A DNA stretch of 64,000 nt, taken from contig JAJFUB010000169.1 of assembly GCA_021372615.1 (NCBI GenBank), positions 1 to 64,000 of the forward strand. Reading direction: 5' to 3'. The notes under the pieces were generated by a model. It was not told the origin of the DNA. It saw only the letters and a program-made list of their open reading frames with translations, and did not search any database. A program made the position numbers and the translations under genes. This document shows positions 1 to 64,000 of this stretch, in pieces. This stretch comes from a bacterium (GTDB taxonomy: Bacteria > Armatimonadota > Zipacnadia > Zipacnadales > UBA11051). The number at the start of each line of letters is the position of its first letter. Positions within the stretch are counted from its first letter, which is position 1.

Positions 1-1
1 T

Positions 2-100
2 GAGGGGATGAGGGGATGAGGGGATGAGGGGATGAGGGGATGAGGGGATGAGGGGATGAGGGGATGAGGGGATGAGGGGATGGAGAGATGAGGGGATGAG
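2..100. repeat. GAGGGGAT tandem repeat
   Basis: About ten perfect head-to-tail copies of the octamer GAGGGGAT start at the window edge, followed by two or three degenerate copies (GGAGAGAT, GAGGGGAT, GAGGAGGC). The array may extend upstream of the window. No credible gene lies between here and base 335; the rest of that stretch holds one hairpin repeat and the leader of the next gene. Confidence 0.95.
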
Positions 101-112
101 GAGGCTGTGGGA

Positions 113-127
113 GCGGTCACCGACCGC
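113..127. repeat. GCGGTC-ACC-GACCGC hairpin repeat, copy 1
   Basis: A perfect 6-bp inverted repeat with a 3-nt loop, set in the longer context GTGGGAGCGGTCACCGACC. The same core recurs at 3086, three times near 19263-19415, and at 58661. Confidence 0.85.
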
Positions 128-335
128 GACCGACTGGCGGCATGAGGCGATGGGCCCGCCGGTGACAGGGGCGTCCGCCCCGCCCTCCCCAATCCCGACT
201 CCCCCCGCAGGTAAACACCCACGCCTCGCCGAACCGTTTTGTGGTATGATGTGCCCCGGAAGTCGCAGCGCCGACGGGGCGGGGCCAGCGGGGTGGGGGA
301 GTGGGGCGCATTCTCACCTAGAGGAGCGAGTGCAG

Positions 336-719
336 ATGAGATCGGGGCTCTTGTCGCTGCTGACGTTGGCGCTACTGCTGTCGGCCACCGGGGCCATGGC
401 CCTGGAGAAGCCGCAGGTGACCATGCCGCAAGAAGGGGCCGTACTGGGGCCCAACTACGACATCACCGGCAGCATGCCCTACAAGGCCTTCCTGGTGCTG
501 CTCACCGATGTCCTGACCGCTGACGGTACGGTGCTGCGCACGGTGCCCGGCATCCGCCACTGGACCGCCGCCGACGGCACCTTCCACTTCCGCGCCGCCA
601 GCCCCCGTGTCTCGATCGGCGAGAAGAACACCGTGGTCAGCTACCGCATCCGCCTGTTCGAGGCCACCGCCCAGGGCAACGGTCCCGAGACGGTCATCAA
701 CTGCGCGATGGAGCAGTAG
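336..719 (+). CDS. Small secreted protein, Ig-like fold suspected
   Basis: 127 residues. The start at 336 is chosen because a GAGGAGCG ribosome site lies 8 bases upstream and the protein then begins with a clean signal peptide (hydrophobic residues 4-22, cut near AMA-LE). The mature part of about 105 residues is rich in beta-strand and begins with a phrase like those of Gmad2/bacterial Ig-like domains (MPQEGAVLGPNYDITGS). It therefore probably folds as a beta sandwich outside the cytoplasm. The family is not certain and no catalytic residue is apparent. It is transcribed alone and followed by a strong hairpin terminator. Confidence 0.6.
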   Translation: MRSGLLSLLTLALLLSATGAMALEKPQVTMPQEGAVLGPNYDITGSMPYKAFLVLLTDVLTADGTVLRTVPGIRHWTAADGTFHFRAASPRVSIGEKNTVVSYRIRLFEATAQGNGPETVINCAMEQ

Positions 720-785
720 GGCAGGGGACAGGGAACAGCGGTCAGGGAGCAGGGCTCCGGCCTGACCGTCCTCCGCAGGAATCAG

Positions 786-819
786 AACGGCGCAGCCGCC
801 TTCACGTGGCTGCGCCGTT
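786..819. terminator. Intrinsic terminator between convergent genes
   Basis: A perfect 12-bp stem (AACGGCGCAGCC with GGCTGCGCCGTT) and a 10-nt loop, followed on the plus strand by GTTGTTGTTTG. It lies between the plus-strand secreted protein and the end of the minus-strand leuB. Confidence 0.75.
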
Positions 820-896
820 GTTGTTTGCCGTTGCTGTCTGCCGTACGCCGTATGCCGTTCCCGTTCTTCCGTCCTTCGGTTCTTCCGTTCCCGCCG

Positions 897-1943
897 TCAG
901 ATCAGGCTGGCCACCAGGTCGCCGGTCTGCTGCGTCGCGCCCTCCGGCCCCGTCGTCGTCGGCACCTTGCCGGTGGCCAGCGCCGTGGTGATGGCCGTGT
1001 CTATCGCCTGCGCGGCGGCCGCTTCGCCCAGCGTCTCGAGCATCATCTGCACCGCCGCGATGGCCGCGATCGGGCAGGCCTTGCCCAGGCCGGCGTGCTT
1101 GGGCGCGCTGCCGTGGATCGGCTCGAACATCGAGACGCCCTCGGGGTTGATGTTGCCCGAGGCCGCCACGCCCATCCCGCCCTGGATCATCGCGCCCAGG
1201 TCCGTGATGATGTCGCCGAACATGTTGGTCGTCACGATCACGTCGAACCACTCGGGGTTCTTGACGAACCACATGCAGCAGGCGTCTACGAAGGCGTGCT
1301 CCTGGGTGATGTCGGAGTACTCCTGGCCGACCTCGGCATATGTCCGCGTCCACAGGTCGTGGCCGTGGGTCAGCACGTTGGCCTTATCCACCATGGTGAT
1401 GGTGTTGTTCTTGGCGCGCTGGCGGGCCAGCTCGAAGGCGTAGCGGATGATCCGCTCGGTGCCCTTGCGGGTGTACACCGCGAGCTGGGTGGCCACCTCA
1501 TCGGGCGTCCCCTTCTTCATGCTCCCGCCAATGCCCACATACATGTCCTCGGTGTTCTCGCGCACGACCACGAAGTCAATGTCCTCGGGCCCCTTGTCCT
1601 TCAGGGGCGTGTCCACGCCGGGGTACAGCTTCACGGGCCGCAGATTCACGTACTGATCCAGGTCGAAGCGCAGCTTCAGCAGGATGCCGTGCTCGAGGAT
1701 GCCCGGCTGCACGTCGGGGTGGCCAACCGCCCCCAGGTAGATCGCGTCCACCTGGCGCAGCTCATCCATGACTGAATCCGGCAGCACCTCGCCGGTCTTC
1801 AGGTAGCGTTCGCCGCCGATGTCATAGGGGATCGTCTCATACTTCAGGCTGAACTTGCGGGCCACGACCTCCAGCACCTTGAGGCCCTCGGCGACAACCT
1901 CCGGGCCGATACCATCACAGGGCAGCAAAGCGATCTTGTACAT
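897..1943 (-). CDS. leuB: 3-isopropylmalate dehydrogenase
   Basis: 348 residues, usual length for the isocitrate/isopropylmalate dehydrogenase family. It would oxidise and decarboxylate 3-isopropylmalate with NAD+ in leucine synthesis. Visible signatures are the N-terminal LLPCDGIGPEVV, the arginine-bearing substrate loop, the Asp-rich metal site in TTNMFGDIITDLGA, and the GSAPKHAG segment of the cofactor site. leuC and leuD are not nearby, and relatives acting on tartrate or homoisocitrate look alike, so the substrate is inferred. It starts 74 bases after ribF ends on the same strand and may be the last gene of the rimP operon. An AAAGGAT ribosome site precedes the ATG. Confidence 0.88.
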   Translation of the reverse strand: MYKIALLPCDGIGPEVVAEGLKVLEVVARKFSLKYETIPYDIGGERYLKTGEVLPDSVMDELRQVDAIYLGAVGHPDVQPGILEHGILLKLRFDLDQYVNLRPVKLYPGVDTPLKDKGPEDIDFVVVRENTEDMYVGIGGSMKKGTPDEVATQLAVYTRKGTERIIRYAFELARQRAKNNTITMVDKANVLTHGHDLWTRTYAEVGQEYSDITQEHAFVDACCMWFVKNPEWFDVIVTTNMFGDIITDLGAMIQGGMGVAASGNINPEGVSMFEPIHGSAPKHAGLGKACPIAAIAAVQMMLETLGEAAAAQAIDTAITTALATGKVPTTTGPEGATQQTGDLVASLI

Positions 1944-2017
1944 GGTAACATCCTTTCATCATGTGGATGCGTCTGGTCTGTTCCAATCGTCTGTGTTGCG
2001 CGCCCACGCGGCAACGG

Positions 2018-3004
2018 CTATCTCCTCTGGCACGCCCCCGGCCGCCCGCCTCCGGGCGTCAGGGCATGGCACAATTCCCGTGTCCGCTGCACATCCCGGG
2101 CGATCTGCGCCGCCAGCTCCTCCGGCCCGGCGAACTTCCGCTGCTCGCGCAGATACTGGACGAACTCCAACCGCAGCACATGGCCGGTCAGATCGGGCAC
2201 GTCCGCGTCCAGCAGGTGTGCCTCGATGAGCGTCTCGCCGGCGTCGAACGTCGGCGCCGTGCCGATGGAGATGGCCGCCGACCAGGACCCCGCTTCGGCT
2301 CCGGGCGTCTCGTCAACCGCCAGGCCGGCGTACACGCCCTCGCGCGGGATCAGCTTGTCCGCGGGCGGCTCGATGTTCGCGGTGGGAAAGCCCAGGTCGC
2401 GCCCCACGCCGCGCCCGCGCACCACGCGTCCCGCAAAGCTGTAGTGCCGCCCCAGCATATTGGCCGCGGTCTCGACCTGCCCCTCCCACAGCGCCTGCCG
2501 GATGGCCGAACTATTGATGCGCAGGTCCGCCAGTTGCATGATGGGCGGCTGCACCACCTCGATGCCGTGGGCGTGGCATAGCTGGGCGATGCGGCCGATG
2601 TCGGCCCGCTCGCGGCCCATCGTGTGGGTCGCGCTCGCCACCAGCACCTGCACCCCCAGCCGCGCCGCCAGCACCTCGGCGATGAAGCGTTCGGCCGGCC
2701 ACGCGGCCAGCGTGGTGTCAAAGTCCAGCACGGCCATCAGGTCGCAGCACAGCGACGCCGCCAGTGCAATGCGCTCCTCCAGCGTGATGAGGCGGCGTGG
2801 AGGGTCATCGGCCGGCGCGAAGAACTGCGTCGGTGGCGGCTCAAAGGTCACGATCGCCGACTCCAGGTCCCGCTCGGTCGCCAGCGCACACAGGCGGTTG
2901 AGCAGGTACTGGTGTCCCAGGTGGAAGCCGTCGAAGGCGCCGACACATGCCGCGCGCCCGCGCTCTCCCCGTCCCAGGTTGTCTAGTCCGCGCACGACTT
3001 GCAT
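2018..3004 (-). CDS. ribF: Bifunctional riboflavin kinase/FAD synthetase
   Basis: 328 residues, normal for RibF. The N-terminal nucleotidyltransferase half has the GAFDGFHLGHQYLL motif (HxGH class), which adenylates FMN. The C-terminal flavokinase half has GRDLGFPTANI and EGVYAG, the conserved kinase signatures. The two steps convert riboflavin to FMN and then FAD. The ATG at 3004 is chosen because it begins the typical MxVVRGL opening; the frame stays open upstream without family similarity. It follows truB in the operon, the usual place for ribF. The last dozen residues are Gly/Pro/Arg rich and probably disordered. Confidence 0.93.
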   Translation of the reverse strand: MQVVRGLDNLGRGERGRAACVGAFDGFHLGHQYLLNRLCALATERDLESAIVTFEPPPTQFFAPADDPPRRLITLEERIALAASLCCDLMAVLDFDTTLAAWPAERFIAEVLAARLGVQVLVASATHTMGRERADIGRIAQLCHAHGIEVVQPPIMQLADLRINSSAIRQALWEGQVETAANMLGRHYSFAGRVVRGRGVGRDLGFPTANIEPPADKLIPREGVYAGLAVDETPGAEAGSWSAAISIGTAPTFDAGETLIEAHLLDADVPDLTGHVLRLEFVQYLREQRKFAGPEELAAQIARDVQRTRELCHALTPGGGRPGACQRR

Positions 3005-3085
3005 AGCCAACACCCGGACGCAGTGGTCGGGGTCGGTGACCCCTCCTACCCTCGTCCCGAGAGAACTGACCGCTCCGTCGTGGGA

Positions 3086-3100
3086 GCGGTCACCGACCGC
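3086..3100. repeat. GCGGTC-ACC-GACCGC hairpin repeat, copy 2
   Basis: The same core hairpin as at 113. Here it overlaps the 3' end of truB: the truB stop codon (TGA on the minus strand, bases 3090-3092) falls at the edge of the loop, so the repeat encodes the end of the protein (GRGR). A second, inverted half copy (GACCGCTCC) lies about 15 bases to the left and would extend the fold. Confidence 0.85.
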
Positions 3101-3986
3101 GACCGGCCGGAAACACCTTCCTCGGCTGCAGCGACGCTCCCCGCTCGCGCACCACCTCAGCCAGGCACACAACCTCCCCGGCCTCGTCCACCACCAGCGC
3201 CCGCCCCTCGGGCGGCTCCCCCGCCACTGCCATGGTCCGCCCCTGCCGCAGCGCCTGTGCCGTCGCCTCGTCCACATCCACCCGCGGCATGTCCGGCAGC
3301 GCCTCGGCCATCGGGATGACGTGGCGTGCCGGGTCTTCCGCCAACTCCTCGAACGTCACAGCTTGCTCGAGCGTGTGGCTGCCCACGCGCGTGCGCAGCA
3401 GCATCGTCAGGCACGCCCCGCAGCCCAGCCCCTCCCCGACCATCGCCGCCAGGGACCGCACGTACGTCCCCTTGGAGCACACCACATCCACCAGCGCCGT
3501 GGCCGTCTCGCCGGGGGCGAACCCCAGTAGGCGCAGCGCGTAGATCGTGACCTGCCGCAGCGGCGCCTCGACCGCTTCGCCCGCCCGGGCCAGCTCATAC
3601 AGCCGCCGCCCGCCGACACTGATCGCCGAATGGGCCGGCGGCCGCATCTCTACTGCCCCCGTCAACCCCGCCAGGACCTCTCTCAGGTCTGCCTCACTCA
3701 CCGTCGCCGCCGAGTGCCGCGATGTAACCTGCCCCTCGGCGTCTAGCGTATCAGTCGTCATCCCGAGCGTGATCTCTGCCCGGTAGGCCTTGTCTGCCGC
3801 CTCGACGAACTCCACCAGCCGCGTCGCCGGCCCCACGGCCACGACCAGCACCCCCGCCGCCGCCGGGTCGAGCGTCCCCGTGTGCCCCACGGCCCGGGTG
3901 TGCAGCAGCCGCCGCACGACCTGCACCACATCGTGTGAGGTCATGCCCGGGGGCTTGAGCAGGTTCAGAAAGCCGCACGCAACCAT
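3090..3986 (-). CDS. truB: tRNA pseudouridine-55 synthase
   Basis: 298 residues. Makes pseudouridine 55 in the T-arm of tRNAs. The start at 3986 gives the family opening (GFLNLLKPPGMTSHDVV). The catalytic region is GHTGTLDPAAAGVL, with the catalytic Asp in TLDP. The RPPAHSAISVGGRRLYELAR and CSKGTYVRSLA motifs are also present. A short C-terminal PUA-like domain follows. The last four residues come from a dispersed hairpin repeat that supplies the stop codon. It lies between nrnA and ribF, the common bacterial order. Confidence 0.93.
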   Translation of the reverse strand: MVACGFLNLLKPPGMTSHDVVQVVRRLLHTRAVGHTGTLDPAAAGVLVVAVGPATRLVEFVEAADKAYRAEITLGMTTDTLDAEGQVTSRHSAATVSEADLREVLAGLTGAVEMRPPAHSAISVGGRRLYELARAGEAVEAPLRQVTIYALRLLGFAPGETATALVDVVCSKGTYVRSLAAMVGEGLGCGACLTMLLRTRVGSHTLEQAVTFEELAEDPARHVIPMAEALPDMPRVDVDEATAQALRQGRTMAVAGEPPEGRALVVDEAGEVVCLAEVVRERGASLQPRKVFPAGRGR

Positions 3987-4008
3987 GATAGGGCAAGTGA
4001 TGAATGCA

Positions 4009-4077
4009 GAATGATGAATGATGAGTGGGGGAGCCGGCTCTGTGCGGGGCCCATTCAGCACTCATCATTCATCATTC
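4009..4077. repeat. Inverted heptad-like array between truB and nrnA
   Basis: The left arm (4009-4027) is GAATGATGAATGATGAGTG, and the right arm (4059-4077) is its perfect 19-base reverse complement, with a 31-base GC-rich loop. Each arm is itself made of slightly degenerate 7-mers (GAATGAT). The right arm runs into the 3' end of nrnA, encoding its last residues and stop. A shorter tract of the same sequence is found at 10246-10326 and 18489-18510. Confidence 0.85.
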
Positions 4078-5039
4078 CGCGTTTGCCTCTCCAGTTCCTC
4101 AAGGACGCGGGCGCTGACCTCAGCGAAGGAGCCATTGACGTCGCAGCCCGCGGCGCGGGCATGGCCGCCGCCGCCGAACCGCTGCGCCACCGCCGCTACG
4201 TCCACGCGGCGCGAGCGCAGGCTGATCTGCCATCGGTCCTCGCGCTCGGGCGCCTTGAACAGCACCGCCGCCTGCTGGCCCTCGACCTGCTTGAGCGCGT
4301 CCACGATGCCCTCGGTGTCGCCCGCGCCGGTGCCGGTGTCGCGGAAGTCCTTGGGCCCCAGCACCGCCCACGCGATGCGGCTCGCGCGGGTCAGTTGCGC
4401 GCCCTGCAGCGCCCGGCCCAGCAGTTGCGTCCGCGGCACGGAGCGCGTCTCGCTGACGGCCTCGGCGATGGCCGTGGGCGCCGCGCCCGCCGCCACCAAC
4501 TCGGCCGCCTCCCGCAACGCCGTCGCGTCGGTGTTCTCGAACCGGAAGAAGCCCGTGTCCGTCGCGACCCCGGTGTACAGGCACGTCGCCGTGTCCACGC
4601 TCACCGGCCACCCCAGGGCCTGCAGCACCCGATGCACAAGCTGCGCCGTCGAGGCCGCACTGCTATCCACATAGCGCACCTGCCCGAACGGCTCGCCGGT
4701 GGCGTGGTGGTCCATGACGGCCAGCACGGGCGCCCGCTTCAGCGCCTCCCCCAGCGCCCCCACGCGGTCCAGACCGTCGCAGTCCAGCATGAGCGCCACT
4801 TCCGGCGTCCCCTGCACGACCTGGGCGAATTGCTCCGCCCCCGGCAGCCACCGGTAGTGTTCCGGCAGCGGCGTCGGCGCCACGACTTGCACGGCCTTGC
4901 CCTGGCCGCGCAGCGCCTCGGCCAACCCCAGCGCCGCCCCCGCCGCGTCGCCGTCGGGCCCCTTGTGGACGGCCAGTACAAAACTGGCCCTCGCTTGCAG
5001 GAGGGCCACCAGTTCAGGCGGAGGCGCGACGGGCCTCAT
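4065..5039 (-). CDS. nrnA: DHH-family phosphoesterase, NrnA-like
   Basis: 324 residues. Probable nano-RNase/pAp phosphatase that clears short RNA oligomers and 3'-phosphoadenosine 5'-phosphate. The DHH domain has the metal-binding HKGPDGDAAGAALGLA, a CDG segment, and MDHHATGE. The DHHA1 domain ends with the substrate-binding FGGGGHARAAGC. The start codon overlaps the rbfA stop (ATGA), which implies translational coupling. Placement between rbfA and truB is the standard bacterial order. The final residues are encoded inside the inverted repeat at 4059-4077. Confidence 0.9.
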   Translation of the reverse strand: MRPVAPPPELVALLQARASFVLAVHKGPDGDAAGAALGLAEALRGQGKAVQVVAPTPLPEHYRWLPGAEQFAQVVQGTPEVALMLDCDGLDRVGALGEALKRAPVLAVMDHHATGEPFGQVRYVDSSAASTAQLVHRVLQALGWPVSVDTATCLYTGVATDTGFFRFENTDATALREAAELVAAGAAPTAIAEAVSETRSVPRTQLLGRALQGAQLTRASRIAWAVLGPKDFRDTGTGAGDTEGIVDALKQVEGQQAAVLFKAPEREDRWQISLRSRRVDVAAVAQRFGGGGHARAAGCDVNGSFAEVSARVLEELERQTRNDE

Positions 5040-5644
5040 CCCCGCCCCCCCTGGTCATCAGCCTCTTCGTCCCCATCGTCGTCCTCGTCGTCGTCCCCCT
5101 CATCGTCGTCCTCGTCGTCGTCCTCGTCGTCGAAATCCTCTGCCTCGACGTCCTCGTCCTCGAACTCGTCGTCGAAGTCCTCATCGTCAGCGTCATCATC
5201 AGGTGCGGCGGGCCCCGCCGAACCACCGGAGTCAGCCTCCGCCCCCGTGGCCGCCAGCTCCCTCTCCTGCGCCTCGTGCCGCTCCAGGTCCGGCCCCAGC
5301 GTCTCGTGCTGGTCGTGCAGCAGTTGCGCCATGCGCTGGGCCTTCGCCGCGGTCTCGTCGTAGATGAACCGCAGCTTGGGGATATAGCGCAGGTCAATCC
5401 GGTCGGCCAGCAGTGCGTTGATGTGCTTGCGGGCCCGCAGCAGCCCCTTGATGGAGTCCTGCACTTGCTCAGGCGTGCCCAGCACGCTGAAGAACACCTT
5501 CGCATGCCGCAGGTCCGAGGACACCTCGACTTCGGTCAGGGTGACGAAGCCGATCAGCGGGTCGTGGATCTCGCGCCGCAGGATGTCGGCGATCTCGTCA
5601 CGGATCAGTTGTCCGACTCGTTCCAGGCGTGTGTTCATGGTCAT
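5036..5644 (-). CDS. rbfA: Ribosome-binding factor A with long acidic tail
   Basis: 202 residues, against roughly 120 for a standard RbfA. Residues 1-115 are the KH-like fold that helps mature the 16S rRNA 5' end (RLERVGQLIRDEIADILRRE, FVTLTEVEVSSDLRHAKV, IPKLRFIYDET). Residues 149-197 are almost entirely Asp and Glu, an acidic tail not needed for the known fold. The DNA for the tail is a near-repeat of GAC/GAT/GAG codons (about 5050-5200). Overlaps nrnA by four bases. The inverted repeat at 5649 sits just before the gene. Confidence 0.93.
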   Translation of the reverse strand: MTMNTRLERVGQLIRDEIADILRREIHDPLIGFVTLTEVEVSSDLRHAKVFFSVLGTPEQVQDSIKGLLRARKHINALLADRIDLRYIPKLRFIYDETAAKAQRMAQLLHDQHETLGPDLERHEAQERELAATGAEADSGGSAGPAAPDDDADDEDFDDEFEDEDVEAEDFDDEDDDEDDDEGDDDEDDDGDEEADDQGGRG

Positions 5645-5648
5645 CCTC

Positions 5649-5697
5649 GGGGGACTGTCCCCGGACGGGCCGCAGGCCCGGGAGGGGGCTGTCCCCT
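5649..5697. repeat. GGGGACTGTCCCC-type inverted repeat, copy 1
   Basis: Contains GGGGACTGTCCCC, a GGGCC-rich hairpin, then GGGGCTGTCCCC. The two flanks are related half-palindromes. It fills nearly the whole gap between ylxP and rbfA. A second copy with a different centre is at 8763-8815, between nusA and infB. Confidence 0.75.
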
Positions 5698-5983
5698 ACA
5701 AGCGCTCGACCCGGCTATCCTGCACCACCGCTCGGGGCTCGGACTCGATGAAGTCCAGCACCTTGTCCAGCACCCGCGTCACGTGCTGCGCGTCGTTGGC
5801 CACGGTCGTCACGGCGATCACGGCCAGGCGGTGGTTGTCCAGGGCATCCACTTCGGCCACGGCGACATTGAACTTGTGCGCCACGCGCCCCAGCAGGCTG
5901 CTGACGACGCTCCGCTTGTCCTTGAGGCTCATGGCGTCGGACACATACAGCTCGACGGTCAGCAGGCCGACGACGGGGTCCAT
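5696..5983 (-). CDS. ylxP: DUF503/YlxP family protein
   Basis: 95 residues from the ATG at 5983; a TTG two codons... one codon earlier is also possible. The family signature is the SLKDKRSVVSSLLGRV stretch, with a ferredoxin-like alpha/beta pattern. The biochemical role of YlxP is not established. It is a constant member of the nusA-infB-rbfA operon, and its position between infB and rbfA here fits that. The ATG overlaps the stop of the upstream protease-like gene (TGATG), so the two are probably translated together. Confidence 0.87.
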   Translation of the reverse strand: MDPVVGLLTVELYVSDAMSLKDKRSVVSSLLGRVAHKFNVAVAEVDALDNHRLAVIAVTTVANDAQHVTRVLDKVLDFIESEPRAVVQDSRVERL

Positions 5984-6633
5984 CAACGCGCTCCCCAGGT
6001 CGCCATGCCCTTGAGCATCCGCCGCCGGTTCGCCTGATCCCAGGTGACCCGGCCGCCGACCATGCCGAAGCGGGCGTCCTTGTAGTTCATCACGCTGCGT
6101 TCGGGGAAGCGCTCATCCACAATGTCCACCGCGCCGAACCAGTGGCTGATCTCGTGGCACAGCATGGCCACGGTCTTGGCGTTGACGGGCTCGGCGGCCT
6201 GGGCCTTCACAAACAGTCGGGGCCATTGGGAGACGCCCGACCAGTAGACGGCCTTGCGGCCGGTGAGGGCGATCAGGCAGTTGGCGCGCGTCCCCGTCGG
6301 CCATGCCTGGGGGACGTACTTGGCGAAGATGCGCTGGCCGTCCAGCGCGCCGGCGGGGAGGGTCCAGGAGCCCAGGCCGGCCAGCTTCAGGCTCACCGGG
6401 AACTGAGTCTGCATCTGCCGCTCGGTTTCCCAGAGCCAGTTGTTGACAGCGGTGCGGCCCGGTCCGCGCAGGTCGCCGAAGCGGCGCGTGAAGTCCTCGT
6501 CCACGACGACGTAGGCCCGCAGGGCTACCGTCGGGCGCACGCTCGCCGGCGGCGGCGCCCCGCCCCCCGCACATCCGGTCAAGCCCCAGCACAGCGCCGC
6601 GATGGCCGCCAGCAGTCCTGCCCCTCGTCTCAC
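5983..6633 (-). CDS. Lipoprotein with metzincin zinc-protease motif
   Basis: 216 residues. A signal peptide ends in the lipobox LTGC (lipidated Cys21), so the protein should be membrane-anchored outside the cytoplasm. Residues 160-170 read HEISHWFGAVD, a perfect HExxHxxGxxD zinc site of the metzincin type. Ser-Val-Met182-Asn-Tyr follows 12 residues later as the Met-turn. About 135 residues of unrecognised sequence lie between. It is probably a small metalloprotease; the substrate is unknown. It is unusual because it sits inside the infB-ylxP-rbfA operon with short or overlapping junctions, where a secreted protease is not expected. Confidence 0.72.
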   Translation of the reverse strand: MRRGAGLLAAIAALCWGLTGCAGGGAPPPASVRPTVALRAYVVVDEDFTRRFGDLRGPGRTAVNNWLWETERQMQTQFPVSLKLAGLGSWTLPAGALDGQRIFAKYVPQAWPTGTRANCLIALTGRKAVYWSGVSQWPRLFVKAQAAEPVNAKTVAMLCHEISHWFGAVDIVDERFPERSVMNYKDARFGMVGGRVTWDQANRRRMLKGMATWGAR

Positions 6634-6656
6634 CGCTGCCGTCCCTGCCTCTCGTG

Positions 6657-8729
6657 CTACGAGACCGGCTGCAGCTTCCGCTCGACGGTGACCTGCATCG
6701 TGGCCTCGACCTTGTCGCCGACCTTCCAGCCCCGGAAGTCAGTCGCGGCCAGACCGCACTCGGCGGGTGCCTGCATCACGGACACATCCTGGTTGAAGTG
6801 CCGCAGCGACGTCAGCTTGCCCCGGTAGACTTCCTCGCCGTCGCGCGTCACGACGATGTCGGCGTTCGGCCGCATCTCCCCGTCCGTCACGCGCGAGCCG
6901 GCCACGACACCCACCCGCGAGATGCGGAAGATCTGCAGGACCTCGGCCTTGCCCAGGTACTGGGTCTCGATGAGCGGCTCGAGCATCCCGAAGGCGGCGG
7001 CGCGGAAGTCGTCGAGCACCTGGTAGATGATGCGGTAGGTGCGGACCTCGACGCCCTCACTGGCGGCAGCCTGCAGGACCGACGCGTCGGCTTCCACGTG
7101 GAAGCCCACGACGATGGCCTTGGAGGCCGTGGCCAGCAGCACATCGGACTCGCTCACCGCGCCCACGCCGACGTGGATGACGTTGATCTTGACCTCTTCC
7201 AGCTCTTCATTGAGCTGCAGCAGCGAGCTCTCCAGGGCCTGCGCCGAGCCGTAGGCGTCGGCCTTGATGATGACATTGAGGTCCTTGATCTGGCCGCCCT
7301 GCAGCGTATGGTACAGCTCGCGCAGCGCCGCGCCCTGCGCGCCGATCGCCTGATGCTCGCGCAGCACCAGCGCGTTCTGCTCGGCCATCACGCGCGCTTC
7401 CTTGGGGGTGGCGACGCGGATCATCACGTCGCCGGACTCGGGCACATCGGACAGGCCGATGACCGAAGCCGGGTGGCCGGGCTCCACCGTCTTGATGGTC
7501 TTGCCCAGCCAGTTGCGCAGCCGTCGCACGCGGCCGTACGCCGTGCCGCACACCACCACATCGCCCACGCTCAGCCGGCCGTTGCGCACCAGTACCGTCG
7601 CCACCGGGCCCTGGCTCTGGTCGAGCTGCGCCTCCACGATGATCCCCGCCAGGTCGGCGTTCGGGTCGGCCCACAGCTCCTGCACTTCCGCGACGATGTG
7701 CAGCATCTCCATCAGGTTGTCGAGGCCCTCGCCGGTCCTGGCCGAGATGGGCACGACGATGGTGCTGCCGCCCCACTCCTCGGGGACCAGTTCGTGCTCC
7801 AGCAGTTGCTGCTTGACGCGATCCACGTTGGCGTCGGGCAGGTCCACCTTGTTGATGGCCACGACGATGGGCACCTGCGCGGCCTTGGCATGGTTGATGG
7901 CTTCCACCGTCTGCGGCATGATGCCGTCGTCGGCCGCCACAATGATGATGGCGATATCGGTGACCTGCGCCCCGCGGGCGCGCATGGCCGTGAAGGCCGC
8001 GTGGCCGGGGGTATCCAGGAACACGATGGGCTTGCCGTCATGGGATATCTCGGAGGCGCCGATGTGCTGGGTGATGCCGCCGGCCTCGCCCGCGGCGATC
8101 TGCGTGTTGCGCAGCGCGTCCAGCAGGCTGGTCTTGCCGTGGTCAATGTGCCCGAGCACGGTGACGACCGGGGGCACGTCAATGGCCCACTCGGGGCGGT
8201 CGCCGGACGGGCGCCGCGCCATGTCGGGAATGGGCTTGACCAGGGGCGCTTCCTCTTCCTCGCCGGCCCGGCCCTGCATGGCCGCCAGGTGCTCCTCCAG
8301 CTCCATGAGGCCCTCGTGCAGGCGCGGCGGGCCACCGGGCAGCCGGCCTTCGCGCTCCTTCTTCTCGCGCTCCTCGCGCTCGCGTTCCTTCTTCTCTTCC
8401 TCGGTCATCGGGGGCGCGGTCGCGGCCTCCCCTTCGGGCGCGGGGGCCTCGGCCGGCGCAGCCTTGCCGCGGCCACGCTTGGCCGCCGGCGCTGCCGCGG
8501 GTGCCGCTGCCTCCTTGGCAGCAGCCGCCTCGGCCACCTTGGCTTCCTCGGCCGCCTTGACCTTGGCGGCCTGCTCGCCGATGATGTCGCGCAAGGCCGT
8601 CGCCGTCTCATCATCAATGGCCGACGCCTTGGTGACATTCTCCACGCCCAGCTTGGCCAGGGCGGCCAGCAGCGCTTCCGTCTGCAGCCCCATCTCCTTG
8701 GCCAATTGGAAAACCCGTACCTTCGCCAA
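6657..8729 (-). CDS. infB: Translation initiation factor IF-2
   Basis: 690 residues. Recruits initiator tRNA to the 30S subunit and promotes subunit joining, using GTP. Residues 1-50 form an IF2_N domain ([12 protein letters not shown]). Residues 55-135 are a charged Ala/Glu/Lys linker. The G domain follows with G1 GHIDHGKT (193-200; the usual Val is Ile), DTPGHAAF, and NKVD. Domains II, III and IV complete the length, with [13 protein letters not shown] visible in domain III. It lies 195 bases after nusA on the same strand. Confidence 0.97.
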
Positions 8730-8762
8730 AATAAGACACCTCCGCGGCTAACCCGCGTAGTG

Positions 8763-8815
8763 AGGGGACTGTCCCCTTGGAGCGCGGCTCTCCAGAGCCG
8801 CAAGGGGCTGTCCCC
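8763..8815. repeat. GGGGACTGTCCCC-type inverted repeat, copy 2
   Basis: Same flanks as the copy at 5649 (GGGGACTGTCCCC and GGGGCTGTCCCC) but around a different hairpin (GCGGCTCT-CC-AGAGCCGC). It occupies the gap between nusA and infB. Confidence 0.75.
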
Positions 8816-8924
8816 GCCTCCCTTACTGCATCAGGTCGCGGGGCCCCGCCCGCCTGCGCGCTGTGCGCTACGGCGGGCACCCCACGACTCCCCGTGACTG
8901 CGTCGCCGGCCCCCCGTCCCGGCC

Positions 8925-10205
8925 CTACTCCTCGAAGTTGTCCAGCGTGCCCGAGCCGCCACTGAGCAACTCGCGCAGCATCTTCGCGACATCCTCGGAG
9001 ACCGTGCTGGCGTGACTGGTGACTTCCACGCCCTCCTCCTGCAGGATCTCGACGAGGTCCTTGCTCTCGACTTCCAGTTCCTTGGCCAGCTCGTAGATGC
9101 GGAAGCGCCGCTCCTCCTTGGCCTCGGCGGGGGCGGCAGTCTCGGCGCTCGCCGCGGCGGCCGCCAGTGCCAGGTCCGGCGCCTCGGCCCACTGGCTCTC
9201 GCTGCGGATGTCAATCCGCCAGCCGGTCAGTTGCGCCGCCAGCCGCACGTTCTGCCCGCGCCGGCCGATGGCCAGCGAGAGCTGGTTGTCCGGGGCGATG
9301 ACGGTCGCGGACTGCTCGTCCATGTTCGGCAGCACTTGGCTGACGCGCGCCGGCGACAGCGCGCTCTTGAGGTACTCGCGGATATCGTCATTGAACCGCA
9401 CGATATCAATCTTCTCGCCGCGCAGTTCGTCCACAATCGCTTGCACGCGCGCGCCGCGATGGCCCACGCACGCGCCCACCGCATCCACCTGCGTGTCGGT
9501 CGAGAGCACCGCGACCTTGGAGCGGGCCCCCGGCTCGCGCGCCACCGACTTGATCTGCACGATGCCGTCATAGACCTCCGGCACCTCCAGCTCAAAGAGC
9601 CGGGTGACCAGTTGCGGGTGGGTGCGCGACACAATGATCTGGGGGGTCTTGGTGGTCTTGCGGACTTCCAGCAGATACACCTTCAGCCGGTCATTGAAGC
9701 GGTACGGCTCGCCGGGGATCTGCTCGTGGGCCGGCAGCAGCGCCTCGGCCCGGCCCAGCGCCACGAACACATTGCGCGCGTCCTTGCGCTGCACCTCGGC
9801 GGTGACGACCTCGCCGACGCGGTGGCTGAACTCGTCAAACACGATCTCGCGCTCGGCCTCGCGGATGCGCTGCATGACGACCTGCTTGGCCGTCTGCGCC
9901 GCGATGCGGCCGAACTCGTGGGTATCCACTTCCCGCTCTTCGTACTGCAGCAGCCCCTGCTCGGCCAGCGCTTCGAGGTCCAGCGGCTCAGCCCCTTCGG
10001 GCTGTTCGGGGAGGATGGGCTTGCGCACGATCATCCGCATCGTCCGCGCCCCCATGTCAATCTGCAGCCGCACCTCCTCGGTCGAGCCGTAGTGCTTGCG
10101 GTAGGCCGAAGACATGGCCGCCTCCACGGTCTGCACCAGGGAGGTCAGGGGAATGTCCTTTTCCTTCTGAAGCTGCTCCAGGGCCTCGAGGAACTCTCCG
10201 TTCAT
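8925..10205 (-). CDS. nusA: Transcription factor NusA with C-terminal IF2_N domain
   Basis: 426 residues from the ATG at 10205, which has a GGGAG site 9 bases upstream; a TTG three codons earlier is an alternative. The order is the RNA-polymerase-binding N-domain (to about 125), the S1 domain, and two KH domains (CVGHRGARVQAIVDELRGE and LAIGRRGQNVRLAAQLTGW). After an Ala-rich linker, residues 367-414 (RFRIYELAKELEVESKDLVE and onward) match the IF2_N domain that opens IF-2 in the next gene. NusA controls pausing, termination and antitermination. The extra domain is unusual; the acidic repeats found at this end in enterics are absent. Confidence 0.95.
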   Translation of the reverse strand: MNGEFLEALEQLQKEKDIPLTSLVQTVEAAMSSAYRKHYGSTEEVRLQIDMGARTMRMIVRKPILPEQPEGAEPLDLEALAEQGLLQYEEREVDTHEFGRIAAQTAKQVVMQRIREAEREIVFDEFSHRVGEVVTAEVQRKDARNVFVALGRAEALLPAHEQIPGEPYRFNDRLKVYLLEVRKTTKTPQIIVSRTHPQLVTRLFELEVPEVYDGIVQIKSVAREPGARSKVAVLSTDTQVDAVGACVGHRGARVQAIVDELRGEKIDIVRFNDDIREYLKSALSPARVSQVLPNMDEQSATVIAPDNQLSLAIGRRGQNVRLAAQLTGWRIDIRSESQWAEAPDLALAAAAASAETAAPAEAKEERRFRIYELAKELEVESKDLVEILQEEGVEVTSHASTVSEDVAKMLRELLSGGSGTLDNFEE

Positions 10206-10245
10206 GTATTTCAACTCCCGTTGCTTGGGGAAAATGATGCACTAC

Positions 10246-10326
10246 GACTGATGAATGCTGGATGGGACCTCACCGGTGGCGCTGCCAGCCCGGAGGCTGC
10301 GGCAGCGCCTTCATCATTCATCAGTC
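10246..10326. repeat. Inverted repeat between rimP and nusA
   Basis: Arms GACTGATGAATG (10246-10257) and CATTCATCAGTC (10315-10326) are perfect 12-base complements. They continue as degenerate 7-mer tracts related to those at 4009-4077. The right tract runs into the 3' end of rimP. Confidence 0.8.
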
Positions 10327-10327
10327 A

Positions 10328-10825
10328 TCATTCCGCATTTGTCTTTGCCTCGTCCGGCCACTCATGCACCAGGTGCGCCTGTTCCACATCATCCAGCGGC
10401 AGGCGCTCGACCTGCTCGCCCACCTGCAACACCACCTGCCCGTCCTCCAGGCCCTGCAGGCTCCCCCGTACCGTCGCCCGCTTGCCCTCGGCATCGCGCG
10501 TCGTCACGGCGGCCCTCCGGCCTGCAAAGCGCGCGAAATCCTCATCGCGCGTCAGCGGCCGGTTGATGCCGGGCGACGACACCAGCAGATGATAGCTGCC
10601 CGAGATCGGGTCGAGCACATCCAGCAGCACCGACAGCCGCTCGGTCATGTACTGGCAGTCGTTGGTGGTCACGCCACCGGGCTTGTCCATGTACACCGAC
10701 AGCGTCTGGTTGCCGGGCGGCCCGCCGAACTTGATCTGCACCAGTTCGTAGCCGAAGTCCCGCAGCGTCTGCTCGACTTCCCCCTCGATCCTCTCCACGA
10801 CCGGGTGCTTCGCCGCCTGTTTCAC
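10328..10825 (-). CDS. rimP: Ribosome maturation factor RimP
   Basis: 165 residues starting at GTG, with an AGGGCGG ribosome site about 7 bases before it. Needed for 30S subunit maturation. Family signatures are YELVQIKFGG, LSVYMDKPGGVTTNDCQ, and the very conserved VSSPGINRPL followed by DFARFAG. It is the first gene of the operon, directly behind a leader that carries its own intrinsic terminator. Confidence 0.93.
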   Translation of the reverse strand: MKQAAKHPVVERIEGEVEQTLRDFGYELVQIKFGGPPGNQTLSVYMDKPGGVTTNDCQYMTERLSVLLDVLDPISGSYHLLVSSPGINRPLTRDEDFARFAGRRAAVTTRDAEGKRATVRGSLQGLEDGQVVLQVGEQVERLPLDDVEQAHLVHEWPDEAKTNAE

Positions 10826-10840
10826 GTTTGGCCGCCCTGA

Positions 10841-10873
10841 AAAGCAAAAAGAGAGTGGGCGGAACGCCCACTC
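10841..10873 (-). terminator. Leader terminator (attenuator) ahead of rimP
   Basis: On the minus strand, GAGTGGGCG-TTC-CGCCCACTC forms a perfect 9-bp stem with a 3-nt loop. It is followed directly by TCTTTTTGCTTTT, a proper U-tract. It lies about 25 bases downstream of the predicted start of transcription and 15 bases before the rimP GTG. No upstream minus-strand gene needs terminating here, since the neighbour at 11158 runs the other way, so this is a leader attenuator of the rimP-nusA-infB operon. Confidence 0.82.
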
Positions 10874-10906
10874 CCAGGAAGAGTCCCTGAGATTGACTAC
10901 AGCCCA

Positions 10907-10935
10907 AGTATAACCATGTGCCCCCGGCAGTGCAA
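10907..10935 (-). promoter_or_regulatory. Sigma70-type promoter of the rimP-nusA-infB operon
   Basis: On the minus strand, TTGCAC (10935-10930) is spaced exactly 17 bases from TATACT (10912-10907). Transcription would start near 10900. The rest of the divergent gap up to 11157 holds only the inverted repeat at 11001. Confidence 0.7.
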
Positions 10936-11000
10936 GAGGAAAGTGCGATACCGGCCCCGCAGAGGCCGTGTGAGGTCATCCTGCCAGTCCCTCAACCACC

Positions 11001-11035
11001 AGGGCGGGGTGTCGGCTGCGCCGACACCCCGCCCT
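11001..11035. repeat. Perfect 16-bp hairpin in divergent intergenic region
   Basis: AGGGCGGGGTGTCGGC, a TGC loop, then its exact reverse complement. It lies between the rimP promoter and the start of the divergent PurS-like gene. There is no T-tract, so a repetitive palindrome or protein site is as likely as a terminator. Confidence 0.8.
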
Positions 11036-11157
11036 AACCACGAGACACCGCCCCACTGCCCCTCCCTCTGTGTCGTCATCTGCCTCCCGCGGCCACGAAG
11101 GTATCCTCGCCCCGTCGGCGAATTGCCCCTCACTATTGTTGCCATCGGAGCCTGACC

Positions 11158-11676
11158 ATGAAGAACGTCGAGCTGCTGGTCCGTCTGAAGATCCCGGATG
11201 TCACGGCCTTGACCGCCGCCAACGCCCTGCGCCGCAGCATGGGCTACTCCCAACTGCGCGAGTTGGGCCGGGCCGACTACTACCGCCTGGCGCTGAACGC
11301 CGACACCGACGACGAGGCGGTCGCCCTCGCGCGCGAGCTGGCCGAGAAGACCAACCTGTTCGTCAACCCCAACAAGCACGTCTACGAGGTCGTTACGAGC
11401 CACGCAACCGCCGCCCCGGCCCAGGGGCAGCGCGCGCAGGTCCTCGTGACCGACCCGCACGACGGCTCCGCTGAGGGGATGCTCTCGGCCCTCCAGGGCC
11501 GTCTGGGCTATGCCGACCGCGTCGCGGGCCTGACCCGGGGCGTGCTGTGGACGATGGTGCTGGACGTACCGGACGCCGCCGAGGCGCGCCGCCTGGCCGC
11601 CGAGATGGCCGAGACCAAGTCCCTGGAGAAGGGCCTGCTGGTCAACCCCCATTTCCAGGAATTCGAGGTCTGGTAA
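11158..11676 (+). CDS. Doubled PurS-like protein
   Basis: 172 residues made of two related halves. Residues 3-78 run from VELLVRLKIPDVTAL to LFVNPNKHVYEV, and residues 93-172 from AQVLVTDPHDGSA to LLVNPHFQEFEVW. Each half has the PurS outline: an opening strand, a GY plus hydrophobic strand, an Asp-rich turn, and a closing LxNP-x-x-x-x-(F/Y)EV. PurS is the small bridging subunit of FGAM synthase in purine synthesis, normally about 80 residues and acting as a dimer. A fused pair could act as a built-in dimer. purQ and purL are not adjacent, so the pathway is inferred. Confidence 0.7.
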   Translation: MKNVELLVRLKIPDVTALTAANALRRSMGYSQLRELGRADYYRLALNADTDDEAVALARELAEKTNLFVNPNKHVYEVVTSHATAAPAQGQRAQVLVTDPHDGSAEGMLSALQGRLGYADRVAGLTRGVLWTMVLDVPDAAEARRLAAEMAETKSLEKGLLVNPHFQEFEVW

Positions 11677-11835
11677 CGCCCCACCACCCCCTCGCCTCAA
11701 GTCGCCCTCGCCCCGCCGCCGGACTGTGCCCCAGTCCCACGGCGGGGCGAGCGCTTCCGGTCCCCGGTGTTACCCCCTCGCCGCGGTAGCCCACCTGTCC
11801 CGCAGTGGCACGCCCCTTCGCAGCGGCCTCTCTCC

Positions 11836-11900
11836 CAGTAGCGCGGGCGGCCTCGCCCGCGCGCCGCGGCAGCGGGCAGGCGAGGCCGCCTGCCCTACTG
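11836..11900. repeat. Dispersed CAGTAGCGCGGGC...GCCTGCCCTACTG palindrome, copy 1
   Basis: A compound inverted repeat beginning CAGTAGCGCGGGC and ending GCCTGCCCTACTG. A shorter form of the same element is at 50822-50856. It is the main content of the 337-base gap 11677-12013, where I see no gene. Confidence 0.75.
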
Positions 11901-12013
11901 GAAGCGAGTGGCTGCCGCCGCGACGGTGCAACAGAAGGACTCTCTACCCTAAGTAGCGAACACTACCCATAGCTTCTGGAACTTGCCCGGATTCCGCAGG
12001 GGAGGGTACGGTC

Positions 12014-12373
12014 ATGTTGCAGGCTATGTCGCGCCTGACCACCAAGAACGACGTCCTGCGCGTAGTCATCTCGCTACTTGTCTGCCTCGGGCTCTGGCTG
12101 ATCGTCGAGGGGATGGTGCAGTCCACCCGCGGCCGCGTGCTGTGGCCAGTCATCTTTGGCGGCCTGTTCCTGCTCATCGCTTATCTGACGGTCCACAGTC
12201 TCGCCGTCCGCGCGCGGAAGCTGCTGGGCGGGCGCTGCCCTCACCCGCTCTGCCATGGCACCGTGCACCACAGCGAGGCCGTGCCGAAGGGCTTCCTGCT
12301 CTGCCCGACCTGCAAGAACCGTTGGCCGGAAGTCCAGGGCATCAAGTTCCGCGCCAGCGGCCGCGAGCACTAA
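12014..12373 (+). CDS. Small membrane protein with zinc-ribbon tail
   Basis: 119 residues. A GGGAGGG ribosome site lies 7 bases before the ATG. Two membrane helices (about 15-37 and 44-66) are followed by a cytoplasmic tail with CPHPLCHG and, 17 residues on, CPTCKNRWP, which look like the two knuckles of a zinc ribbon. No family is recognised, so the function is unknown. It stands alone between repeat-rich gaps. Confidence 0.6.
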   Translation: MLQAMSRLTTKNDVLRVVISLLVCLGLWLIVEGMVQSTRGRVLWPVIFGGLFLLIAYLTVHSLAVRARKLLGGRCPHPLCHGTVHHSEAVPKGFLLCPTCKNRWPEVQGIKFRASGREH

Positions 12374-12398
12374 CCTGAACAGGCGTTGCCTTTGCCGT

Positions 12399-12562
12399 CC
12401 CCCTCCCTTCAGGGAGGGGGTAGGGGGTAGGCCGCCGTTGCCGTCCCTCACGTCGTCCTACCCCCGGCCCTTCGGGCCGACCCCTCCCTGAAGGGAGGGG
12501 TTAGGGAGCACTACCGTGGCCGTCGCCGTCCCCCTCCCTTCAGGGAGGGGGTAGGGGGTAGA
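12399..12562. repeat. CTCCCTTCAGGGAGGGGGTAG repeat cluster
   Basis: Two direct copies of a CTCCC-TTCA-GGGAG hairpin with the tail GGGTAGGGGGTAG lie at 12399-12431 and 12530-12562. An inverted copy with a CCCGGCCCTTCGGGCC head lies between them (12457-12512). The same trio recurs at 20584-20766. It fills most of the 338-base gap 12374-12711, which has no gene. Confidence 0.9.
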
Positions 12563-12711
12563 CCGCCGTTGCCTGCGGGCCTGGGAACGATCCCGCTCAC
12601 GTCCCACATTCGTGCGACGTTTCATGGAACAATGCGCAGACCCACCAAGTCATACCCACACGCTGCCCTCGGCAGCCAAGCGCGAGTACACCCAGAGGCG
12701 AGGGAGTGGCT

Positions 12712-13797
12712 ATGCGTTACCTCATGCTGACCGTCGTCGTGTTGGTGCTGCTGGGGCTGGCGGGCTGCGGGGGGGGTGGTGGGGGCAACAACAACGATGA
12801 CGGCACGGGGCGCGTCACCGGCACCCTGGCCGCCGCCAATCCCGCCTCGTACCGCATCGTCGTCGATGGCGACGAACTCACCCTTGCCCCTGAGGCCGAT
12901 GGCTCCTTCGCCATCCCGGACCTCCCGCCCGGCTCCCACACCATCGGGTTCATCTCCGGCTCCGGCATGGCCGGCGCCTACATCACGGTGGACATAGACC
13001 CGGGGGACACGACCGACATCGGTGACGTCACGCCGGTGGCCGGCGGCCAGATCGTCGGCCTTGTGTACCAACTGGGCGACGACGGCGTCACCCTCACTCC
13101 CCTGGCCGGGGTCGAGGTGCTGGCCGATCCCGAGCCCATCTACTACTACGAGGGGGCGGACGCGTCGCTGGCCCAGGCGACGGCCCGTGACGGCGAGGCT
13201 GTGACGCTCAAGGCCATCACCGACAGCAACGGGAGCTATGTCATCCCGGCCGTCCCTGAGGGCGACTACGTGGTCACGGTCAACGTCCCCGGCCTCGTGC
13301 AGGGCGTGGCGTATGTCTGGGTATCCCCCGGCAGCACCGCCGTCGCCGACTTCCAGTTGGTCTCGGTCATCGAGGAGGGTATCGGGACCATCGCGGGGCA
13401 CGTGACCGCGGCCCTGGAGGCCGGCGGCAGTGAGGCCCTGGGCGGCGCCCTGGTCACTGTCTACTCCGACGGCCCCTGGCGGCCCATCGTCCCGACCGAC
13501 CCCATCGCACTTTCAGCGGGGGTCAAGGCCCTCGGTGTCGCCCCTCCGGGCGCGGACGGCATCATCGCGCCCCCCTACTACTTCAGCGACTTCTCCACCC
13601 TCACCGCCAAGGATGGCTCCTACTCGCTCAATGTCCCCAGCGGCCATTTGCAGATCGGCGTCTGGGCTGAAGGCTACAACTACGTCTCCGACACGGCGAC
13701 TCTGCTGCCCGACGCGACCCTGACCCGGGACTACGAACTCACGCCCTGGACCGACTGGCCGATAGACGACCCCACGACGGGCACACGGAGCAAGTAG
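12712..13797 (+). CDS. Lipoprotein with carboxypeptidase-regulatory-like domains
   Basis: 361 residues from the ATG at 12712 (a GTG two codons earlier is possible); AGGCGAGGGA gives the ribosome site. The signal peptide ends in the lipobox LAGC, followed by a Gly/Asn/Asp linker. Three beta-sandwich units follow, each with the DGSF/NGSY...IP-x-(V/L)P-x-G-x-Y/H pattern of carboxypeptidase-regulatory-like (transthyretin-like) domains, near residues 36-95, 110-215 and 220-355. Such domains bind or space other surface components. No enzyme domain is visible, so a surface adhesin or scaffold is the best guess. Confidence 0.75.
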   Translation: MRYLMLTVVVLVLLGLAGCGGGGGGNNNDDGTGRVTGTLAAANPASYRIVVDGDELTLAPEADGSFAIPDLPPGSHTIGFISGSGMAGAYITVDIDPGDTTDIGDVTPVAGGQIVGLVYQLGDDGVTLTPLAGVEVLADPEPIYYYEGADASLAQATARDGEAVTLKAITDSNGSYVIPAVPEGDYVVTVNVPGLVQGVAYVWVSPGSTAVADFQLVSVIEEGIGTIAGHVTAALEAGGSEALGGALVTVYSDGPWRPIVPTDPIALSAGVKALGVAPPGADGIIAPPYYFSDFSTLTAKDGSYSLNVPSGHLQIGVWAEGYNYVSDTATLLPDATLTRDYELTPWTDWPIDDPTTGTRSK

Positions 13798-13838
13798 GCT
13801 CGCGCCTCTGCCGCCCCTCGACATCGTGCTGCATTGCG

Positions 13839-13867
13839 GGAGCCGCCCCCCCACGGAGGGCGGCTCC
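13839..13867 (+). terminator. Hairpin after the lipoprotein gene
   Basis: GGAGCCGCCC pairs with GGGCGGCTCC (10 bp) about 40 bases after the stop. The T-tract is weak (CTGCCGTTCC). Confidence 0.55.
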
Positions 13868-13896
13868 TGCCGTTCCCCCGCACCTGTCATCCATGC

Positions 13897-13902
13897 TATA
13901 AT
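13897..13902 (+). promoter_or_regulatory. Likely -10 box of the beta-helix gene
   Basis: A perfect TATAAT, 36 bases before the ATG of the next gene, in otherwise GC-rich DNA. No convincing -35 hexamer is seen at 16-18 bases. Confidence 0.5.
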
Positions 13903-13937
13903 CGCCCACCACCACCCCCTTACGGAAGGACCAGCCC

Positions 13938-15938
13938 ATGCCTCGTCTGCTGCTCGCCGCACTCGCCTCCCTTCTGGCACTCTCCTGCGCCTGCGCCCAG
14001 GTCAACCAGAAGGCCATTGACGACGTCGCCGCCGGCAAGCTCACCGAAGCCAAAGCTTCCTGGTGGGGCTTTGACGCCACCGACGCCACCGCGTGCCTCC
14101 AGGCCGCCATCAACTCCAAGGTCCCGAAGCTGACCGTGGACAATGTCGGCAAGCCCTGGATCGTCACCCCGATCAGGCTCGTCGGCAACCAGGAGATCAC
14201 CTTCGAGAAGGGTGTCGAGGTCCTCGCCAAGGCCGATGAGTTCAAGGGCGGCAACGACTCCCTCTTCAGCGCCCGCCTCGCCCAGAACATCACCCTCAGC
14301 GGCTACGGCGCCACGCTCCGCATGCGGCGTGCCGACTACGACGACGCCACCCGCTACAAGCACGCCGAATGGCGTCACGTCCTGCAGTTCCATAGCTGCA
14401 GCAGCATCAAGGTCCTCGGGCTCACCCTCGCCGAAAGTGGTGGCGACGGCATCTACCTGGGCACCGGCCAGGCCGGCGTCCCCAACAAGAACGTCGTCAT
14501 CCGGGACGTCATCTGCGACAAGAACTACCGCCAGGGCATCAGCGTCATCTCCGCCGAGGACCTGCTGATCGAGAACACAATCATGCGCGACACCGCCGGC
14601 ACCGCCCCGATGGCTGGCATTGACTTCGAGCCGAACGGTCCCGACGAGCGAATCGCCAACTGCGTGATGCGCAACTGCGTGGCCGAGGGCAACAACAGTT
14701 GGGGCTACGTCGCCTATCTGCCGCCCCTGCGCGCCACCTCCGCCCCCGTCGGCCTGCGCCTGGAGAACTGCAAGGCCCTGAGCAACAAGGCCGGCGCCTT
14801 CGGCTTCGTCACCAACGGCACGGCCGAGGCTGCCGTGCCCGGCAAGGTGGAGCTGATCAACTGCGAGTTCACGGGCAACGGCGGCTCGGCGTTCGGCCTC
14901 GTCGGCAACCCGCCCCCGCCGGTAGGCTGCCGCATCACCGTGCAAGGCTGCCGGTTCCTGGACAACGCTGTGACCAAGCCCGCGGAGGCCCCCATCGTGT
15001 TCGGGACCCGTCAGGGCGCCGATCTCGATGTGGGCGGCGTCACGTTCACCGATGTCGTCGTGCGCGACCCCGTCGCCCGTAACCCCATGGTCTTCGTGGA
15101 CATGGCCTCGGGCCTCAACGTCTCCGATGTCACCGGCAATCTCATCCTCGAGAAGGACGGCCGGCAGCAGAAGGTCGAGCTGACCAGAGAGCTGCTGGGC
15201 CAGTGGATGCCGGTCATCGTCCTCAAGAAGATCCCCCGGATCCACCCGAAGGGCATGGCCTTCGCGCCGCTGCAGGCCCCAGCCGCCGGCCAGAAGCTCG
15301 CGCTGGGGAGCTGGCGCCTGCGCAAGGCCGGCGCGGCCTGCGTCTGGGCCAGGCAGGGCGATGCCGTCACCGTCACGATCAGCTCCGGCCAGATCGGCAG
15401 GTACGCCGCGAACCCGGTCGCCGTCGTCGTCACCTCCCCGTCCGGCCAGGAAGTCACGAAGGTCCAGGCCCCGTTCGGCCAGGAGAGCCCGATCAGCTTC
15501 ACTGCCCCCGAGACTGGTCTGTACCTGCTGCGCAGTGACGCCGGCGGCAACTACGCCGTCTACACCGCCAGCACTCACCCCTTCAACCTGTGCTACGACG
15601 GCGAGGCCATCCACTTCATCTCCTCCACCGGCACGCTGTACTTCTACGTCCCGGCCGGGACGAAGGAGTTCGGCCTGCGGGTCAACGGCGAGGGTCTCGG
15701 CGAGGGCGTCAAGGCGACCCTGACCAACGGCGCCGGGGAGGTCGTGCAGGAGAAGGACAACGTGGCGCGCACCGACATGTTCACCGTCGAGCTGCCGCAG
15801 CCGTCGCCCGGGGGGACGTGGAGCCTCAAGCTCGAGAAGCCCTCAGCGATGGCGATGGAGGACTACTACATCGACCCGCTCGGCATCCCGCCGCTGCTGG
15901 CCCCGAGCAAGGAGTGCCTGCTCAAGCCGGCCCAGTAA
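13938..15938 (+). CDS. Secreted right-handed beta-helix protein
   Basis: 666 residues. The signal peptide covers residues 1-20. Residues 40-400 show repeated short strands with the pectate-lyase-like parallel beta-helix rhythm (ITLSGYGATLRMR, SSIKVLGLTLAESGGDGIYL, VVIRDVICDKNYRQGISV, RIANCVMRNCVAEGN). The GGDGIYLG phrase and opening AINS resemble polysaccharide-acting or epimerase-like helices. Residues 430-650 form a beta-sandwich tail. It probably binds or cleaves a polysaccharide outside the cell; no catalytic residues can be assigned with confidence. Confidence 0.8.
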   Translation: MPRLLLAALASLLALSCACAQVNQKAIDDVAAGKLTEAKASWWGFDATDATACLQAAINSKVPKLTVDNVGKPWIVTPIRLVGNQEITFEKGVEVLAKADEFKGGNDSLFSARLAQNITLSGYGATLRMRRADYDDATRYKHAEWRHVLQFHSCSSIKVLGLTLAESGGDGIYLGTGQAGVPNKNVVIRDVICDKNYRQGISVISAEDLLIENTIMRDTAGTAPMAGIDFEPNGPDERIANCVMRNCVAEGNNSWGYVAYLPPLRATSAPVGLRLENCKALSNKAGAFGFVTNGTAEAAVPGKVELINCEFTGNGGSAFGLVGNPPPPVGCRITVQGCRFLDNAVTKPAEAPIVFGTRQGADLDVGGVTFTDVVVRDPVARNPMVFVDMASGLNVSDVTGNLILEKDGRQQKVELTRELLGQWMPVIVLKKIPRIHPKGMAFAPLQAPAAGQKLALGSWRLRKAGAACVWARQGDAVTVTISSGQIGRYAANPVAVVVTSPSGQEVTKVQAPFGQESPISFTAPETGLYLLRSDAGGNYAVYTASTHPFNLCYDGEAIHFISSTGTLYFYVPAGTKEFGLRVNGEGLGEGVKATLTNGAGEVVQEKDNVARTDMFTVELPQPSPGGTWSLKLEKPSAMAMEDYYIDPLGIPPLLAPSKECLLKPAQ

Positions 15939-16025
15939 TGCGCACGCAGGCGCAACGCACGAAAGCAGGAAGTCCCTGGTCTGCGCCGAACTAGTAAGTA
16001 TCCCTGCCCACGCGAGGTACTACTG

Positions 16026-16673
16026 ATGATGCGCAGACCAGGTTTCACCCTTATCGAGCTACTCGTCGTCATCGCGATCATCGCCATTCTGGCGGCGATC
16101 CTGTTCCCCGTCTTCGCCAAGGCGCGTGAGAAGGCGCGCCAGTCCAGTTGCTCGTCGAACCTCAAGCAGCTCGCCCTGAGCGTCCTGCAGTACGTGCAGG
16201 ACTACGACGAGACCTTCCCTGTCTGGTTCCGGACGCAGTACCCCAACTCCCCGGACCACCCAACCGTGGTCGTCTACCCGTACATCAAGAACGCCCAGGT
16301 CTACGTCTGCCCCTCCATGACCCCGACCTTCGGGCCCTACCGCGGCTTCCCGATCATGGGTCCCACCACCTACGGCTATGGCTTCAGTTGGTACATCTTC
16401 GGCAATGACACCACCCGCACCGCCTACACGCTGGGCCAGATCACCAAGCCCGCCGAGGTCGTCATGATCGGCGACGCCCAGCACTGCTGGGGTGGCGGCG
16501 ACGCCATCCCGTACGCCAACACCTGCTGTGACACCACGCGACCCACTTCAGGCAACCCCTCGCGGCACAATGGCGGCGAGAACCTGAGCTTCGTGGACGG
16601 GCATGTCAAGTGGATGAACTCCGAGGCCATCAAGGGCGACTGGACCAACCTCCGCAACCCGTTCCGGTTGTAG
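16026..16673 (+). CDS. Pilin-like protein (prepilin N-terminus, DGH-KW tail), isolated copy
   Basis: 215 residues. A short basic leader (MMRR) precedes [18 protein letters not shown], the cleavage and helix motif of type IV pilins and type II pseudopilins; Glu+5 is present. The [13 protein letters not shown] stretch follows. The globular part ends in [19 protein letters not shown], the H-x-G...DGH motif of DUF1559-type proteins. A prepilin peptidase elsewhere in the genome would cut after Gly. Eight paralogues are in this window. A GAGGT site lies upstream, and a strong terminator at 16717 makes it a single-gene unit. Confidence 0.88.
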
Positions 16674-16716
16674 CTCCCTGGGAGCGCCGGCCGCCTGCCG
16701 GCCCCTGCACAGACAA

Positions 16717-16749
16717 CAGGGCGGAGCGCACCTGGTGCGCTCCGCCCTG
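16717..16749 (+). terminator. Hairpin terminator after pilin gene
   Basis: Perfect 15-bp stem (CAGGGCGGAGCGCAC and its complement) with a CTG loop, about 45 bases after the stop. Confidence 0.65.
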
Positions 16750-16763
16750 CCATCGCCGTCGCC

Positions 16764-16936
16764 GTTTCCCCTCTCCGGAGCGTAGCGAGGGAGAGGGGTA
16801 GGGGTGAGGAGCCGTGAGCCGTCGCCGTTCCCCTCTCCGGAGCGCAGCGAAAGAGAGGGGGAGAGGTGAGGACGCCGTGAGCCGTCGCCGTTTCCCCTCT
16901 CCGGAGCGTAGCGAGGGAGAGGGGCAGGGGTGAGGA
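16764..16936. repeat. Three tandem copies of a CCCCTCTCCGGAGCG...GAGAGGGG element
   Basis: Units start near 16764, 16827 and 16889, with a period of about 62 bases. Each is CCGTTTCCCCTCTCCGGAGC, then GTAGCGAGGGAGAGGGG, then GTGAGGA, and pairs with itself through CCCTCTC/GAGAGGG. The middle copy has several changes. They fill the space between the convergent pilin and isomerase genes. Confidence 0.9.
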
Positions 16937-16961
16937 CGCCGTCCGTCTTGGCCGTCCCTCC

Positions 16962-17729
16962 CTACTCCACGACCCCGAGCCCCCGCAGGTGCGCCACGCA
17001 CTCCCGCACATTGGCTTCCATCAGGTCCACGCTGTTGGCCGACCCGGCCACGCCCTCCAGTTCCATCGTCCACGGCCCCACGAACCCCACCTCATCCAGC
17101 ACCGCCGCCACGCCCGCGAAGTCCACGATGCCCTGCCCCAGGTTGGGGAAGTTCGGGTCGTGGTAGCCGCCGGGGGTGTCCTTGGCGTGCAGGCTGCGCA
17201 CGAACTGCGCCGCCTTGCGCGCCTCCTCCACCACGTTGACATCCTCGTTGTAGTAGTAGATGTTGGCCGTGTCCAGGTTCCACCCGATGGCCGGGTGGCC
17301 GATGGCCGCCAGGTTGGCTGCCGCCTTGTCGCCGTTCTCGCACAGGTCCTCGTGCGTCTCCATGGCCAGGAACAGCCCGTGGTCGGCCACGATGTCGCCC
17401 ACCTGCCGCAGCAGCGCGAAGGCCTCCGCATGGGGCGTCTCGCCCGCGTGCATGCTGACGAAGAACCCCCTGGCCCCCAGCTTCTGGGCGTACGCCGACG
17501 CCTGGCGCATGGTGCCCAGCAGCACCTCGGCATCATTGAGCGGCGTCGGGTGGGCATGGACGGTGGACACCTGCAGCCCGTGGGGCTCGATGGTCCGCAG
17601 CACGTCCTCGGCGCTCTCGCCGTCCTTCATGACGATCTCCAGGTACTTCAGGTCCAGACCGGCGACCCGCTCCAGGGGCAACTGGGGGCTGCTGACATAG
17701 CCGACGCGATAGGACAGGATGTTGGGCAT
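16962..17729 (-). CDS. Sugar phosphate isomerase/epimerase-like TIM barrel protein
   Basis: 255 residues, right for the xylose-isomerase-like (AP endonuclease family 2) fold. Conserved metal and active-site pieces are visible: KYLEIVMKDG near 28-37, THAHP-type VSTVHAHPTP, AMETHEDL (Glu in the barrel), WNLDTANIY, SLHAKDTPGGYHDPNFP, and a closing WTMELEG. The enzyme probably isomerises or epimerises a sugar or inositol derivative; the substrate cannot be read. A GAGGAG site precedes the ATG. No operon partners are seen. Confidence 0.8.
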   Translation of the reverse strand: MPNILSYRVGYVSSPQLPLERVAGLDLKYLEIVMKDGESAEDVLRTIEPHGLQVSTVHAHPTPLNDAEVLLGTMRQASAYAQKLGARGFFVSMHAGETPHAEAFALLRQVGDIVADHGLFLAMETHEDLCENGDKAAANLAAIGHPAIGWNLDTANIYYYNEDVNVVEEARKAAQFVRSLHAKDTPGGYHDPNFPNLGQGIVDFAGVAAVLDEVGFVGPWTMELEGVAGSANSVDLMEANVRECVAHLRGLGVVE

Positions 17730-17752
17730 GGGAACTCCTCAGAGGGTGAAGT

Positions 17753-17820
17753 ATGAAGGATGAAGCATGAAGGAACAGCACCGCCGGCAGGGCTTCAGAA
17801 CGGACACCTTCATCCTTCAT
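17753..17820. repeat. Inverted ATGAAGGATGAAG arrays
   Basis: Left arm ATGAAGGATGAAG (17753-17765) and right arm CTTCATCCTTCAT (17808-17820) are exact 13-base complements. Each extends as degenerate 7-mers (GAAGGAT / ATCCTTC) on the outer side. It lies between the divergent isomerase and Nudix genes. It has the same design as 4009-4077 but a different 7-mer. Confidence 0.82.
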
Positions 17821-17872
17821 CCTTCTGACTTCATCCTTCCCAAAGGGATTCCCTCCCCCGAAAGCCAACAAC

Positions 17873-18433
17873 ATGGGCATGGAACGTGACGCCGAACTCG
17901 AGGAAATCCTGCTGGCCTCCGAGCACATCTTCCGGGGCAAGATCCTGCGCGTCGTGGTGGACACGGTGCGCCTGCCGGACGGCCGCGAGGCCACGCGCGA
18001 GGTCATCCACCACAACGGTGCGGTCGGCATGGTCCCGCTCACCGACGACGGGCAGGTCCTGCTGGTCCGCCAGTGGCGTCACGCGACAGGTCGCGCCTTG
18101 CTGGAGATCCCGGCCGGGGCCCTCGCCCACGGCGAAGAGCCGGACGCGTGCGCCTGCCGCGAGTTGGCCGAGGAGACCGGGTGCGTCGCCCGCCGCCTGG
18201 ACGTGCTGACCGTGCTCTACACGGCCCCGGGCTATGTCGGCGAGGCCATCACGATCTACCTGGCGCGCGACCTGCACCCCCAGGACGCCATGGGCGACGA
18301 TGACGAGAACGTGCAGGTCGTGCCACTACCCTTTGAGGAGGCCGTAGCCCGCTGCCTTGGCGGCGAGATCTGCGACGGCAAGACCATAGCCGCCCTGCTC
18401 CTGGCCCGCGAGTTCCTGGCTGCCGAGCCGTAG
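17873..18433 (+). CDS. Nudix hydrolase, ADP-ribose pyrophosphatase type
   Basis: 186 residues. The full Nudix box is at residues 82-104 (G-x5-E-x7-REL-x-EE-x-G), which binds Mg2+ and cuts a diphosphate. The preceding TREVIHHNGAVGMVPL and LLVRQWRHATGRALLEIPAG are typical of the ADP-ribose/ADP-sugar pyrophosphatase subgroup (NudF/YffH-like). It probably hydrolyses ADP-ribose or an ADP-sugar. Given the alpha-glucan genes directly downstream, ADP-glucose is a tempting but unproven substrate. An ATG two codons later is an alternative start. Confidence 0.87.
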   Translation: MGMERDAELEEILLASEHIFRGKILRVVVDTVRLPDGREATREVIHHNGAVGMVPLTDDGQVLLVRQWRHATGRALLEIPAGALAHGEEPDACACRELAEETGCVARRLDVLTVLYTAPGYVGEAITIYLARDLHPQDAMGDDDENVQVVPLPFEEAVARCLGGEICDGKTIAALLLAREFLAAEP

Positions 18434-18488
18434 CGGCGCGATCCATCGCGCCACGCGTGCGCCCCGAGCCAACCCGATCTCGCCCCAT

Positions 18489-18510
18489 ACATCATTCATC
18501 ATTCATCATT
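18489..18510. repeat. Single-arm CATCATTCATCATTC tract
   Basis: A run of about three CATCATT 7-mers, identical to the arms at 4059-4077. No matching inverted arm is seen nearby. It lies just before the debranching enzyme start, which lacks a clear ribosome site. Confidence 0.7.
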
Positions 18511-18527
18511 CGCCGTCCCCCACTCCC

Positions 18528-20570
18528 ATGACCCACTTCAACTCCACCATCCTCCACGACCTCCCCGCCGCCCTCCGCCGCGAGTGGCTCGAGACCGACG
18601 GCCTCGGCGGCTTCGCGATGGGGACCATCGTGGGCGCCAACACCCGCCGCTACCACGGCCTCCTGGTCGCCGCCGCCGAGCCCCCCGTCGGCCGCCGCGT
18701 GCTGGTGGCCAAGGTGGAGGACCGCCTGCTCGCCGACGGCGCCGTCCTCGAGTTGAGCTGCAACGAGTACGACGGGGCCATCCACCCGCAGGGCCACCTG
18801 TGCCAGGAGGAGTTCCGCCTCGACCCCTGGCCGGTCTGCACCTGGGCGCAGGACGGCTTCCGCCTGCGCCGGTCGCTGTTCATGCCGCACGGCCTGGGCC
18901 TGACGGTGCTCCGCTACGACCTGCTGGACGCCCCACAGCCGGCCTGGCTGCACTGCCGCCCCCTGGTCGCCGGCCGCGACATGCACCACCTGCAGCGCTC
19001 CGGCGGCGGCCTCAAGCCCCACACCGACCTGTCGGCCCACCGGCTCGCCATGCAGCCGTATGACCCGGCCTCGCGCTTTGCCCTCGATTTCCCGCACGGC
19101 GAGTTCCGCCCCGATGGCCTGTGGTACTACAACTTCCGCTACGCCCGCGAGCAGGAGCGCGGCCTGGACTACCTGGAGGACCTCTACAGCCCCGGCGAGG
19201 TCGTCTGGCTGCTGCGCCCGGGCGAGACGGTCTGGCTGGTGCTCAGCCGCGACGCCGTGGGAGCGGTCACCGACCGCGAAGACTGCGAGGCCCTGATGGC
19301 CGCCGAACGGCAGCGTCGCGACACCGTGGGAGCGGTCACCGACCGCGAAGGCTGCGAGGCCCTGATGGCCGCCGAACGACAGCGTCGCGACGCCGTGGGA
19401 GCGGTCACCGACCGCGACGACGAGGTCGCCGCCCGCCTGGCCCTCGCCGCCGACCAGTTCATTGTGGACCGCACCGTCCGCGCCGTCCCCTCCCGGACGA
19501 TCATCGCCGGCTATCCATGGTTTGGCGACTGGGGCCGGGACACGATGATCGCGCTCTTCGGCCTGACACTGACCACCCGGCGCTATGCCGATTGCCGCGC
19601 CATGCTCGAGACCTTCGTCGCCGGGATGCGCCACGGCCTCGTCCCCAACCTGTTCGTGGAAAGCGGCGACCCGGGCTACAACACTGTGGACGCCACGTTG
19701 TGGCTGTTCGTGGCCCTGCGGCGCTACCTGCAAGCCACCGGCGACATGGCCTTCCTCGCCGCCATCTGGCCCGCCCTGCGCGAGTCGCTGGAGGCGCACC
19801 TCGCGGGCACGGACTTCGGCATTCACATGACCGAGGACGGCCTTCTGACCGCCGGCGACGCCTCGACGCAACTGACGTGGATGGACGCCAAGGTGGACGA
19901 CTGGGTGGTCACGCCCCGCCACGGCAAGGCGGTCGAGATCAACGGCTTGTGGTACAATGCCCTCCGCATCGGCGCCTTCCTGGCCGACAAGCTAGGCGAC
20001 GCGACTGCCGCGCGCTACGAGGCTCTCGCCCGGCGCACGAAGACAGGCTTCACGCAGTTCTGGTATGCTGAGGGCGGCTACTGTTACGATGTCCTGCGCC
20101 CGGACGGCCCCGATGCGGCCCTGCGCCCGAACCAACTCATCGCCTGCGCCCTGCCGTACCATGTGCTGGGCCCGGCGCAGCGCCGCAGCATCCTGGAGCA
20201 GGCCACAGCGCACCTGCTGACCCCATACGGCCTGCGTACGCTGGCCCCCGGCAGCGAGGGCTATTGCGCCCACTACGGCGGCGACCGCTGGGCCCGCGAC
20301 GGGGCCTATCACCAGGGCACGGTCTGGCCCTGGCTGCTGGGCCCGTACCTGACGACATGGTTCGACGTGATGGGCGTGAGCGACGACACCCGCCGCCAGG
20401 CAAGGGCCTTGCTCCAGCCGTTGGTCGCGCATCTGGACGACGCCGGCCTGGGCTCGATCTCCGAGATCTTCGATGCCGAGGCCCCATACGCTCCGCACGG
20501 CTGCCCCGCGCAAGCCTGGAGCGTAGGCGAACTCCTCCGCTGCTGGGTCCAGTACAAACTGGCCCAGTAG
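18528..20570 (+). CDS. Glycogen debranching enzyme (GDE_C family)
   Basis: 680 residues. The N-terminal domain begins with REWLETDGLGGFAMGTIVGANTRRYHGLL-like signatures (residues 17-46) of bacterial amylo-alpha-1,6-glucosidase. The C-terminal (alpha/alpha)6 domain has IIAGYPWFGDWGRDTMIALF and NLFVESGDPGYNTVDATLWL, including the acidic residues expected for catalysis. It should remove 1,6-linked branch stubs from glycogen. Residues 242-296 in the interdomain linker are unusual: a 23-residue unit (DAVGAVTDREDCEALMAAER plus QRR) occurs twice and starts a third time. The DNA carries the hairpin repeat each time. It is first of three alpha-glucan genes. Confidence 0.9.
   Translation: MTHFNSTILHDLPAALRREWLETDGLGGFAMGTIVGANTRRYHGLLVAAAEPPVGRRVLVAKVEDRLLADGAVLELSCNEYDGAIHPQGHLCQEEFRLDPWPVCTWAQDGFRLRRSLFMPHGLGLTVLRYDLLDAPQPAWLHCRPLVAGRDMHHLQRSGGGLKPHTDLSAHRLAMQPYDPASRFALDFPHGEFRPDGLWYYNFRYAREQERGLDYLEDLYSPGEVVWLLRPGETVWLVLSRDAVGAVTDREDCEALMAAERQRRDTVGAVTDREGCEALMAAERQRRDAVGAVTDRDDEVAARLALAADQFIVDRTVRAVPSRTIIAGYPWFGDWGRDTMIALFGLTLTTRRYADCRAMLETFVAGMRHGLVPNLFVESGDPGYNTVDATLWLFVALRRYLQATGDMAFLAAIWPALRESLEAHLAGTDFGIHMTEDGLLTAGDASTQLTWMDAKVDDWVVTPRHGKAVEINGLWYNALRIGAFLADKLGDATAARYEALARRTKTGFTQFWYAEGGYCYDVLRPDGPDAALRPNQLIACALPYHVLGPAQRRSILEQATAHLLTPYGLRTLAPGSEGYCAHYGGDRWARDGAYHQGTVWPWLLGPYLTTWFDVMGVSDDTRRQARALLQPLVAHLDDAGLGSISEIFDAEAPYAPHGCPAQAWSVGELLRCWVQYKLAQ
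19251..19415 (+). repeat. In-frame 69-bp tandem repeat carrying hairpin element, copies 3-5
   Basis: Units begin at 19251, 19320 and 19389 (period exactly 69, 23 codons; the third is partial). Each contains GCGGTCACCGACCGC at 19263, 19332 and 19401. Without the insertion the protein would read directly from SRD into DEVAARLALAADQ. Very few base changes separate the units, so the duplication is recent. Confidence 0.92.
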
Positions 20571-20583
20571 CCGCCGTTGCCGT

Positions 20584-20766
20584 TCCCCCTCCCTTCAGGG
20601 AGGGGGTAGGGGGTAGGCAGCCGTCGCCGTCCGTGCCGTCTACAGTACTCACCGTCGCACGGCGTCCTAGCCCCGCGCCTGCGGCGCGACCCCTCCCTAA
20701 AGGGAGGGGTTGGGCACATCGCCGTTGCCTTTCCCCCTCCCTTCAGGGAGGGGGTAGGGGGTAGGC
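20584..20766. repeat. Second CTCCCTTCAGGGAGGGGGTAG repeat cluster
   Basis: Direct copies at 20584-20618 and 20732-20766, with an inverted copy (ACCCCTCCCTAAAGGGAGGG context) at 20668-20716 between them. This is the same direct-inverted-direct arrangement as at 12399-12562. It fills the gap between the debranching and GH15-like genes. Confidence 0.9.
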
Positions 20767-20816
20767 CGCCGTTCGCCGCTCGCCGCCGCCAGCACAACTC
20801 AGGAACTCACCAACAC

Positions 20817-22793
20817 ATGGTCTTTCTCCCCACCTCCGCCGTCGGCAATGGCCGCACCCTCTGCACCCTCGGCCGCGCCGGCGAGATCATGACTCTCTTC
20901 TACCCGCGCCTGGACTTCGCCCAGAACATCGAGGAGTGCCTCCCCGCCCTGTACCTGGGCGAGCCCGGCCACGGCCGCCTCCTCTACACCTTCGAGCACG
21001 AGTTCGCCAGCGCGCAACGCTACCTCCCGGACACGAACATCGTCGTGACGGAGCTGCGCCTGTCCGACCCACCGCTGGAGATCACCTTCACGGACTTCTG
21101 CCCGCCCGACAGCACGAGCCTCATCCGCCTGGTCCGCCTCGCCAACCCCGGCGAGCACACCGTCTCGGGCGCTTTCGGGCACTACTTCGATCTGCGCCTG
21201 GGCGAAGTCTACGGCAAGCAAGCCGCGGGCTATGACCCGGCCGCCGGGCACTTCGTGCAGTACTTCCGCGGCGTCGCGGTCGCCGTGGGCGGCTCCGCCC
21301 CGGACACCTCACGCGTGGGCAAGTCGCTGGCCTTCGACGAGCGCAGCGCCAAGTTCGACCTGCAGGACGGCCACCTGAACGGTCAGTCCGACGACATCGG
21401 CCGCGTCAACTTCGCCGGGCTGCACCGCTTCTCGCTGGCGCCGGGGGAGCGCGCCGACCTGTGGCTGGTGCTGTCGGCCGGCCCGTCGCGCGAGGCGGCG
21501 GTGGCCGAGCTGCGCCGCCTCAAGAACCTCGGCCCCGACGCCCTGCTACGCCTGACGCAGGACTACTGGACCCATTGGCTCAGCCGCCGCGTCCCCGTCG
21601 AGCTGCCCGACGAGTTCGAGCAGGCGTATCGCCGGGCGCTACTGTCGCTGGCGCTGCTCCAGGACGAGGCCACCGGGAGCATCATCGCCGCCCCGGAGTT
21701 CGACCCGGGCTACGAGCGCTGCGGCGGCTATGGCTACTGCTGGCCCCGCGACGCCTCCGAAGCCGCCGGGGCGCTGGCGCAGGCCGGCTATCCCGACGCT
21801 CTCCGCCGCCTGTGCGAGTGGTACCGCGTGGCGCAGCTCCCACATGGCCTGTGGGGCCAGCGTCACTGGTCGGACGGCCAGGTCGCGGCCTCGTGGGCGC
21901 TACGCCGGGGCTTTGAGCAGCTCGACCAGACCGCAGCCGCCCTCGATTCGGTCTGTCAGTTCATCCTCGCCGGCGACGCCGCCGAGGGCCCCCGCCGCCT
22001 GGACGCGTACTGGGACTGCGTCGAGCGCGCCGCCCGCGCCCTGTCCGAACAGGTGGACGACCGCGGCCTGCACCACTTCGCCTGCGACCTGTGGGAGACA
22101 TACTGCGGCGTCTTCCTGTACACCAACGCCGCCTTCGCTCGGGCCTTTGACGCCGCGCACGGTTGCGCGCTCCTGGCGGATCGCCCGGCCCTGGCGGACG
22201 AGTGGCTGCAGACCTCGAAGCGTCTGGCCGAGGCCTGCAAGAACCTGTACAATGGCGTTGCCTTCCCGCGCGGCCTGAACGCCGCGGGCGACCTGGACGA
22301 GGCCGTGGACACTGCCAACCTCGGCCTGGTCGAGCCCTGGCGCGTGCTGTCGCCGCACGACCCGCGCGACCGCGCGATGATCCTGTCGAACCTGCAGGAG
22401 ACCGAGCGCCGTCTGCGCCAGCCGTTGGGCGACCATGTGGGCCTCCGCCGCTTCGAGGGTGACGGCTACCTGGGCGGCGTGGTCGGCTGTGTGAACACGC
22501 TGTGGGCCGCGCAGGTGTACCTCCGCCTGGCGGCGGCCGAGCAGGCCGACAAGCCCGACGAAGCCCGCGAGTTCCGCGACCGGGCGGTGGCGTACGTGCG
22601 CTGCTGCCTGGCCCACACGACGCCGACGGGCCTGCTGCCCGAGCTGATCGGCCTGCAGCCCGACACGCCCTACTGGGCCGCCCCGCACGCCTGGGCCTCG
22701 GCCCTGATGGTCCGCTGTACCCACCTCCTCCACGAGACCCGGGGACTGGGTGGAGCAGAGGGTGAAGGGTCGAGGGGCGAGGGTCAAGGGTAA
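20817..22793 (+). CDS. GH15-family glucoamylase-like protein
   Basis: 658 residues. Residues 1-260 form the beta-sandwich super-domain seen in bacterial and archaeal glucoamylases (GNGRTLCTLGRAGEIMTLFYP opening, split here: GNGRTLCTL and GEIMTLFYPRLD). Residues 270-645 are the (alpha/alpha)6 catalytic domain with GGYGYCWPRDASEAAGAL near 307-324 and a late LLPELIG and PYWAAPHAWASALM. These regions hold the general acid and base in GH15. It should release glucose from alpha-glucan ends. There is no signal peptide, so it acts in the cytoplasm. The last dozen residues (GAEGEGSRGEGQG) come from the intergenic repeat that overlaps the gene end. Confidence 0.85.
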   Translation: MVFLPTSAVGNGRTLCTLGRAGEIMTLFYPRLDFAQNIEECLPALYLGEPGHGRLLYTFEHEFASAQRYLPDTNIVVTELRLSDPPLEITFTDFCPPDSTSLIRLVRLANPGEHTVSGAFGHYFDLRLGEVYGKQAAGYDPAAGHFVQYFRGVAVAVGGSAPDTSRVGKSLAFDERSAKFDLQDGHLNGQSDDIGRVNFAGLHRFSLAPGERADLWLVLSAGPSREAAVAELRRLKNLGPDALLRLTQDYWTHWLSRRVPVELPDEFEQAYRRALLSLALLQDEATGSIIAAPEFDPGYERCGGYGYCWPRDASEAAGALAQAGYPDALRRLCEWYRVAQLPHGLWGQRHWSDGQVAASWALRRGFEQLDQTAAALDSVCQFILAGDAAEGPRRLDAYWDCVERAARALSEQVDDRGLHHFACDLWETYCGVFLYTNAAFARAFDAAHGCALLADRPALADEWLQTSKRLAEACKNLYNGVAFPRGLNAAGDLDEAVDTANLGLVEPWRVLSPHDPRDRAMILSNLQETERRLRQPLGDHVGLRRFEGDGYLGGVVGCVNTLWAAQVYLRLAAAEQADKPDEAREFRDRAVAYVRCCLAHTTPTGLLPELIGLQPDTPYWAAPHAWASALMVRCTHLLHETRGLGGAEGEGSRGEGQG

Positions 22794-23121
22794 CGGCCAC
22801 GGCGCCGGCGCCATCGAGGCCCGGACGCCGTTACCGTCGAGGCCCGGAGGGCCGACTCAATCTAGGCGGGGGCGGAAGCCCCCGTCCGCACGGGCCGCCC
22901 TGCTTCCCCTCGGCGGAGTCGTGGGGTGCCCCGCAGGGGCGGTGCCCCACGAACGCCCCCGGCCGGGTCGGAGGTAGGCGCGGGCGTGGCGCCGGATGTG
23001 TCGCCCCTCCGGGCCTCTTGGCGGAGGGGAGGATGAGGGATGCCCGGCGGACGGGCGCTGCCGCGCCGTCATTGTCACCATCGGCCAATGCCCGGATGCC
23101 TTTGCCGTTACCCTTGACCCT
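22780..23121. repeat. Inverted AGGGTCAAGGGTAACGGC arms bracketing the GH15-GH57 gap
   Basis: Left arm at 22780-22797 and right arm at 23104-23121 are exact 18-base complements more than 300 bases apart. Both continue outward as degenerate CCTTGAC/GTCAAGG 7-mers. The 373-base gap between the genes holds no credible gene; inside the arms is a GC-rich stretch with imperfect palindromes (GGGCCTCTTGGCGG, GCCCCACGA/TCGTGGGGC). Confidence 0.82.
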
Positions 23122-23166
23122 TGACCCTAGACCCTGAACCCTTGACCCTCCGCCCCTGGAGTCCCT

Positions 23167-24900
23167 ATGGAATCGCCGTTTGGCGCCATCTGCCTCATTC
23201 TCCATGGCCACATCCCGTACGTCCTGGGCCACAGCACCTGGCCGCATGGCAGCAACATGATGTACGAGGCCGCGGCCGACACGTACATCCCGCTGCTGTG
23301 GGCCTGTGAGGAGCTGGCTCACGAGGGCATCCCCATGAACATCACCCTGGGGCTGACGCCCATCGTGATGGAGCAGCTCGCCGACGAGCGCTTCCAGGAG
23401 TGGTTCCCCGGCTATCTGGAGCACCGCTGCTGGAAGGCCGCCGAGAACGCCGACGAGTTCCGGGCCCGCGGCGACGGCCACCTGGCCTACCTGGCCGAGC
23501 GCTGGCGCGATCATTTCGCGGCCCTGCAGGAAGCCTACGTGGGGCGGTACGAGCGCGACCTGCTGGGCCAGTTCCGCCGGCACCAGGACGAGGGGCGCCT
23601 GGAGATCATGGCCTCGGCCGCCACCCATGGCTACCTGCCGCTGCTGCATGAGGAGGGCAGCGTGCAGGGCCAGATCATGCAGGGGCTGGACACCTACGAG
23701 CGCCACATGGGCCGCCGCGCCCGGGCCTTCTGGCTGCCCGAGTGCGCCTACCGCCCCCGGACCATGTGGGCCTCCCCGCTCTCGGGCGCCCGCGAGACCC
23801 CCTGGCCGCGCAAGGGCCTCGAGGAGTTCCTGGGCGAGAACGGCGTGGACTACTTCATCGTGGACAACCGCGTGGGGCTCGCCGGCGGCGACCCGCTGCC
23901 GGTCCGCGTCGAGCGTGAAGACACTCTCGGCAAGGCCTGGAGCCGCATCGTCCGCGCGGGTGACTATGCCGACCCCAAGACGGTCTACCGCCCGTACTTC
24001 GTCGGCCGCCACTTCGAGGATCACCCCCCGGTGGCCGCCCTCATCCGCGACCCGGGCACCTCGGAGAAGGTCTGGAGCGGCGACATCGGCTACCCGGGCG
24101 ACTTCAACTACCTCGACTTCCACAAGAAGCACGTCCCCGGCGACCACCGCTACTGGCGCATCACCGATGCCGCCCACGACCTGGGCTCCAAGCAGCCCTA
24201 CCAGCCCGAGTGGGCCGAGGAGCACGTGCGCGAGCACGCCGGCAACTTCCTGTGGACCGTCAAGGAGACGCTGCTGCACGCCCCCCACCCGGACGGCCAG
24301 CTCCCGGCCGTGATCGCCCCCTTCGATGCCGAGCTGTTCGGCCACTGGTGGTACGAAGGGCCGCGCTGGCTCGTGCACGCCCTCCGCTGGATGCACTTCG
24401 ATCCCGACCTGCAGGTGATGACGGGCTCGCAGTACGTCCGCCGGCACGAGCCGACGTCGGCGGTCACGCTGCCGGAGGGCTCCTGGGGCGTGAACGCCAC
24501 CCACGAGGTCTGGCTCAACCCCGACCTCGAATGGGTCTGGCGGCGCATCTACGACGCGGAGGCCGACTTCCAGGCGCTCGTGCGCGACCACGGCCCCGGC
24601 CACGATGACTCCATGCGGGCCCTCGTCCAGCAGGCCGCCCGCGAGCTGCTCCTCCTGCAGGCCTCCGACTGGCCCTTCCTCATCACCACCGGCACGGCGG
24701 CGGACTACGCCGCCCAGCGCCTCGTGGGGCACCACGAGGACTACAAGCGCGTGGCCGAGATGGCCCGCCGCTACGGCCGCCGCGAGACCCTGTCCGAGGA
24801 CGACTGGGCCTGGCTGGGGCAGCTCCAGGAGCGCGACCGCCCCTTCCCGGACGCCGACCCAACCCACTTCGGCGCCATCCGGTACCCCGCTCGGACGTAG
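23167..24900 (+). CDS. GH57 1,4-alpha-glucan branching enzyme-like
   Basis: 577 residues. GH57 landmarks in order: HGHIPYVLG near residue 13 (the first histidine motif), [23 protein letters not shown] with the likely nucleophile Glu192, and [18 protein letters not shown] with the likely acid Asp387. The C-terminal helical part (residues 440-570) with [12 protein letters not shown] fits DUF1957-type branching enzymes. It would move alpha-1,4 chain ends to make 1,6 branches. Together with the debranching and GH15-like genes it forms a glycogen-handling set. A GGAG site precedes the ATG. Confidence 0.9.
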
Positions 24901-24921
24901 TGCGGGCTTCCAGCCCGCACT
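24899..24921 (+). terminator. Hairpin overlapping the GH57 stop codon
   Basis: AGTGCGGGCT-TCC-AGCCCGCACT, a perfect 10-bp stem that starts in the stop codon. It has no T-tract. Confidence 0.5.
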
Positions 24922-24976
24922 GGAACCTTGCCTTGCCGCAGTGCTACGAACCCCCGGCAAACGTCCGTATCTCGTG

Positions 24977-25009
24977 CTACTTGGGGCCGCTACACGAGGC
25001 CCCAAGTAG
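24977..25009. repeat. CTACTTGGGGCC hairpin upstream of pilin array
   Basis: CTACTTGGGGCC (24977-24988) pairs perfectly with GGCCCCAAGTAG (24998-25009), loop of 9. It lies about 95 bases before the first pilin of the tandem array. Confidence 0.7.
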
Positions 25010-25103
25010 TGTAGGCTATACCGTAGGGGAATGCTCTGCCACTGCGGCAGGGCCATGGAGACCTGGAACACCCGGGGCCCAACCCCACTGGAGGGACATG
25101 CAC

Positions 25104-25823
25104 ATGCTACGACGTGGCTTCACCCTTATCGAGTTGTTGGTCGTCATCGCCATCATTGCCATCCTGGCGGCGATCCTCTTCCCGGTCTTTGCCAAGGCCC
25201 GTGAGAAGGCCCGGCAGTCCAGTTGCCTGTCGAACGTGAAGCAGCTCGGCTTGGCCATGTTGCAGTACGCCCAGGATTACGATGAACGGCTGCCGATGGC
25301 TTACGACCTCGGCTCGCCCCGCAACGGCCTGATCCTCACCACCATGCCCTACGTCAAGAGCTTCCAGGTGCACGACTGCCCCAGCGCCAGCGAGAACTCC
25401 GTCAACAACTACCTGGGCAGTCGCAGTTACGGCTACAACACCGCCCTCTTTGCGGTGAACGGCCCTTCACGGCTGTTGGGGGAGATCGTGCGCCCGGCGG
25501 AGATCGCGATGATGGGCGATGTCTGCCAGGACAACAATGCTCAGTACAAGCTCCAGCAGCCGAGTGTCGGACGGTTCATGTGCGACCCGGATGGCAGCAA
25601 CTGCCGCGTGTGTGGCGGCACCCACAACTCGCGCTATGCCACGCCGCTGGCCGGGCCGACCGGTACGCATACCTGGCAGTATGACCCCCCCTACTTCAAC
25701 TTCCTGGAGCGACACAACGGCACCGGCAACGTCGGCTTCTGCGACGGGCACGCCAAGGCAATGAAGCACTCCACCCTGTACAACAACGGGAGCAATGCTC
25801 CCTACTTCAACGCGACTCAGTAG
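25104..25823 (+). CDS. Pilin-like protein, array member 1
   Basis: 239 residues from the ATG at 25104, chosen because GGAGGG is 8 bases upstream and the leader becomes the short MLRRG type; another ATG lies two codons earlier. It has the prepilin motif, then [14 protein letters not shown]. The globular domain is the longest of the set here, with extra Cys-containing segments ([13 protein letters not shown] near residue 165) that could form disulfides. It ends with [20 protein letters not shown], a variant of the H-x-G...DGH motif. Probably a surface fibre or minor pseudopilin subunit. Confidence 0.86.
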
Positions 25824-25875
25824 CTGCCACGTCCCGAGTAACTGCGCGGGCAGGAGAGTAGCCTGATAGAGAGCA

Positions 25876-25904
25876 AGCGCTGGGCTGCCCGCTGGCCCAG
25901 CGCT
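25876..25904 (+). terminator. Hairpin after array member 1
   Basis: AGCGCTGGGC (25876-25885) with GCCCAGCGCT (25895-25904), a perfect 10-bp stem and 9-nt loop. No T-tract is visible. Confidence 0.5.
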
Positions 25905-26050
25905 GTGGCCACGGCGCTAACAGCCCTTCCAGGTCTGGCCCTCACCACCAGTCCGGGCCGCTTGCCGTCCCGCTTCCTTGCGACACACTGGGCAGGGAGA
26001 TGCCGTGCTGCCGTTGAAGATATATCCCATACTGCCTTGAGGTGATTACC

Positions 26051-26737
26051 ATGAGACGTGGCTTCACCCTTATCGAGTTGTTGGTCGTTATCGCGATCAT
26101 TGCCATCCTGGCGGCGATCCTCTTCCCCGTCTTCGCCAAGGCCCGCGAGAAGGCCCGGCAGGCCTCGTGTCTGAACAACTGCAAGCAGATTGGCACCGCC
26201 TTCCTGTCGTACTGTCAGGACTACGATGAGAAGTTCCCGCTCTACTGGCACTCGGATCTGCAGACCGACGCCAGCTCCCCGGGCGCCAAGTTCCACACCA
26301 GCAACGGCAGCGCCAGCTACCCGCCGGCCTACTACCGCACCTGGATGGACTACGTCTACCCGTACATCAAGAACACCCAGGTCTTCCAGTGCCCCTCGGG
26401 CCGCAAGCGGGAGTCGGCCTATAACTCGCCCTCGTACGGCTACAACCGCCAGATCCACACCTCCGGCACCTACAACCCGCTGACCATCGGCCAGGTCCTG
26501 CGGCCGGCCGAATGTGTGCTGACGATGGACTACGGCACCGCCTACAGCGTCTATGCTAACGTGGGCGAGTTCACTTCCTGGAACCAGTCCACCACCGGCG
26601 AGTGGGTCCACCCGCACAACGACGGCGCCAACATCACCTTTGCCGACGGCCATGCCAAGTGGCTCAGCCGGTCCGACGGCACCGTCACCGGCGGCACCGA
26701 GGCGACCAACCGCGCCTGGAACCCGACGCTGCCCTGA
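26051..26737 (+). CDS. Pilin-like protein, array member 2
   Basis: 228 residues. The ATG at 26051 follows GAGGTG by 7 bases and gives the leader MRRG; an in-frame GTG nine bases earlier is less likely. After the pilin helix, [24 protein letters not shown] replaces the more usual LSNLKQ phrase. The tail reads [20 protein letters not shown], the conserved DGH-KW box. Its closest relatives in the window share only the N-terminus and this box; the middle is divergent, as expected for the exposed part. Confidence 0.86.
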
Positions 26738-27021
26738 CGCGCGGCGCTCCAGGGGCCGCCTCCGCCCGGAGCCAGACGATCGGTAGTGCCGCCTTCCAGC
26801 CCGCCTCCGGCCACGACGGCACGAACACCGTCTTGTGCGGCAGCCGTGTCAGGTGGTATAAGAGTATGATCGTTCCTGCCAACTCCGCCAGCCACGATCG
26901 TACTGGCGGGTCACACGGTAGTTGCCTTTCCTGTTGCTGGCTATGCCTCGCCGGGTGCGGCGGCCCGAATCGCCCACCGGCCTCATAGACATCCCAGGAA
27001 CGACGCCGCTCAGACATCCAG

Positions 27022-27057
27022 GCCCATCCCCCGGCGCACCAGTCGCCGGGGGTGGGC
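27022..27057 (+). terminator. Hairpin in the gap before array member 3
   Basis: GCCCATCCCCCGGCG pairs with CGCCGGGGGTGGGC, with one bulged base and a 7-nt loop. It is the only clear structure in the 425-base gap 26738-27162, apart from a TATAAG/TATGAT AT-rich patch near 26857-26871. I see no gene in that gap. Confidence 0.5.
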
Positions 27058-27162
27058 TGTGCCTACGCCCTCAAGCGACCTGCATGTCCCGAGTTCATGC
27101 AGTGACTTGCCCGCACTGACCGGGGAGCGCCAGTATCACGCGTTTGGAAAGGGACGTCCGAC

Positions 27163-27831
27163 ATGACAAGACGTGGCTTCACGCTCATCGAGTTGCTGGT
27201 CGTGATCGCGATCATCGCCATCCTGGCCGCGATCCTCTTTCCCGTGTTCGCCAAGGCCCGCGAGAAGGCCCGGGCCGCCTCCTGTCTGAGCAACGTCAAG
27301 CAGATCGGCCTCGCTATCCTGCAGTACGCCCAGGACTATGACGAGAAGCTGCCGTATGCGTACTGGGGCGCCGGCAGCCAGTACACCTGGCCCAACGGCG
27401 TCGTCGGCGGCGGCATGTGGATCCCCTCCATCTTCCCGTACGCCAAGAACATCCAGATGTTCAACTGCCCCTCCAACACCTCGACCTGGACGGGCGGCTA
27501 CATCGGTAACGGCTTCTCGTACCCCTACAACGGCAACCTCAACGGCCTGTCGCTGGGGAGCATCAGCTACCCCACCCAGTGCGTCCTGAACGTCTGTGGC
27601 TGGTACTACCAGACCACCGGCAACAACAACTACGAGAGCACGGGCGGCAACCCCCTCGGTGGCCCCAGCATCAAGAAGTGGCATAACGAGGGGACCAATG
27701 CCGTGCACGTGGACGGCCACGCCAAGTGGTACCAGTTCGGCCGCATCTGGCGCGGCAACTCATCCTGGCCCACGGGCGAGTGGGCCGGCAGCGCGGCCAA
27801 CGTGATCTACTGGACCGCCGGCGGCAGCTAG
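27163..27831 (+). CDS. Pilin-like protein, array member 3
   Basis: 222 residues, leader MTRRG. It has the standard helix and [15 protein letters not shown]. The middle is rich in Gly, Asn, Tyr and Trp ([18 protein letters not shown]), and the tail has [28 protein letters not shown] serves as ribosome site. The region 27114-27137 just upstream (CACTGACC...CCAGTATCAC) is shared with the next gene and may be a common control site. Confidence 0.87.
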
Positions 27832-27877
27832 GGCGCCCGGGTTCGCCTTCGCATCCGCGACTGACTGGGGCACTTGG

Positions 27878-27903
27878 GGGGGCGAGCCACACGGCTCGTC
27901 CCC
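27878..27903 (+). terminator. Hairpin after array member 3
   Basis: GGGGCGAGCC-ACAC-GGCTCGTCCCC, about 10 bp with one G-T pair, followed by GTCTCTGCTTCTC. Confidence 0.6.
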
Positions 27904-27983
27904 GTCTCTGCTTCTCACTGGAACCCCCGCCGTACCCACGGCGTCAACTATTCGCGTCCACACAATGTGGCGCGACAGACCCG

Positions 27984-28005
27984 TACTGACCGGGATACGT
28001 CAGTA
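27984..28005. promoter_or_regulatory. TACTGAC...GTCAGTA inverted repeat before array member 4
   Basis: Perfect 7-bp inverted repeat with 8 bases between the arms, 30 bases upstream of the ATG. The sequence around it (ACTGACCGGG...CAGTATCAC) is conserved at 27115-27137 before member 3. It may be a protein-binding site overlapping a promoter; TATCAC could be a weak -10. Confidence 0.45.
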
Positions 28006-28035
28006 TCACTCACATCCGGAGAAGGACCTCGCAGC

Positions 28036-28656
28036 ATGACAAGACGCGGTTTCACACTCATTGAGTTGTTGGTCGTGATCGCCATCATCGCGATCCTGGC
28101 CGCCATCCTCTTCCCGGTCTTCGCCAAGGCCCGCGAAAAGGCGCGGCAGTCGAGTTGTCTCAACAACATGAAGCAGCTCGGTCTGGCCGTCTTGCAGTAC
28201 TCCCAGGACTACGACGAGCAACTGCCCTATGTCGCCCTGGGCAATGTCACCTACACGCTGCCCAACGGCAGTTCGTACACCGGCGCCGTGTTGTGGCACA
28301 CCATGCTCCACCCGTACATCAAGAACGTCCAGGTCTACAACTGCCCCAGCTATAGCACGCTGATCTACACCGGCCAGTACACGACTGGCGGCTCGTATGG
28401 GATGAACATCCTGGCCGCTGGCGACGCCGTCGGCGCCGTCAACTTCCCGGCCGAGACGATCATCTTCGCCGAGGCCACCGGCGGCGACTCGTACAACCTC
28501 GACGGCGACTCCGGCGAGATGGCCGGCCGCCACAACGAGGGCCTCAACAACGCCTTCCTCGACGGCCACGCCAAGTGGATGCAGTTGACGAAGGTGCCGG
28601 CTTACAGCTCCTCCAGCCGCTACTGGGAACCGTCCTACACGGGGAGCAACCCGTAG
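28036..28656 (+). CDS. Pilin-like protein, array member 4
   Basis: 206 residues from the ATG at 28036 (GGAGAAGGAC upstream, leader MTRRG). Nearly identical to member 5: I count about 17 differences over 206 aligned residues, without gaps, so the two arose by a recent duplication. The tail is [20 protein letters not shown]. The frame is open upstream but does not add a family-like sequence. Confidence 0.88.
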
Positions 28657-28684
28657 CCGTAACTCCCTTCCGTCCCCCCCATCA

Positions 28685-28711
28685 GGCCCGGACCACGCAC
28701 CGGTCCGGGCT
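28685..28711 (+). terminator. GGCCCGGACC-type terminator 1
   Basis: GGCCCGGACC with GGTCCGGGCT (10 bp, one G-T pair), followed by TGGTGTCTTC. First of four related hairpins that end array members 4 to 7. Confidence 0.7.
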
Positions 28712-28848
28712 TGGTGTCTTCCCGGCAACCGCGGCCAGACAGCCACGGCGTCACTCGCCGAGGGCGGGGTGTCCGCCGTAGCCCGCACAGCGCAGGCGGA
28801 GGGCGACCTCGCCGCGCACGCGTCTGCCCTGGGCCGCACAGATACAGG

Positions 28849-28875
28849 TTGATGCGCACATCCGCATGGTATACT
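28849..28875 (+). promoter_or_regulatory. Promoter of array member 5
   Basis: TTGATG, 15 bases, TATACT. The block CAGATAC(A/G)GGTTGATG and CGCATGGTATACT is repeated before member 6. The 15-base spacing is short for sigma70 but is kept in all three copies seen. Confidence 0.55.
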
Positions 28876-28913
28876 GCAACAAGCAGTCCTACTCCCCAGA
28901 CGAGGTGACAGAC

Positions 28914-29534
28914 ATGACGAGACGCGGTTTCACGCTCATTGAGTTGTTGGTCGTGATCGCCATCATCGCGATTCTGGCCGCCATCCTCTTCCCGGTCTTT
29001 GCCAAGGCCCGGGAGAAGGCACGGCAGTCGAGCTGTCTGAACAACATGAAGCAGCTCGGCCTGGCCGTCTTGCAGTACTCCCAGGACTACGACGAGCAAC
29101 TGCCCTGGGTCGCCCTGGGCAACTGCACCTACACGCTGCCCAACGGCAGTTCGTACACCGGGGCTGTGCTCTGGCAGACCATGCTCTACCCGTACGTCAA
29201 GAACGTCCAGGTCTACAACTGCCCCAGCTATAGTGCGCTGATCTACACTGGCCAGTACACGGGCGGCGGCTCGTACGGCATCAACGGCCAGGCTGCCGGT
29301 GACGCCATCGGCACCGTCAATTTCCCGGCCGAGACGATCATCTTCGCCGAGGCCACCGGCGGCGACTCGTACAACCTTGACGGGGACGCCGGCGAGATTG
29401 CCGGCCGCCACAACGAAGGCCTCAACAACGCCTTCCTCGACGGCCACGCCAAGTGGATGCAGTTGACGAAGGTGCCAGCCTATAGCGCCAACAGCCGGTA
29501 CTGGAACCCGTCCTACACGGGCAGCAACCCGTAG
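28914..29534 (+). CDS. Pilin-like protein, array member 5
   Basis: 206 residues from the ATG at 28914, preceded by GAGGTGACAGAC. Near-duplicate of member 4. Changes cluster in exposed-looking positions of the middle and at the last residues, while the pilin helix, the [24 protein letters not shown] stretch (in parts) and the DGHAKW tail are the same. One added Cys (NCTY) has no partner in member 4. Confidence 0.88.
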
Positions 29535-29559
29535 CCGCAACTTCCTTCCGTCCTCCCCT

Positions 29560-29590
29560 CAGGCCCGGACCTGCCACCGGTCCGGGCCTG
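29560..29590 (+). terminator. GGCCCGGACC-type terminator 2
   Basis: CAGGCCCGGACC (29560-29571) with GGTCCGGGCCTG (29579-29590), a perfect 12-bp stem, followed by ATGATTCC. Confidence 0.7.
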
Positions 29591-29651
29591 ATGATTCCCC
29601 GCCACGGCCAGCCCGCGCCCCCTAGGCTGCTCTCAGGCGCCCAGATACGGG

Positions 29652-29678
29652 TTGATGTACGGCCGCGCATGGTATACT
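29652..29678 (+). promoter_or_regulatory. Promoter of array member 6
   Basis: TTGATG, 15 bases, TATACT, with the same flanks as at 28849. Confidence 0.55.
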
Positions 29679-29715
29679 CTGTGTATCGCTCATATCTGCG
29701 AACGAGGTGAGAGAC

Positions 29716-30414
<699 letters not shown>

Positions 30415-30436
30415 GCGCTCCCGCACTGCCACCCCC

Positions 30437-30471
30437 AACCGGCCCGGACCTGACACAGGTCCGGGCCGGTT
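30437..30471 (+). terminator. GGCCCGGACC-type terminator 3
   Basis: AACCGGCCCGGACCTG with CAGGTCCGGGCCGGTT, a perfect 16-bp stem with a 3-nt loop, followed by CGTTTGCTC. Confidence 0.75.
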
Positions 30472-30591
30472 CGTTTGCTCTGGCGCTCCGTCCCCACATC
30501 TCACGGATTGCCATGGCCCTGCCGCGCGTCTACAAACCACATGTCGTGCCGACCCGTCTCAGCTTCTGCCCCCGGAAGCGTGGAGGCGGTG

Positions 30592-30618
30592 TTCAACGTC
30601 ATCCAGAAAGGGTATAAT
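30592..30618 (+). promoter_or_regulatory. Promoter of array member 7
   Basis: TTCAAC, 15 bases, TATAAT. It keeps the 15-base spacing of the two neighbouring pilin promoters. Confidence 0.5.
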
Positions 30619-30656
30619 GCTGTAGAGTTCGTCATCCCCACCACGAGGTGACAGAC

Positions 30657-31283
30657 ATGACCAAGCGCGGTTTCACCCTCATCGAGCTGTTGGTTGTGAT
30701 CGCGATCATCGCGATTCTGGCGGCGATCCTGTTCCCGGTCTTCGCCAAAGCCCGGGAGAAGGCCCGGCAGACAAGCTGTCTGAGTAACATCAAGCAAATT
30801 GGGATCAGTTGGCTGATGTATGCCCAGGACTATGACGAGACGACCATGCCGGTGAACACCCCGCCGGCCGGAACCTACACGCTGCCCAATGGCACTACCT
30901 ACACCGGCTACGTCCTGTGGCCGACGCTGCTGTACACCTACACCAAGAACATCCAGCTCAACAACTGCCCCAGCAACTCGTACCGGTGGGCCGGCGAGTA
31001 CAATGGCGCCTCGTGCTACGGCTACCTGAGCATCAACTGGGGCCCCAAGTCGCTCGGCAACTACACCCAGCCGGCCAACACCCTCGTGTTCTATGATGTC
31101 CGTTCGGCCGGTGGCTTCACCAACCAGTACGCGCCCGGCGTGGGCACCGTCGCGCAGCAGTACCTCGACTCCGGCTTCAGCAACATCCACAACGAGGGCT
31201 CCAACGTCCTGTTCGCCGACGGCCACGGCAAGTGGCTGTCCCTGACCAGTGCCCTGGGCAACCGCAGCATGTGGTCGCTGTAG
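30657..31283 (+). CDS. Pilin-like protein, array member 7
   Basis: 208 residues from the ATG at 30657 (CGAGGTGACAGAC upstream; leader MTKRG). The helix is standard, followed by [21 protein letters not shown] (in parts). The ThrTyrThrLeuProAsnGlyThr stretch resembles members 4 and 5. The tail is [20 protein letters not shown]. It is the last member before the convergent lyase gene. Confidence 0.87.
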
Positions 31284-31298
31284 CCTGCCTCCATCCCG

Positions 31299-31344
31299 CC
31301 AACGACAGGCCCGGACCTGTGTCAGGTCCGGGCCTCTTCGTTGG
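31299..31344. terminator. GGCCCGGACC-type terminator 4, bidirectional
   Basis: The inner stem AGGCCCGGACCTG-TGT-CAGGTCCGGGCCT (13 bp, perfect) is enclosed by an outer CCAACGA/TCGTTGG pairing. It lies between convergent genes and can stop both. Confidence 0.75.
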
Positions 31345-31376
31345 CGCCCCCGCCGCTAACGGCAGCACTGACTCCC

Positions 31377-34300
31377 TCAGGGCTTCGGGGGCCGGGCCTG
31401 GTAGAGCGTGAGGCTCGGCAGGATGACCTCATCGCCGGGCCCGGCGATGACCACGGCGAAGCGCGCCCCCAGGCCGTCACTCCCCGCCGGGAAGCAGGCG
31501 GCGGCGAGTCGCGGCAGGCCCGTGCGGTCGAGCGTGAACTGGTCTCCCCCCGCCAGCCGCCCCTGGATTTCGCCCCGGCTGTTGAGCACTGTCATACCCT
31601 CCCGGGCGTGCGGGGCATAGCTCACGCTTGACACGATCCGGTTCTTGTCCGCGACGACTTCGTTGACCGGGCCCCCGGCCACCCGCAGGTCCTCGTCGCC
31701 GATGGAGAACTGGGTCGGACTGAGTACCTTCTGCAGCGTCACCGTCTCGCTGCTCCCCTTCGTCCGGACGATCACGGTCTGCCCCGGCGTGAGGTCCTTG
31801 CCCGCTATCGGGTCGGTCAGTTCCAGCACCCCCCCGGCATAGTCCACCCGCTTGAGGCGGCTGTGCCGCAGGCCCGAGCCCTTCAGGCTCAGCTTCCCGT
31901 ACGTCAGCGCGGTGCCGTTCAGCAGCATCGCTCGTTGCGGCCTGCCGGAGGCGTCCAGCACCAGGCACGCGGCCTGGCCGTCCACGCGCAGCTTCCCGTC
32001 CACCACGTACCTGCGCCCCGGGGCGAGCGAGTGGAAGCAGTAGTGCCGCTCCCCGCTCTTGAGGCGCACCATCACCGCCACCGCCTCGCCGTCACTCGGC
32101 ATCACCGGCACCGCCGTCACACTCTCGATCCACGGGCTCCCCGCGTAGGGCTCATGCACGCTCACGAAGGCGCTGCGCAGGTCCTGCCCTGTCCGCCGGC
32201 GGATCAGGTGCTTGACCCACTCCGGCATCCGCTGGTAGCGCTGGGGCTGGCAGTCGGCGGCAATGAGTTCCTCATCTGTGCCCACCACATGCGTCCGCAC
32301 GCCCAGGCCTTGCCACGGGCGCGTGGGCTGCCCCGGCCGGGGTGCGGTCAGCTTCCACTCGGCCACCGCCTCCCCCCGGAGCGCTGCCCGCTGGACGTGG
32401 ACGAAGAACTGGAAGCCGCTGCCGTTGTAGCCGTTGCAGGCCGTGCTCCCCAGCGGCTTGCCCTTCAGGGCCGGGTCGTCATAGAACTGCTCGTACGGCA
32501 CGTCTACCCCGGCCAGAGTCCCCTGCTCCTGCACGGGGCCGAGGGGTGGCGAGCAACTGAAGTCCGCCTGCGGCCCCATGAGTGCCCAGTCATGCTGTCT
32601 GCCGCCGCGGACATGGAAGACGTCGAAGGCATAGCTCTGCTCCGGCGCGGCCTCGACCAGCGTCGTCGCCCGGCGGTAGAGGCTGACGCCCTCGTACGAG
32701 TCGCAGGACGCGTCCACCACCTGCGCGAAGCCCCGTGTCGCGAAGGCGTGCAGGCGCCCCTCGCCGCGCCGCTGGCCATGGGCGTCCACCGTCACCGTGT
32801 TGTGGGAGATGGTGTTGCCCCAGATGCCGTACCGCCGGTGGTTGAACGCATCGGTCTGCTCCGGGTAGCCGACATCGCACAGCAGGGCGTTGTCGTGGGC
32901 GAAGAGCAGCAGGGCCAACTGGTCCCGGTGCATGTGGTGGCCCCAGGAGCCATAGTGCAGCGCCAGCCCCGTCAGCCTCCCCGGTGCGCCCGCCTCCAGG
33001 AAGCCGAGGCCGTAGCCCGAGAGCACATGTGAACGCGCCGGCACGGCAGGCGGCGGGGCTTCCGGGGAGCCCTGCAGCATCTGCGCCGGGGGGTCAGTGA
33101 ACAGATCGCCGGGACGGTCCACGTGGTTTCGCAGGTCCGCTGCAGCGCGGGGGTCGCGAAGCAGCTCCACCGCCAGCCGCAGGACCGTGTCGCTGGGACT
33201 GCCCGGCCGCGCGAACATGTCCCCGCTGTCGCCCAGGGGCGGCTGGAACTTGCCGGCCACGATCGTCTCATAGTGCCATTTGAGCAGGGCCCGGAAGCGC
33301 GGGTGCGCCAGCAGATGCTTGCCCTTGTCCCCCAGCGCCGAGGCGATCCCCGCCGGGGCATTCGTCCACAGGTAGTTGTAGCCCGGCGACTCCAGCGGCA
33401 CCCCATCGCGGTAGACCATGTTCTCCAGGGCATCCACCAGTCCGTAGTCACTGTTCGTCCGCGGTCGGGGATTGGCCAGGACCCAGTTGACCATCTCGGC
33501 CGACGTGGGGGAGGCAGTCTGCTCATCTAGGGCCAGGGCCAGGCGAATGAGTGCCTGCTGGTGCATCCCGTAGTTGCCCTGGTTGCGACCATTGCTGCTC
33601 GTGATGTCCCGCGCCATGGTCATGAGCAGGCGGTCGCGGATGAAGTTGTCCAGACCGGGACCGTCGAGGCCGGCGAGAGCCTGCAACTCCCGGTCTTCAC
33701 GCAGGAAAGGCCAGATCGCGTCATATGCCGGGGCGCAAACGTCCGCCCAGCCCACCTCCCAGATCATGTTGGTGATCCGCCCCGTGTAGTGGGGATTGTG
33801 CTCCTTGGCCTCGCGCCCTTGCTTGTTGTAGTCATAGTCGGGATAGTAGGTCGCCAGTTGCCACAACAGCACCGCGCACTTATGCGCGAACCGCCGGGCC
33901 TGAGCGGGGTCTTCGGCTACCAGCGCTCCCATGGACAGGGCCCGCAGAGCGCGCTGCAGCTCCCGTTGCATGGACCAGTGGGCGTAGTAGGCCACGAACC
34001 AGTAGTTGTGGTTGTCACCGCGCTTGTTCCAGCCCCAACCGTCGTCGGCATAGTCCCCGGTCAGTAGCGACCGGTCCTTCATCCCCGAGGCGAGATAGGT
34101 TGCGAAGTCGTTGGACGGGTACTCCTCACCCCCTGCCGGACACTTGATCTTGAACGGTCGGTCAATACTGTAGCCCCAGGTGTAAAGCCCGTTCTTGTTG
34201 GCCTCCAGCCCGTGCACCGGGCAGCCCAGGTTGTGCAGGTCATAGCAGCGCGGCACCTGCGGCGGGATGACCATGCCGCGCAGGAAGGCATCCTCCCGCG

Positions 34301-34487
34301 CCGCCCACGCCTCCGCCTCCTTCACGTACCCGCGGCGCAGGTCCCGGGCCCACTCGTGCCTCTCCAGGTTGGCGCGCATGACCGCCAGCCTGGCGTCGTC
34401 ATAGAACGTGCGCGCGGTCTTGGCGTGAGTCACCATGGGGGTCACCAGGGAACACGTGATGAGGGGCAACAGCCATAGCCTGTGCAC
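31377..34487 (-). CDS. Secreted heparinase II/III-like polysaccharide lyase
   Basis: 1036 residues from a GTG at 34487, chosen for the GGGAG site 8 bases upstream and the clean signal peptide it gives (cut near THA-KT). Residues 60-480 fit the (alpha/alpha) toroid, with NQGNYGMHQQALIRLALAL-like and YNYLWTNAP phrases. The beta-sheet part has HYGSWGHHMHRDQLALLLFA near 560 and TISHNTVTVDAHGQ, the usual Hepar_II_III signatures with catalytic-type His/Tyr. A C-terminal beta-rich region of about 250 residues makes it longer than typical lyases. It should cleave an acidic polysaccharide by beta-elimination, in the periplasm or outside. Confidence 0.82.
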   Translation of the reverse strand: MHRLWLLPLITCSLVTPMVTHAKTARTFYDDARLAVMRANLERHEWARDLRRGYVKEAEAWAAREDAFLRGMVIPPQVPRCYDLHNLGCPVHGLEANKNGLYTWGYSIDRPFKIKCPAGGEEYPSNDFATYLASGMKDRSLLTGDYADDGWGWNKRGDNHNYWFVAYYAHWSMQRELQRALRALSMGALVAEDPAQARRFAHKCAVLLWQLATYYPDYDYNKQGREAKEHNPHYTGRITNMIWEVGWADVCAPAYDAIWPFLREDRELQALAGLDGPGLDNFIRDRLLMTMARDITSSNGRNQGNYGMHQQALIRLALALDEQTASPTSAEMVNWVLANPRPRTNSDYGLVDALENMVYRDGVPLESPGYNYLWTNAPAGIASALGDKGKHLLAHPRFRALLKWHYETIVAGKFQPPLGDSGDMFARPGSPSDTVLRLAVELLRDPRAAADLRNHVDRPGDLFTDPPAQMLQGSPEAPPPAVPARSHVLSGYGLGFLEAGAPGRLTGLALHYGSWGHHMHRDQLALLLFAHDNALLCDVGYPEQTDAFNHRRYGIWGNTISHNTVTVDAHGQRRGEGRLHAFATRGFAQVVDASCDSYEGVSLYRRATTLVEAAPEQSYAFDVFHVRGGRQHDWALMGPQADFSCSPPLGPVQEQGTLAGVDVPYEQFYDDPALKGKPLGSTACNGYNGSGFQFFVHVQRAALRGEAVAEWKLTAPRPGQPTRPWQGLGVRTHVVGTDEELIAADCQPQRYQRMPEWVKHLIRRRTGQDLRSAFVSVHEPYAGSPWIESVTAVPVMPSDGEAVAVMVRLKSGERHYCFHSLAPGRRYVVDGKLRVDGQAACLVLDASGRPQRAMLLNGTALTYGKLSLKGSGLRHSRLKRVDYAGGVLELTDPIAGKDLTPGQTVIVRTKGSSETVTLQKVLSPTQFSIGDEDLRVAGGPVNEVVADKNRIVSSVSYAPHAREGMTVLNSRGEIQGRLAGGDQFTLDRTGLPRLAAACFPAGSDGLGARFAVVIAGPGDEVILPSLTLYQARPPKP

Positions 34488-34840
34488 GGCGATCACTCCC
34501 GAGGCTCGTCGGTGACGGGCGTCGTAGACTGCAAGCAGCGCGGCGCAAGCTCCGACACGCCCCGCGTCCATTGCCACCGGCGTCACCGGCCGGCCGAACG
34601 CGCCCGGGTCAGCGCCCGAGGTTCCGGCGGCCGGCATCGCCGCCCTTGGGTCACGGGTTCGCCGTGGGGGGCGGCCCCCGCGGGTGGGTCGCCCGCTCCA
34701 GCGATGATGAGGGGCAGCCGGCCGCGAACGGGAAGCCGGAACAGGGCGACGAAGACATGGGTTGCAGTTGTCAGGGCGGAGAGCGCCGTCCAGGTGGTCA
34801 CAACGCGCGCCGGACAGGCTTCTTCCTCCGTCCTGCGGCG

Positions 34841-35024
34841 CAGTCCTGCCCGGGGCGGACAGCCACGGCAGGCTGAGAAGCAGTTCGAGGGCCCGGCGGA
34901 GGGTTTCGGCGAGGGAGAGCTGGGCGACGATAGGGTCAGGCAAGCCGCTGAGGACGCGCTCGCGGTCGCGGCTGCGCTGGCATGCGTCGGAGACATCCGG
35001 TTCGGCGTCCCTGGGAGCCTGCCC
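34841..35024 (-). pseudogene. Possible remnant of a GAF-domain sensor gene
   Basis: In one minus-strand frame the stretch LAETLRRALELLLSLPWLSA resembles the start of GAF domains in sensor kinases (LEEqLeraLelilSlPWL). The frame then loses any family sense, and no start codon with a ribosome site precedes it. It lies just downstream of the receiver gene, inside a 595-base gap (34488-35082) that has no other credible gene. This is a weak call that rests on one phrase. Confidence 0.28.
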
Positions 35025-35082
35025 TGGCAGCGTCTCCGCCCGACGCCAGGCCCCCGGAGCGCTGGCCGGGCCCCGCGCCCAG

Positions 35083-35454
35083 CTAGAAGGAGTCGTCCGG
35101 AAGGGCCGCGCGGAGAGCCTCGAGCAGTTCCTCCTCGGCAAAAGGCTTCCGCAGGAAGGCGATTGCTCCGCGCCGCAGTCCGACCTCCTCAGGATCGGCG
35201 CCCTCGTGCCCGGTGATCAGGATGATGGGGAGGCAATGCCCGGTATCCGCCAGGGCCTGCTGTAGCTCAATGCCAGTCATGCCGGGCATCTGCACGTCAA
35301 CGATCAGGCAAGACGGCTCCCAGGACGTCTGGTCCAGGAAGTCGGAAGCCGAGCCGTAGGTGGCGGTCTCCAGGCCCACCGAGGACAAGAGGCGCGCGAC
35401 CGCAACACGGACGGCCGGGTCGTCGTCAATCACCGCCACGATGGATGGGGTCAC
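35083..35454 (-). CDS. Single-domain response regulator, FixJ-type receiver
   Basis: 123 residues, starting at GTG with AGAGGGTGAG upstream. It is a complete receiver: the acidic pair in VIDDDPAVR, phospho-acceptor Asp in LIVDVQMPGMTG, Thr in ILITGHEG, and Lys in LRKPF. There is no output domain. It most resembles the receivers of the two LuxR-type regulators in this window (41195 and 52801). Encoded 131 bases after the sensor kinase on the same strand, it is the likely partner. Confidence 0.88.
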   Translation of the reverse strand: MTPSIVAVIDDDPAVRVAVARLLSSVGLETATYGSASDFLDQTSWEPSCLIVDVQMPGMTGIELQQALADTGHCLPIILITGHEGADPEEVGLRRGAIAFLRKPFAEEELLEALRAALPDDSF

Positions 35455-35585
35455 TGCTCACCCTCTCCAGGGCAGGGCGCGAGATGCCACTGCGATGATA
35501 GGCGTCTCGGACGGTGGTGTATATGGGACGTTAGGGCTATAGGGCGTCGCGCGGAGTGGGGCGACCTGCAGGAGAGGGTCAGCGT

Positions 35586-38180
35586 CTACTCCGGCGGGTC
35601 CAGGAGGGGCAGGCGCAACTCAAAGCGCGAACCGCTCCCATCCCGCGACGTGGCGCTGAGGCTGCCACCGTGGGCGGCGGCGATGGAGCGGCTGATGGAC
35701 AGGCCCAGCCCCAGTCCGCCTGGTTTGGTGGTCACAAAGGGGTCAAAGACGCTCTCGGGACGGCTGGAGGGCAGGCCATGGCCCGTGTCCTCCACTGCCG
35801 ACACGGCCATGTCGCCGTCCCGGTAGCAGTGGACGGACACACGCCGCGAACCGGCTGGCTGGTCGCCTACCGCGTCGAACGCGTTCATCACCAGGTTCAC
35901 TACGACCTGCTGGATCTGCACGCGGTCCCCCGCGATGACGGCCGGCACTGCCGACGGCACGATATGCAAATCGACGCGACGAGCAACGGCCTCGCTGGCG
36001 AGAACCTCAGCCACTTCGCCGACAGCGGCACACAAATCCACCGGCTCGGTCCGCGGCACACTCCGCCGCAGCTGACTGCGCATGTGGGCGATGATGTTCC
36101 CCGCCCGTAGCGCCTCATTGGTGACGTCGGTGAGGATAGTCAGGAGGTTCTCGAGGTCGGGGTTCTCGCGCGCCAGGAACCGTGCCGCCGCACGCGTGTT
36201 GCTGATGATGGCGGTCAGCGGCTGGTTGAGCTCATGGGCGAAGGCGGCCGCCAGTTCGCCAGTGGCCAGCACGCGCGCCACATGGGCGAGACGGTCGCGC
36301 AGTTCACGAGCCGCGGCCTCAGTCCGTTGTCGCTCGATGGCCTTGCCGATGAGGTCCGCCACCACCCTCACGCGGCGGATCAGCGCCTCCGGCCAGGCAC
36401 GGCCGCGCTCGATCGTCTCGAAGCCCAGCATGTGGCTCACCTGGCCATCCACCCTGATCGGGAGGCACAACCGTGCTCCCCCGCGCTCATGGAGAGCAGG
36501 GCCCTCGGCGGCGCTCTCATCAGGCTGGTAGCCCCCCGTCGAGGTGGCGACCGCCTCACCGGCCAGCAGGCGGGCGATGCGCCAGTGTGCCGAGTCAGTG
36601 GACGGGAAGCCATCTGGCAACGGCGTGAGGTCGGGGCGCAGGCACAGAACGTGGTCGAGAGTGAGGTCACCGGTCGCTGCATCAAGGCGACCGATCACAG
36701 CCCGATCGCAGTCGAGCAGCCTGGCCATCCCGTCCAGGAGACCGTCAAGCGCCCTCTCCAGCTCCACCGGGGAGGTGCTGGCGAAGACGGTCGCCAGTTC
36801 GGTGACGACCTCCTCGAAGCGCAGGCGCTCGGCCAGAGCCTGATGGGCCTGACGGCGCGCCAGCATGCCACCAAATGGCACTGCGAGCAGCGAGAGCGTG
36901 TCCAGCCCGATGTCCTCCCACGCAGGCTGGCCGTTGGTCAAACCGCAGCTGAGGACGCCGATGAGTTCGCCGTTGCAGTGCAGGGGTACCAGCGCGTGGC
37001 TGCCTATCCAGTAAGGCGCCATGTGCTCGCGGTCGGTCTTGGCCTCGGGCGGGAAGTGGTCCAGACTCCCCAGCGCAACGGCCCGCCCCGCGGTCAACTG
37101 CTCCGCAAGCCACGGAGCTTGCCATCGGGCTATCCGCGGCGGCGAGGTCCCCTCGACCCCTGGCGCCACGTAGCAATGGACCAGGGTCAGACTGACTTCG
37201 GTCTCAAACTCGTACAGGCTCGCGCGGTCGGCACCCAGCACTTCGGCGGTGCGCTGTAGTGCCCCGTGCACCAGAGCATCGGTCTGCTCGAGCGGCGCTC
37301 CCGCGAAGCCCCGCGACAGTGCGGTAAGAAGCGTCTCGAAACGCTCGCGCCCTTCGCGGGCCGCCTCGGCCTCAAGCCTGTCCGTGATGTCATGGACGAG
37401 GCAGTAGACAACCCCGCCGCCCTCCATGACCATCGCAGGATACAGCTCCACGGTGCGCACGGTGCCGTCGTGCAAGCAGTGACGGGTGGTCAGGTGCGGA
37501 TCGCCGCCGGCGTGGAGCTGGGCGAGGCTGTCGGCGAGGCAGAAGCCCTTCGTGGCTGACAGGTCCTCGAGCGTCAGCGTCCGCAACTCGTCCTCGGGGT
37601 AGCCGTAGAAGCTGGCGGCGGCGGGGTTGGCGTCCGCGATCTGGCCTCCGACGAGTTCCACGACGAGCACCGCCGCGTTGCCCCCGCCGAACGCCGACGC
37701 CGGAAGCCGGTCAGGCGCCCCGTCCACGCACCCGTTGCACAGCAGGACCGGGGCTGCCACGTCGGCGTATGCCTGGGCCAGCTCGGCGTCGCGCTCGTCG
37801 AAACCTCCGGGCTTGTTGGCAAGCCCCAGGGCGCCCACGATCGCCCCGCCGACCACGAGCGGCGCCCACAGGACGTTCTCCAGCGCGGAGCACTGGTCGG
37901 TCAGGGAGGAGGGCGCGTCGCGGCCGGTGGGTCGATTGGAGAGCCGGACCTGGGCTGTAGCCAGCGCCTCGGTCACCAGACCAGACAGGGGGAGCGGTAT
38001 GCCGGGGCTCAGAATGCGGGGGTGGAGGTCCGAATCGAGGAGGACGATCACACTATCCGACGCCTGCTCGGCGCACGAAACCAGCCACCCGACGGCTGCG
38101 CCGGTGGCCCTGCGATAGGAGTTGAAGCCTCTCGCCAGTCCCTCCGCCAGATCTTCGTCGTGGGTGAGATCCGAGGTCAT
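35586..38180 (-). CDS. Multi-GAF/PAS sensor histidine kinase, FixL-like
   Basis: 864 residues from the ATG at 38180, preferred because GGAGGGG precedes it; an ATG eight codons earlier lacks a site. Order: GAF-like region (to about 140), PAS (about 155-270, IADANPAAASFYGYPEDEL), a GAF (about 285-445), another GAF (about 460-620), HisKA with AAFAHELNQPLTAIISNTRA (phospho-His), and HATPase with NLVMNAFDAV, DTGHGL and GLGLGLSIS. No membrane helix is found, so it is cytoplasmic and probably senses small ligands or redox through its GAF/PAS domains. The promoter is at 38377-38405. Confidence 0.9.
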   Translation of the reverse strand: MTSDLTHDEDLAEGLARGFNSYRRATGAAVGWLVSCAEQASDSVIVLLDSDLHPRILSPGIPLPLSGLVTEALATAQVRLSNRPTGRDAPSSLTDQCSALENVLWAPLVVGGAIVGALGLANKPGGFDERDAELAQAYADVAAPVLLCNGCVDGAPDRLPASAFGGGNAAVLVVELVGGQIADANPAAASFYGYPEDELRTLTLEDLSATKGFCLADSLAQLHAGGDPHLTTRHCLHDGTVRTVELYPAMVMEGGGVVYCLVHDITDRLEAEAAREGRERFETLLTALSRGFAGAPLEQTDALVHGALQRTAEVLGADRASLYEFETEVSLTLVHCYVAPGVEGTSPPRIARWQAPWLAEQLTAGRAVALGSLDHFPPEAKTDREHMAPYWIGSHALVPLHCNGELIGVLSCGLTNGQPAWEDIGLDTLSLLAVPFGGMLARRQAHQALAERLRFEEVVTELATVFASTSPVELERALDGLLDGMARLLDCDRAVIGRLDAATGDLTLDHVLCLRPDLTPLPDGFPSTDSAHWRIARLLAGEAVATSTGGYQPDESAAEGPALHERGGARLCLPIRVDGQVSHMLGFETIERGRAWPEALIRRVRVVADLIGKAIERQRTEAAARELRDRLAHVARVLATGELAAAFAHELNQPLTAIISNTRAAARFLARENPDLENLLTILTDVTNEALRAGNIIAHMRSQLRRSVPRTEPVDLCAAVGEVAEVLASEAVARRVDLHIVPSAVPAVIAGDRVQIQQVVVNLVMNAFDAVGDQPAGSRRVSVHCYRDGDMAVSAVEDTGHGLPSSRPESVFDPFVTTKPGGLGLGLSISRSIAAAHGGSLSATSRDGSGSRFELRLPLLDPPE

Positions 38181-38376
38181 GCTCCCCTCCGCATCGGAAC
38201 TCATGGCGACTGAGAACGCCGAACCAGCACTACACGCTGTAACCGAATGCCCGGAACGATTGGCAGCGCGCCGAAGCCTGGCAAGCGGCGCGCGCCCCCA
38301 CCGGGGACCAGGGCTGGACCACGGCGCGGGGCGGAGAGGCCCCAAGGTCCTATACTCATCTGTTATTGGGAAATGT

Positions 38377-38405
38377 ATTATAACGAAGAGGGTCGCGCAT
38401 AGCAA
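38377..38405 (-). promoter_or_regulatory. Sigma70-type promoter of the sensor kinase
   Basis: On the minus strand, TTGCTA (38405-38400), 17 bases, TATAAT (38382-38377). It leaves a leader of about 190 bases before the kinase ATG. The 347-base divergent gap 38181-38527 holds no gene; the AT-rich patch 38348-38385 stands out in GC-rich surroundings. Confidence 0.72.
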
Positions 38406-38527
38406 CACACATGGCGCCCCCGTTCGTTGTGCGTACGCCCGTGGTTGCCGGTCGACGCGTACGGACCAGCCCCACACGATGGTCGCAGCCGGGATGGCAG
38501 CGATCTGGCAGGGAGGTGCAGGATCAA

Positions 38528-40918
38528 ATGCTTACGCGCAAAGTAGCGAGATGCATAGCGCTGGTCCTGGTGTTGCTGGCGGCTCTGAGCGTGGTCCAGG
38601 GCCAGGAGGAAGCGGGTGTCGGCGACCCCGGATGGCCCCGTCGCTTCGTTGGCTCTGCCGGCGAGCAGGTCGTCGTCTTCCAGCCGCAACTGCTCGCCTG
38701 GCCCAACTACCGTGCCGTGGACTTCCTGGTCGCAGTATCGGTCCAGCCCAAGGGGTCGTCTGAACCGTACGTGGGATCGGTCCGCATCACCGCCGACACC
38801 AGTGCCGACATTGACAGCCGCACGGTGCTGCTCACCAACCCCAAGCTGAGGGAAGCCAACTTCCCGAGTGCGGACCAGGAGACACTGGCCCGAATTGAGC
38901 AGAAGACCAAGTCCCTGATGAAGACCGGCGCCAAGACCATCTCCCTCGACCGGTTGCTGGCGGCCGCCGTGAAGCTTGAGGCGCCGGTAAAGGGTGTCGC
39001 CGTGAAGTACGACCCGCCGCCGATCTTCTACAGTGAACGGCCTGCTATCCTGGTCGTGACCGACGGCGATCCGGTTCTCTGCCCCATCGAGAAGACCGGC
39101 CTGATGGACGCCGTGAACACGAACTGGGACCTGTTCTACGAACAGGCGACCACGTCGTACTACCTGCGCTACGAGAGTAGCTGGCTGCGGGCGACTACCT
39201 TGGCGGGGCCCTGGCAGCCGGCCGAGAAGCTGCCGGTGGATCTGGGCAGGCTGCCAGATGATGACAACTGGAAAGACGTCAAGGGGAACGTGCCCGGCAA
39301 GCCGATCCCTGCGGCCCGGCTGCCGCAGGTGTTCACCAGCACGAAGCCGGCTGAGCTCCTGCTGATCAACGGGAGGCCGCAGTTCACGCCGATCACCGGT
39401 GTGGCCGGCCTCCTGTACGTGGCGAACACGGACTCCGACCTGTTCCTGTGTGGCCGGGATTCCCAGTACTACCTGCTGTGTGCGGGACGCTGGTTCAAGA
39501 GCCCGGACCCGGCGCAGGGCAAGTGGGAGGCGGTCAAGTCCTCGCTGCCACCTGAGTTCGCCCAGATCCCGCCGGACTCGCCCAAGGGGCGAGTCCGGGT
39601 CTCCGTGCCGGGCACCGAACAGGCCCGGGAAGCGGCCATCACGGCCCAGATTCCCCAGACGGCAACCGTGAAGATAGCGGACGTCGGGATGAAGGTGTCC
39701 TACAACGGTGAGCCACAATTCGCGCCCATCCAGGGCACGTCGGTTCAGTATGCCACCAACACCCCGTACAGCGTGCTACGCGTTGCCGACAGGTACTACT
39801 GCTGCTTCCAGGGCGTATGGTTCGCCTCCAACACGCCCAGCGGCCCATGGGCGGTCACGGGCAGTGTGCCGGCCGAGGTCTACACCATCCCGCCCAGCGC
39901 GCCGGTCTACGAGGTAACGAACGTGACGGTGGTGGAGGACGACTCGGATAGGGGTGAGGTCACCTTCGCCTTCGCGGCCGGGCTGCTCCTGGGGGCCCTC
40001 GTCGCCGACGACGGCTGTGTCGTCTACGGCACTGGCTGGTACCACCCGCCTTACGTGTGGCTGCCGCCGCCGGCCTACTTCCGTTACCCGGTCTACTACC
40101 CCTGGCGGTTCACCTACGGGTCGGGCGTGTACTACAACCCCACCTACGGCATCTACCAGAGCCGGGGCAGGTACTACGGCCCCTATGGTGGCGCGGGATG
40201 GGGCGCCGCCTACAACCCCGCGACAGGGACCTACGCCCGCGGCGTGGCTGCCTATGGCCCGTACGCGTCGGGCGCCGCCGGGGCTGCGTACAACCCATAC
40301 ACCGGCGCCTACGCGCGAGGCGCAGCTCTGTCAGGCCCCAACGCCTCGGCGGCGTACATCAATGCCTACAACCCAAGCACGGGGCGCGGCGTCACCTCCT
40401 ACAGTCGATCCAGCCCGTACGCCAGTTGGGGACAGACCGCGGTCACCAACGGCAATGAGTGGGCGAAGACCGGCTACTATCGGACGTCGCAGGGAGAGGT
40501 GCGTGGCTTTGAGACCTCCCGAGACACAAGCGGCGTGAGGTGGGACACCACCAAGGGCTCCGGCTTCGTAGTGGAGGGAGACAACAACACCTACGCCGGA
40601 CACGACGGCAATGTCTACAAGCGAACCGACAATGGCTGGCAGAAGTGGGACGATGGGTCCTGGGACCCCGTCGAGCCACCCCTCAAGACGGGGGCGGGAA
40701 CGGCAGGCAGAGCGCAGAACCGGGTGCTGCAGAGCGACATCGCCACCCAACTGCAGAGCGAGCACCAGGTGCGGACGTTGGGCCAGCAGCGCGCACGTGA
40801 CTTCCAGGCATCGCGCCCGGGGGCGCGGGGGCAGGGCACGGCCTGGGGCGGCGGGCACCGGCAGGGCAGTGGAGGGACTCGCCCTGGTGGCGGAGCGGGC
40901 CGGGGCGGCCGCCGCTAG
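38528..40918 (+). CDS. Large secreted protein with Tyr/Gly-rich repeats
   Basis: 796 residues from the ATG at 38528, with a signal peptide to about residue 25. The first 480 residues hold repeated units built around a YYLxxAGRWF / YYCCFQGVWF phrase plus WxxP...P. A membrane-like stretch (FAAGLLLGALVADD) precedes a Tyr/Pro-rich region. From about 545 to 640 the motif AAYNPxTGxYARGxAxxGP recurs about three times. The C-terminus is Gly/Arg/Gln rich. It resembles proteobacterial proteins labelled carbohydrate-binding family V/XII, a name that is not a proven function. Probably a cell-surface protein. Confidence 0.7.
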   Translation: MLTRKVARCIALVLVLLAALSVVQGQEEAGVGDPGWPRRFVGSAGEQVVVFQPQLLAWPNYRAVDFLVAVSVQPKGSSEPYVGSVRITADTSADIDSRTVLLTNPKLREANFPSADQETLARIEQKTKSLMKTGAKTISLDRLLAAAVKLEAPVKGVAVKYDPPPIFYSERPAILVVTDGDPVLCPIEKTGLMDAVNTNWDLFYEQATTSYYLRYESSWLRATTLAGPWQPAEKLPVDLGRLPDDDNWKDVKGNVPGKPIPAARLPQVFTSTKPAELLLINGRPQFTPITGVAGLLYVANTDSDLFLCGRDSQYYLLCAGRWFKSPDPAQGKWEAVKSSLPPEFAQIPPDSPKGRVRVSVPGTEQAREAAITAQIPQTATVKIADVGMKVSYNGEPQFAPIQGTSVQYATNTPYSVLRVADRYYCCFQGVWFASNTPSGPWAVTGSVPAEVYTIPPSAPVYEVTNVTVVEDDSDRGEVTFAFAAGLLLGALVADDGCVVYGTGWYHPPYVWLPPPAYFRYPVYYPWRFTYGSGVYYNPTYGIYQSRGRYYGPYGGAGWGAAYNPATGTYARGVAAYGPYASGAAGAAYNPYTGAYARGAALSGPNASAAYINAYNPSTGRGVTSYSRSSPYASWGQTAVTNGNEWAKTGYYRTSQGEVRGFETSRDTSGVRWDTTKGSGFVVEGDNNTYAGHDGNVYKRTDNGWQKWDDGSWDPVEPPLKTGAGTAGRAQNRVLQSDIATQLQSEHQVRTLGQQRARDFQASRPGARGQGTAWGGGHRQGSGGTRPGGGAGRGGRR

Positions 40919-41194
40919 CCCGGGGTGTTCAGGACGACTGCTCCGAGCGCTGGTTCCGCCGCGGGGCGCGAGGGCGCTGCGACGGACGAGATGTGCTACG
41001 CCCTTGGGCCAGTTGTGCCGCGCAAGGCGGGGGCTCTATACTCAGCGCGAGGGTGGCTACCGCGGAGACCCGCACCGCGTCGGCACGTCGGGCGGCCGTC
41101 ATTGGTCTCGTCGCCGGGACGTTGCCTGCGACGCATGTAGGCCGGGTAGGTGCGCAGGTTACTCACGCGACGACAGGCGCCTAAGGGTTGAGCT

Positions 41195-41836
41195 ATGGTG
41201 GACGTTGAGGGTACGGTGTTCGTGGTTGATGATGACAAGGCCGTACGCCTTGCGCTGACGCGGCTGCTGAGCGCCGTAGGGTGGCAGGTGGAGGCCTTTG
41301 CGTCGGCGGAGCAGTTCCTCCTGTCCTCGCGCCCCAGGGTGCCCGCTTGTCTGGTGCTGGACCTCAGACTGCCGGGCTGCACCGGGCTGGAACTACAGAA
41401 GGCGCTGGGCGAGAGCGCTGCCAACATCCCCATTGTCTTCCTCACCGGCCATGGTGATATCCCCATCGCAGTGAGCGCGATGCGGGCCGGAGCAACGCAC
41501 TTCCTCTTGAAACCTTTCACCGAGGACGAGCTGCTAGGTGCCGTCGAGGAGGCCCTGGCGCTGAGCAGCCAGCGGCAGGAGCGAGATGGAGAGGTCGCGG
41601 AAGTCCGGGATCGGGTCGCCTCCCTCACCCCCCGCCAGCTTCAGGTGATGCGCCTTGTCGCGCGGGGGATGCTCAACAAGCAGATCGCCACAACGCTCGG
41701 AATCGCCGAGAAGACCGTCAAGGTCCATCGGTCGCACATGATGCAGGCGATGCAGGTCTCTTCTGTGGCCGAACTGGTCCGCGCCCTGTCCAGGGCCGAG
41801 CCTGACGGCGCCCGGACAGCGGCCAGGGCGGGCTGA
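41195..41836 (+). CDS. FixJ/NarL-type response regulator
   Basis: 213 residues. The receiver (1-120) has VFVVDDDKAVR, the phospho-Asp in VLDLRLPGCTG, FLTGHGDIP and LLKPF. The LuxR-type helix-turn-helix (about 145-205) has LTPRQLQVMRLVARG, MLNKQIATTLGIAEKTVKVH and HRSHMMQAM. It is expected to bind DNA when phosphorylated, perhaps by the kinase at 35586. It lies between the surface protein and a barrel protein on the same strand. The product closely resembles that of the gene at 52801. Confidence 0.92.
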   Translation: MVDVEGTVFVVDDDKAVRLALTRLLSAVGWQVEAFASAEQFLLSSRPRVPACLVLDLRLPGCTGLELQKALGESAANIPIVFLTGHGDIPIAVSAMRAGATHFLLKPFTEDELLGAVEEALALSSQRQERDGEVAEVRDRVASLTPRQLQVMRLVARGMLNKQIATTLGIAEKTVKVHRSHMMQAMQVSSVAELVRALSRAEPDGARTAARAG

Positions 41837-41907
41837 AGCAGGGGCAGACGGTGGTGCGATAGACAGCCTGAGGCGGGACCACGGGCCAGAGCGTTCGGAG
41901 GCTGAGT

Positions 41908-42741
41908 ATGCGAAGGTACATCCAGGTCGCGACGCCCATGGTCCTTGCGGCCCTTCTCGCGCTGTCCATCGCTTCCGCCCAGGGGATCGACTTCCTGACG
42001 GCCGCGGGGCAGTCAGGGGCAGGGCAAGGCGGGGCCGCTGCCGGCAATGCCGCCGCTGCCCGCAAGGCCGACAAGACCGGGACCAACCCGGCCAACTTTC
42101 AGGACACCTTCGTATTGTGGAATGAGTACGTTGAGCTGGACGGCGGGTCCTACACCAACCAGACGGTCTTTGAGTATAAGGTGCCCCTGCAGAACAGCAC
42201 CATGCAGGCTCGGCTCCGGATCCCGATGGTGACCTCCGACCTGTCGGGCGACACGGAGTTCGGCATTGGCGACATCAGTGCGCGCATCGTCAAGACGTTC
42301 GAGGTGACACGGGAGTACGCCCTGGTGGGGGGGCTGGAGTCGTGGTGGAACACCGCGCGGGAAGCCAGCCTGGGTCGCGGCAAGACCTCTCTGGGCCCCC
42401 TGCTCGTCTATGCGCGGTTCTACCCCCGCCAACACCTCATCTTCGCGCCCGCGTACCAGCAGAGGTTCAGCATTGCCGGTGACGACAGCCGGCCTGACAT
42501 CAGCGAGGGGCTGCTCGACTTGTATCTGGTCAAGACGCTGGGCCGCGGTGAGCGCTGGCTATTGCTCGACCCCCAGTTCACCATCGACTACGAGAACGAT
42601 GGTGAACTGGGGGGACTGGTCAAACTGACCTACGGCACAATGGTCAGCCCCGGGCACAGCTTCTACCTCCGCCCGGGCATCGGTTTCGGCGAGACGTCGG
42701 TAGACTGGAGCCTTGAGGCCGCATACCAGATCATCTGGTAG
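41908..42741 (+). CDS. Outer-membrane beta-barrel protein, transporter-like
   Basis: 277 residues. The signal peptide is cut near SAQ-GI, followed by a Gly/Ala-rich stretch (about 30-55). The rest is a run of amphipathic strands (VFEYKVPLQNSTMQARLRIP, HSFYLRPGIGFGETSVDWSL) and the chain ends in IIW, the terminal aromatic used by BAM. Likely an outer-membrane channel; its cargo is unknown. GGAGG is 6 bases before the ATG. It follows the regulator by 71 bases and may be its target. Confidence 0.72.
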   Translation: MRRYIQVATPMVLAALLALSIASAQGIDFLTAAGQSGAGQGGAAAGNAAAARKADKTGTNPANFQDTFVLWNEYVELDGGSYTNQTVFEYKVPLQNSTMQARLRIPMVTSDLSGDTEFGIGDISARIVKTFEVTREYALVGGLESWWNTAREASLGRGKTSLGPLLVYARFYPRQHLIFAPAYQQRFSIAGDDSRPDISEGLLDLYLVKTLGRGERWLLLDPQFTIDYENDGELGGLVKLTYGTMVSPGHSFYLRPGIGFGETSVDWSLEAAYQIIW

Positions 42742-42961
42742 CTCTCGGCCCGACCGCCACCGACATACATGCACCTCTGTCGGTATGCCGCCGGTGGTTG
42801 TTGGGCTCCCCGCGGATCTGCAGCAACGCCGTCGGCGTTGCCGCAGACGACGGGACAAAGCAGTCCCCAGAGCTCCCCGGCGAGCCCGACTCGCACTTGT
42901 CCGTCGATGAGGCCTTCGGGCACTCTGGCTATCCTCCGCCGTGCCCTCCGTCGTCCTCCGC

Positions 42962-44683
42962 CTATCGGGCACGGTCGGCTTCGGCAAAGGCTTCCCCCGC
43001 GTCGTCCACCGTCTGGAACAGGTGCTCCTCGCCAATGCGCTCCGCCAGGCCGGTGAGCTGCAGCATCCGTCGGAACCGGCCTCGGGCCCGCGCTATGGCG
43101 AGGGTCTGGTCAGCGGCCACGAGTTCGCGTCGGACCTCTTCGAGGGTGTCGGATCCCGTCGTGTCGACCAGCACCATGGCGGAGGCGTCCAGCACGAACC
43201 ACTTCAGCTCGGGATGCTCGCCCAGTACCCGCTCCACCCGGGACCTGAAGTAGGCCGCATTGAAGTAGACCAGCGGGGCCTCGAACCGGTAAGCCACGAG
43301 GCCCGGCGTGGGTGTCGCTTGCGGGAACTCAGCGAGGTCGACGTGGCCGCGCTGGCCCGGCAAGGTGCCTAGCACGGCGTCGCGGGGACGAGACGCCCGT
43401 GCCAGGACCCCGATGATGGACAGGATGACCGCTATCAGGACGCCGGGAGCCATCCCGACGGTGATCACCCCCAACGTCGTGATCACCGCCAGCCGGAACT
43501 CCGGCAGAGAGACTCGCCGGAACCAGCACATGGTCTCATACTCAAACAGCCGCCAGACGGCGGCGATGACGATGGCGGCAAGTGCCGCCGTGGGGAGATA
43601 CGACAGCGGCCGGGTCGCAAACAAGAGTATGAGGGCCACCCCGACAGCCCCCACAAGTTGGGCCAACTGGGTTCTTCCGCCCGCGGTCTCGACCACCGCC
43701 GTGCGTGAGTCCGCGCCGCTCACAGCAAAGCCCTGGGACAGCCCGGCCGCTAGGTTGGCAGCGCCGATGCCGATGAACTCCCGGTTGGGGTCCACGGCAT
43801 AGCCGCCCCGAATCGCGAAGCTGCGCGCTGTGAGGATCCCGCTGCTGAAGCTCAACAGGGCCACCCCCAGGGCCCCCGCCACGAGGGTCTGGAGGTCGGC
43901 AACCGGGACCTCCGGGAAGGCGAACGGAGGCAGGCCGGGCGGGACAACGCCGGTCACGGCGACCCCCGCGGCTTCCAGGTTCAGCAGGCGCGAGAAGACG
44001 ATGCCCGCCACAACTACCACCAGCGGCATGGGCACCCGCGGCGCCAGACGCCTGCCCGCCGCCAGCAGCACCAGAGCCGCCATCCCCACCGCCAGTGTGG
44101 GCCAGTGCGTCTGACCGAGTCTGCGCAGAAGGTCGTATGCCAGGCGGAAGAACCCGCCCCCCGAGGCACTGTAGCCGAGCACCTTGCTCAGTTGCCCGGT
44201 GACGATGGTGATGGCGACGCCGTTGAGGTAGCCCACGAGCACCGGCTTGGCGAGGAAGTCGGCCACGAAGCCCACGCGCGCGAGGCCCGCCACGATGCTG
44301 ATCGCGCCGACCATGAGCGACAGCATGGCCACCAGCGGCACCCGCTGCTGCAGATCCACAGCCAGTGGGGCCACGACGGCCCCTACCAGGGCCGCCGTGG
44401 CGGAGTCGGGGCCCACCACGAGCTGCCGTGACGACCCTACCAGCGAGTAGACGAACATCGGCAGGATGGTGGCGTAGAGGCCGATAACCGGCGGTACCCC
44501 CGCCAGTTGTGAGTACGCCAGCCCGATCGGCACCGCGACGGTCACTAGGGTGAGCCCGGCGACCACGTCACCGCGCAGCCAGGACCTGTCGTAGTGCCGT
44601 AGCGTACCCAGCAGCGGCACCCATGACGTCAACCTGGCGAGACCGACGCCTTGCTCTTGACAGTTGCTCGCTGGTGAGGCCAT
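42962..44683 (-). CDS. SulP-family anion transporter with STAS domain
   Basis: 573 residues. About 12 membrane helices with the SulP opening (DVVAGLTLVTVAVPIGLAYS) and the FAVSGADSRTAVVETAGGRT region that lines the anion site. A STAS domain occupies about 435-560 (FDAsAMVLVDTTGSDTLEEV pattern). It would move sulfate, bicarbonate or another anion across the inner membrane. It is the last of five minus-strand membrane-protein genes (42962-47647). Next to sulfatase genes, sulfate is the natural guess. GGAGGG precedes the ATG. Confidence 0.92.
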   Translation of the reverse strand: MASPASNCQEQGVGLARLTSWVPLLGTLRHYDRSWLRGDVVAGLTLVTVAVPIGLAYSQLAGVPPVIGLYATILPMFVYSLVGSSRQLVVGPDSATAALVGAVVAPLAVDLQQRVPLVAMLSLMVGAISIVAGLARVGFVADFLAKPVLVGYLNGVAITIVTGQLSKVLGYSASGGGFFRLAYDLLRRLGQTHWPTLAVGMAALVLLAAGRRLAPRVPMPLVVVVAGIVFSRLLNLEAAGVAVTGVVPPGLPPFAFPEVPVADLQTLVAGALGVALLSFSSGILTARSFAIRGGYAVDPNREFIGIGAANLAAGLSQGFAVSGADSRTAVVETAGGRTQLAQLVGAVGVALILLFATRPLSYLPTAALAAIVIAAVWRLFEYETMCWFRRVSLPEFRLAVITTLGVITVGMAPGVLIAVILSIIGVLARASRPRDAVLGTLPGQRGHVDLAEFPQATPTPGLVAYRFEAPLVYFNAAYFRSRVERVLGEHPELKWFVLDASAMVLVDTTGSDTLEEVRRELVAADQTLAIARARGRFRRMLQLTGLAERIGEEHLFQTVDDAGEAFAEADRAR

Positions 44684-44714
44684 CGGGCAACCCTCCGGCT
44701 GGGGCTTGTACCTG

Positions 44715-45470
44715 TCAGGCGACGGTCTCTAGCCAGGCCGCCCATGCGACCATCAGGCCGTAGCCCACCGTACCGGCCACGAAGTAGGCGAAGCGGCCGT
44801 CGCTGCCCTGTGGCAGATCATCCTTGATGCTGTTGACGACTACCCCACCGGCGACCAGGCCGACGATGATTGTCAGCCAGTCTATGGACAGCGGTGCGGC
44901 CCTCGCCACCACGGCCCCGACCACGATGCAGGCCGCCATCAGCCAGCGGCCCACCCGCTGGAAGCCCCGGTCATAGTCACGGCGCATGCCCTCGTCAGTG
45001 ACCACCAGGTGCAGCGCCAGGGCACCACAGTAGAGCGCAAGCCCGCCGAGGCCCCGCGCCCACTCCACCAGCAGGTAGCCCATCATCAGGTTGTAGGCCG
45101 CAAAACTGCTCAGGTGCAGCAAGACTGGCGGCCTCCCGGAGGCAAGGTCCTCAGCCCCGGTCGGCGCCAGCGAGGCTTGGCGCCGCGCCATGAGCTGCTC
45201 CAGCCCGTAGAACACTGTGAAGCCCAGCAGCGCGGCGGCGTAGACGCGGAACTGATGCACGGGCCACGCCGGCTCCCCCGCGGCCTCCAGGAAGATGCGT
45301 TGCTTGTCGCCCATCAGCGGCAGCAGATCCAGGAAGACATAGGCGACAGAGACGCCGGCAGCCAGTGACAGCCACCGGCGACGGTGATGGATTGCGCTAA
45401 GATTGAGCCGGCCGCTGAGCACATGCACCAGGGCCAGGACTAGAGCGCCGACGAGGTAGGCGACGTCCAC
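44715..45470 (-). CDS. Integral membrane protein, ZIP-like
   Basis: 251 residues, GTG start with GGGAGG upstream. It has about seven hydrophobic helices. The phrase LSLAAGVSVAYVFLDLLPLM resembles the first conserved segment of ZIP metal transporters, and a charged, His-containing loop (HQFRVY) follows, but the classic metal-binding helix motif is not clear. Function uncertain. It lies 31 bases before the SulP gene on the same strand. Confidence 0.65.
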   Translation of the reverse strand: MDVAYLVGALVLALVHVLSGRLNLSAIHHRRRWLSLAAGVSVAYVFLDLLPLMGDKQRIFLEAAGEPAWPVHQFRVYAAALLGFTVFYGLEQLMARRQASLAPTGAEDLASGRPPVLLHLSSFAAYNLMMGYLLVEWARGLGGLALYCGALALHLVVTDEGMRRDYDRGFQRVGRWLMAACIVVGAVVARAAPLSIDWLTIIVGLVAGGVVVNSIKDDLPQGSDGRFAYFVAGTVGYGLMVAWAAWLETVA

Positions 45471-45509
45471 GCGAGCGGCCTCCCTGCGGGCCTCACCCGG
45501 CCGCGCACG

Positions 45510-45926
45510 CTAGAACGGGCCGACCCGAACCGCGATGCCCAGGAACACCAGTAGCCCTAGCAGGGCGATGCAGCAGCCGATGACGAGGCTGACGGAGACC
45601 GGGCGGCGCAGCACATGCAGCCCGAGTTGCTCGTAGGCCTTGACGTGCTGACACAGAGCCGCCGTCAGACCCAGCGTGCCTATGGCGGCCAGAGCCAGGC
45701 CAACGTGGCGGGCGGCGTGAGGCCGGTCCGGCGGGGCCGGCATCCGCTCCTGCATCTGCTGCAGGAACCTGTAGATGGTGAAACCGAACGTGATCATGGA
45801 GAGCGCGGTGCGCACCCACGCGTCGAGGGTCCGTTCGAGGGCGAGTCGCGTTCTCATCACCGCCATCTCGGTGCTACTAAGGACCGGCCGGCCGTCGCCC
45901 TCATTGCGGCTCGTCTGATCAATCAC
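45510..45926 (-). CDS. DUF202 family membrane protein
   Basis: 138 residues from a GTG at 45926 with GAGGAGAG upstream. DUF202 signature: RTRLALERTLDAWVRTALSMITFGFTIYRF, seen in pieces near residues 25-50, then two further hydrophobic segments (about 75-95 and 115-135). The role of this family is not known. It overlaps the end of the next gene upstream by eight bases, so the two are co-translated. Confidence 0.8.
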   Translation of the reverse strand: MIDQTSRNEGDGRPVLSSTEMAVMRTRLALERTLDAWVRTALSMITFGFTIYRFLQQMQERMPAPPDRPHAARHVGLALAAIGTLGLTAALCQHVKAYEQLGLHVLRRPVSVSLVIGCCIALLGLLVFLGIAVRVGPF

Positions 45927-46368
45927 GGCCGTTCTCTCCTCGCGGCGGGCTCTGGTCCTTCTGGCCACTGAGGCGAACTGACGGTACACGCGAGGCGATG
46001 CGGTTGGCGATGCCGCGGACCAGCGCATAGGGCAGCCCCATCATGCCCGCGCCCACGACGATCGCGGCTCCGGGGTAAACCTGGCCAAGGATCGGGTACT
46101 GTATGACCGCGTCCAGCACGGTGGCGAAGATGACCGCCTTGCCAATCCCGGCCCAGCCCCGGGAGGCCTGGCGCTTCCGGTCGGCAGGCACCATGACGAT
46201 GTCGTAGATGAAGGGCGGCTCACCCGACCTGGCGTCGTGCACTCCGTCCCGGACTCCGAACAGCACGGCAAGAATCGGCTGGATGACGAAGCGAAGTGCG
46301 GCCGGCCCGGTCAGACGCAGCCCCATGTCAGTCCAGAAGTCGGCAGAGAACAGATACACTGGCCTCAC
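45919..46368 (-). CDS. Small membrane protein of unknown family
   Basis: 149 residues. It has a conserved-looking opening (FWTDMGLRLTGPAALRFVIQ) and two or three hydrophobic segments (about 22-40, 75-95, 98-118), then a charged tail. The start is uncertain: GTG at 46368, GTG at 46359 and an ATG 14 codons in are all open. I recall similar short proteins beside DUF202 genes but cannot name the family. Confidence 0.55.
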   Translation of the reverse strand: MRPVYLFSADFWTDMGLRLTGPAALRFVIQPILAVLFGVRDGVHDARSGEPPFIYDIVMVPADRKRQASRGWAGIGKAVIFATVLDAVIQYPILGQVYPGAAIVVGAGMMGLPYALVRGIANRIASRVPSVRLSGQKDQSPPRGENGRD

Positions 46369-46468
46369 TCCTGTGGGCGAGCCCCCGCCTAGCTGTTGAT
46401 GCGCCGTCTAAAGGCGCCCCTGCCTTGCGCCTGGGCCGTGCTCGCGGCACGGTGGTCCGGGCCCAGGA

Positions 46469-47647
46469 TCAGAGCAGCAGCCCGACCAGCCCTCGGAAGA
46501 TCTCTCGTGCAGGCAGGAGCAGGAAGACGACCGGCACGAACGGCAACGCAGCCCCTCCCACCAGAATCAGCAGGTGCTTGGTCCTGAACACCGTCGTCCG
46601 CATGTTGTAGACAAGCTGGGCCACCGAGTTGAGATCCGTACGGGCCGAGAAGTCATTTTGGGCCAGAGACTCGGCGTTGCCGGCGTCCGGAAGCAGCCAG
46701 CGCGCCTCGAAAGCGTGCCCCTGTTGGCACACCAGGGCGCCGTAGGCGGAGATGCCGGCGAGCTTGGCCCGCGCCAGGCACGGGCTGAACAGCAGCAGCG
46801 GCCCGGCGAAGATGACAAGTGTGCCGAGCAGAGCGCCCAAGAGTTGCAGGCGGAGATCAGCAATCCCGGCGCCTGTGGCCAGGATGCGGGTCGCGAAATG
46901 GCCGGCCAGACTGGCCAGCATCCCGGCCCCGGCAAAGGCAAATACCGTCAGCGAGATATTCAGGAAGTCCAACCCCCCGGCGCCATCGGGGTGCGAGGGC
47001 ATGATCCGCAGGTGCAAACGGCTGACCCGCCAGCAGAACCGCCACCACAGAAGCAGCCGCCAGAGCCAGCGCAGTGACACCAGTGTGGACAGGGGGAGGG
47101 CCACGGTCACCGCCCACCACCCTGGCAGAGACAGTACGCCGCGGCCCTCGGCGAAGACCCACTGCAGACCGCTGTGCGCTGCTCCCTCATACACCAGGAA
47201 CGTCGACTGAGCGAAGGCCAGGACCACGATGACCAGTTCGGCGGCCGTTGACGCGGCCAGCCGCGCGGTGGCGGCGATCGCCTGGTCGAAACGCGCAGTC
47301 TCGTCGGGTCCAAGCAGACCGGCCGACCGGAAGCAGCCATCCACCCATGCCAGGTGGCGGTCGAAACTCGTTTGCACGGCGATGAGCACTGGCATCCCGA
47401 TCAGCAGACGCCCGGTCATCCCCCAGTCGGACAGCACCGTCGCCCCGGCGACCGCCCCGTAGGCTTTGCCCGCCACGAGCGACAGGACCACGAGCGGCAA
47501 CCAGGCCAGCGCTATCAGCGCGAGCCACAGCCGCGGGTGTCCGGGACGGCCGGGGCCCGTCAGACGGGCGCGCCGGGCCAGACCAGAGAGCGGCCCATGC
47601 TCAAACAGTGCGAAGTGGCGTGCTGAAGACCCATGCCTCGCGCTCAT
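46469..47647 (-). CDS. Polytopic membrane protein of unknown function
   Basis: 392 residues from the ATG at 47647. There are about six to eight membrane helices, including LWLALIALAWLPLVVLSLVAG near residue 40, split hydrophobic runs at 120-240, and a final one at 365-385. A polar segment HLRIMPSHPDGAGGLDFL lies between helices. No family is recognised. It is the first gene of the minus-strand membrane cluster and is divergent from the sulfatase maturase gene. Confidence 0.65.
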   Translation of the reverse strand: MSARHGSSARHFALFEHGPLSGLARRARLTGPGRPGHPRLWLALIALAWLPLVVLSLVAGKAYGAVAGATVLSDWGMTGRLLIGMPVLIAVQTSFDRHLAWVDGCFRSAGLLGPDETARFDQAIAATARLAASTAAELVIVVLAFAQSTFLVYEGAAHSGLQWVFAEGRGVLSLPGWWAVTVALPLSTLVSLRWLWRLLLWWRFCWRVSRLHLRIMPSHPDGAGGLDFLNISLTVFAFAGAGMLASLAGHFATRILATGAGIADLRLQLLGALLGTLVIFAGPLLLFSPCLARAKLAGISAYGALVCQQGHAFEARWLLPDAGNAESLAQNDFSARTDLNSVAQLVYNMRTTVFRTKHLLILVGGAALPFVPVVFLLLPAREIFRGLVGLLL

Positions 47648-47908
47648 GTTGTGCACTCGGAAGACAGGAATCCCGAGGGGCGGCTCTCGCCGCCTCGGTG
47701 CCGCCCGCCCGGCCGTCACAGCCGTTAGCTGAGAGTCTACCGGGCGAGTAAGGGAGCGTCTATGGGACCTAGGGCTAGCCCGCGGCTGCGGGGCGGCGAG
47801 GGGGCTAGGCCGAAGGTCTCATGGCGTATGCATCCCTCGTTCGCTACTATCAGGCTGGCCTGTGACGAACGCCGTGTCACCATCTCCGCCGCGCCTGAGG
47901 GAGACCGA

Positions 47909-49141
47909 ATGGCCGCCATGCCCCAGACCACTCGCCCACCGTCTTTCCACCTGATGGCCAAGCCTGCCGGGGCCGCCTGCAACCTCAACTGCGCCTACTG
48001 CTTCTTCCTCAAGAAGTCCGCGCTCTATCCCGACGGACCGGCTCGGATGTCGGACGCGGTGCTGGAGAGCTATCTGCGTCAGACGATCCAGGCTCAGCAG
48101 GTACCCCTCGTCACGATCGCCTGGCAGGGCGGGGAGCCGACGCTGATGGGCCTCGACTTCTACCGCCGGTCTGTGGAGATCGAGAAGCGCTACCTGAAGC
48201 CCGGCACGACGGTCGAGCGCACGTTGCAGACCAACGGGGTCTTGCTGGATGAGGAGTGGTGCAGGTTCCTGCACGAGCACAGCTACCTGGTCGGCCTCAG
48301 TCTCGATGGCCCGCGAGAGCTCCACGACGTCTACCGCCGTGACAAGGCCGGCAAGCCAACCTTCGAGCGTGTGCTGCGTGCCGCACGGCTGATGCAGGAG
48401 CATGGCGTGGAGTTCAACGTCCTTTGCACCGTCAACGCTCAGAACGGGTCGCATCCCCTGAAGGTCTACCGGTTCTTCCGCGATGAGCTGAACGCGCGCT
48501 ATCTGCAGTTCATCCCCATTGTTGAGCGCAACAACGCCAACGGCTTCCAGCAGGGAGACCGGGTGACTGACCGCTCGGTCCGCCCCCGGCAGTGGGGCCG
48601 CTTTCTGATCGATATCTTCGACGAGTGGGTGCGGCGCGACGTAGGTGAGATGTTCGTCCTCAACTTCGATGGCCCGCTGGCCAACTGGCTCGGCTCGCCT
48701 TCGACGTGCGTCTTCCGGCCGACGTGCGGCCAGGGAATGGCCCTGGAGCGCAATGGCGATCTGTACTGCTGTGACCACTACGTGGAGCCGGACTACCTGT
48801 TGGGCAACATCCTGGAGACACCGCTGGTGGAGCTGGTGTCCTCCGCCCGGCAGTTCCGCTTCGGTCAGGCCAAGCGAGACACGCTACCACGCTACTGCCG
48901 GCAGTGCGAGGTGCTGTTCGCCTGCAACGGGGAGTGCCCCAAGAACCGCCTCGCGCGGACGCCCGAGGGCGAGCCCGGCCTGAACTATCTGTGTGCCGGC
49001 TACAAGGCCTTCTTCAGGCACGTGGACCAGCCGATGAGGCTGATGGCGCAGTTGCTGCGGCGAGGTCGCGAGGCCAGGGAGGTGATGGGACTGCTCAGAC
49101 AGGCTCAGCATGGCCATCAGGCTGCCGAGTGCCTTCCGTAG
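47909..49141 (+). CDS. Anaerobic sulfatase-maturating enzyme (radical SAM)
   Basis: 410 residues from the ATG at 47909, after GAGGGAG. Radical SAM cluster CNLNCAYC (Cys24, 28, 31), followed by the family AWQGGEPTLMGLDFYR and LQTNGVLLDEEWCRFL phrases. The C-terminal SPASM region holds the two auxiliary cluster cysteines sets (CVFRPTCGQGMAL, YCCDHYVEP, YCRQCEVLFACNGECPKNR). It turns the active-site Cys or Ser of sulfatases into formylglycine without oxygen. Its targets are almost surely the two sulfatases directly downstream. Confidence 0.95.
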   Translation: MAAMPQTTRPPSFHLMAKPAGAACNLNCAYCFFLKKSALYPDGPARMSDAVLESYLRQTIQAQQVPLVTIAWQGGEPTLMGLDFYRRSVEIEKRYLKPGTTVERTLQTNGVLLDEEWCRFLHEHSYLVGLSLDGPRELHDVYRRDKAGKPTFERVLRAARLMQEHGVEFNVLCTVNAQNGSHPLKVYRFFRDELNARYLQFIPIVERNNANGFQQGDRVTDRSVRPRQWGRFLIDIFDEWVRRDVGEMFVLNFDGPLANWLGSPSTCVFRPTCGQGMALERNGDLYCCDHYVEPDYLLGNILETPLVELVSSARQFRFGQAKRDTLPRYCRQCEVLFACNGECPKNRLARTPEGEPGLNYLCAGYKAFFRHVDQPMRLMAQLLRRGREAREVMGLLRQAQHGHQAAECLP

Positions 49142-49297
49142 CACCCCGTGCCGGCGTGGCAGCGGGAGCTGACGTCAGCGCTACGACAGCAGAATGTGAT
49201 GCCCGAACCAGGCGGCCCCTGCCAAAGGAGCCTGGCCGGGCGCCGCCGGGTCCGGCGCGCTTGGCAGAGTCCCCGGACCCACGAGGAGGGCTACTCT

Positions 49298-50791
49298 ATG
49301 GCAGACGCAAAGAAGCCGAACATCCTGATCATCTGGGGTGACGACATCGGGTGGTTCAACGTCAGTGCCTACAACCTGGGCATTATGGGCTACCGGACCC
49401 CCAACATCGATCGCATCGCCCAGGAAGGGATGCTCTTCACCGACTGGTACGGGCAGCAGAGCTGCACGGCCGGGCGCGCGGCCTTCATCACAGGGCAGCA
49501 GCCGATCCGTACCGGCCTGACCAAGGTAGGCCTGCCCGGGGCGGAACAGGGCATCCAGCGGGAAGACCCCACCATCGCCGAGCTGCTCAAGCCACACGGG
49601 TACGTCTGCGGCCAGTTCGGCAAGAACCACCTGGGGGACCGTGACGAGTTCCTGCCGACGGTCCACGGCTTCGACGAGTTCTTCGGTAACCTCTATCACC
49701 TCAACGCCGAGGAAGAGCCCGAACTGCCGGACTACCCCAAGGACCCGAGGTTCAAAGAGCGGTTCGGCCCGCGCGGCGTCCTGCGCTCGTGGGCCCAGCC
49801 GGATGGGACACAGAAGATCGAGAACACCGGCCCCCTGACCAGGAAGCGGATGGAGACCTTCGATGAGGAGGTGACGGAGGCCGCGCTGGACTTCATCGAG
49901 CGCCAGGCCAAGGCGGATCAGCCCTTCTTCTGCTGGTGGAACTCGACCAAGATGCATGTTTGGACACACCTGAAGGAGAGTGCCCTCGGCGTGACGGGCG
50001 TCGGCCTCTACCCGGACGGGATGGTGGAGCACGACAAGCACGTCGGGCAACTGCTGGACAAGCTGGACGAGCTGGGCATCGCGGACAACACCATCGTGAT
50101 GTACTCGACCGACAACGGCGCCGAGGTTCTCAGTTGGCCCGACGGGGGCGCCACGCCCTTCCGCGGGGAGAAGGGCAGCAACTGGGAGGGCGGCTGGCGG
50201 GTCCCCTGCGCCATCCGCTGGCCGGGAGTCATCAAGCCCGGCAGCATCAGCAACGAGATCTTCTGTCACCAGGACATGCTGCCGACCCTGCTCGCAGCCG
50301 CGGGCGATCCGGATGTTGTGGAGAAGCTCAAGCAGGGCCATCAGGTCGGTGACATGACCTACCGCGTCCACATTGACGGCTACAACATGATGCCCTTCCT
50401 GTCGGGCGAAGTGGAGGAGAACCCGCGCAAGGGGTTCCTCTACTGGAGTGACGATGGCGACTTGCTGGCGCTGCGGGTGGGATCGTACAAGACCCACTTC
50501 CTCGAACAGCGGGCCGACGGCGTTCAAGCCTGGGGCGAACCCTTCGTCCATCTGCGAGCGCCGAAGCTGATGCACCTCCGTAGTGACCCCTTTGAGCGGA
50601 TTGACGTGGCCTGTCAGACGCTCGGCCAGCGCTGGGCTATCGATCACCTGTGGGTCTTCATCCCCGCCCAGGCGATCGTGATGAAGTTCCTTGAGACTCT
50701 GCAGGAGTTCCCGCCCCGCCAGAGGCCGGCGAGCTGGACCGTCGACGAGATCGTCCAGAAGCTGACCCAGGGGGCTCGCACCAACGGCTAG
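49298..50791 (+). CDS. Arylsulfatase-type sulfatase, copy 1
   Basis: 497 residues from the ATG at 49298, with GAGGAGGG upstream. Alkaline-phosphatase-superfamily sulfatase: metal ligands in WGDDIGWFN (Asp15/16) and YSTDNGAE, the active-site motif Cys56-Thr-Ala-Gly-Arg60 (Ala in place of the common Pro), KNHLGDRDEFLP, and TKMHVWTHL. Cys56 would be made into formylglycine by the maturase upstream. There is no signal peptide, so it should act in the cytoplasm. It probably hydrolyses an imported sulfate ester; the substrate is unknown. Confidence 0.93.
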   Translation: MADAKKPNILIIWGDDIGWFNVSAYNLGIMGYRTPNIDRIAQEGMLFTDWYGQQSCTAGRAAFITGQQPIRTGLTKVGLPGAEQGIQREDPTIAELLKPHGYVCGQFGKNHLGDRDEFLPTVHGFDEFFGNLYHLNAEEEPELPDYPKDPRFKERFGPRGVLRSWAQPDGTQKIENTGPLTRKRMETFDEEVTEAALDFIERQAKADQPFFCWWNSTKMHVWTHLKESALGVTGVGLYPDGMVEHDKHVGQLLDKLDELGIADNTIVMYSTDNGAEVLSWPDGGATPFRGEKGSNWEGGWRVPCAIRWPGVIKPGSISNEIFCHQDMLPTLLAAAGDPDVVEKLKQGHQVGDMTYRVHIDGYNMMPFLSGEVEENPRKGFLYWSDDGDLLALRVGSYKTHFLEQRADGVQAWGEPFVHLRAPKLMHLRSDPFERIDVACQTLGQRWAIDHLWVFIPAQAIVMKFLETLQEFPPRQRPASWTVDEIVQKLTQGARTNG

Positions 50792-50821
50792 TGTTGTGTC
50801 CCGCGATTGGCTATGTGGTCC

Positions 50822-50856
50822 CAGTAGCGCGGGCAGGCGAGCCGCCTGCCCTACTG
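50822..50856. repeat. Dispersed CAGTAG...CTACTG palindrome, copy 2
   Basis: CAGTAGCGCGGGCAGGC, GAGCC, then GCCTGCCC-TACTG. A compact version of the element at 11836. It lies between the two sulfatase genes. Confidence 0.8.
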
Positions 50857-50977
50857 CACAGCCCCTAGCCATCACCGGGACAGCACACTAGGACCAGATC
50901 CGGGATGGTGCCGGCAGACCCGCCAGGGGCATCGCCAGCGCCATCCCGCCAACACGAAGTTGAAGGGAGATATCTGC

Positions 50978-52468
50978 ATGGCCGCCCAACCCAACATCGT
51001 CGTGATCTGGGGCGACGACATTGGCCAGAGCAACCTGAGTTGCTACACGCGAGGACTGATGGGCTACCAGACGCCCAACATCGACCGCCTTGCCAACGAG
51101 GGCATGCTATTCACGGACTACTACGGGCAGCAGAGCTGCACCGCGGGCCGAGCCGCCTTCATCACCGGGCAGACTCCGTTCCGCACCGGTCTCACCAAGG
51201 TGGGGGTGCCAGGCGCCGACATGGGCCTGCGGCCCGAAGACCCGACGCTCGCCGAGCTGCTCAAGCCGCACGGCTACGCCACAGCGCAGTTCGGCAAGAA
51301 CCACTTCGGTGACCGCGACGAGTATCTGCCGACCAACCACGGCTTTGACGAGTTCTACGGGAACCTCTATCACCTCAACGCCGAGGAAGAGCCGGAGTTG
51401 CGGGACTGGCCGCCGGACGCCCAGTTCCCGAACTTCCGTAAGGTCTACGCCCCACGCGGCGTGCTGCACTGCTTCTCCGATGGCGGGATCGAGGACACCG
51501 GTCCGCTGACCAAAAAGCGCATGGAGACGATCGACGACGATGTGGCCGAGCGGTCGGCGAACTGGATCGAGGCACAGGCTCAGGCCGGGGTGCCTTTCTT
51601 CGTCTGGGTCAACTTCACCCACATGCATCTGCGCACCCACGCCAAGCCTGAGAGCCTCGGACAGTCCGGGCTCTGGCAGTCGGAGTACCACGATGTGATG
51701 ATCGACCACGACAGGAACGTCGGCACGGTCCTGGACAAGCTCGACGAGCTTGGCATCGCCGACAACACGATCGTGTTCTACAGCACGGACAACGGCCCGC
51801 ACATGAACTCCTGGCCCGACGGCGGCATGACGCCCTTCCGTAGTGAGAAGAACAGCAACTGGGAGGGGGCCTTCCGCGTCCCCGCGCTGGTGCGGTGGCC
51901 CGGCAAGATCAAGGCCGGGTCGGTCTGCAACGACATCATGGCCCATCAGGACTGGGTCACGACCCTGCTGGCTGCTGTCGGCGAGGCCGACATCAACGAG
52001 AAGCTGCAGAAGGGCCATGAGGCGAACGGCAAGACCTTCAAGGTCCACCTCGATGGCTACAACTTCCTGCCCTATCTGCTGGGTGAGGCGCCGCACGGAC
52101 CGCGGCAGGGGTTCATCTACTTCTCCGACGACGGTGAACTCGTTGCCGTGCGCTTCCACAACTGGAAGGTCGTGTTTGCTGAACAGCGCCGGACGGGGAC
52201 CCTGGCCATCTGGGGTGAGCCGTTCATCCCGCTGCGCTTCCCCAAGCTGTTCAACCTCCGTTGCGACCCATACGAGCGGGCCGACATCACCTCCAACACC
52301 TACTACGACTGGCTGCTGGACCACATCTTCCTGCTGGCCGCAGCGGCCGTCATCGTGGAGGAGTTCGTCAAGACTTGCGAGGCGTTCCCGCCGCGCCAGA
52401 AGCCGGGGACCTTCACGGTCGATCAGATACTCCAGCAGCTGCAGAACCCGCACGCCGGCGCAAGCTGA
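50978..52468 (+). CDS. Arylsulfatase-type sulfatase, copy 2
   Basis: 496 residues from the ATG at 50978 (GAAGGGAG upstream; an in-frame TTG six codons earlier is less likely). Clear paralogue of the previous gene over the whole length: WGDDIGQSN, Cys54-Thr-Ala-Gly-Arg58, KNHFGDRDEYLP, THMHLRTHA, YSTDNGPH, and a shared C-terminal (A/C)FPPRQ(K/R)P. It also lacks a signal peptide. The pair may differ in substrate; differences concentrate around the metal-side loops and the 400s. Confidence 0.93.
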   Translation: MAAQPNIVVIWGDDIGQSNLSCYTRGLMGYQTPNIDRLANEGMLFTDYYGQQSCTAGRAAFITGQTPFRTGLTKVGVPGADMGLRPEDPTLAELLKPHGYATAQFGKNHFGDRDEYLPTNHGFDEFYGNLYHLNAEEEPELRDWPPDAQFPNFRKVYAPRGVLHCFSDGGIEDTGPLTKKRMETIDDDVAERSANWIEAQAQAGVPFFVWVNFTHMHLRTHAKPESLGQSGLWQSEYHDVMIDHDRNVGTVLDKLDELGIADNTIVFYSTDNGPHMNSWPDGGMTPFRSEKNSNWEGAFRVPALVRWPGKIKAGSVCNDIMAHQDWVTTLLAAVGEADINEKLQKGHEANGKTFKVHLDGYNFLPYLLGEAPHGPRQGFIYFSDDGELVAVRFHNWKVVFAEQRRTGTLAIWGEPFIPLRFPKLFNLRCDPYERADITSNTYYDWLLDHIFLLAAAAVIVEEFVKTCEAFPPRQKPGTFTVDQILQQLQNPHAGAS

Positions 52469-52536
52469 GCGGCGTCGCCAGTACGCGGCGCGCCTACCTC
52501 GCCCCGCGAGCCGGTGTTGCTTCCGGGACAGAGCGC

Positions 52537-52570
52537 GAGTGCCCGCCCCACATCAGGGGCGGGCGCTCTT
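52537..52570. terminator. Terminator after the sulfatase operon
   Basis: GCCCGCCCC-ACATCA-GGGGCGGGC with outer GAG/CTC pairing and CTCTTCTT behind it. Confidence 0.7.
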
Positions 52571-52591
52571 CTTGCAGGTCGCCATGGTGGG

Positions 52592-52820
52592 CTACTTCAA
52601 CTCGTCCGGCCTGTCTCCCGCCTTCGGCGGGCGCTTGGCCTCCCGCAGCGCAGCAATGGACTGGGGGTCCGGCCTCCCCCCAGGGTTCATCCCGCGATGG
52701 ACGTGCCGCCACGCATGGTTGTACTGCCCCCGTCGGTAGGCCACCTCGACCAGGGCGAGGTGGACCTGGGCGTTGTGGGGGCTGAGCGCGGCCGCTCGGC
52801 TCAGGTTGGTCGAGGCGTCG
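52592..52820 (-). pseudogene. TPR-like C-terminal fragment
   Basis: A minus-strand frame reads ASTNLSRAAALSPHNAQVHL, then ALVEVAYRRGQYNHAWRHVH, ending in LREAKRPPKAGDRPDELK and a stop at 52592. That is a convincing tetratricopeptide-like helix pair (A...P.N..V...L..V....G.Y..A). It opens inside the 3' end of the regulator gene (after a stop near 52874) and has no start codon or ribosome site. It looks like the tail of a longer gene whose front was lost when the regulator gene came to lie there. Confidence 0.5.
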
Positions 52821-53478
52821 CGGGCGTTGGCGGTGGGGTGAGGCTCGCGCCCCAGTCCGTCTGCGGCTGCTGCTCAAGCACCGTGAGGGCGCGCACCAAC
52901 TCGGCGACCGAGTTGACCTGCATGAGCTGCATCAGCTTCGCCCGATGCACCTTCACAGTCTTCTCCGTGATGCCCAGAGCCGTACCGATCTGCTTGTTCA
53001 GCAGTCCCTGCGCGACCAGGTGCATCACCTGACGTTGGCGCCGACTGAGCCGAGCCGCCCGGGCGCGGATGTCCGCCGCGTCCCTGGCCCGGCGTCGCCG
53101 CTGCCGGCTCACTGCGAGGCACTCGACGACGGCGTCCAGCAACTCGGCATCGCCGAAGGGCTTGGGCAGGAGGTTGATGGCGCCGCCCCTCAGCGCGCGC
53201 ACGACCGTAGGGACGTCCGCATGGCCGGTGATGAAGACGATGGGGATGCTGTTGCCCCTCTCGATCAGAGCCTCCTGCAACTCCGTACCCGTCGCGCCCG
53301 GCAGGGCTACATCCAACACCAGGCACGATGGACCATCGGGGGACTGAGCCTGCAGGAACTCCTCGGCGGACGCAAAGGCCTCCGTACGCAGGCCGGCCGA
53401 GGCCAGCAGCCTTGTCAGGGCGCGACGTACGGATGCTTCGTCGTCAACAACGTAGACCACGGCCTCAGGGTCTATCAT
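52801..53478 (-). CDS. FixJ/NarL-type response regulator, second copy
   Basis: 225 residues. Receiver with VYVVDDEASVR, phospho-Asp in VLDVALPGATG, FITGHADVP and LLPKPF. LuxR-type HTH with LSRRQRQVMHLVAQGLLNKQ and ITEKTVKVHRAKLMQLMQ. It is homologous throughout to the regulator at 41195. The C-terminal 15 residues are Pro/Thr rich and lie over the TPR-like remnant in another frame, so the present stop may be secondary. Confidence 0.9.
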   Translation of the reverse strand: MIDPEAVVYVVDDEASVRRALTRLLASAGLRTEAFASAEEFLQAQSPDGPSCLVLDVALPGATGTELQEALIERGNSIPIVFITGHADVPTVVRALRGGAINLLPKPFGDAELLDAVVECLAVSRQRRRRARDAADIRARAARLSRRQRQVMHLVAQGLLNKQIGTALGITEKTVKVHRAKLMQLMQVNSVAELVRALTVLEQQPQTDWGASLTPPPTPATPRPT

Positions 53479-53627
53479 GGTCGTGTGCCCCCCTCTGCGG
53501 GCGCGCCAGGTGGCCCGCGAGCGCTAGGGTGCTGACGATACGCCTTCGGACGTTCGCTGGCCGGAGGCCGACTCCCTGCCTACAGCGGGGCGGGCCGCAC
53601 CTGTCCTGGGGAGGTAGCACACGAGGA

Positions 53628-53659
53628 CAGGGGCGCGGAGGCCGACCTCCGCGCCCCTG
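53628..53659. terminator. Hairpin after the second barrel protein gene
   Basis: CAGGGGCGCGGAGG-CCGA-CCTCCGCGCCCCTG, a perfect 14-bp stem, downstream of the minus-strand gene at 53686. The T-tract is weak on that strand. Confidence 0.6.
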
Positions 53660-53685
53660 CTTCTACCGGTTCGATGGCGTCTAGG

Positions 53686-54474
53686 CTACCAGCCGTAGAT
53701 GACCGAGAAGGTTGGCCCCTTGCTCTGGTAGTCCAGCGTCGCATCTCTGTCGCCCAGATCATCGTTCCTGAGGCCGAACCAGCCGTACCCGGCTGTGACA
53801 GAGAAATGCTGATCGATCGTGTACACGAGGCTCGGCAGGGCGTGCCACGTCGCTTCCGAACCGATCCCGAAACCGCCGTAGTCGCCCTTCGCGATGAAGG
53901 CCCACCGCCTGTCCAACGGGATGACCGCCGTGACACCGACAAACGGCTCGACCCAGCTCTCCGAGAAGCCTCCCGAGTGACTCACCGCCGCATAGTCCAC
54001 GTCTACGTCGAGGTCCAGCGTAGTCACACGGGCGCCGATGCTGCCGTTGATCAAGGTGGGGGGACCGGGCTTGGAGGTGAGGGGCCCTGCCCACAGGTTG
54101 CGATCCCAGCCGACCTCATACAAGTTCTGCGTGAAGCTGACGGCGAGGTGCACCGGACTGGCAGCGCCAGCCGGCTGCGTCGTGCCTGAGTCCTCGAGGT
54201 TCAGGAGACAGATGTTGAGGAAATAGGTGTCTTTCCCCTTGCTTGCGGAGGCGTTCAGGTTGAGGCCCGTGGCGTGCTCAACGACGTCGCTCGCGTCGAT
54301 CTCGAACGGGAGCTCGAAGCCCCCGACGATCCACTCCCCGGTCAGGTCGCCCAACATGCCGCCAGTGCCAACGCGCCATCGCCATTCATCCTGGCCCTGC
54401 GCGCTGGCCGCCGAGCAGACGACCAACCCGGCGATCAGTGCGGCCACTGCTGCGATGCCCAGTCGACTTCCCAT
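53686..54474 (-). CDS. Outer-membrane beta-barrel protein
   Basis: 262 residues from the ATG at 54474, with GGAGG six bases upstream. The signal peptide is cut near SAQ-GQ. The mature chain alternates strands and turns (HLAVSFTQNLYEVGWDRNLW, WAFIAKGDYGGFGIG, FSVTAGYGWFGLRNDD) and ends in VIYGW, the terminal aromatic expected for outer-membrane insertion. The GDYGGFGIG pattern resembles small OmpW/OmpA-like barrels. Function unknown. The 448-base divergent gap to 54922 holds no gene I can support. Confidence 0.75.
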   Translation of the reverse strand: MGSRLGIAAVAALIAGLVVCSAASAQGQDEWRWRVGTGGMLGDLTGEWIVGGFELPFEIDASDVVEHATGLNLNASASKGKDTYFLNICLLNLEDSGTTQPAGAASPVHLAVSFTQNLYEVGWDRNLWAGPLTSKPGPPTLINGSIGARVTTLDLDVDVDYAAVSHSGGFSESWVEPFVGVTAVIPLDRRWAFIAKGDYGGFGIGSEATWHALPSLVYTIDQHFSVTAGYGWFGLRNDDLGDRDATLDYQSKGPTFSVIYGW

Positions 54475-54922
54475 AGTGTTCCTCCTAGGACCGACATGGT
54501 TTGTTGCGACCGAGGACGCTGGCTGCTCCCTGGCCACACGAATACCCGAGCCTCCGCCTCACGGCGACACCATCGCGGCCCGCGCGCCGGGAGGGGCCAC
54601 CGGTTCCGTCCACATGCCCCGAGCGCGGCGACCGTCGAGTAACGTGCCAACGACCCGCAACACGTGCCCCGGGCTCGCGTCAGGCGACACCCACTGGCAG
54701 GATGGTATCGCCCCGACGCACCGACGAGCAATGGGACCTTGGTCCACTCGGCAGCCACACGCTCACCATCCCCAGGTGAGGGCCTGGAACGCGCACCCTC
54801 GCTTCCTGATCTTCCCGGTCGCACATGACCTAACGTCCCATTGCTGCGTCCGGGCGTCCGACCTATGCTGGTCTCGCTGGCGCAGGGCCTGCGCGGCAGT
54901 CGTAGACGATGGAGGCGAACTG

Positions 54923-56029
54923 ATGCGACCGACAGTGGTCTGGTTTGGCCTGTTGGCAGTGCTGCTCAGCCCGTTCGCGGCGCTCTCGGCGCCGACAACC
55001 ATCGCCGATGGAACGCCCATCGTCCTGCAGCTCCCCACGTCTCTGACGTCCGGTGTCCCCAAGGTCGGCACACCCGTGCCGCTCATCGTGCGCGACACCG
55101 TCCACGACGCCTCCGGTCAGATGCTGGTGGGTAACGGCGCTGTCGCGTCCGCAACGGTCACGCTATCGAGGGGAGCGAAGCGGCTGTTGCAGCCGGGCGC
55201 ACTGGACTTCATCGTCAAGTACGTGTCTGCAGTGGATGGCACGAGGCTGATCGTGCGGGGCATGCAGCACAAGGTCGGCACGACGGTGCGGCCGGCCGCC
55301 CGCATGGGGATCGCGTTCTTCCTCAAGCCCCTCATGCTGGCTAAAGGGAAGAACGTGACAATCCCCGCAGGCCTGCAGTTCCCCGTGTATGTAGACGGCG
55401 ACCAGAAGCTCGAAGGGGCCTCCGCTCCGGATGCCCCCCTCCCCCTGGTCACGACCGACCTCGTGAGCCTGTGTGCGGGTTCAGACAACGTCACATACAG
55501 CTTCACCCTGACCAACCCAAACAGCGCCCACGGGCTGCGCGGCGCCGCGGTAACCGCTGCGGTGCTCGATGCCAGTGGGGCGGTGATCGGTACCAGTGCC
55601 AGCCTCGACCCCGGCGACCCGCAGCAAGTGATCTGCGCGCTGCAGCCAGGCCAGACCCGGACATATGTCAGGCGGGTCGGTTTCCAGGGGACTTACGGGG
55701 GAACCCAGGTCCACATCGCGCAGCCATGGGAGAAGTGGACCGAGCCCCAGGCTCCGCCGGCCGGAGTCCGGGTGCTCTATTCGGAGTGGCAGGGCGCGAG
55801 CGCCATCAAGGGCATGGTCCGCAACGAACAGCAGACCGCACTCCGGAACGTCCAGATCATGGTGACGGTGCGCCAGAAGGGCGCCATCGGCGCGATGGGT
55901 CTGGCGACCCTCGACCGCCTCGACGCCGCCACCAACCGCGACTTCCGGGTTGACCTGGTTGGCTCTACGGAGCCCGGCGGACCGTACGACATCACAGTTG
56001 AGGCGCAGCCCGTACCACCGAAACCGTGA
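54923..56029 (+). CDS. Secreted protein of unknown family
   Basis: 368 residues from the ATG at 54923 (GGAGG upstream). The signal peptide runs to about residue 23. Residues 30-170 read like a beta-rich domain (GTPIVLQLPTSLTSGVPKVG, VASATVTLSRGAKRLLQPG, FFLKPLMLAKGKNVTIPAG). Residues 190-365 look like two Ig-like or FxLYD-type folds (VTYSFTLTNPNSAHGLRGAA, IKGMVRNEQQTALRNVQIMV). No catalytic motif is present. It may be a periplasmic binding or scaffolding protein. The 321 bases after it (56030-56350) show no gene. Confidence 0.7.
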   Translation: MRPTVVWFGLLAVLLSPFAALSAPTTIADGTPIVLQLPTSLTSGVPKVGTPVPLIVRDTVHDASGQMLVGNGAVASATVTLSRGAKRLLQPGALDFIVKYVSAVDGTRLIVRGMQHKVGTTVRPAARMGIAFFLKPLMLAKGKNVTIPAGLQFPVYVDGDQKLEGASAPDAPLPLVTTDLVSLCAGSDNVTYSFTLTNPNSAHGLRGAAVTAAVLDASGAVIGTSASLDPGDPQQVICALQPGQTRTYVRRVGFQGTYGGTQVHIAQPWEKWTEPQAPPAGVRVLYSEWQGASAIKGMVRNEQQTALRNVQIMVTVRQKGAIGAMGLATLDRLDAATNRDFRVDLVGSTEPGGPYDITVEAQPVPPKP

Positions 56030-56350
56030 TCGCTCGCAGTGGCAGCACAGACGAGGCGGCCGGCGCCGGAACTCCTGGTGGGATCTGCTCTTGAGTACGC
56101 CCCGGTTCTCCAGGCTGATCATGCAGGCGTGCACGCAGCCTCGGCCGCAGCGCACGGCGCTGAGAGACCTCACCGCGGATGGCACAGACACGGGGGCTGG
56201 GGCAAGCGACCGACAGTGACACGGCGTCTGGCGCCGCTCTGAGGCACCGCTGCTCGCGCCGAGAGCGAGGGCCGGTGTGTATCTCACGAAGCGTCGCGCA
56301 CGACACCCAGGACCTGTCTCTCCTAGTGCGCAGACTTGTGCACGTCAGTA

Positions 56351-57265
56351 CTACCCCTCGTCCGCCACGTCCTCGGGGAACGTCCCGCCCCATACGTAGT
56401 ACCCGCGCCGCTGCCCCTGTGTGCGAGCCCAGCGCGAGAACGAGGCGGGGCTCGAGAACCCCAGCGTCGCAGCGATCTGGTACTGTCGCAGGCCGGCGTA
56501 CACCAGCTCATGCACGCGCCGCCACCGGCACTCATCCAGGTAGTCCTGCACCGTGCGGCCCGTCCAATGGCGGAACAGCCGCATGAAGTGCGACTTGCTG
56601 TAGCCCGACACCCGGGCCAGCTCGGCGGGCGTGAGCTTCGCTCCGCCCGTCTCCTCCATCATCTCCTGGACCATCCGCACGATTCGCTGCTGCACCCGGC
56701 CCTCGGGGAAGCGGTCCGACTCGTCCCCCTGGCTGATGAGCGCCGCGACGAGCAGTTGCACCCCGGCGTGCAGTTGCATGCTCCGCACATCCGTCCGCCG
56801 GGCTCCGGCTTCGAGCAGGTCCACCACCGGGTTGGCGACCATGAGCCCGCTGTCCTCGGCCATGACCAGGTGCCCCATCGTCTTGCGACCCCGGGGCAGG
56901 TCCGGCCGGAACTGCGTCACCCGCGCCACGAACTTCCGCCCCATCAGCACGATCCACAGCATCTCCGTCTCCTGCCCCCACTCCGGCATCTCCAGGTCGT
57001 GGGTCTCGTTCGGGCCAAAGCAGAAGATCGTCCCGGAGGTGTACGGGTAGACCCGCCCCTCGTAACCCATCAGCCCACACCCCCTCAGCACCACCATGAC
57101 CTCCGTGTGGCTGTGGCTATGCGAGTGGTCGGCCATCCAGCGCTTGTGCCGACGGTCCTCCACCCACTCCACCTCGCGGGGAATCTGCCGCGACACGAGG
57201 CGCCAGCGGCGCCAGTCCAGCAGGATGTCGAGCATCGCGGGGGTGAAAAAGCGGTTTCTTCTCAT
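56351..57265 (-). CDS. AraC-family transcriptional regulator
   Basis: 304 residues. The N-terminal cupin (about 40-120) has HSHSHSHTEVMVVLRGCGLM and YPYTSGTIFCFGPNETHDLE, the ligand or dimer domain. The C-terminal double HTH (about 205-285) has LTPAELARVSGYSKSHFMRL, FRHWTGRTVQDYLDECRWRR, and QIAATLGFSSPASFSRW. It probably responds to a sugar-like ligand and controls itself and the divergent aminotransferase gene through the inverted repeat at 57271-57327. Confidence 0.9.
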   Translation of the reverse strand: MRRNRFFTPAMLDILLDWRRWRLVSRQIPREVEWVEDRRHKRWMADHSHSHSHTEVMVVLRGCGLMGYEGRVYPYTSGTIFCFGPNETHDLEMPEWGQETEMLWIVLMGRKFVARVTQFRPDLPRGRKTMGHLVMAEDSGLMVANPVVDLLEAGARRTDVRSMQLHAGVQLLVAALISQGDESDRFPEGRVQQRIVRMVQEMMEETGGAKLTPAELARVSGYSKSHFMRLFRHWTGRTVQDYLDECRWRRVHELVYAGLRQYQIAATLGFSSPASFSRWARTQGQRRGYYVWGGTFPEDVADEG

Positions 57266-57270
57266 TTCGA

Positions 57271-57327
57271 CCCCGAAATAGCAACATTGGTTAACTTCAG
57301 TCGCATCGGTATATTGGCTTTTCGGGG
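57271..57327. promoter_or_regulatory. Promoter and candidate operator between araC-like and DegT genes
   Basis: On the plus strand, TTGGTT (57287-57292), 17 bases, TATATT (57310-57315) gives a good sigma70 promoter for the aminotransferase. It is bracketed by CCCCGAAA (57271-57278) and its exact complement TTTCGGGG (57320-57327), placed just above the -35 and about at the start site. The patch is AT-rich compared with its surroundings. Confidence 0.65.
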
Positions 57328-57386
57328 CGGATTTCCTACCATGTCCTCAGCCCGATCCGGGCCAATGCCATTCGGAGGCCAAGCCC

Positions 57387-58634
57387 ATGCCTGCGCCCCT
57401 CGCCCTCACCGGCGGCAGCCCCGCCGTCACCCTCAAGCCCCAGCCCTGGCCCCTCATCGGCGATCAGGAGGTCCAGTGGATGGAGGAGGTCGTCCGCTCC
57501 GGCAAGTGGAGCTGGATGGGCCCCCACGAGACCGCCTTCACCGAGGAGTTCCGCCAGTTCCTGGGCGCCAACTACGCCATGTGCGTATCCAACGGCACCG
57601 TCTCGATCCAGTGCGCCCTGCAGGCGGTCGGCGTGGAGCCGGGCGATGAGGTCATCGTCCCGGGCCTGACATGGGTCGCCACCGCCCAGGCCGCCCTGGA
57701 CATCGGCGCCCAGGTGGTGCTGGTGGACATTGACCCCGAGACGCTGTGTCTGGACCCGCAGGCCGTCGCCGCGGCCCTCACCCCCCGGACGAAGGCGATC
57801 ATCCCCGTCCAGCTCTACGGCTGCATGTGCGACATGGACGCCCTGGGCGAGCTGGCCCGCAAGCATGACCTGAAGATCGTCGAGGACGTCGCTCACCAAC
57901 ACGGGAGCCAGTGGCGGGGCGTCGGCGCCGGGGCCCTGGGCGACGCCGGGAGCTTCTCCTTCCAGCAGTCGAAGGTCCTCACCAGCGGCGAGGGCGGGTT
58001 CGTCACCTGCCGGGACGAGGAGGCCTTCCAGGTCGCCTTCGCGCTCAAACAGGTCGGCTGGACGCCCCCGCCGGACATGAAGCCGGCCGGGCATTACGGC
58101 CACAACTACCGCATCACCGAGATGCAGTGCGTGCTGCTGCGGGGCGGCCTGTCGCGCCTGCAGGCCCAGACCGAGCAGCGGGACGCCAACGTCCAGGCCC
58201 TCGCCGCCGGGCTGCAGGCCCTCGGGGGACCGCTCCGGGCTGCCCGCCGCGACCCGCGCGTCACCCGCCAGGCCTACTACGCCATGACCATGGTCTTCGA
58301 CCCCGCGCCGGCCGAGGGCGTCACCCGCAGCCAGTACCTGCAGGCCCTAGCCGCCGAGGGCTTCTACGCCGGCGAGACGTACGACCCAGTCTACCGCAAC
58401 CCGCTGCTCAACCTGTACGACCGCACCAGCCCGATCCCGTACCGCCAGGACGTGCCGCAGGACTACGCGAGCCTGCGCCTGCCCGGCTGCGAGCAGGCCA
58501 AGTGTGAGACAGCGGTCGTGATGAGCCACACGCAGCTTCTAGCCGAGCAGGCGTTCGTCGGGCAGTTGCTCGAGGCGGTGGGGAAGGTGAACGGGCAGCT
58601 CGAGGCGGTCAGGAAGCACTTCGCCAGCCAGTAG
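57387..58634 (+). CDS. DegT/DnrJ/EryC1/StrS-family aminotransferase
   Basis: 415 residues. PLP enzyme of fold type [46 protein letters not shown] with the pyridine-contacting Asp167, and the Schiff-base lysine Lys196 in [14 protein letters not shown]. The EDVAHQHGS and Gln-Gln-Ser-Lys variants are like the subgroup that includes scyllo-inosose and 3-amino-5-hydroxybenzoate aminotransferases. It moves an amino group onto a keto-sugar or cyclitol; the substrate is unknown. GGAGG lies before the ATG. It is divergent from the AraC gene. Confidence 0.9.
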
Positions 58635-58660
58635 GGCAGTCTGTGCTGTCGTGTATGCGA

Positions 58661-58675
58661 GCGGTCACCGACCGC
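58661..58675. repeat. GCGGTC-ACC-GACCGC hairpin repeat, copy 6
   Basis: Same core as at 113, in the gap after the aminotransferase gene. A related inverted half (GCGACCGCTCGC) follows about 35 bases on. Confidence 0.85.
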
Positions 58676-58748
58676 GATCTGGCCGGACAGGTCGCGGCTG
58701 GCGACCGCTCGCAGAGGTTCCGCGCCGCTTCGCTTGGGCAGGTGGTGG

Positions 58749-58776
58749 TTGCGTGGCGCCCGGTCTTGGGTATAAT
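58749..58776 (+). promoter_or_regulatory. Promoter of the last pilin gene
   Basis: TTGCGT, 16 bases, TATAAT. The predicted transcript begins with a GCGCCCC-TTGC-GGGGCGC hairpin (58783-58800), just before the ribosome site. Confidence 0.68.
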
Positions 58777-58822
58777 ACCTGTGCGCCCCTTGCGGGGCGC
58801 TATTATTGTGAGAGGTGACAGC

Positions 58823-59473
58823 ATGACCAGACGTGGCTTCACGCTGATTGAATTGCTGGTTGTGATCGCGATCATTGCTATCCTGGCAGCCATTCTCTTT
58901 CCCGTATTCGCCAAGGCGCGCGAGAAGGCCCGGCAGTCGAGCTGCCAGTCGAACCTCAAGCAGATCGGCATCGCCTGGCTGATGTACATCCAGGACTACG
59001 ACGAGACCTGTCCGCCACTGTACATCCCCACTCCCGGCTACTCGGGCAACTACCTGCATGTGCCCGAGCTGCTGTACCCGTACCAGAAGAACGCGCAGAT
59101 CTGGCGCTGCCCGAGCGAGTCGGCCTCGTACCAGACCTTCGACAACAGCATCCAGTGCACGTACGGCTACAACCAGAGCCGCTTCGCCGGCAAGACGGAC
59201 TTCGACTCCGGCACCATCGGCCTGGCGGCGCTGGAGGACCCGGTGGGCACGATCATCTTCATTGATGACACCAATCTGTACGCGGGCCCGTACAGCCCGG
59301 CGGTCGCCGCCGGCTACAACCCGGCGCAGGGCGTGCTCAACAGCGAGAGTGACACGACCGGCACCCGCGCCAAGTCGCGGCACAACGAGATGTACAACAT
59401 CGCCTTCGCGGACGGCCACGTGAAGTCCATGAAGGACACGTATTACCGCAACTGGTCGTACTGGATGGACTAG
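58823..59473 (+). CDS. Pilin-like protein, isolated copy near 59 kb
   Basis: 216 residues from the ATG at 58823 (GAGAGGTGACAGC upstream; leader MTRRG). It has the standard helix and [14 protein letters not shown], then [21 protein letters not shown] (in parts), closest to array member 7. The tail is [20 protein letters not shown], with KS in place of KW. A hairpin at 59503-59532 (GGGGCGGACGCCA/TGGTGTCCGCCCC) follows it. Confidence 0.87.
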
Positions 59474-59502
59474 GCGCAGGCGAGGGGGACTGAGACGCAG
59501 TT

Positions 59503-59532
59503 GGGGCGGACGCCAGCGATGGTGTCCGCCCC
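59503..59532 (+). terminator. Hairpin after the isolated pilin gene
   Basis: GGGGCGGACGCCA with TGGTGTCCGCCCC, 13 bp with one G-T pair and a 4-nt loop. Confidence 0.6.
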
Positions 59533-59670
59533 GGCGGTTCTGAGGGGGCAGGGGGTAACGGCCGTCGAGCAGCGACAGGTGCTCGCAGGACTGCAGTCAG
59601 TGGGAGGCGAATACGATGGTGCGGCACCAGCGGCGGGAGCCGCGGGCCAGCACGAGCAGGAGGGTGTGCC

Positions 59671-60912
59671 ATGGCGGACCTGTGGCCTGCCAGCGGCGGT
59701 GTGCCTCGCGTCGAGTCACTGCGTGTGCAGAACTACCGCGCACTGCGTGACATAGAACTCAAGAGCCTCACCCCCCTAACGGCATTCGTGGGGGCGAATG
59801 GTAGCGGCAAGTCCACCGTGTTTGACGTGTTCGCCTTCCTATCCGAGTGCTTCACCGAGGGGCTGCGCCGCGCTTGGGACCGACGAGGGCGCTTCCGGGA
59901 GTTGAGGTCCAGAGGCGCCGAGGGACCAGTGGTCTTCGAACTCAAGTACCGGGAGAAGCCGCGCGACCCACTGATCACCTACAAGTTGTCGGTGGACGAG
60001 AACCTGCAGGGGCCATTTGTCGCCGAGGAGTCCCTGCGATGGCGCAGGGGCGCACACGGCAAACCCTTCAGGTTCCTCAGCTTCCACTCTGGCAGTGGGG
60101 AGGCGATTAGCGGGGAGATGCCTGACGAGAAGGATGAGCGAGCACACGAGCAGCTCTCGTCGCCGGACATGCTTGCCGTCAACAGTCTGGGTCAGTTCCA
60201 GAGGCACCCTCGTGTGAGCGCCTTGCGCGACTTCATCACCGGCTGGTACCTTTCCTACCTCTCCGCTGACGATGCACGGGGGACACCCGAGGCGGGTCCG
60301 CAGGAGCGGCTCACCCCACACGGTGACAACCTCGCCAACGTGATGCAGTTCCTCAGCGAGCAACATCCGCAACGCCTGGACGTCATCCGGCAGACCCTCA
60401 TCGCCCGCGTACCCCGGCTCGAAGGCATACAGGCCCGCCCGATGGACGACGGACGCCTGTTGCTGCAGATCAAGGACGCGCCGTTCGACCGCCCGATCAT
60501 GGCCAAGTGGGCCTCCGACGGCACACTCAAGCTGCTGCAGTATCTCGTCGTGCTCTACGATCCTGTGCCCCCAAAGCTCATTGGGATCGAGGAACCCGAG
60601 AACCACCTGCACCCGCGGCTGCTGCCGGGCCTCGCTGAGGAGTGCCGCAAGGCCGCTGACCGGGCCCAGGTTCTTGTCACAACGCATTCGCCCTTCTTTG
60701 CCGACGCACTACGGCCTGAAGAGGTCTGGGTGCTGTACCGCGACAAGGCCGGCTACACGCAGGCGAGGAGAGCGGCCGACATGCAGGGCATCCCGGACTT
60801 CATACGCGAGGGCGCCCAACTGGGTGATCTGTGGGTGGAGGGGTTCTTCGAGGTTGGTGACCCGCTGAGGGATTCCGGCGGTCCGGCCGCCCTGGGGGGG
60901 AGGGGGGAGTAG
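59671..60912 (+). CDS. AAA family ATPase (AAA_21/OLD-like) of a two-gene pair
   Basis: 413 residues, with GGAGGG before the ATG. RecF/SMC-like ATPase: [16 protein letters not shown], Walker [10 protein letters not shown] (41-49), an ABC-signature-like [12 protein letters not shown], Walker [14 protein letters not shown], and the switch His in [10 protein letters not shown]. There is no fused nuclease domain, in contrast to OLD proteins. The partner gene begins four bases after the stop and encodes a DUF4276 protein with TOPRIM-like acidic motifs. Such split ATPase plus TOPRIM pairs occur in anti-phage systems; the role here is inferred. Confidence 0.85.
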
Positions 60913-60916
60913 CGGC

Positions 60917-61528
60917 ATGCATCTGGAGGTTCTCCTGGAGGAACCATCGGCCGAAGCAGCCCTGGACAACCTGCTGCCTGCGCTGCTACCTGAAGGCACG
61001 ACATGGCGTTTCCACGTGTTCAGTGGGAAATGGGATCTGCTACGCCACCTAACGAGTCGTCTCAGGGGCTACGCGACTTGGCTGCCAGATGACTGGCGCA
61101 TTCTCGTGCTGGTCGACCGCGACGGTACCGACTGCGAACAGCTCCTGGAGCGACTCGAGCGGAGCGCCGCAGCCGCTGGCTTGGCCACGAAGTTGAGCCA
61201 CCGTGGAGGCAGGTTTGCTGTGCTCAACCGCCTTGCCATCGAGGAACTGGAAGCGTGGTTCTTTGGCGATGTGGAAGCACTGAGTCAGGCCTACCCCGGC
61301 GTGTCCCCACACCTGGCGCATCGCCGGGGCCTGCGGAGCCCTGACCAGATCGCCGGCGGCACATGGGAGGCGCTGCAGCGCGAACTCCAGCGTGCCGGCC
61401 ACTACCGCAACACGGGCCTGCCCAAGATCGAGGTGGCCACCAATGTGAGCCGACACATGGTTCCAGCGCGCAACACCTCGCGCAGCTTCAAGGGACTCGT
61501 ACTGGGCCTGCGCGCCCTGATGGCGTAG
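60917..61528 (+). CDS. DUF4276 protein, TOPRIM-like partner of the ATPase
   Basis: 203 residues. It begins LEVLLEEPSAEAALDNLLPA, with paired Glu where TOPRIM nucleases have theirs. WRILVLVDRDGTDCEQL supplies the DxD-type second motif. The LAIEELEAWFFGD segment and a basic C-terminus complete the DUF4276 pattern. It could be a nuclease effector controlled by the ATPase encoded four bases upstream. It could also be a non-defence helper, as the family has no firm biochemistry that I know of. Confidence 0.82.
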   Translation: MHLEVLLEEPSAEAALDNLLPALLPEGTTWRFHVFSGKWDLLRHLTSRLRGYATWLPDDWRILVLVDRDGTDCEQLLERLERSAAAAGLATKLSHRGGRFAVLNRLAIEELEAWFFGDVEALSQAYPGVSPHLAHRRGLRSPDQIAGGTWEALQRELQRAGHYRNTGLPKIEVATNVSRHMVPARNTSRSFKGLVLGLRALMA

Positions 61529-61555
61529 GGTCCCGACTGCCCGAGAGGCTGGCCC

Positions 61556-62473
61556 CTACACCATCCTGCGCACCGCCTCCACCACGTGCGGGGCCGTCAG
61601 GCCGAACTTGTCCAGCAGCCACTCGTGCGTGCCGACCAGGGAGACGTACTGGTCCGGCAGCGCCAGGCGCTTGAACTTCCTGGGAGCTACGCCCTCATCG
61701 CAGAGGACCTCGGCCACCGCCGACCCCAGGCCGCCGCTGAGTTGGTGCTCCTCGATCGTCAGGATGCCGCCCGTCTCCTGCGCGGCCCGCACGATCGCCT
61801 CGCGGTCAATGGGCTTGACGGTGTGCATGCTGATGAGGCGGACGTGGATGCCCTCGGCGGCCAGTTGCTGCGCGGCGGCGTGGGCCTGGTTGACGATGGT
61901 GCCGGTGCCGATGATCGTCAGCGCGTCGCCGTCCTGCACCTGCAGGGCCTTGCCGAACGCGAAGTCAATCGGCCCGCTGTGCACCGCTGGCTCCTTCTTG
62001 TAGCCGCAGCGGTAGTAGACCGGGCCGTCGTGGGCGATGGCGGCCCGGGTGGCCTCCGCCGCCTCGGCGAAGTCGCACGGGGCGACCACGATCATGTTGG
62101 GCAGAGCCCGCATGATGGCGAGGTCCTCGGTCGCCTGGTGGCTGACCCCCAGCGGCCCGTACGCCAGCCCCCCGCCGATGATGACGATCTTGACGTTCGC
62201 ATTGTGGTAGCAGACATCGTTGCGGATCTGCTCCAGGCAGCGCAGCGTGGGGAAGTTGGCGATGGAGTACGTGACCGCCAGGTTGCCCTCCATGGCGATG
62301 CCGCAGGCCACGCCGGTCATGTTCTGCTCGGCCACGCCGCAGTTGAAGAAGCGTTCGGGATAGGTGTCGCGGAAAGGCTCGATCTCGCCATAGCCGATGT
62401 CGGCCAGGACCATGTAGATGCGCGGGTCCTCGGCGGCGAGGTCGAGTAGGACCTTATTGAAGACGCTTCTCAT
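61556..62473 (-). CDS. Transketolase C-terminal section
   Basis: 305 residues. Equivalent to the pyrimidine-binding and C-terminal domains of transketolase/DXS: NCGVAEQNMTGVACGIAMEG holds the catalytic Glu that activates thiamine diphosphate, and GPLGVSHQATEDLAIMRALP and GTGTIVNQAHAAAQQL follow. It must pair with the N-terminal section at the window end to form an active enzyme. Usually the two genes are adjacent; here an 800-base toxin-antitoxin segment separates them. Confidence 0.92.
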   Translation of the reverse strand: MRSVFNKVLLDLAAEDPRIYMVLADIGYGEIEPFRDTYPERFFNCGVAEQNMTGVACGIAMEGNLAVTYSIANFPTLRCLEQIRNDVCYHNANVKIVIIGGGLAYGPLGVSHQATEDLAIMRALPNMIVVAPCDFAEAAEATRAAIAHDGPVYYRCGYKKEPAVHSGPIDFAFGKALQVQDGDALTIIGTGTIVNQAHAAAQQLAAEGIHVRLISMHTVKPIDREAIVRAAQETGGILTIEEHQLSGGLGSAVAEVLCDEGVAPRKFKRLALPDQYVSLVGTHEWLLDKFGLTAPHVVEAVRRMV

Positions 62474-62497
62474 GGCAGACTCCCCGAAGTAGGTTGT

Positions 62498-62890
62498 CTA
62501 GACGACGGCGGATTGCTTGCGGGCGGCAGGACGCGCGGGCTTCGCCGGCGCTTGCCTGGCCCGCGTGCGCGTGGGCTTCGGTTCGCTGTACAGCGGGTCC
62601 GGGTAGGGCCTCATGGCAAAGGCGAGTTGCAGGTCCAGGGCATGGCACAGCCGGAAGGCCGTGCGGAGGGTGATGTTCTCGGGGTTGTTGAGCACACGCG
62701 AGACGTAGGAGGGCTTGAGCTGGGCGCGACGAGCCAACTCGGCGCGGGTCACGCCCTGGCGCTCCATGCCCTCCAGGATGGCCTGCGTGTACTCCATGAT
62801 GGCGTACATGAACCCCTCGCCGGGGACGCGCCGGGCATTGCGCTCGAACTCCTTGGTGTAGTCGTACAGTACGCGCGGGGCCTTACTCAT
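62498..62890 (-). CDS. HigA-like XRE antitoxin
   Basis: 130 residues from the ATG at 62890, overlapping the end of the toxin gene by eight bases. A helix-turn-helix of the XRE type occupies about 45-95 (VTRAELARRAQLKPSYVSRV, NNPENITLRTAFRLCHAL). The C-terminal 35 residues are Arg/Ala/Pro rich. It would neutralise the toxin and bind the operator at 63272-63285. Toxin-first order and overlap match higBA modules. Confidence 0.85.
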   Translation of the reverse strand: MSKAPRVLYDYTKEFERNARRVPGEGFMYAIMEYTQAILEGMERQGVTRAELARRAQLKPSYVSRVLNNPENITLRTAFRLCHALDLQLAFAMRPYPDPLYSEPKPTRTRARQAPAKPARPAARKQSAVV

Positions 62891-63269
62891 CTTGGCTGAT
62901 CCACTCCTGTCGAAGACGTGCGACACGCTCGAAGTCCTGTCTGGGCAAGGACGGCCCGCTCTTGACGCGGTGCAGGCACAAGACCAGTTCGCGTCCGCGC
63001 AGGAACCCCAGCAAGCGATGGTCGCCCTTGCGCAGTTCCCACTGGTCCTCCCAGGTGCGTATCGCCCTGAGCCACGTGGCAGGCGCATGATGGAAGTTGT
63101 CAGCGCAGAACAGCAGTATCCTGCGCACGTCGGCGTACAGGTGCTGGTCGGTGCGCAGCGTCTCGCGGAGGAACTCGTAGACCTCGCTGTGACTGTCAAC
63201 CGCGAGGGCGAACACGATGACCTGTCGGCCCTCGACCAGCGGGATGACTTGCAGTGTGTGCTCATCCAT
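62883..63269 (-). CDS. HigB/Gp49-like toxin
   Basis: 128 residues. The C-terminal half has the RelE/Gp49 pattern: TWEDQWELRKGDHRLLGFLR (Trp-Glu-Leu-Arg strand), ELVLCLHRVKSG, and a closing helix LPRQDFERVARLRQEW. HigB-type toxins cut mRNA on the ribosome. The N-terminal half is less typical. It is first in a two-gene unit with the antitoxin. An AT-rich palindrome lies just upstream of its ATG. Confidence 0.8.
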   Translation of the reverse strand: MDEHTLQVIPLVEGRQVIVFALAVDSHSEVYEFLRETLRTDQHLYADVRRILLFCADNFHHAPATWLRAIRTWEDQWELRKGDHRLLGFLRGRELVLCLHRVKSGPSLPRQDFERVARLRQEWISQDE

Positions 63270-63271
63270 GA

Positions 63272-63285
63272 TAACTTATAAGTTA
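63272..63285. promoter_or_regulatory. TAACTTATAAGTTA palindrome, candidate toxin-antitoxin operator
   Basis: A perfect 14-bp palindrome ending two bases upstream of the toxin ATG, in strikingly AT-rich DNA. It includes CTTATA/TATAAG that could serve as a -10. This fits autoregulation by the antitoxin, which is the norm for such modules. Confidence 0.6.
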
Positions 63286-63308
63286 ACTCCCGTCAACGCT
63301 CCCTTCGC

Positions 63309-64000
63309 TCACGACGGCTCGCAGCCCACCATCGCCAGCGCCCGCTGCAGTTCCTCGTCCGTCACGCTGCCATAGTGGCACGCCACCGTGCCCTCCATCC
63401 AGTCCACGCACTTGCCCTTGGTCGTGTGGCAGATCAGCCAGCTCGGCTTGCCGGGGGTCCAGGGGACCTGCGACAGCTCGCGGTCTAGCTGCTCGACGTC
63501 GTGCCCGTCTATCTCGCGCGGCTCCCAGCCGAAGTCACGGACCTTGGCGCTGAAGGGCTCCAACTCCAGCACGTCGCCGACCTTCCCGAGCGCCTGGACG
63601 CGGTTGTAGTCCACCATCACGGTGAGGTTGTCGAGTTGGTGTTGGGCGGCGAACAGCATCGCCTCCCACGAGGAGCCCTCGTCGCAGTCGCCATCGCTCA
63701 TCAGGCAGAAGACGCGGTGGGTCTTGCCGGTGCGCTTGGCGGCGACGGCCATGCCGCAGGCCACCGGCAGCCCGTGCCCGAGCGACCCGGTGGAGAACTC
63801 CACGCCGGGCACGTGGTGGCTGATATGGCCCATGAGCTTGCCGCCGTCGCGGTAGTAGCCCTGCATCCACTCGGCGGGGATGAAGCCCTTCTCGACGAGC
63901 GCGGCATAGACGGCGGCCCCGCCGTGGCCCTTGGACAGGATGAAGCGGTCGCGGTCGGGCCAGTCGGGGCGGTCGGGGTCCACGCGCAGGATGCGCTCAT
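63309..64000 (-). CDS. Transketolase N-terminal section (partial, runs off window)
   Basis: At least 229 residues; the 5' end is beyond base 64000 (the frame is open to the edge, reading ERILRVDPDRPDW). It carries the thiamine-diphosphate binding region: RFILSKGHGGAAVYAAL, TGSLGHGLPVACGMAVA, and the GDG...N motif in MSDGDCDEGSSWEAM with VDYNR. Ends with TTKGKCVDWMEG, typical of split transketolases. It partners with the section at 61556. Confidence 0.92.
   Translation of the reverse strand, partial: ERILRVDPDRPDWPDRDRFILSKGHGGAAVYAALVEKGFIPAEWMQGYYRDGGKLMGHISHHVPGVEFSTGSLGHGLPVACGMAVAAKRTGKTHRVFCLMSDGDCDEGSSWEAMLFAAQHQLDNLTVMVDYNRVQALGKVGDVLELEPFSAKVRDFGWEPREIDGHDVEQLDRELSQVPWTPGKPSWLICHTTKGKCVDWMEGTVACHYGSVTDEELQRALAMVGCEPS

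Follow-up and report, generated by a model that had tools for sequence, protein, structure and literature searches.

The rimP-nusA-infB operon on the minus strand of the window (the whole 64,000-nt stretch analysed here) is preceded by an intrinsic terminator, and the question raised by this locus is whether that terminator provides feedback by NusA, which the operon itself encodes. That NusA feeds back on its own operon is a proposal decades old, shown in few species; attenuation of this kind has been reported for B. subtilis and put forward for S. agalactiae and E. coli.

The rimP-leader, with its GGGc...gCCC stem, is termed the most ubiquitous transcription attenuator by Naville and Gautheret (2010; PMC2965389), according to whom its general form shows no antiterminator outside some Gammaproteobacteria and NusA is the best candidate regulator. 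For the B. subtilis nusA operon, a review (PMC12288461, its ref. 34) describes autoregulation by NusA-stimulated intrinsic termination in the 5' leader. RNA-seq in S. agalactiae revealed a short RNA, and termination 31 nt downstream of the point where the rimP-nusA operon, gbs0413-gbs0418, starts (PMC4448216).

Layout of the operon and its leader

Downstream of the leader, the genes follow in the order rimP (10328..10825), nusA (8925..10214) and infB (6657..8729), all on the minus strand, and the RimP (PF02576, PF17384), NusA (PF08529, PF00575, PF13184, PF04760) and IF2 (PF00009, PF11987, PF22042) domains were confirmed with Pfam. The GTG start of rimP at 10825 lies after the terminator, as originally predicted. 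NusA, the likely sensor and target, has an additional IF2_N domain at its C-terminus (residues 372-415); the same domain begins IF2, the product of the neighbouring gene, and was also present at the NusA C-terminus in five of six order relatives tested. No tRNA or tmRNA upstream of rimP, as in E. coli metY, was found in the 64-kb window.

On the minus strand, the leader comprises a -35 element TTGCAC (10930..10935), a 17-nt spacer, a -10 element TATACT (10907..10912), an upstream box UCUCAGG as candidate antiterminator strand (10886..10892), its partner CCUGGGA (10872..10878), whose GGGA doubles as the base of the terminator 5' arm, the terminator hairpin GGGAGUGGGCG-UUC-CGCCCACUCUC with loop UUC (10851..10875), and the U-tract UUUUUGCUUUU (10840..10850). 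About 30 nt separate the -10 element from the hairpin, and 14 nt the U-tract from the rimP GTG; from the end of the terminator stem (10851) to the GTG (10825) the distance is 25 nt, within the rimP-leader range of 4-130 nt. The terminator scan yielded 11 pairs in the stem, 8 of them G-C, instead of the 9-bp hairpin of the original prediction, and the U-tract, described there as clean, is present but interrupted. The leader folds with a z-score of -3.4, and 1 of 200 dinucleotide shuffles was as good. The terminator core GAGUGGG...CCCACUC is the rimP-leader signature, and the stem in the window, GUGGGCG...CGCCCAC followed by UUUUU, has the GGGc...gCCC pairing and U-stretch of that family. Judged by sequence, the window leader is a variant of the general rimP-leader that has kept the family-defining terminator motif.

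A generic sigma-70 scan detected no promoter at the leader, since TTGCAC matches TTGACA poorly. A promoter with a TTG-type -35 element, a TATAAT-like -10 element and 17 nt between them was present in 36 of 38 order leaders, that is, leaders from the order to which the window belongs, at a median of 31 nt before the arm and with the 17-nt spacer in all 36 leaders with a detected promoter; the 17-base-spaced promoter noticed in the window is therefore credible. Among other leaders, mostly from Firmicutes, 44 of the 52 promoters found had a 17-nt spacer, and the median distance was 30 nt. Promoter and terminator thus form one compact unit. A terminator between the promoter and the first gene was thus borne out by sequence, scan, fold and conservation, and we infer that transcription terminates at the leader hairpin in vivo.

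Between the divergent rimP promoter and a purS-like gene, a perfect 14-bp palindrome, GGCGGGGTGTCGGC-TGC-GCCGACACCCCGCC, was observed at 11003-11033; the genome contains it four times, one copy having 1 mismatch, and the reversed control gave no copy. The PurS-like protein (172 aa; 11158-11676, plus strand) has its Pfam match at residues 4-78, and on inspection by eye the first half seems to be repeated in the second.

Conservation of the terminator

For the terminator, a covariance model (R1) was built on 52 leaders from several phyla, Firmicutes included. Its training rows include the window and several relatives, for which the E-values are therefore optimistic. In the 6.4-Mb window genome, the leader site was the sole match at E <= 0.05 (E 3.6e-7, 39.1 bits, as one of the 52 training rows). 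The stem covaries (score 0.292 versus 0.176 in shuffles, none of 500 reaching it), and four core pairs (GC, AU, GC, GC) are invariant across the 52 sequences; because these pairs never change, the core suggests recognition of sequence beyond the fold alone. Rfam release 15 gave no matches in the window at curated thresholds, and a lax scan of 10600-11200 returned chance-level hits only.

Searching the order for the same hairpin, a check proposed along with the original prediction, gave an R1 match in 38 of 41 genomes. RimP was likewise found in 38 of the 41, and the three genomes lacking the match (G003, G028 and G038) are the same three that lack RimP. The window genome belongs to the Armatimonadota; the NusA proteins of the Armatimonadetes MAG L056 and of G059, which comes from the same phylum as the window, share 84% identity.

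The leader before nusA in genomes lacking rimP

In 211 of the 255 Armatimonadota genomes no RimP_N was found, and NusA_N was found in 201 of 205, which points to an apparently widespread loss of rimP in this phylum, or to its divergence beyond detection. Among the matches listed with R1, 70 of 84 rimP-less Armatimonadota genomes, from 18 families, have the hairpin on the same strand directly before nusA at a distance of 21-232 nt, a spacing that leaves no room for rimP; the linkage of the leader is thus to nusA and not to some other gene. In some of the remaining rimP-less genomes, nusA was unlisted among these matches or on another contig. When 30 rimP-less loci were looked at by pattern or hairpin search, 27 had such a hairpin before nusA, mostly 40-175 nt upstream, a count that includes some looser variants or hairpins farther away. 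L056, for example, has no RimP in its genome, and its leader at 2938-2974 is followed by nusA starting at about 3001. Many members of the large family f25 are without a leader match, so the leader can be lost. On the simplest reading of these arrangements, the leader would serve nusA.

A leader hairpin directly before nusA was also noticed at the start of a Candidatus Atribacteria contig (L123:308-342), possibly the same linkage in another phylum. At locus L242 (G074:C29:4700-6200), the leader model matches twice, at sites about 1 kb from each other, on a contig other than that of nusA.

An upstream box as a candidate competitor of the terminator

An alternative leader structure, which the original prediction had left to be searched for, was found as a candidate. 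In 35 of 38 order leaders, the upstream box pairs with the CCUGGGA-type sequence at the base of the terminator 5' arm, keeping at least 5 of 6 scored pairs. The box is UCUCAGG in most order leaders, CCCAG in f5 g7, CCGGG in f3b and CUUCAGG in f4; three f2 genomes have no clear box. As GGGA is shared with the base of the 5' arm, box pairing and terminator are mutually exclusive. Lineage f4 has changed box, arm and 3' arm jointly (CUUCAGG / CCUGAAGAGCGGG / CCCGCUCUUC).

Pairing of the 28 nt upstream with the arm base was compared with mononucleotide shuffles, giving p = 0.012 for the window and p < 0.05 in 14 of 20 order genera; a p-value combined over these genera is overstated because they share ancestry. 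For the pairing tests, composite rows of box, arm and 3' arm were used, since a MAFFT alignment of whole leaders (A2) set the f4 box in the wrong register. In the 21 distinct order rows, for which the box register was set by sequence similarity only, 96% of cells in box and arm base were paired and covariation was 0.408 versus 0.233 in shuffles, a score reached in none of 500 shuffles and approached by no slid register of box against arm in these rows. Within the order, f4 is the sole source of the double changes, which another alignment reads as one inserted pair together with changes on one side only. When relatives from the class and f16 were included (f7, f8 and f16, the boxes of which were chosen by complementarity), box covariation was 0.614 versus 0.264 in shuffles, and terminator covariation on the same rows 0.282 versus 0.163. 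When upstream strands were swapped among five lineage types, 2 of 120 permutations were as good, the own strand fitting its own arm better. The pairing has been preserved through changes in sequence, as would be expected of a competing antiterminator.

With the box paired, the remaining terminator stem ends about 4 bases short of the U-tract. The forced box-paired and terminator states lie about 1.0 kcal/mol apart in the window, and the difference ranges from -1.7 to 6.6 kcal/mol in other members; most favour the full terminator by 3-7 kcal/mol, so only kinetic competition would be feasible there.

The idea that every rimP-leader has an antiterminator was rejected: among the matches listed, 66 Firmicutes and other named leaders gave a combined p of 0.58, and 43 genera, mostly rimP-less members of the phylum, gave p 0.16. 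No upstream partner strand was found in most rimP-less relatives and sampled Firmicutes leaders; as f2 has no clear box and most leaders outside the order lack one, an antiterminator cannot be essential to the general mechanism.

Other upstream pairings were observed in passing. In f16 and in the Armatimonadetes MAG L056 (L056:2905-2974, L208, L213, L216), a different hairpin, UUUCAGA...UCUGAAA, stands before AGAGCGGG, directly before nusA. Six Bacillaceae-like rimP leaders (L074, L082, L089, L093, L101 and L103) have ACUCU...AGAGU upstream of the terminator, at the position of the box, a hint of an antiterminator with single p-values of 0.02-0.10 and no significance as a group.

A probable NusA-responsive attenuator and its alternatives

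The promoter, the terminator, their conservation, the position before nusA and the competing pairings can all be read from the sequences. Together with the rimP-leader family and the precedents in B. subtilis and S. agalactiae, the linkage to nusA supports the NusA feedback that had been put forward as plausible, and the leader is probably a NusA feedback transcription attenuator. NusA dependence and switching in this organism would then operate as follows. RNA polymerase would start about 25 nt before the hairpin and reach a rimP-leader-type intrinsic terminator within about 60 nt, and NusA from the downstream gene would slow the polymerase and aid hairpin formation. With NusA plentiful, most transcripts would stop in the leader; with NusA scarce, more would read through into rimP-nusA-infB. 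In members of the order, UCUCAGG would pair first with CCUGGGA at the base of the nascent 5' arm, and as long as this hairpin held, the terminator stem would be shorter by 3-4 basal pairs and kept off the U-tract, so that termination should fail. Full termination would come about by branch migration, for which NusA-stimulated pausing would give time.

A constitutive, partly efficient terminator, which sets a basal level of the operon and senses neither NusA nor anything else, would agree with the full terminator being the minimum-energy state in most leaders and with a general leader that has no second structure. It accords poorly with a core sequence that is invariant beyond pairing, with the retention of the hairpin before nusA after rimP loss and with the NusA-controlled leader termination known in the homologous B. 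subtilis operon, and we consider it unlikely. Binding of the leader by RimP, the first gene product, as regulator is a possibility named in PMC2965389, and rimP does adjoin the leader; persistence of the leader before nusA in genomes without recognisable rimP makes this highly improbable, and NusA is favoured over RimP as sensor because the hairpin stays with nusA after rimP loss.

For the function of the box within a NusA attenuator, the main rival to a kinetic antiterminator is a pause hairpin, or a structure stacking on the terminator, that would offer NusA a place to act, with the overlap in the arm being incidental. The box-arm hairpin is indeed the first of the two to form, part of it can exist alongside the full terminator in the window, and NusA stimulates hairpin pauses (PMC12288461); however, the pairing enters arm bases needed by the terminator in f1, f3, f4, f5 and f6, and changes in the shared arm bases preserve both pairings, so we hold a pause hairpin to be not very likely. 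Given a NusA attenuator, the chance that the upstream hairpin is a kinetic antiterminator, displaced thanks to NusA-stimulated pausing, is about even. The most specific proposal is made tentatively and stays somewhat doubtful: a minimal NusA-driven switch of about 60 nt, in which terminator and upstream antiterminator box share the 5' arm near balance, and of which several lineages of Armatimonadota (order type, f4, f7/f8, f16) would have remade the box in differing sequence.

Comparison with known leaders and implications

With the rimP-leader of PMC2965389, the present leader shares the operon, the GGGc...gCCC stem and U-tract a short way ahead of the first gene, and the proposed NusA feedback; it differs in the candidate antiterminator of 35 of 38 order members, as the general form is without a visible one, and in standing also directly before nusA where rimP is lost, an arrangement that, as far as its text was accessible, the paper does not describe. 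The gammaproteobacterial rimP-leader likewise pairs a terminator with an antiterminator before rimP, but uses a second upstream terminator (CCCg...cGGG), whereas here a single helix of 6-7 bp invades the base of the general terminator (PMC2965389). The B. subtilis nusA operon also has its terminator in the 5' leader, and the compact promoter-terminator distance is common to the Firmicutes leaders analysed here; NusA dependence is experimental there (PMC12288461), whereas for the present leader we infer it. S. agalactiae gbs0413-gbs0418 shows premature termination in a leader before rimP-nusA-infB, as predicted here (PMC4448216), but in another phylum and from RNA data, the present leader being known from sequence alone.

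The terminator and the idea of NusA feedback are already known, and the original reading is thus mostly not new. The order-specific candidate antiterminator and the retention of the leader before nusA after rimP loss were undescribed in the limited open-access literature searched, as far as its accessible portions go, and the fixed promoter-terminator unit across the order also goes beyond what was found in print. With rimP lost and the leader kept ahead of nusA, such lineages amount to a natural experiment, one in which NusA stands out as the product under regulation. The order-specific box may offer a simple model for the control of a terminator by a general elongation factor, in which a few base pairs at the base of the stem would decide whether the hairpin reaches the U-tract.
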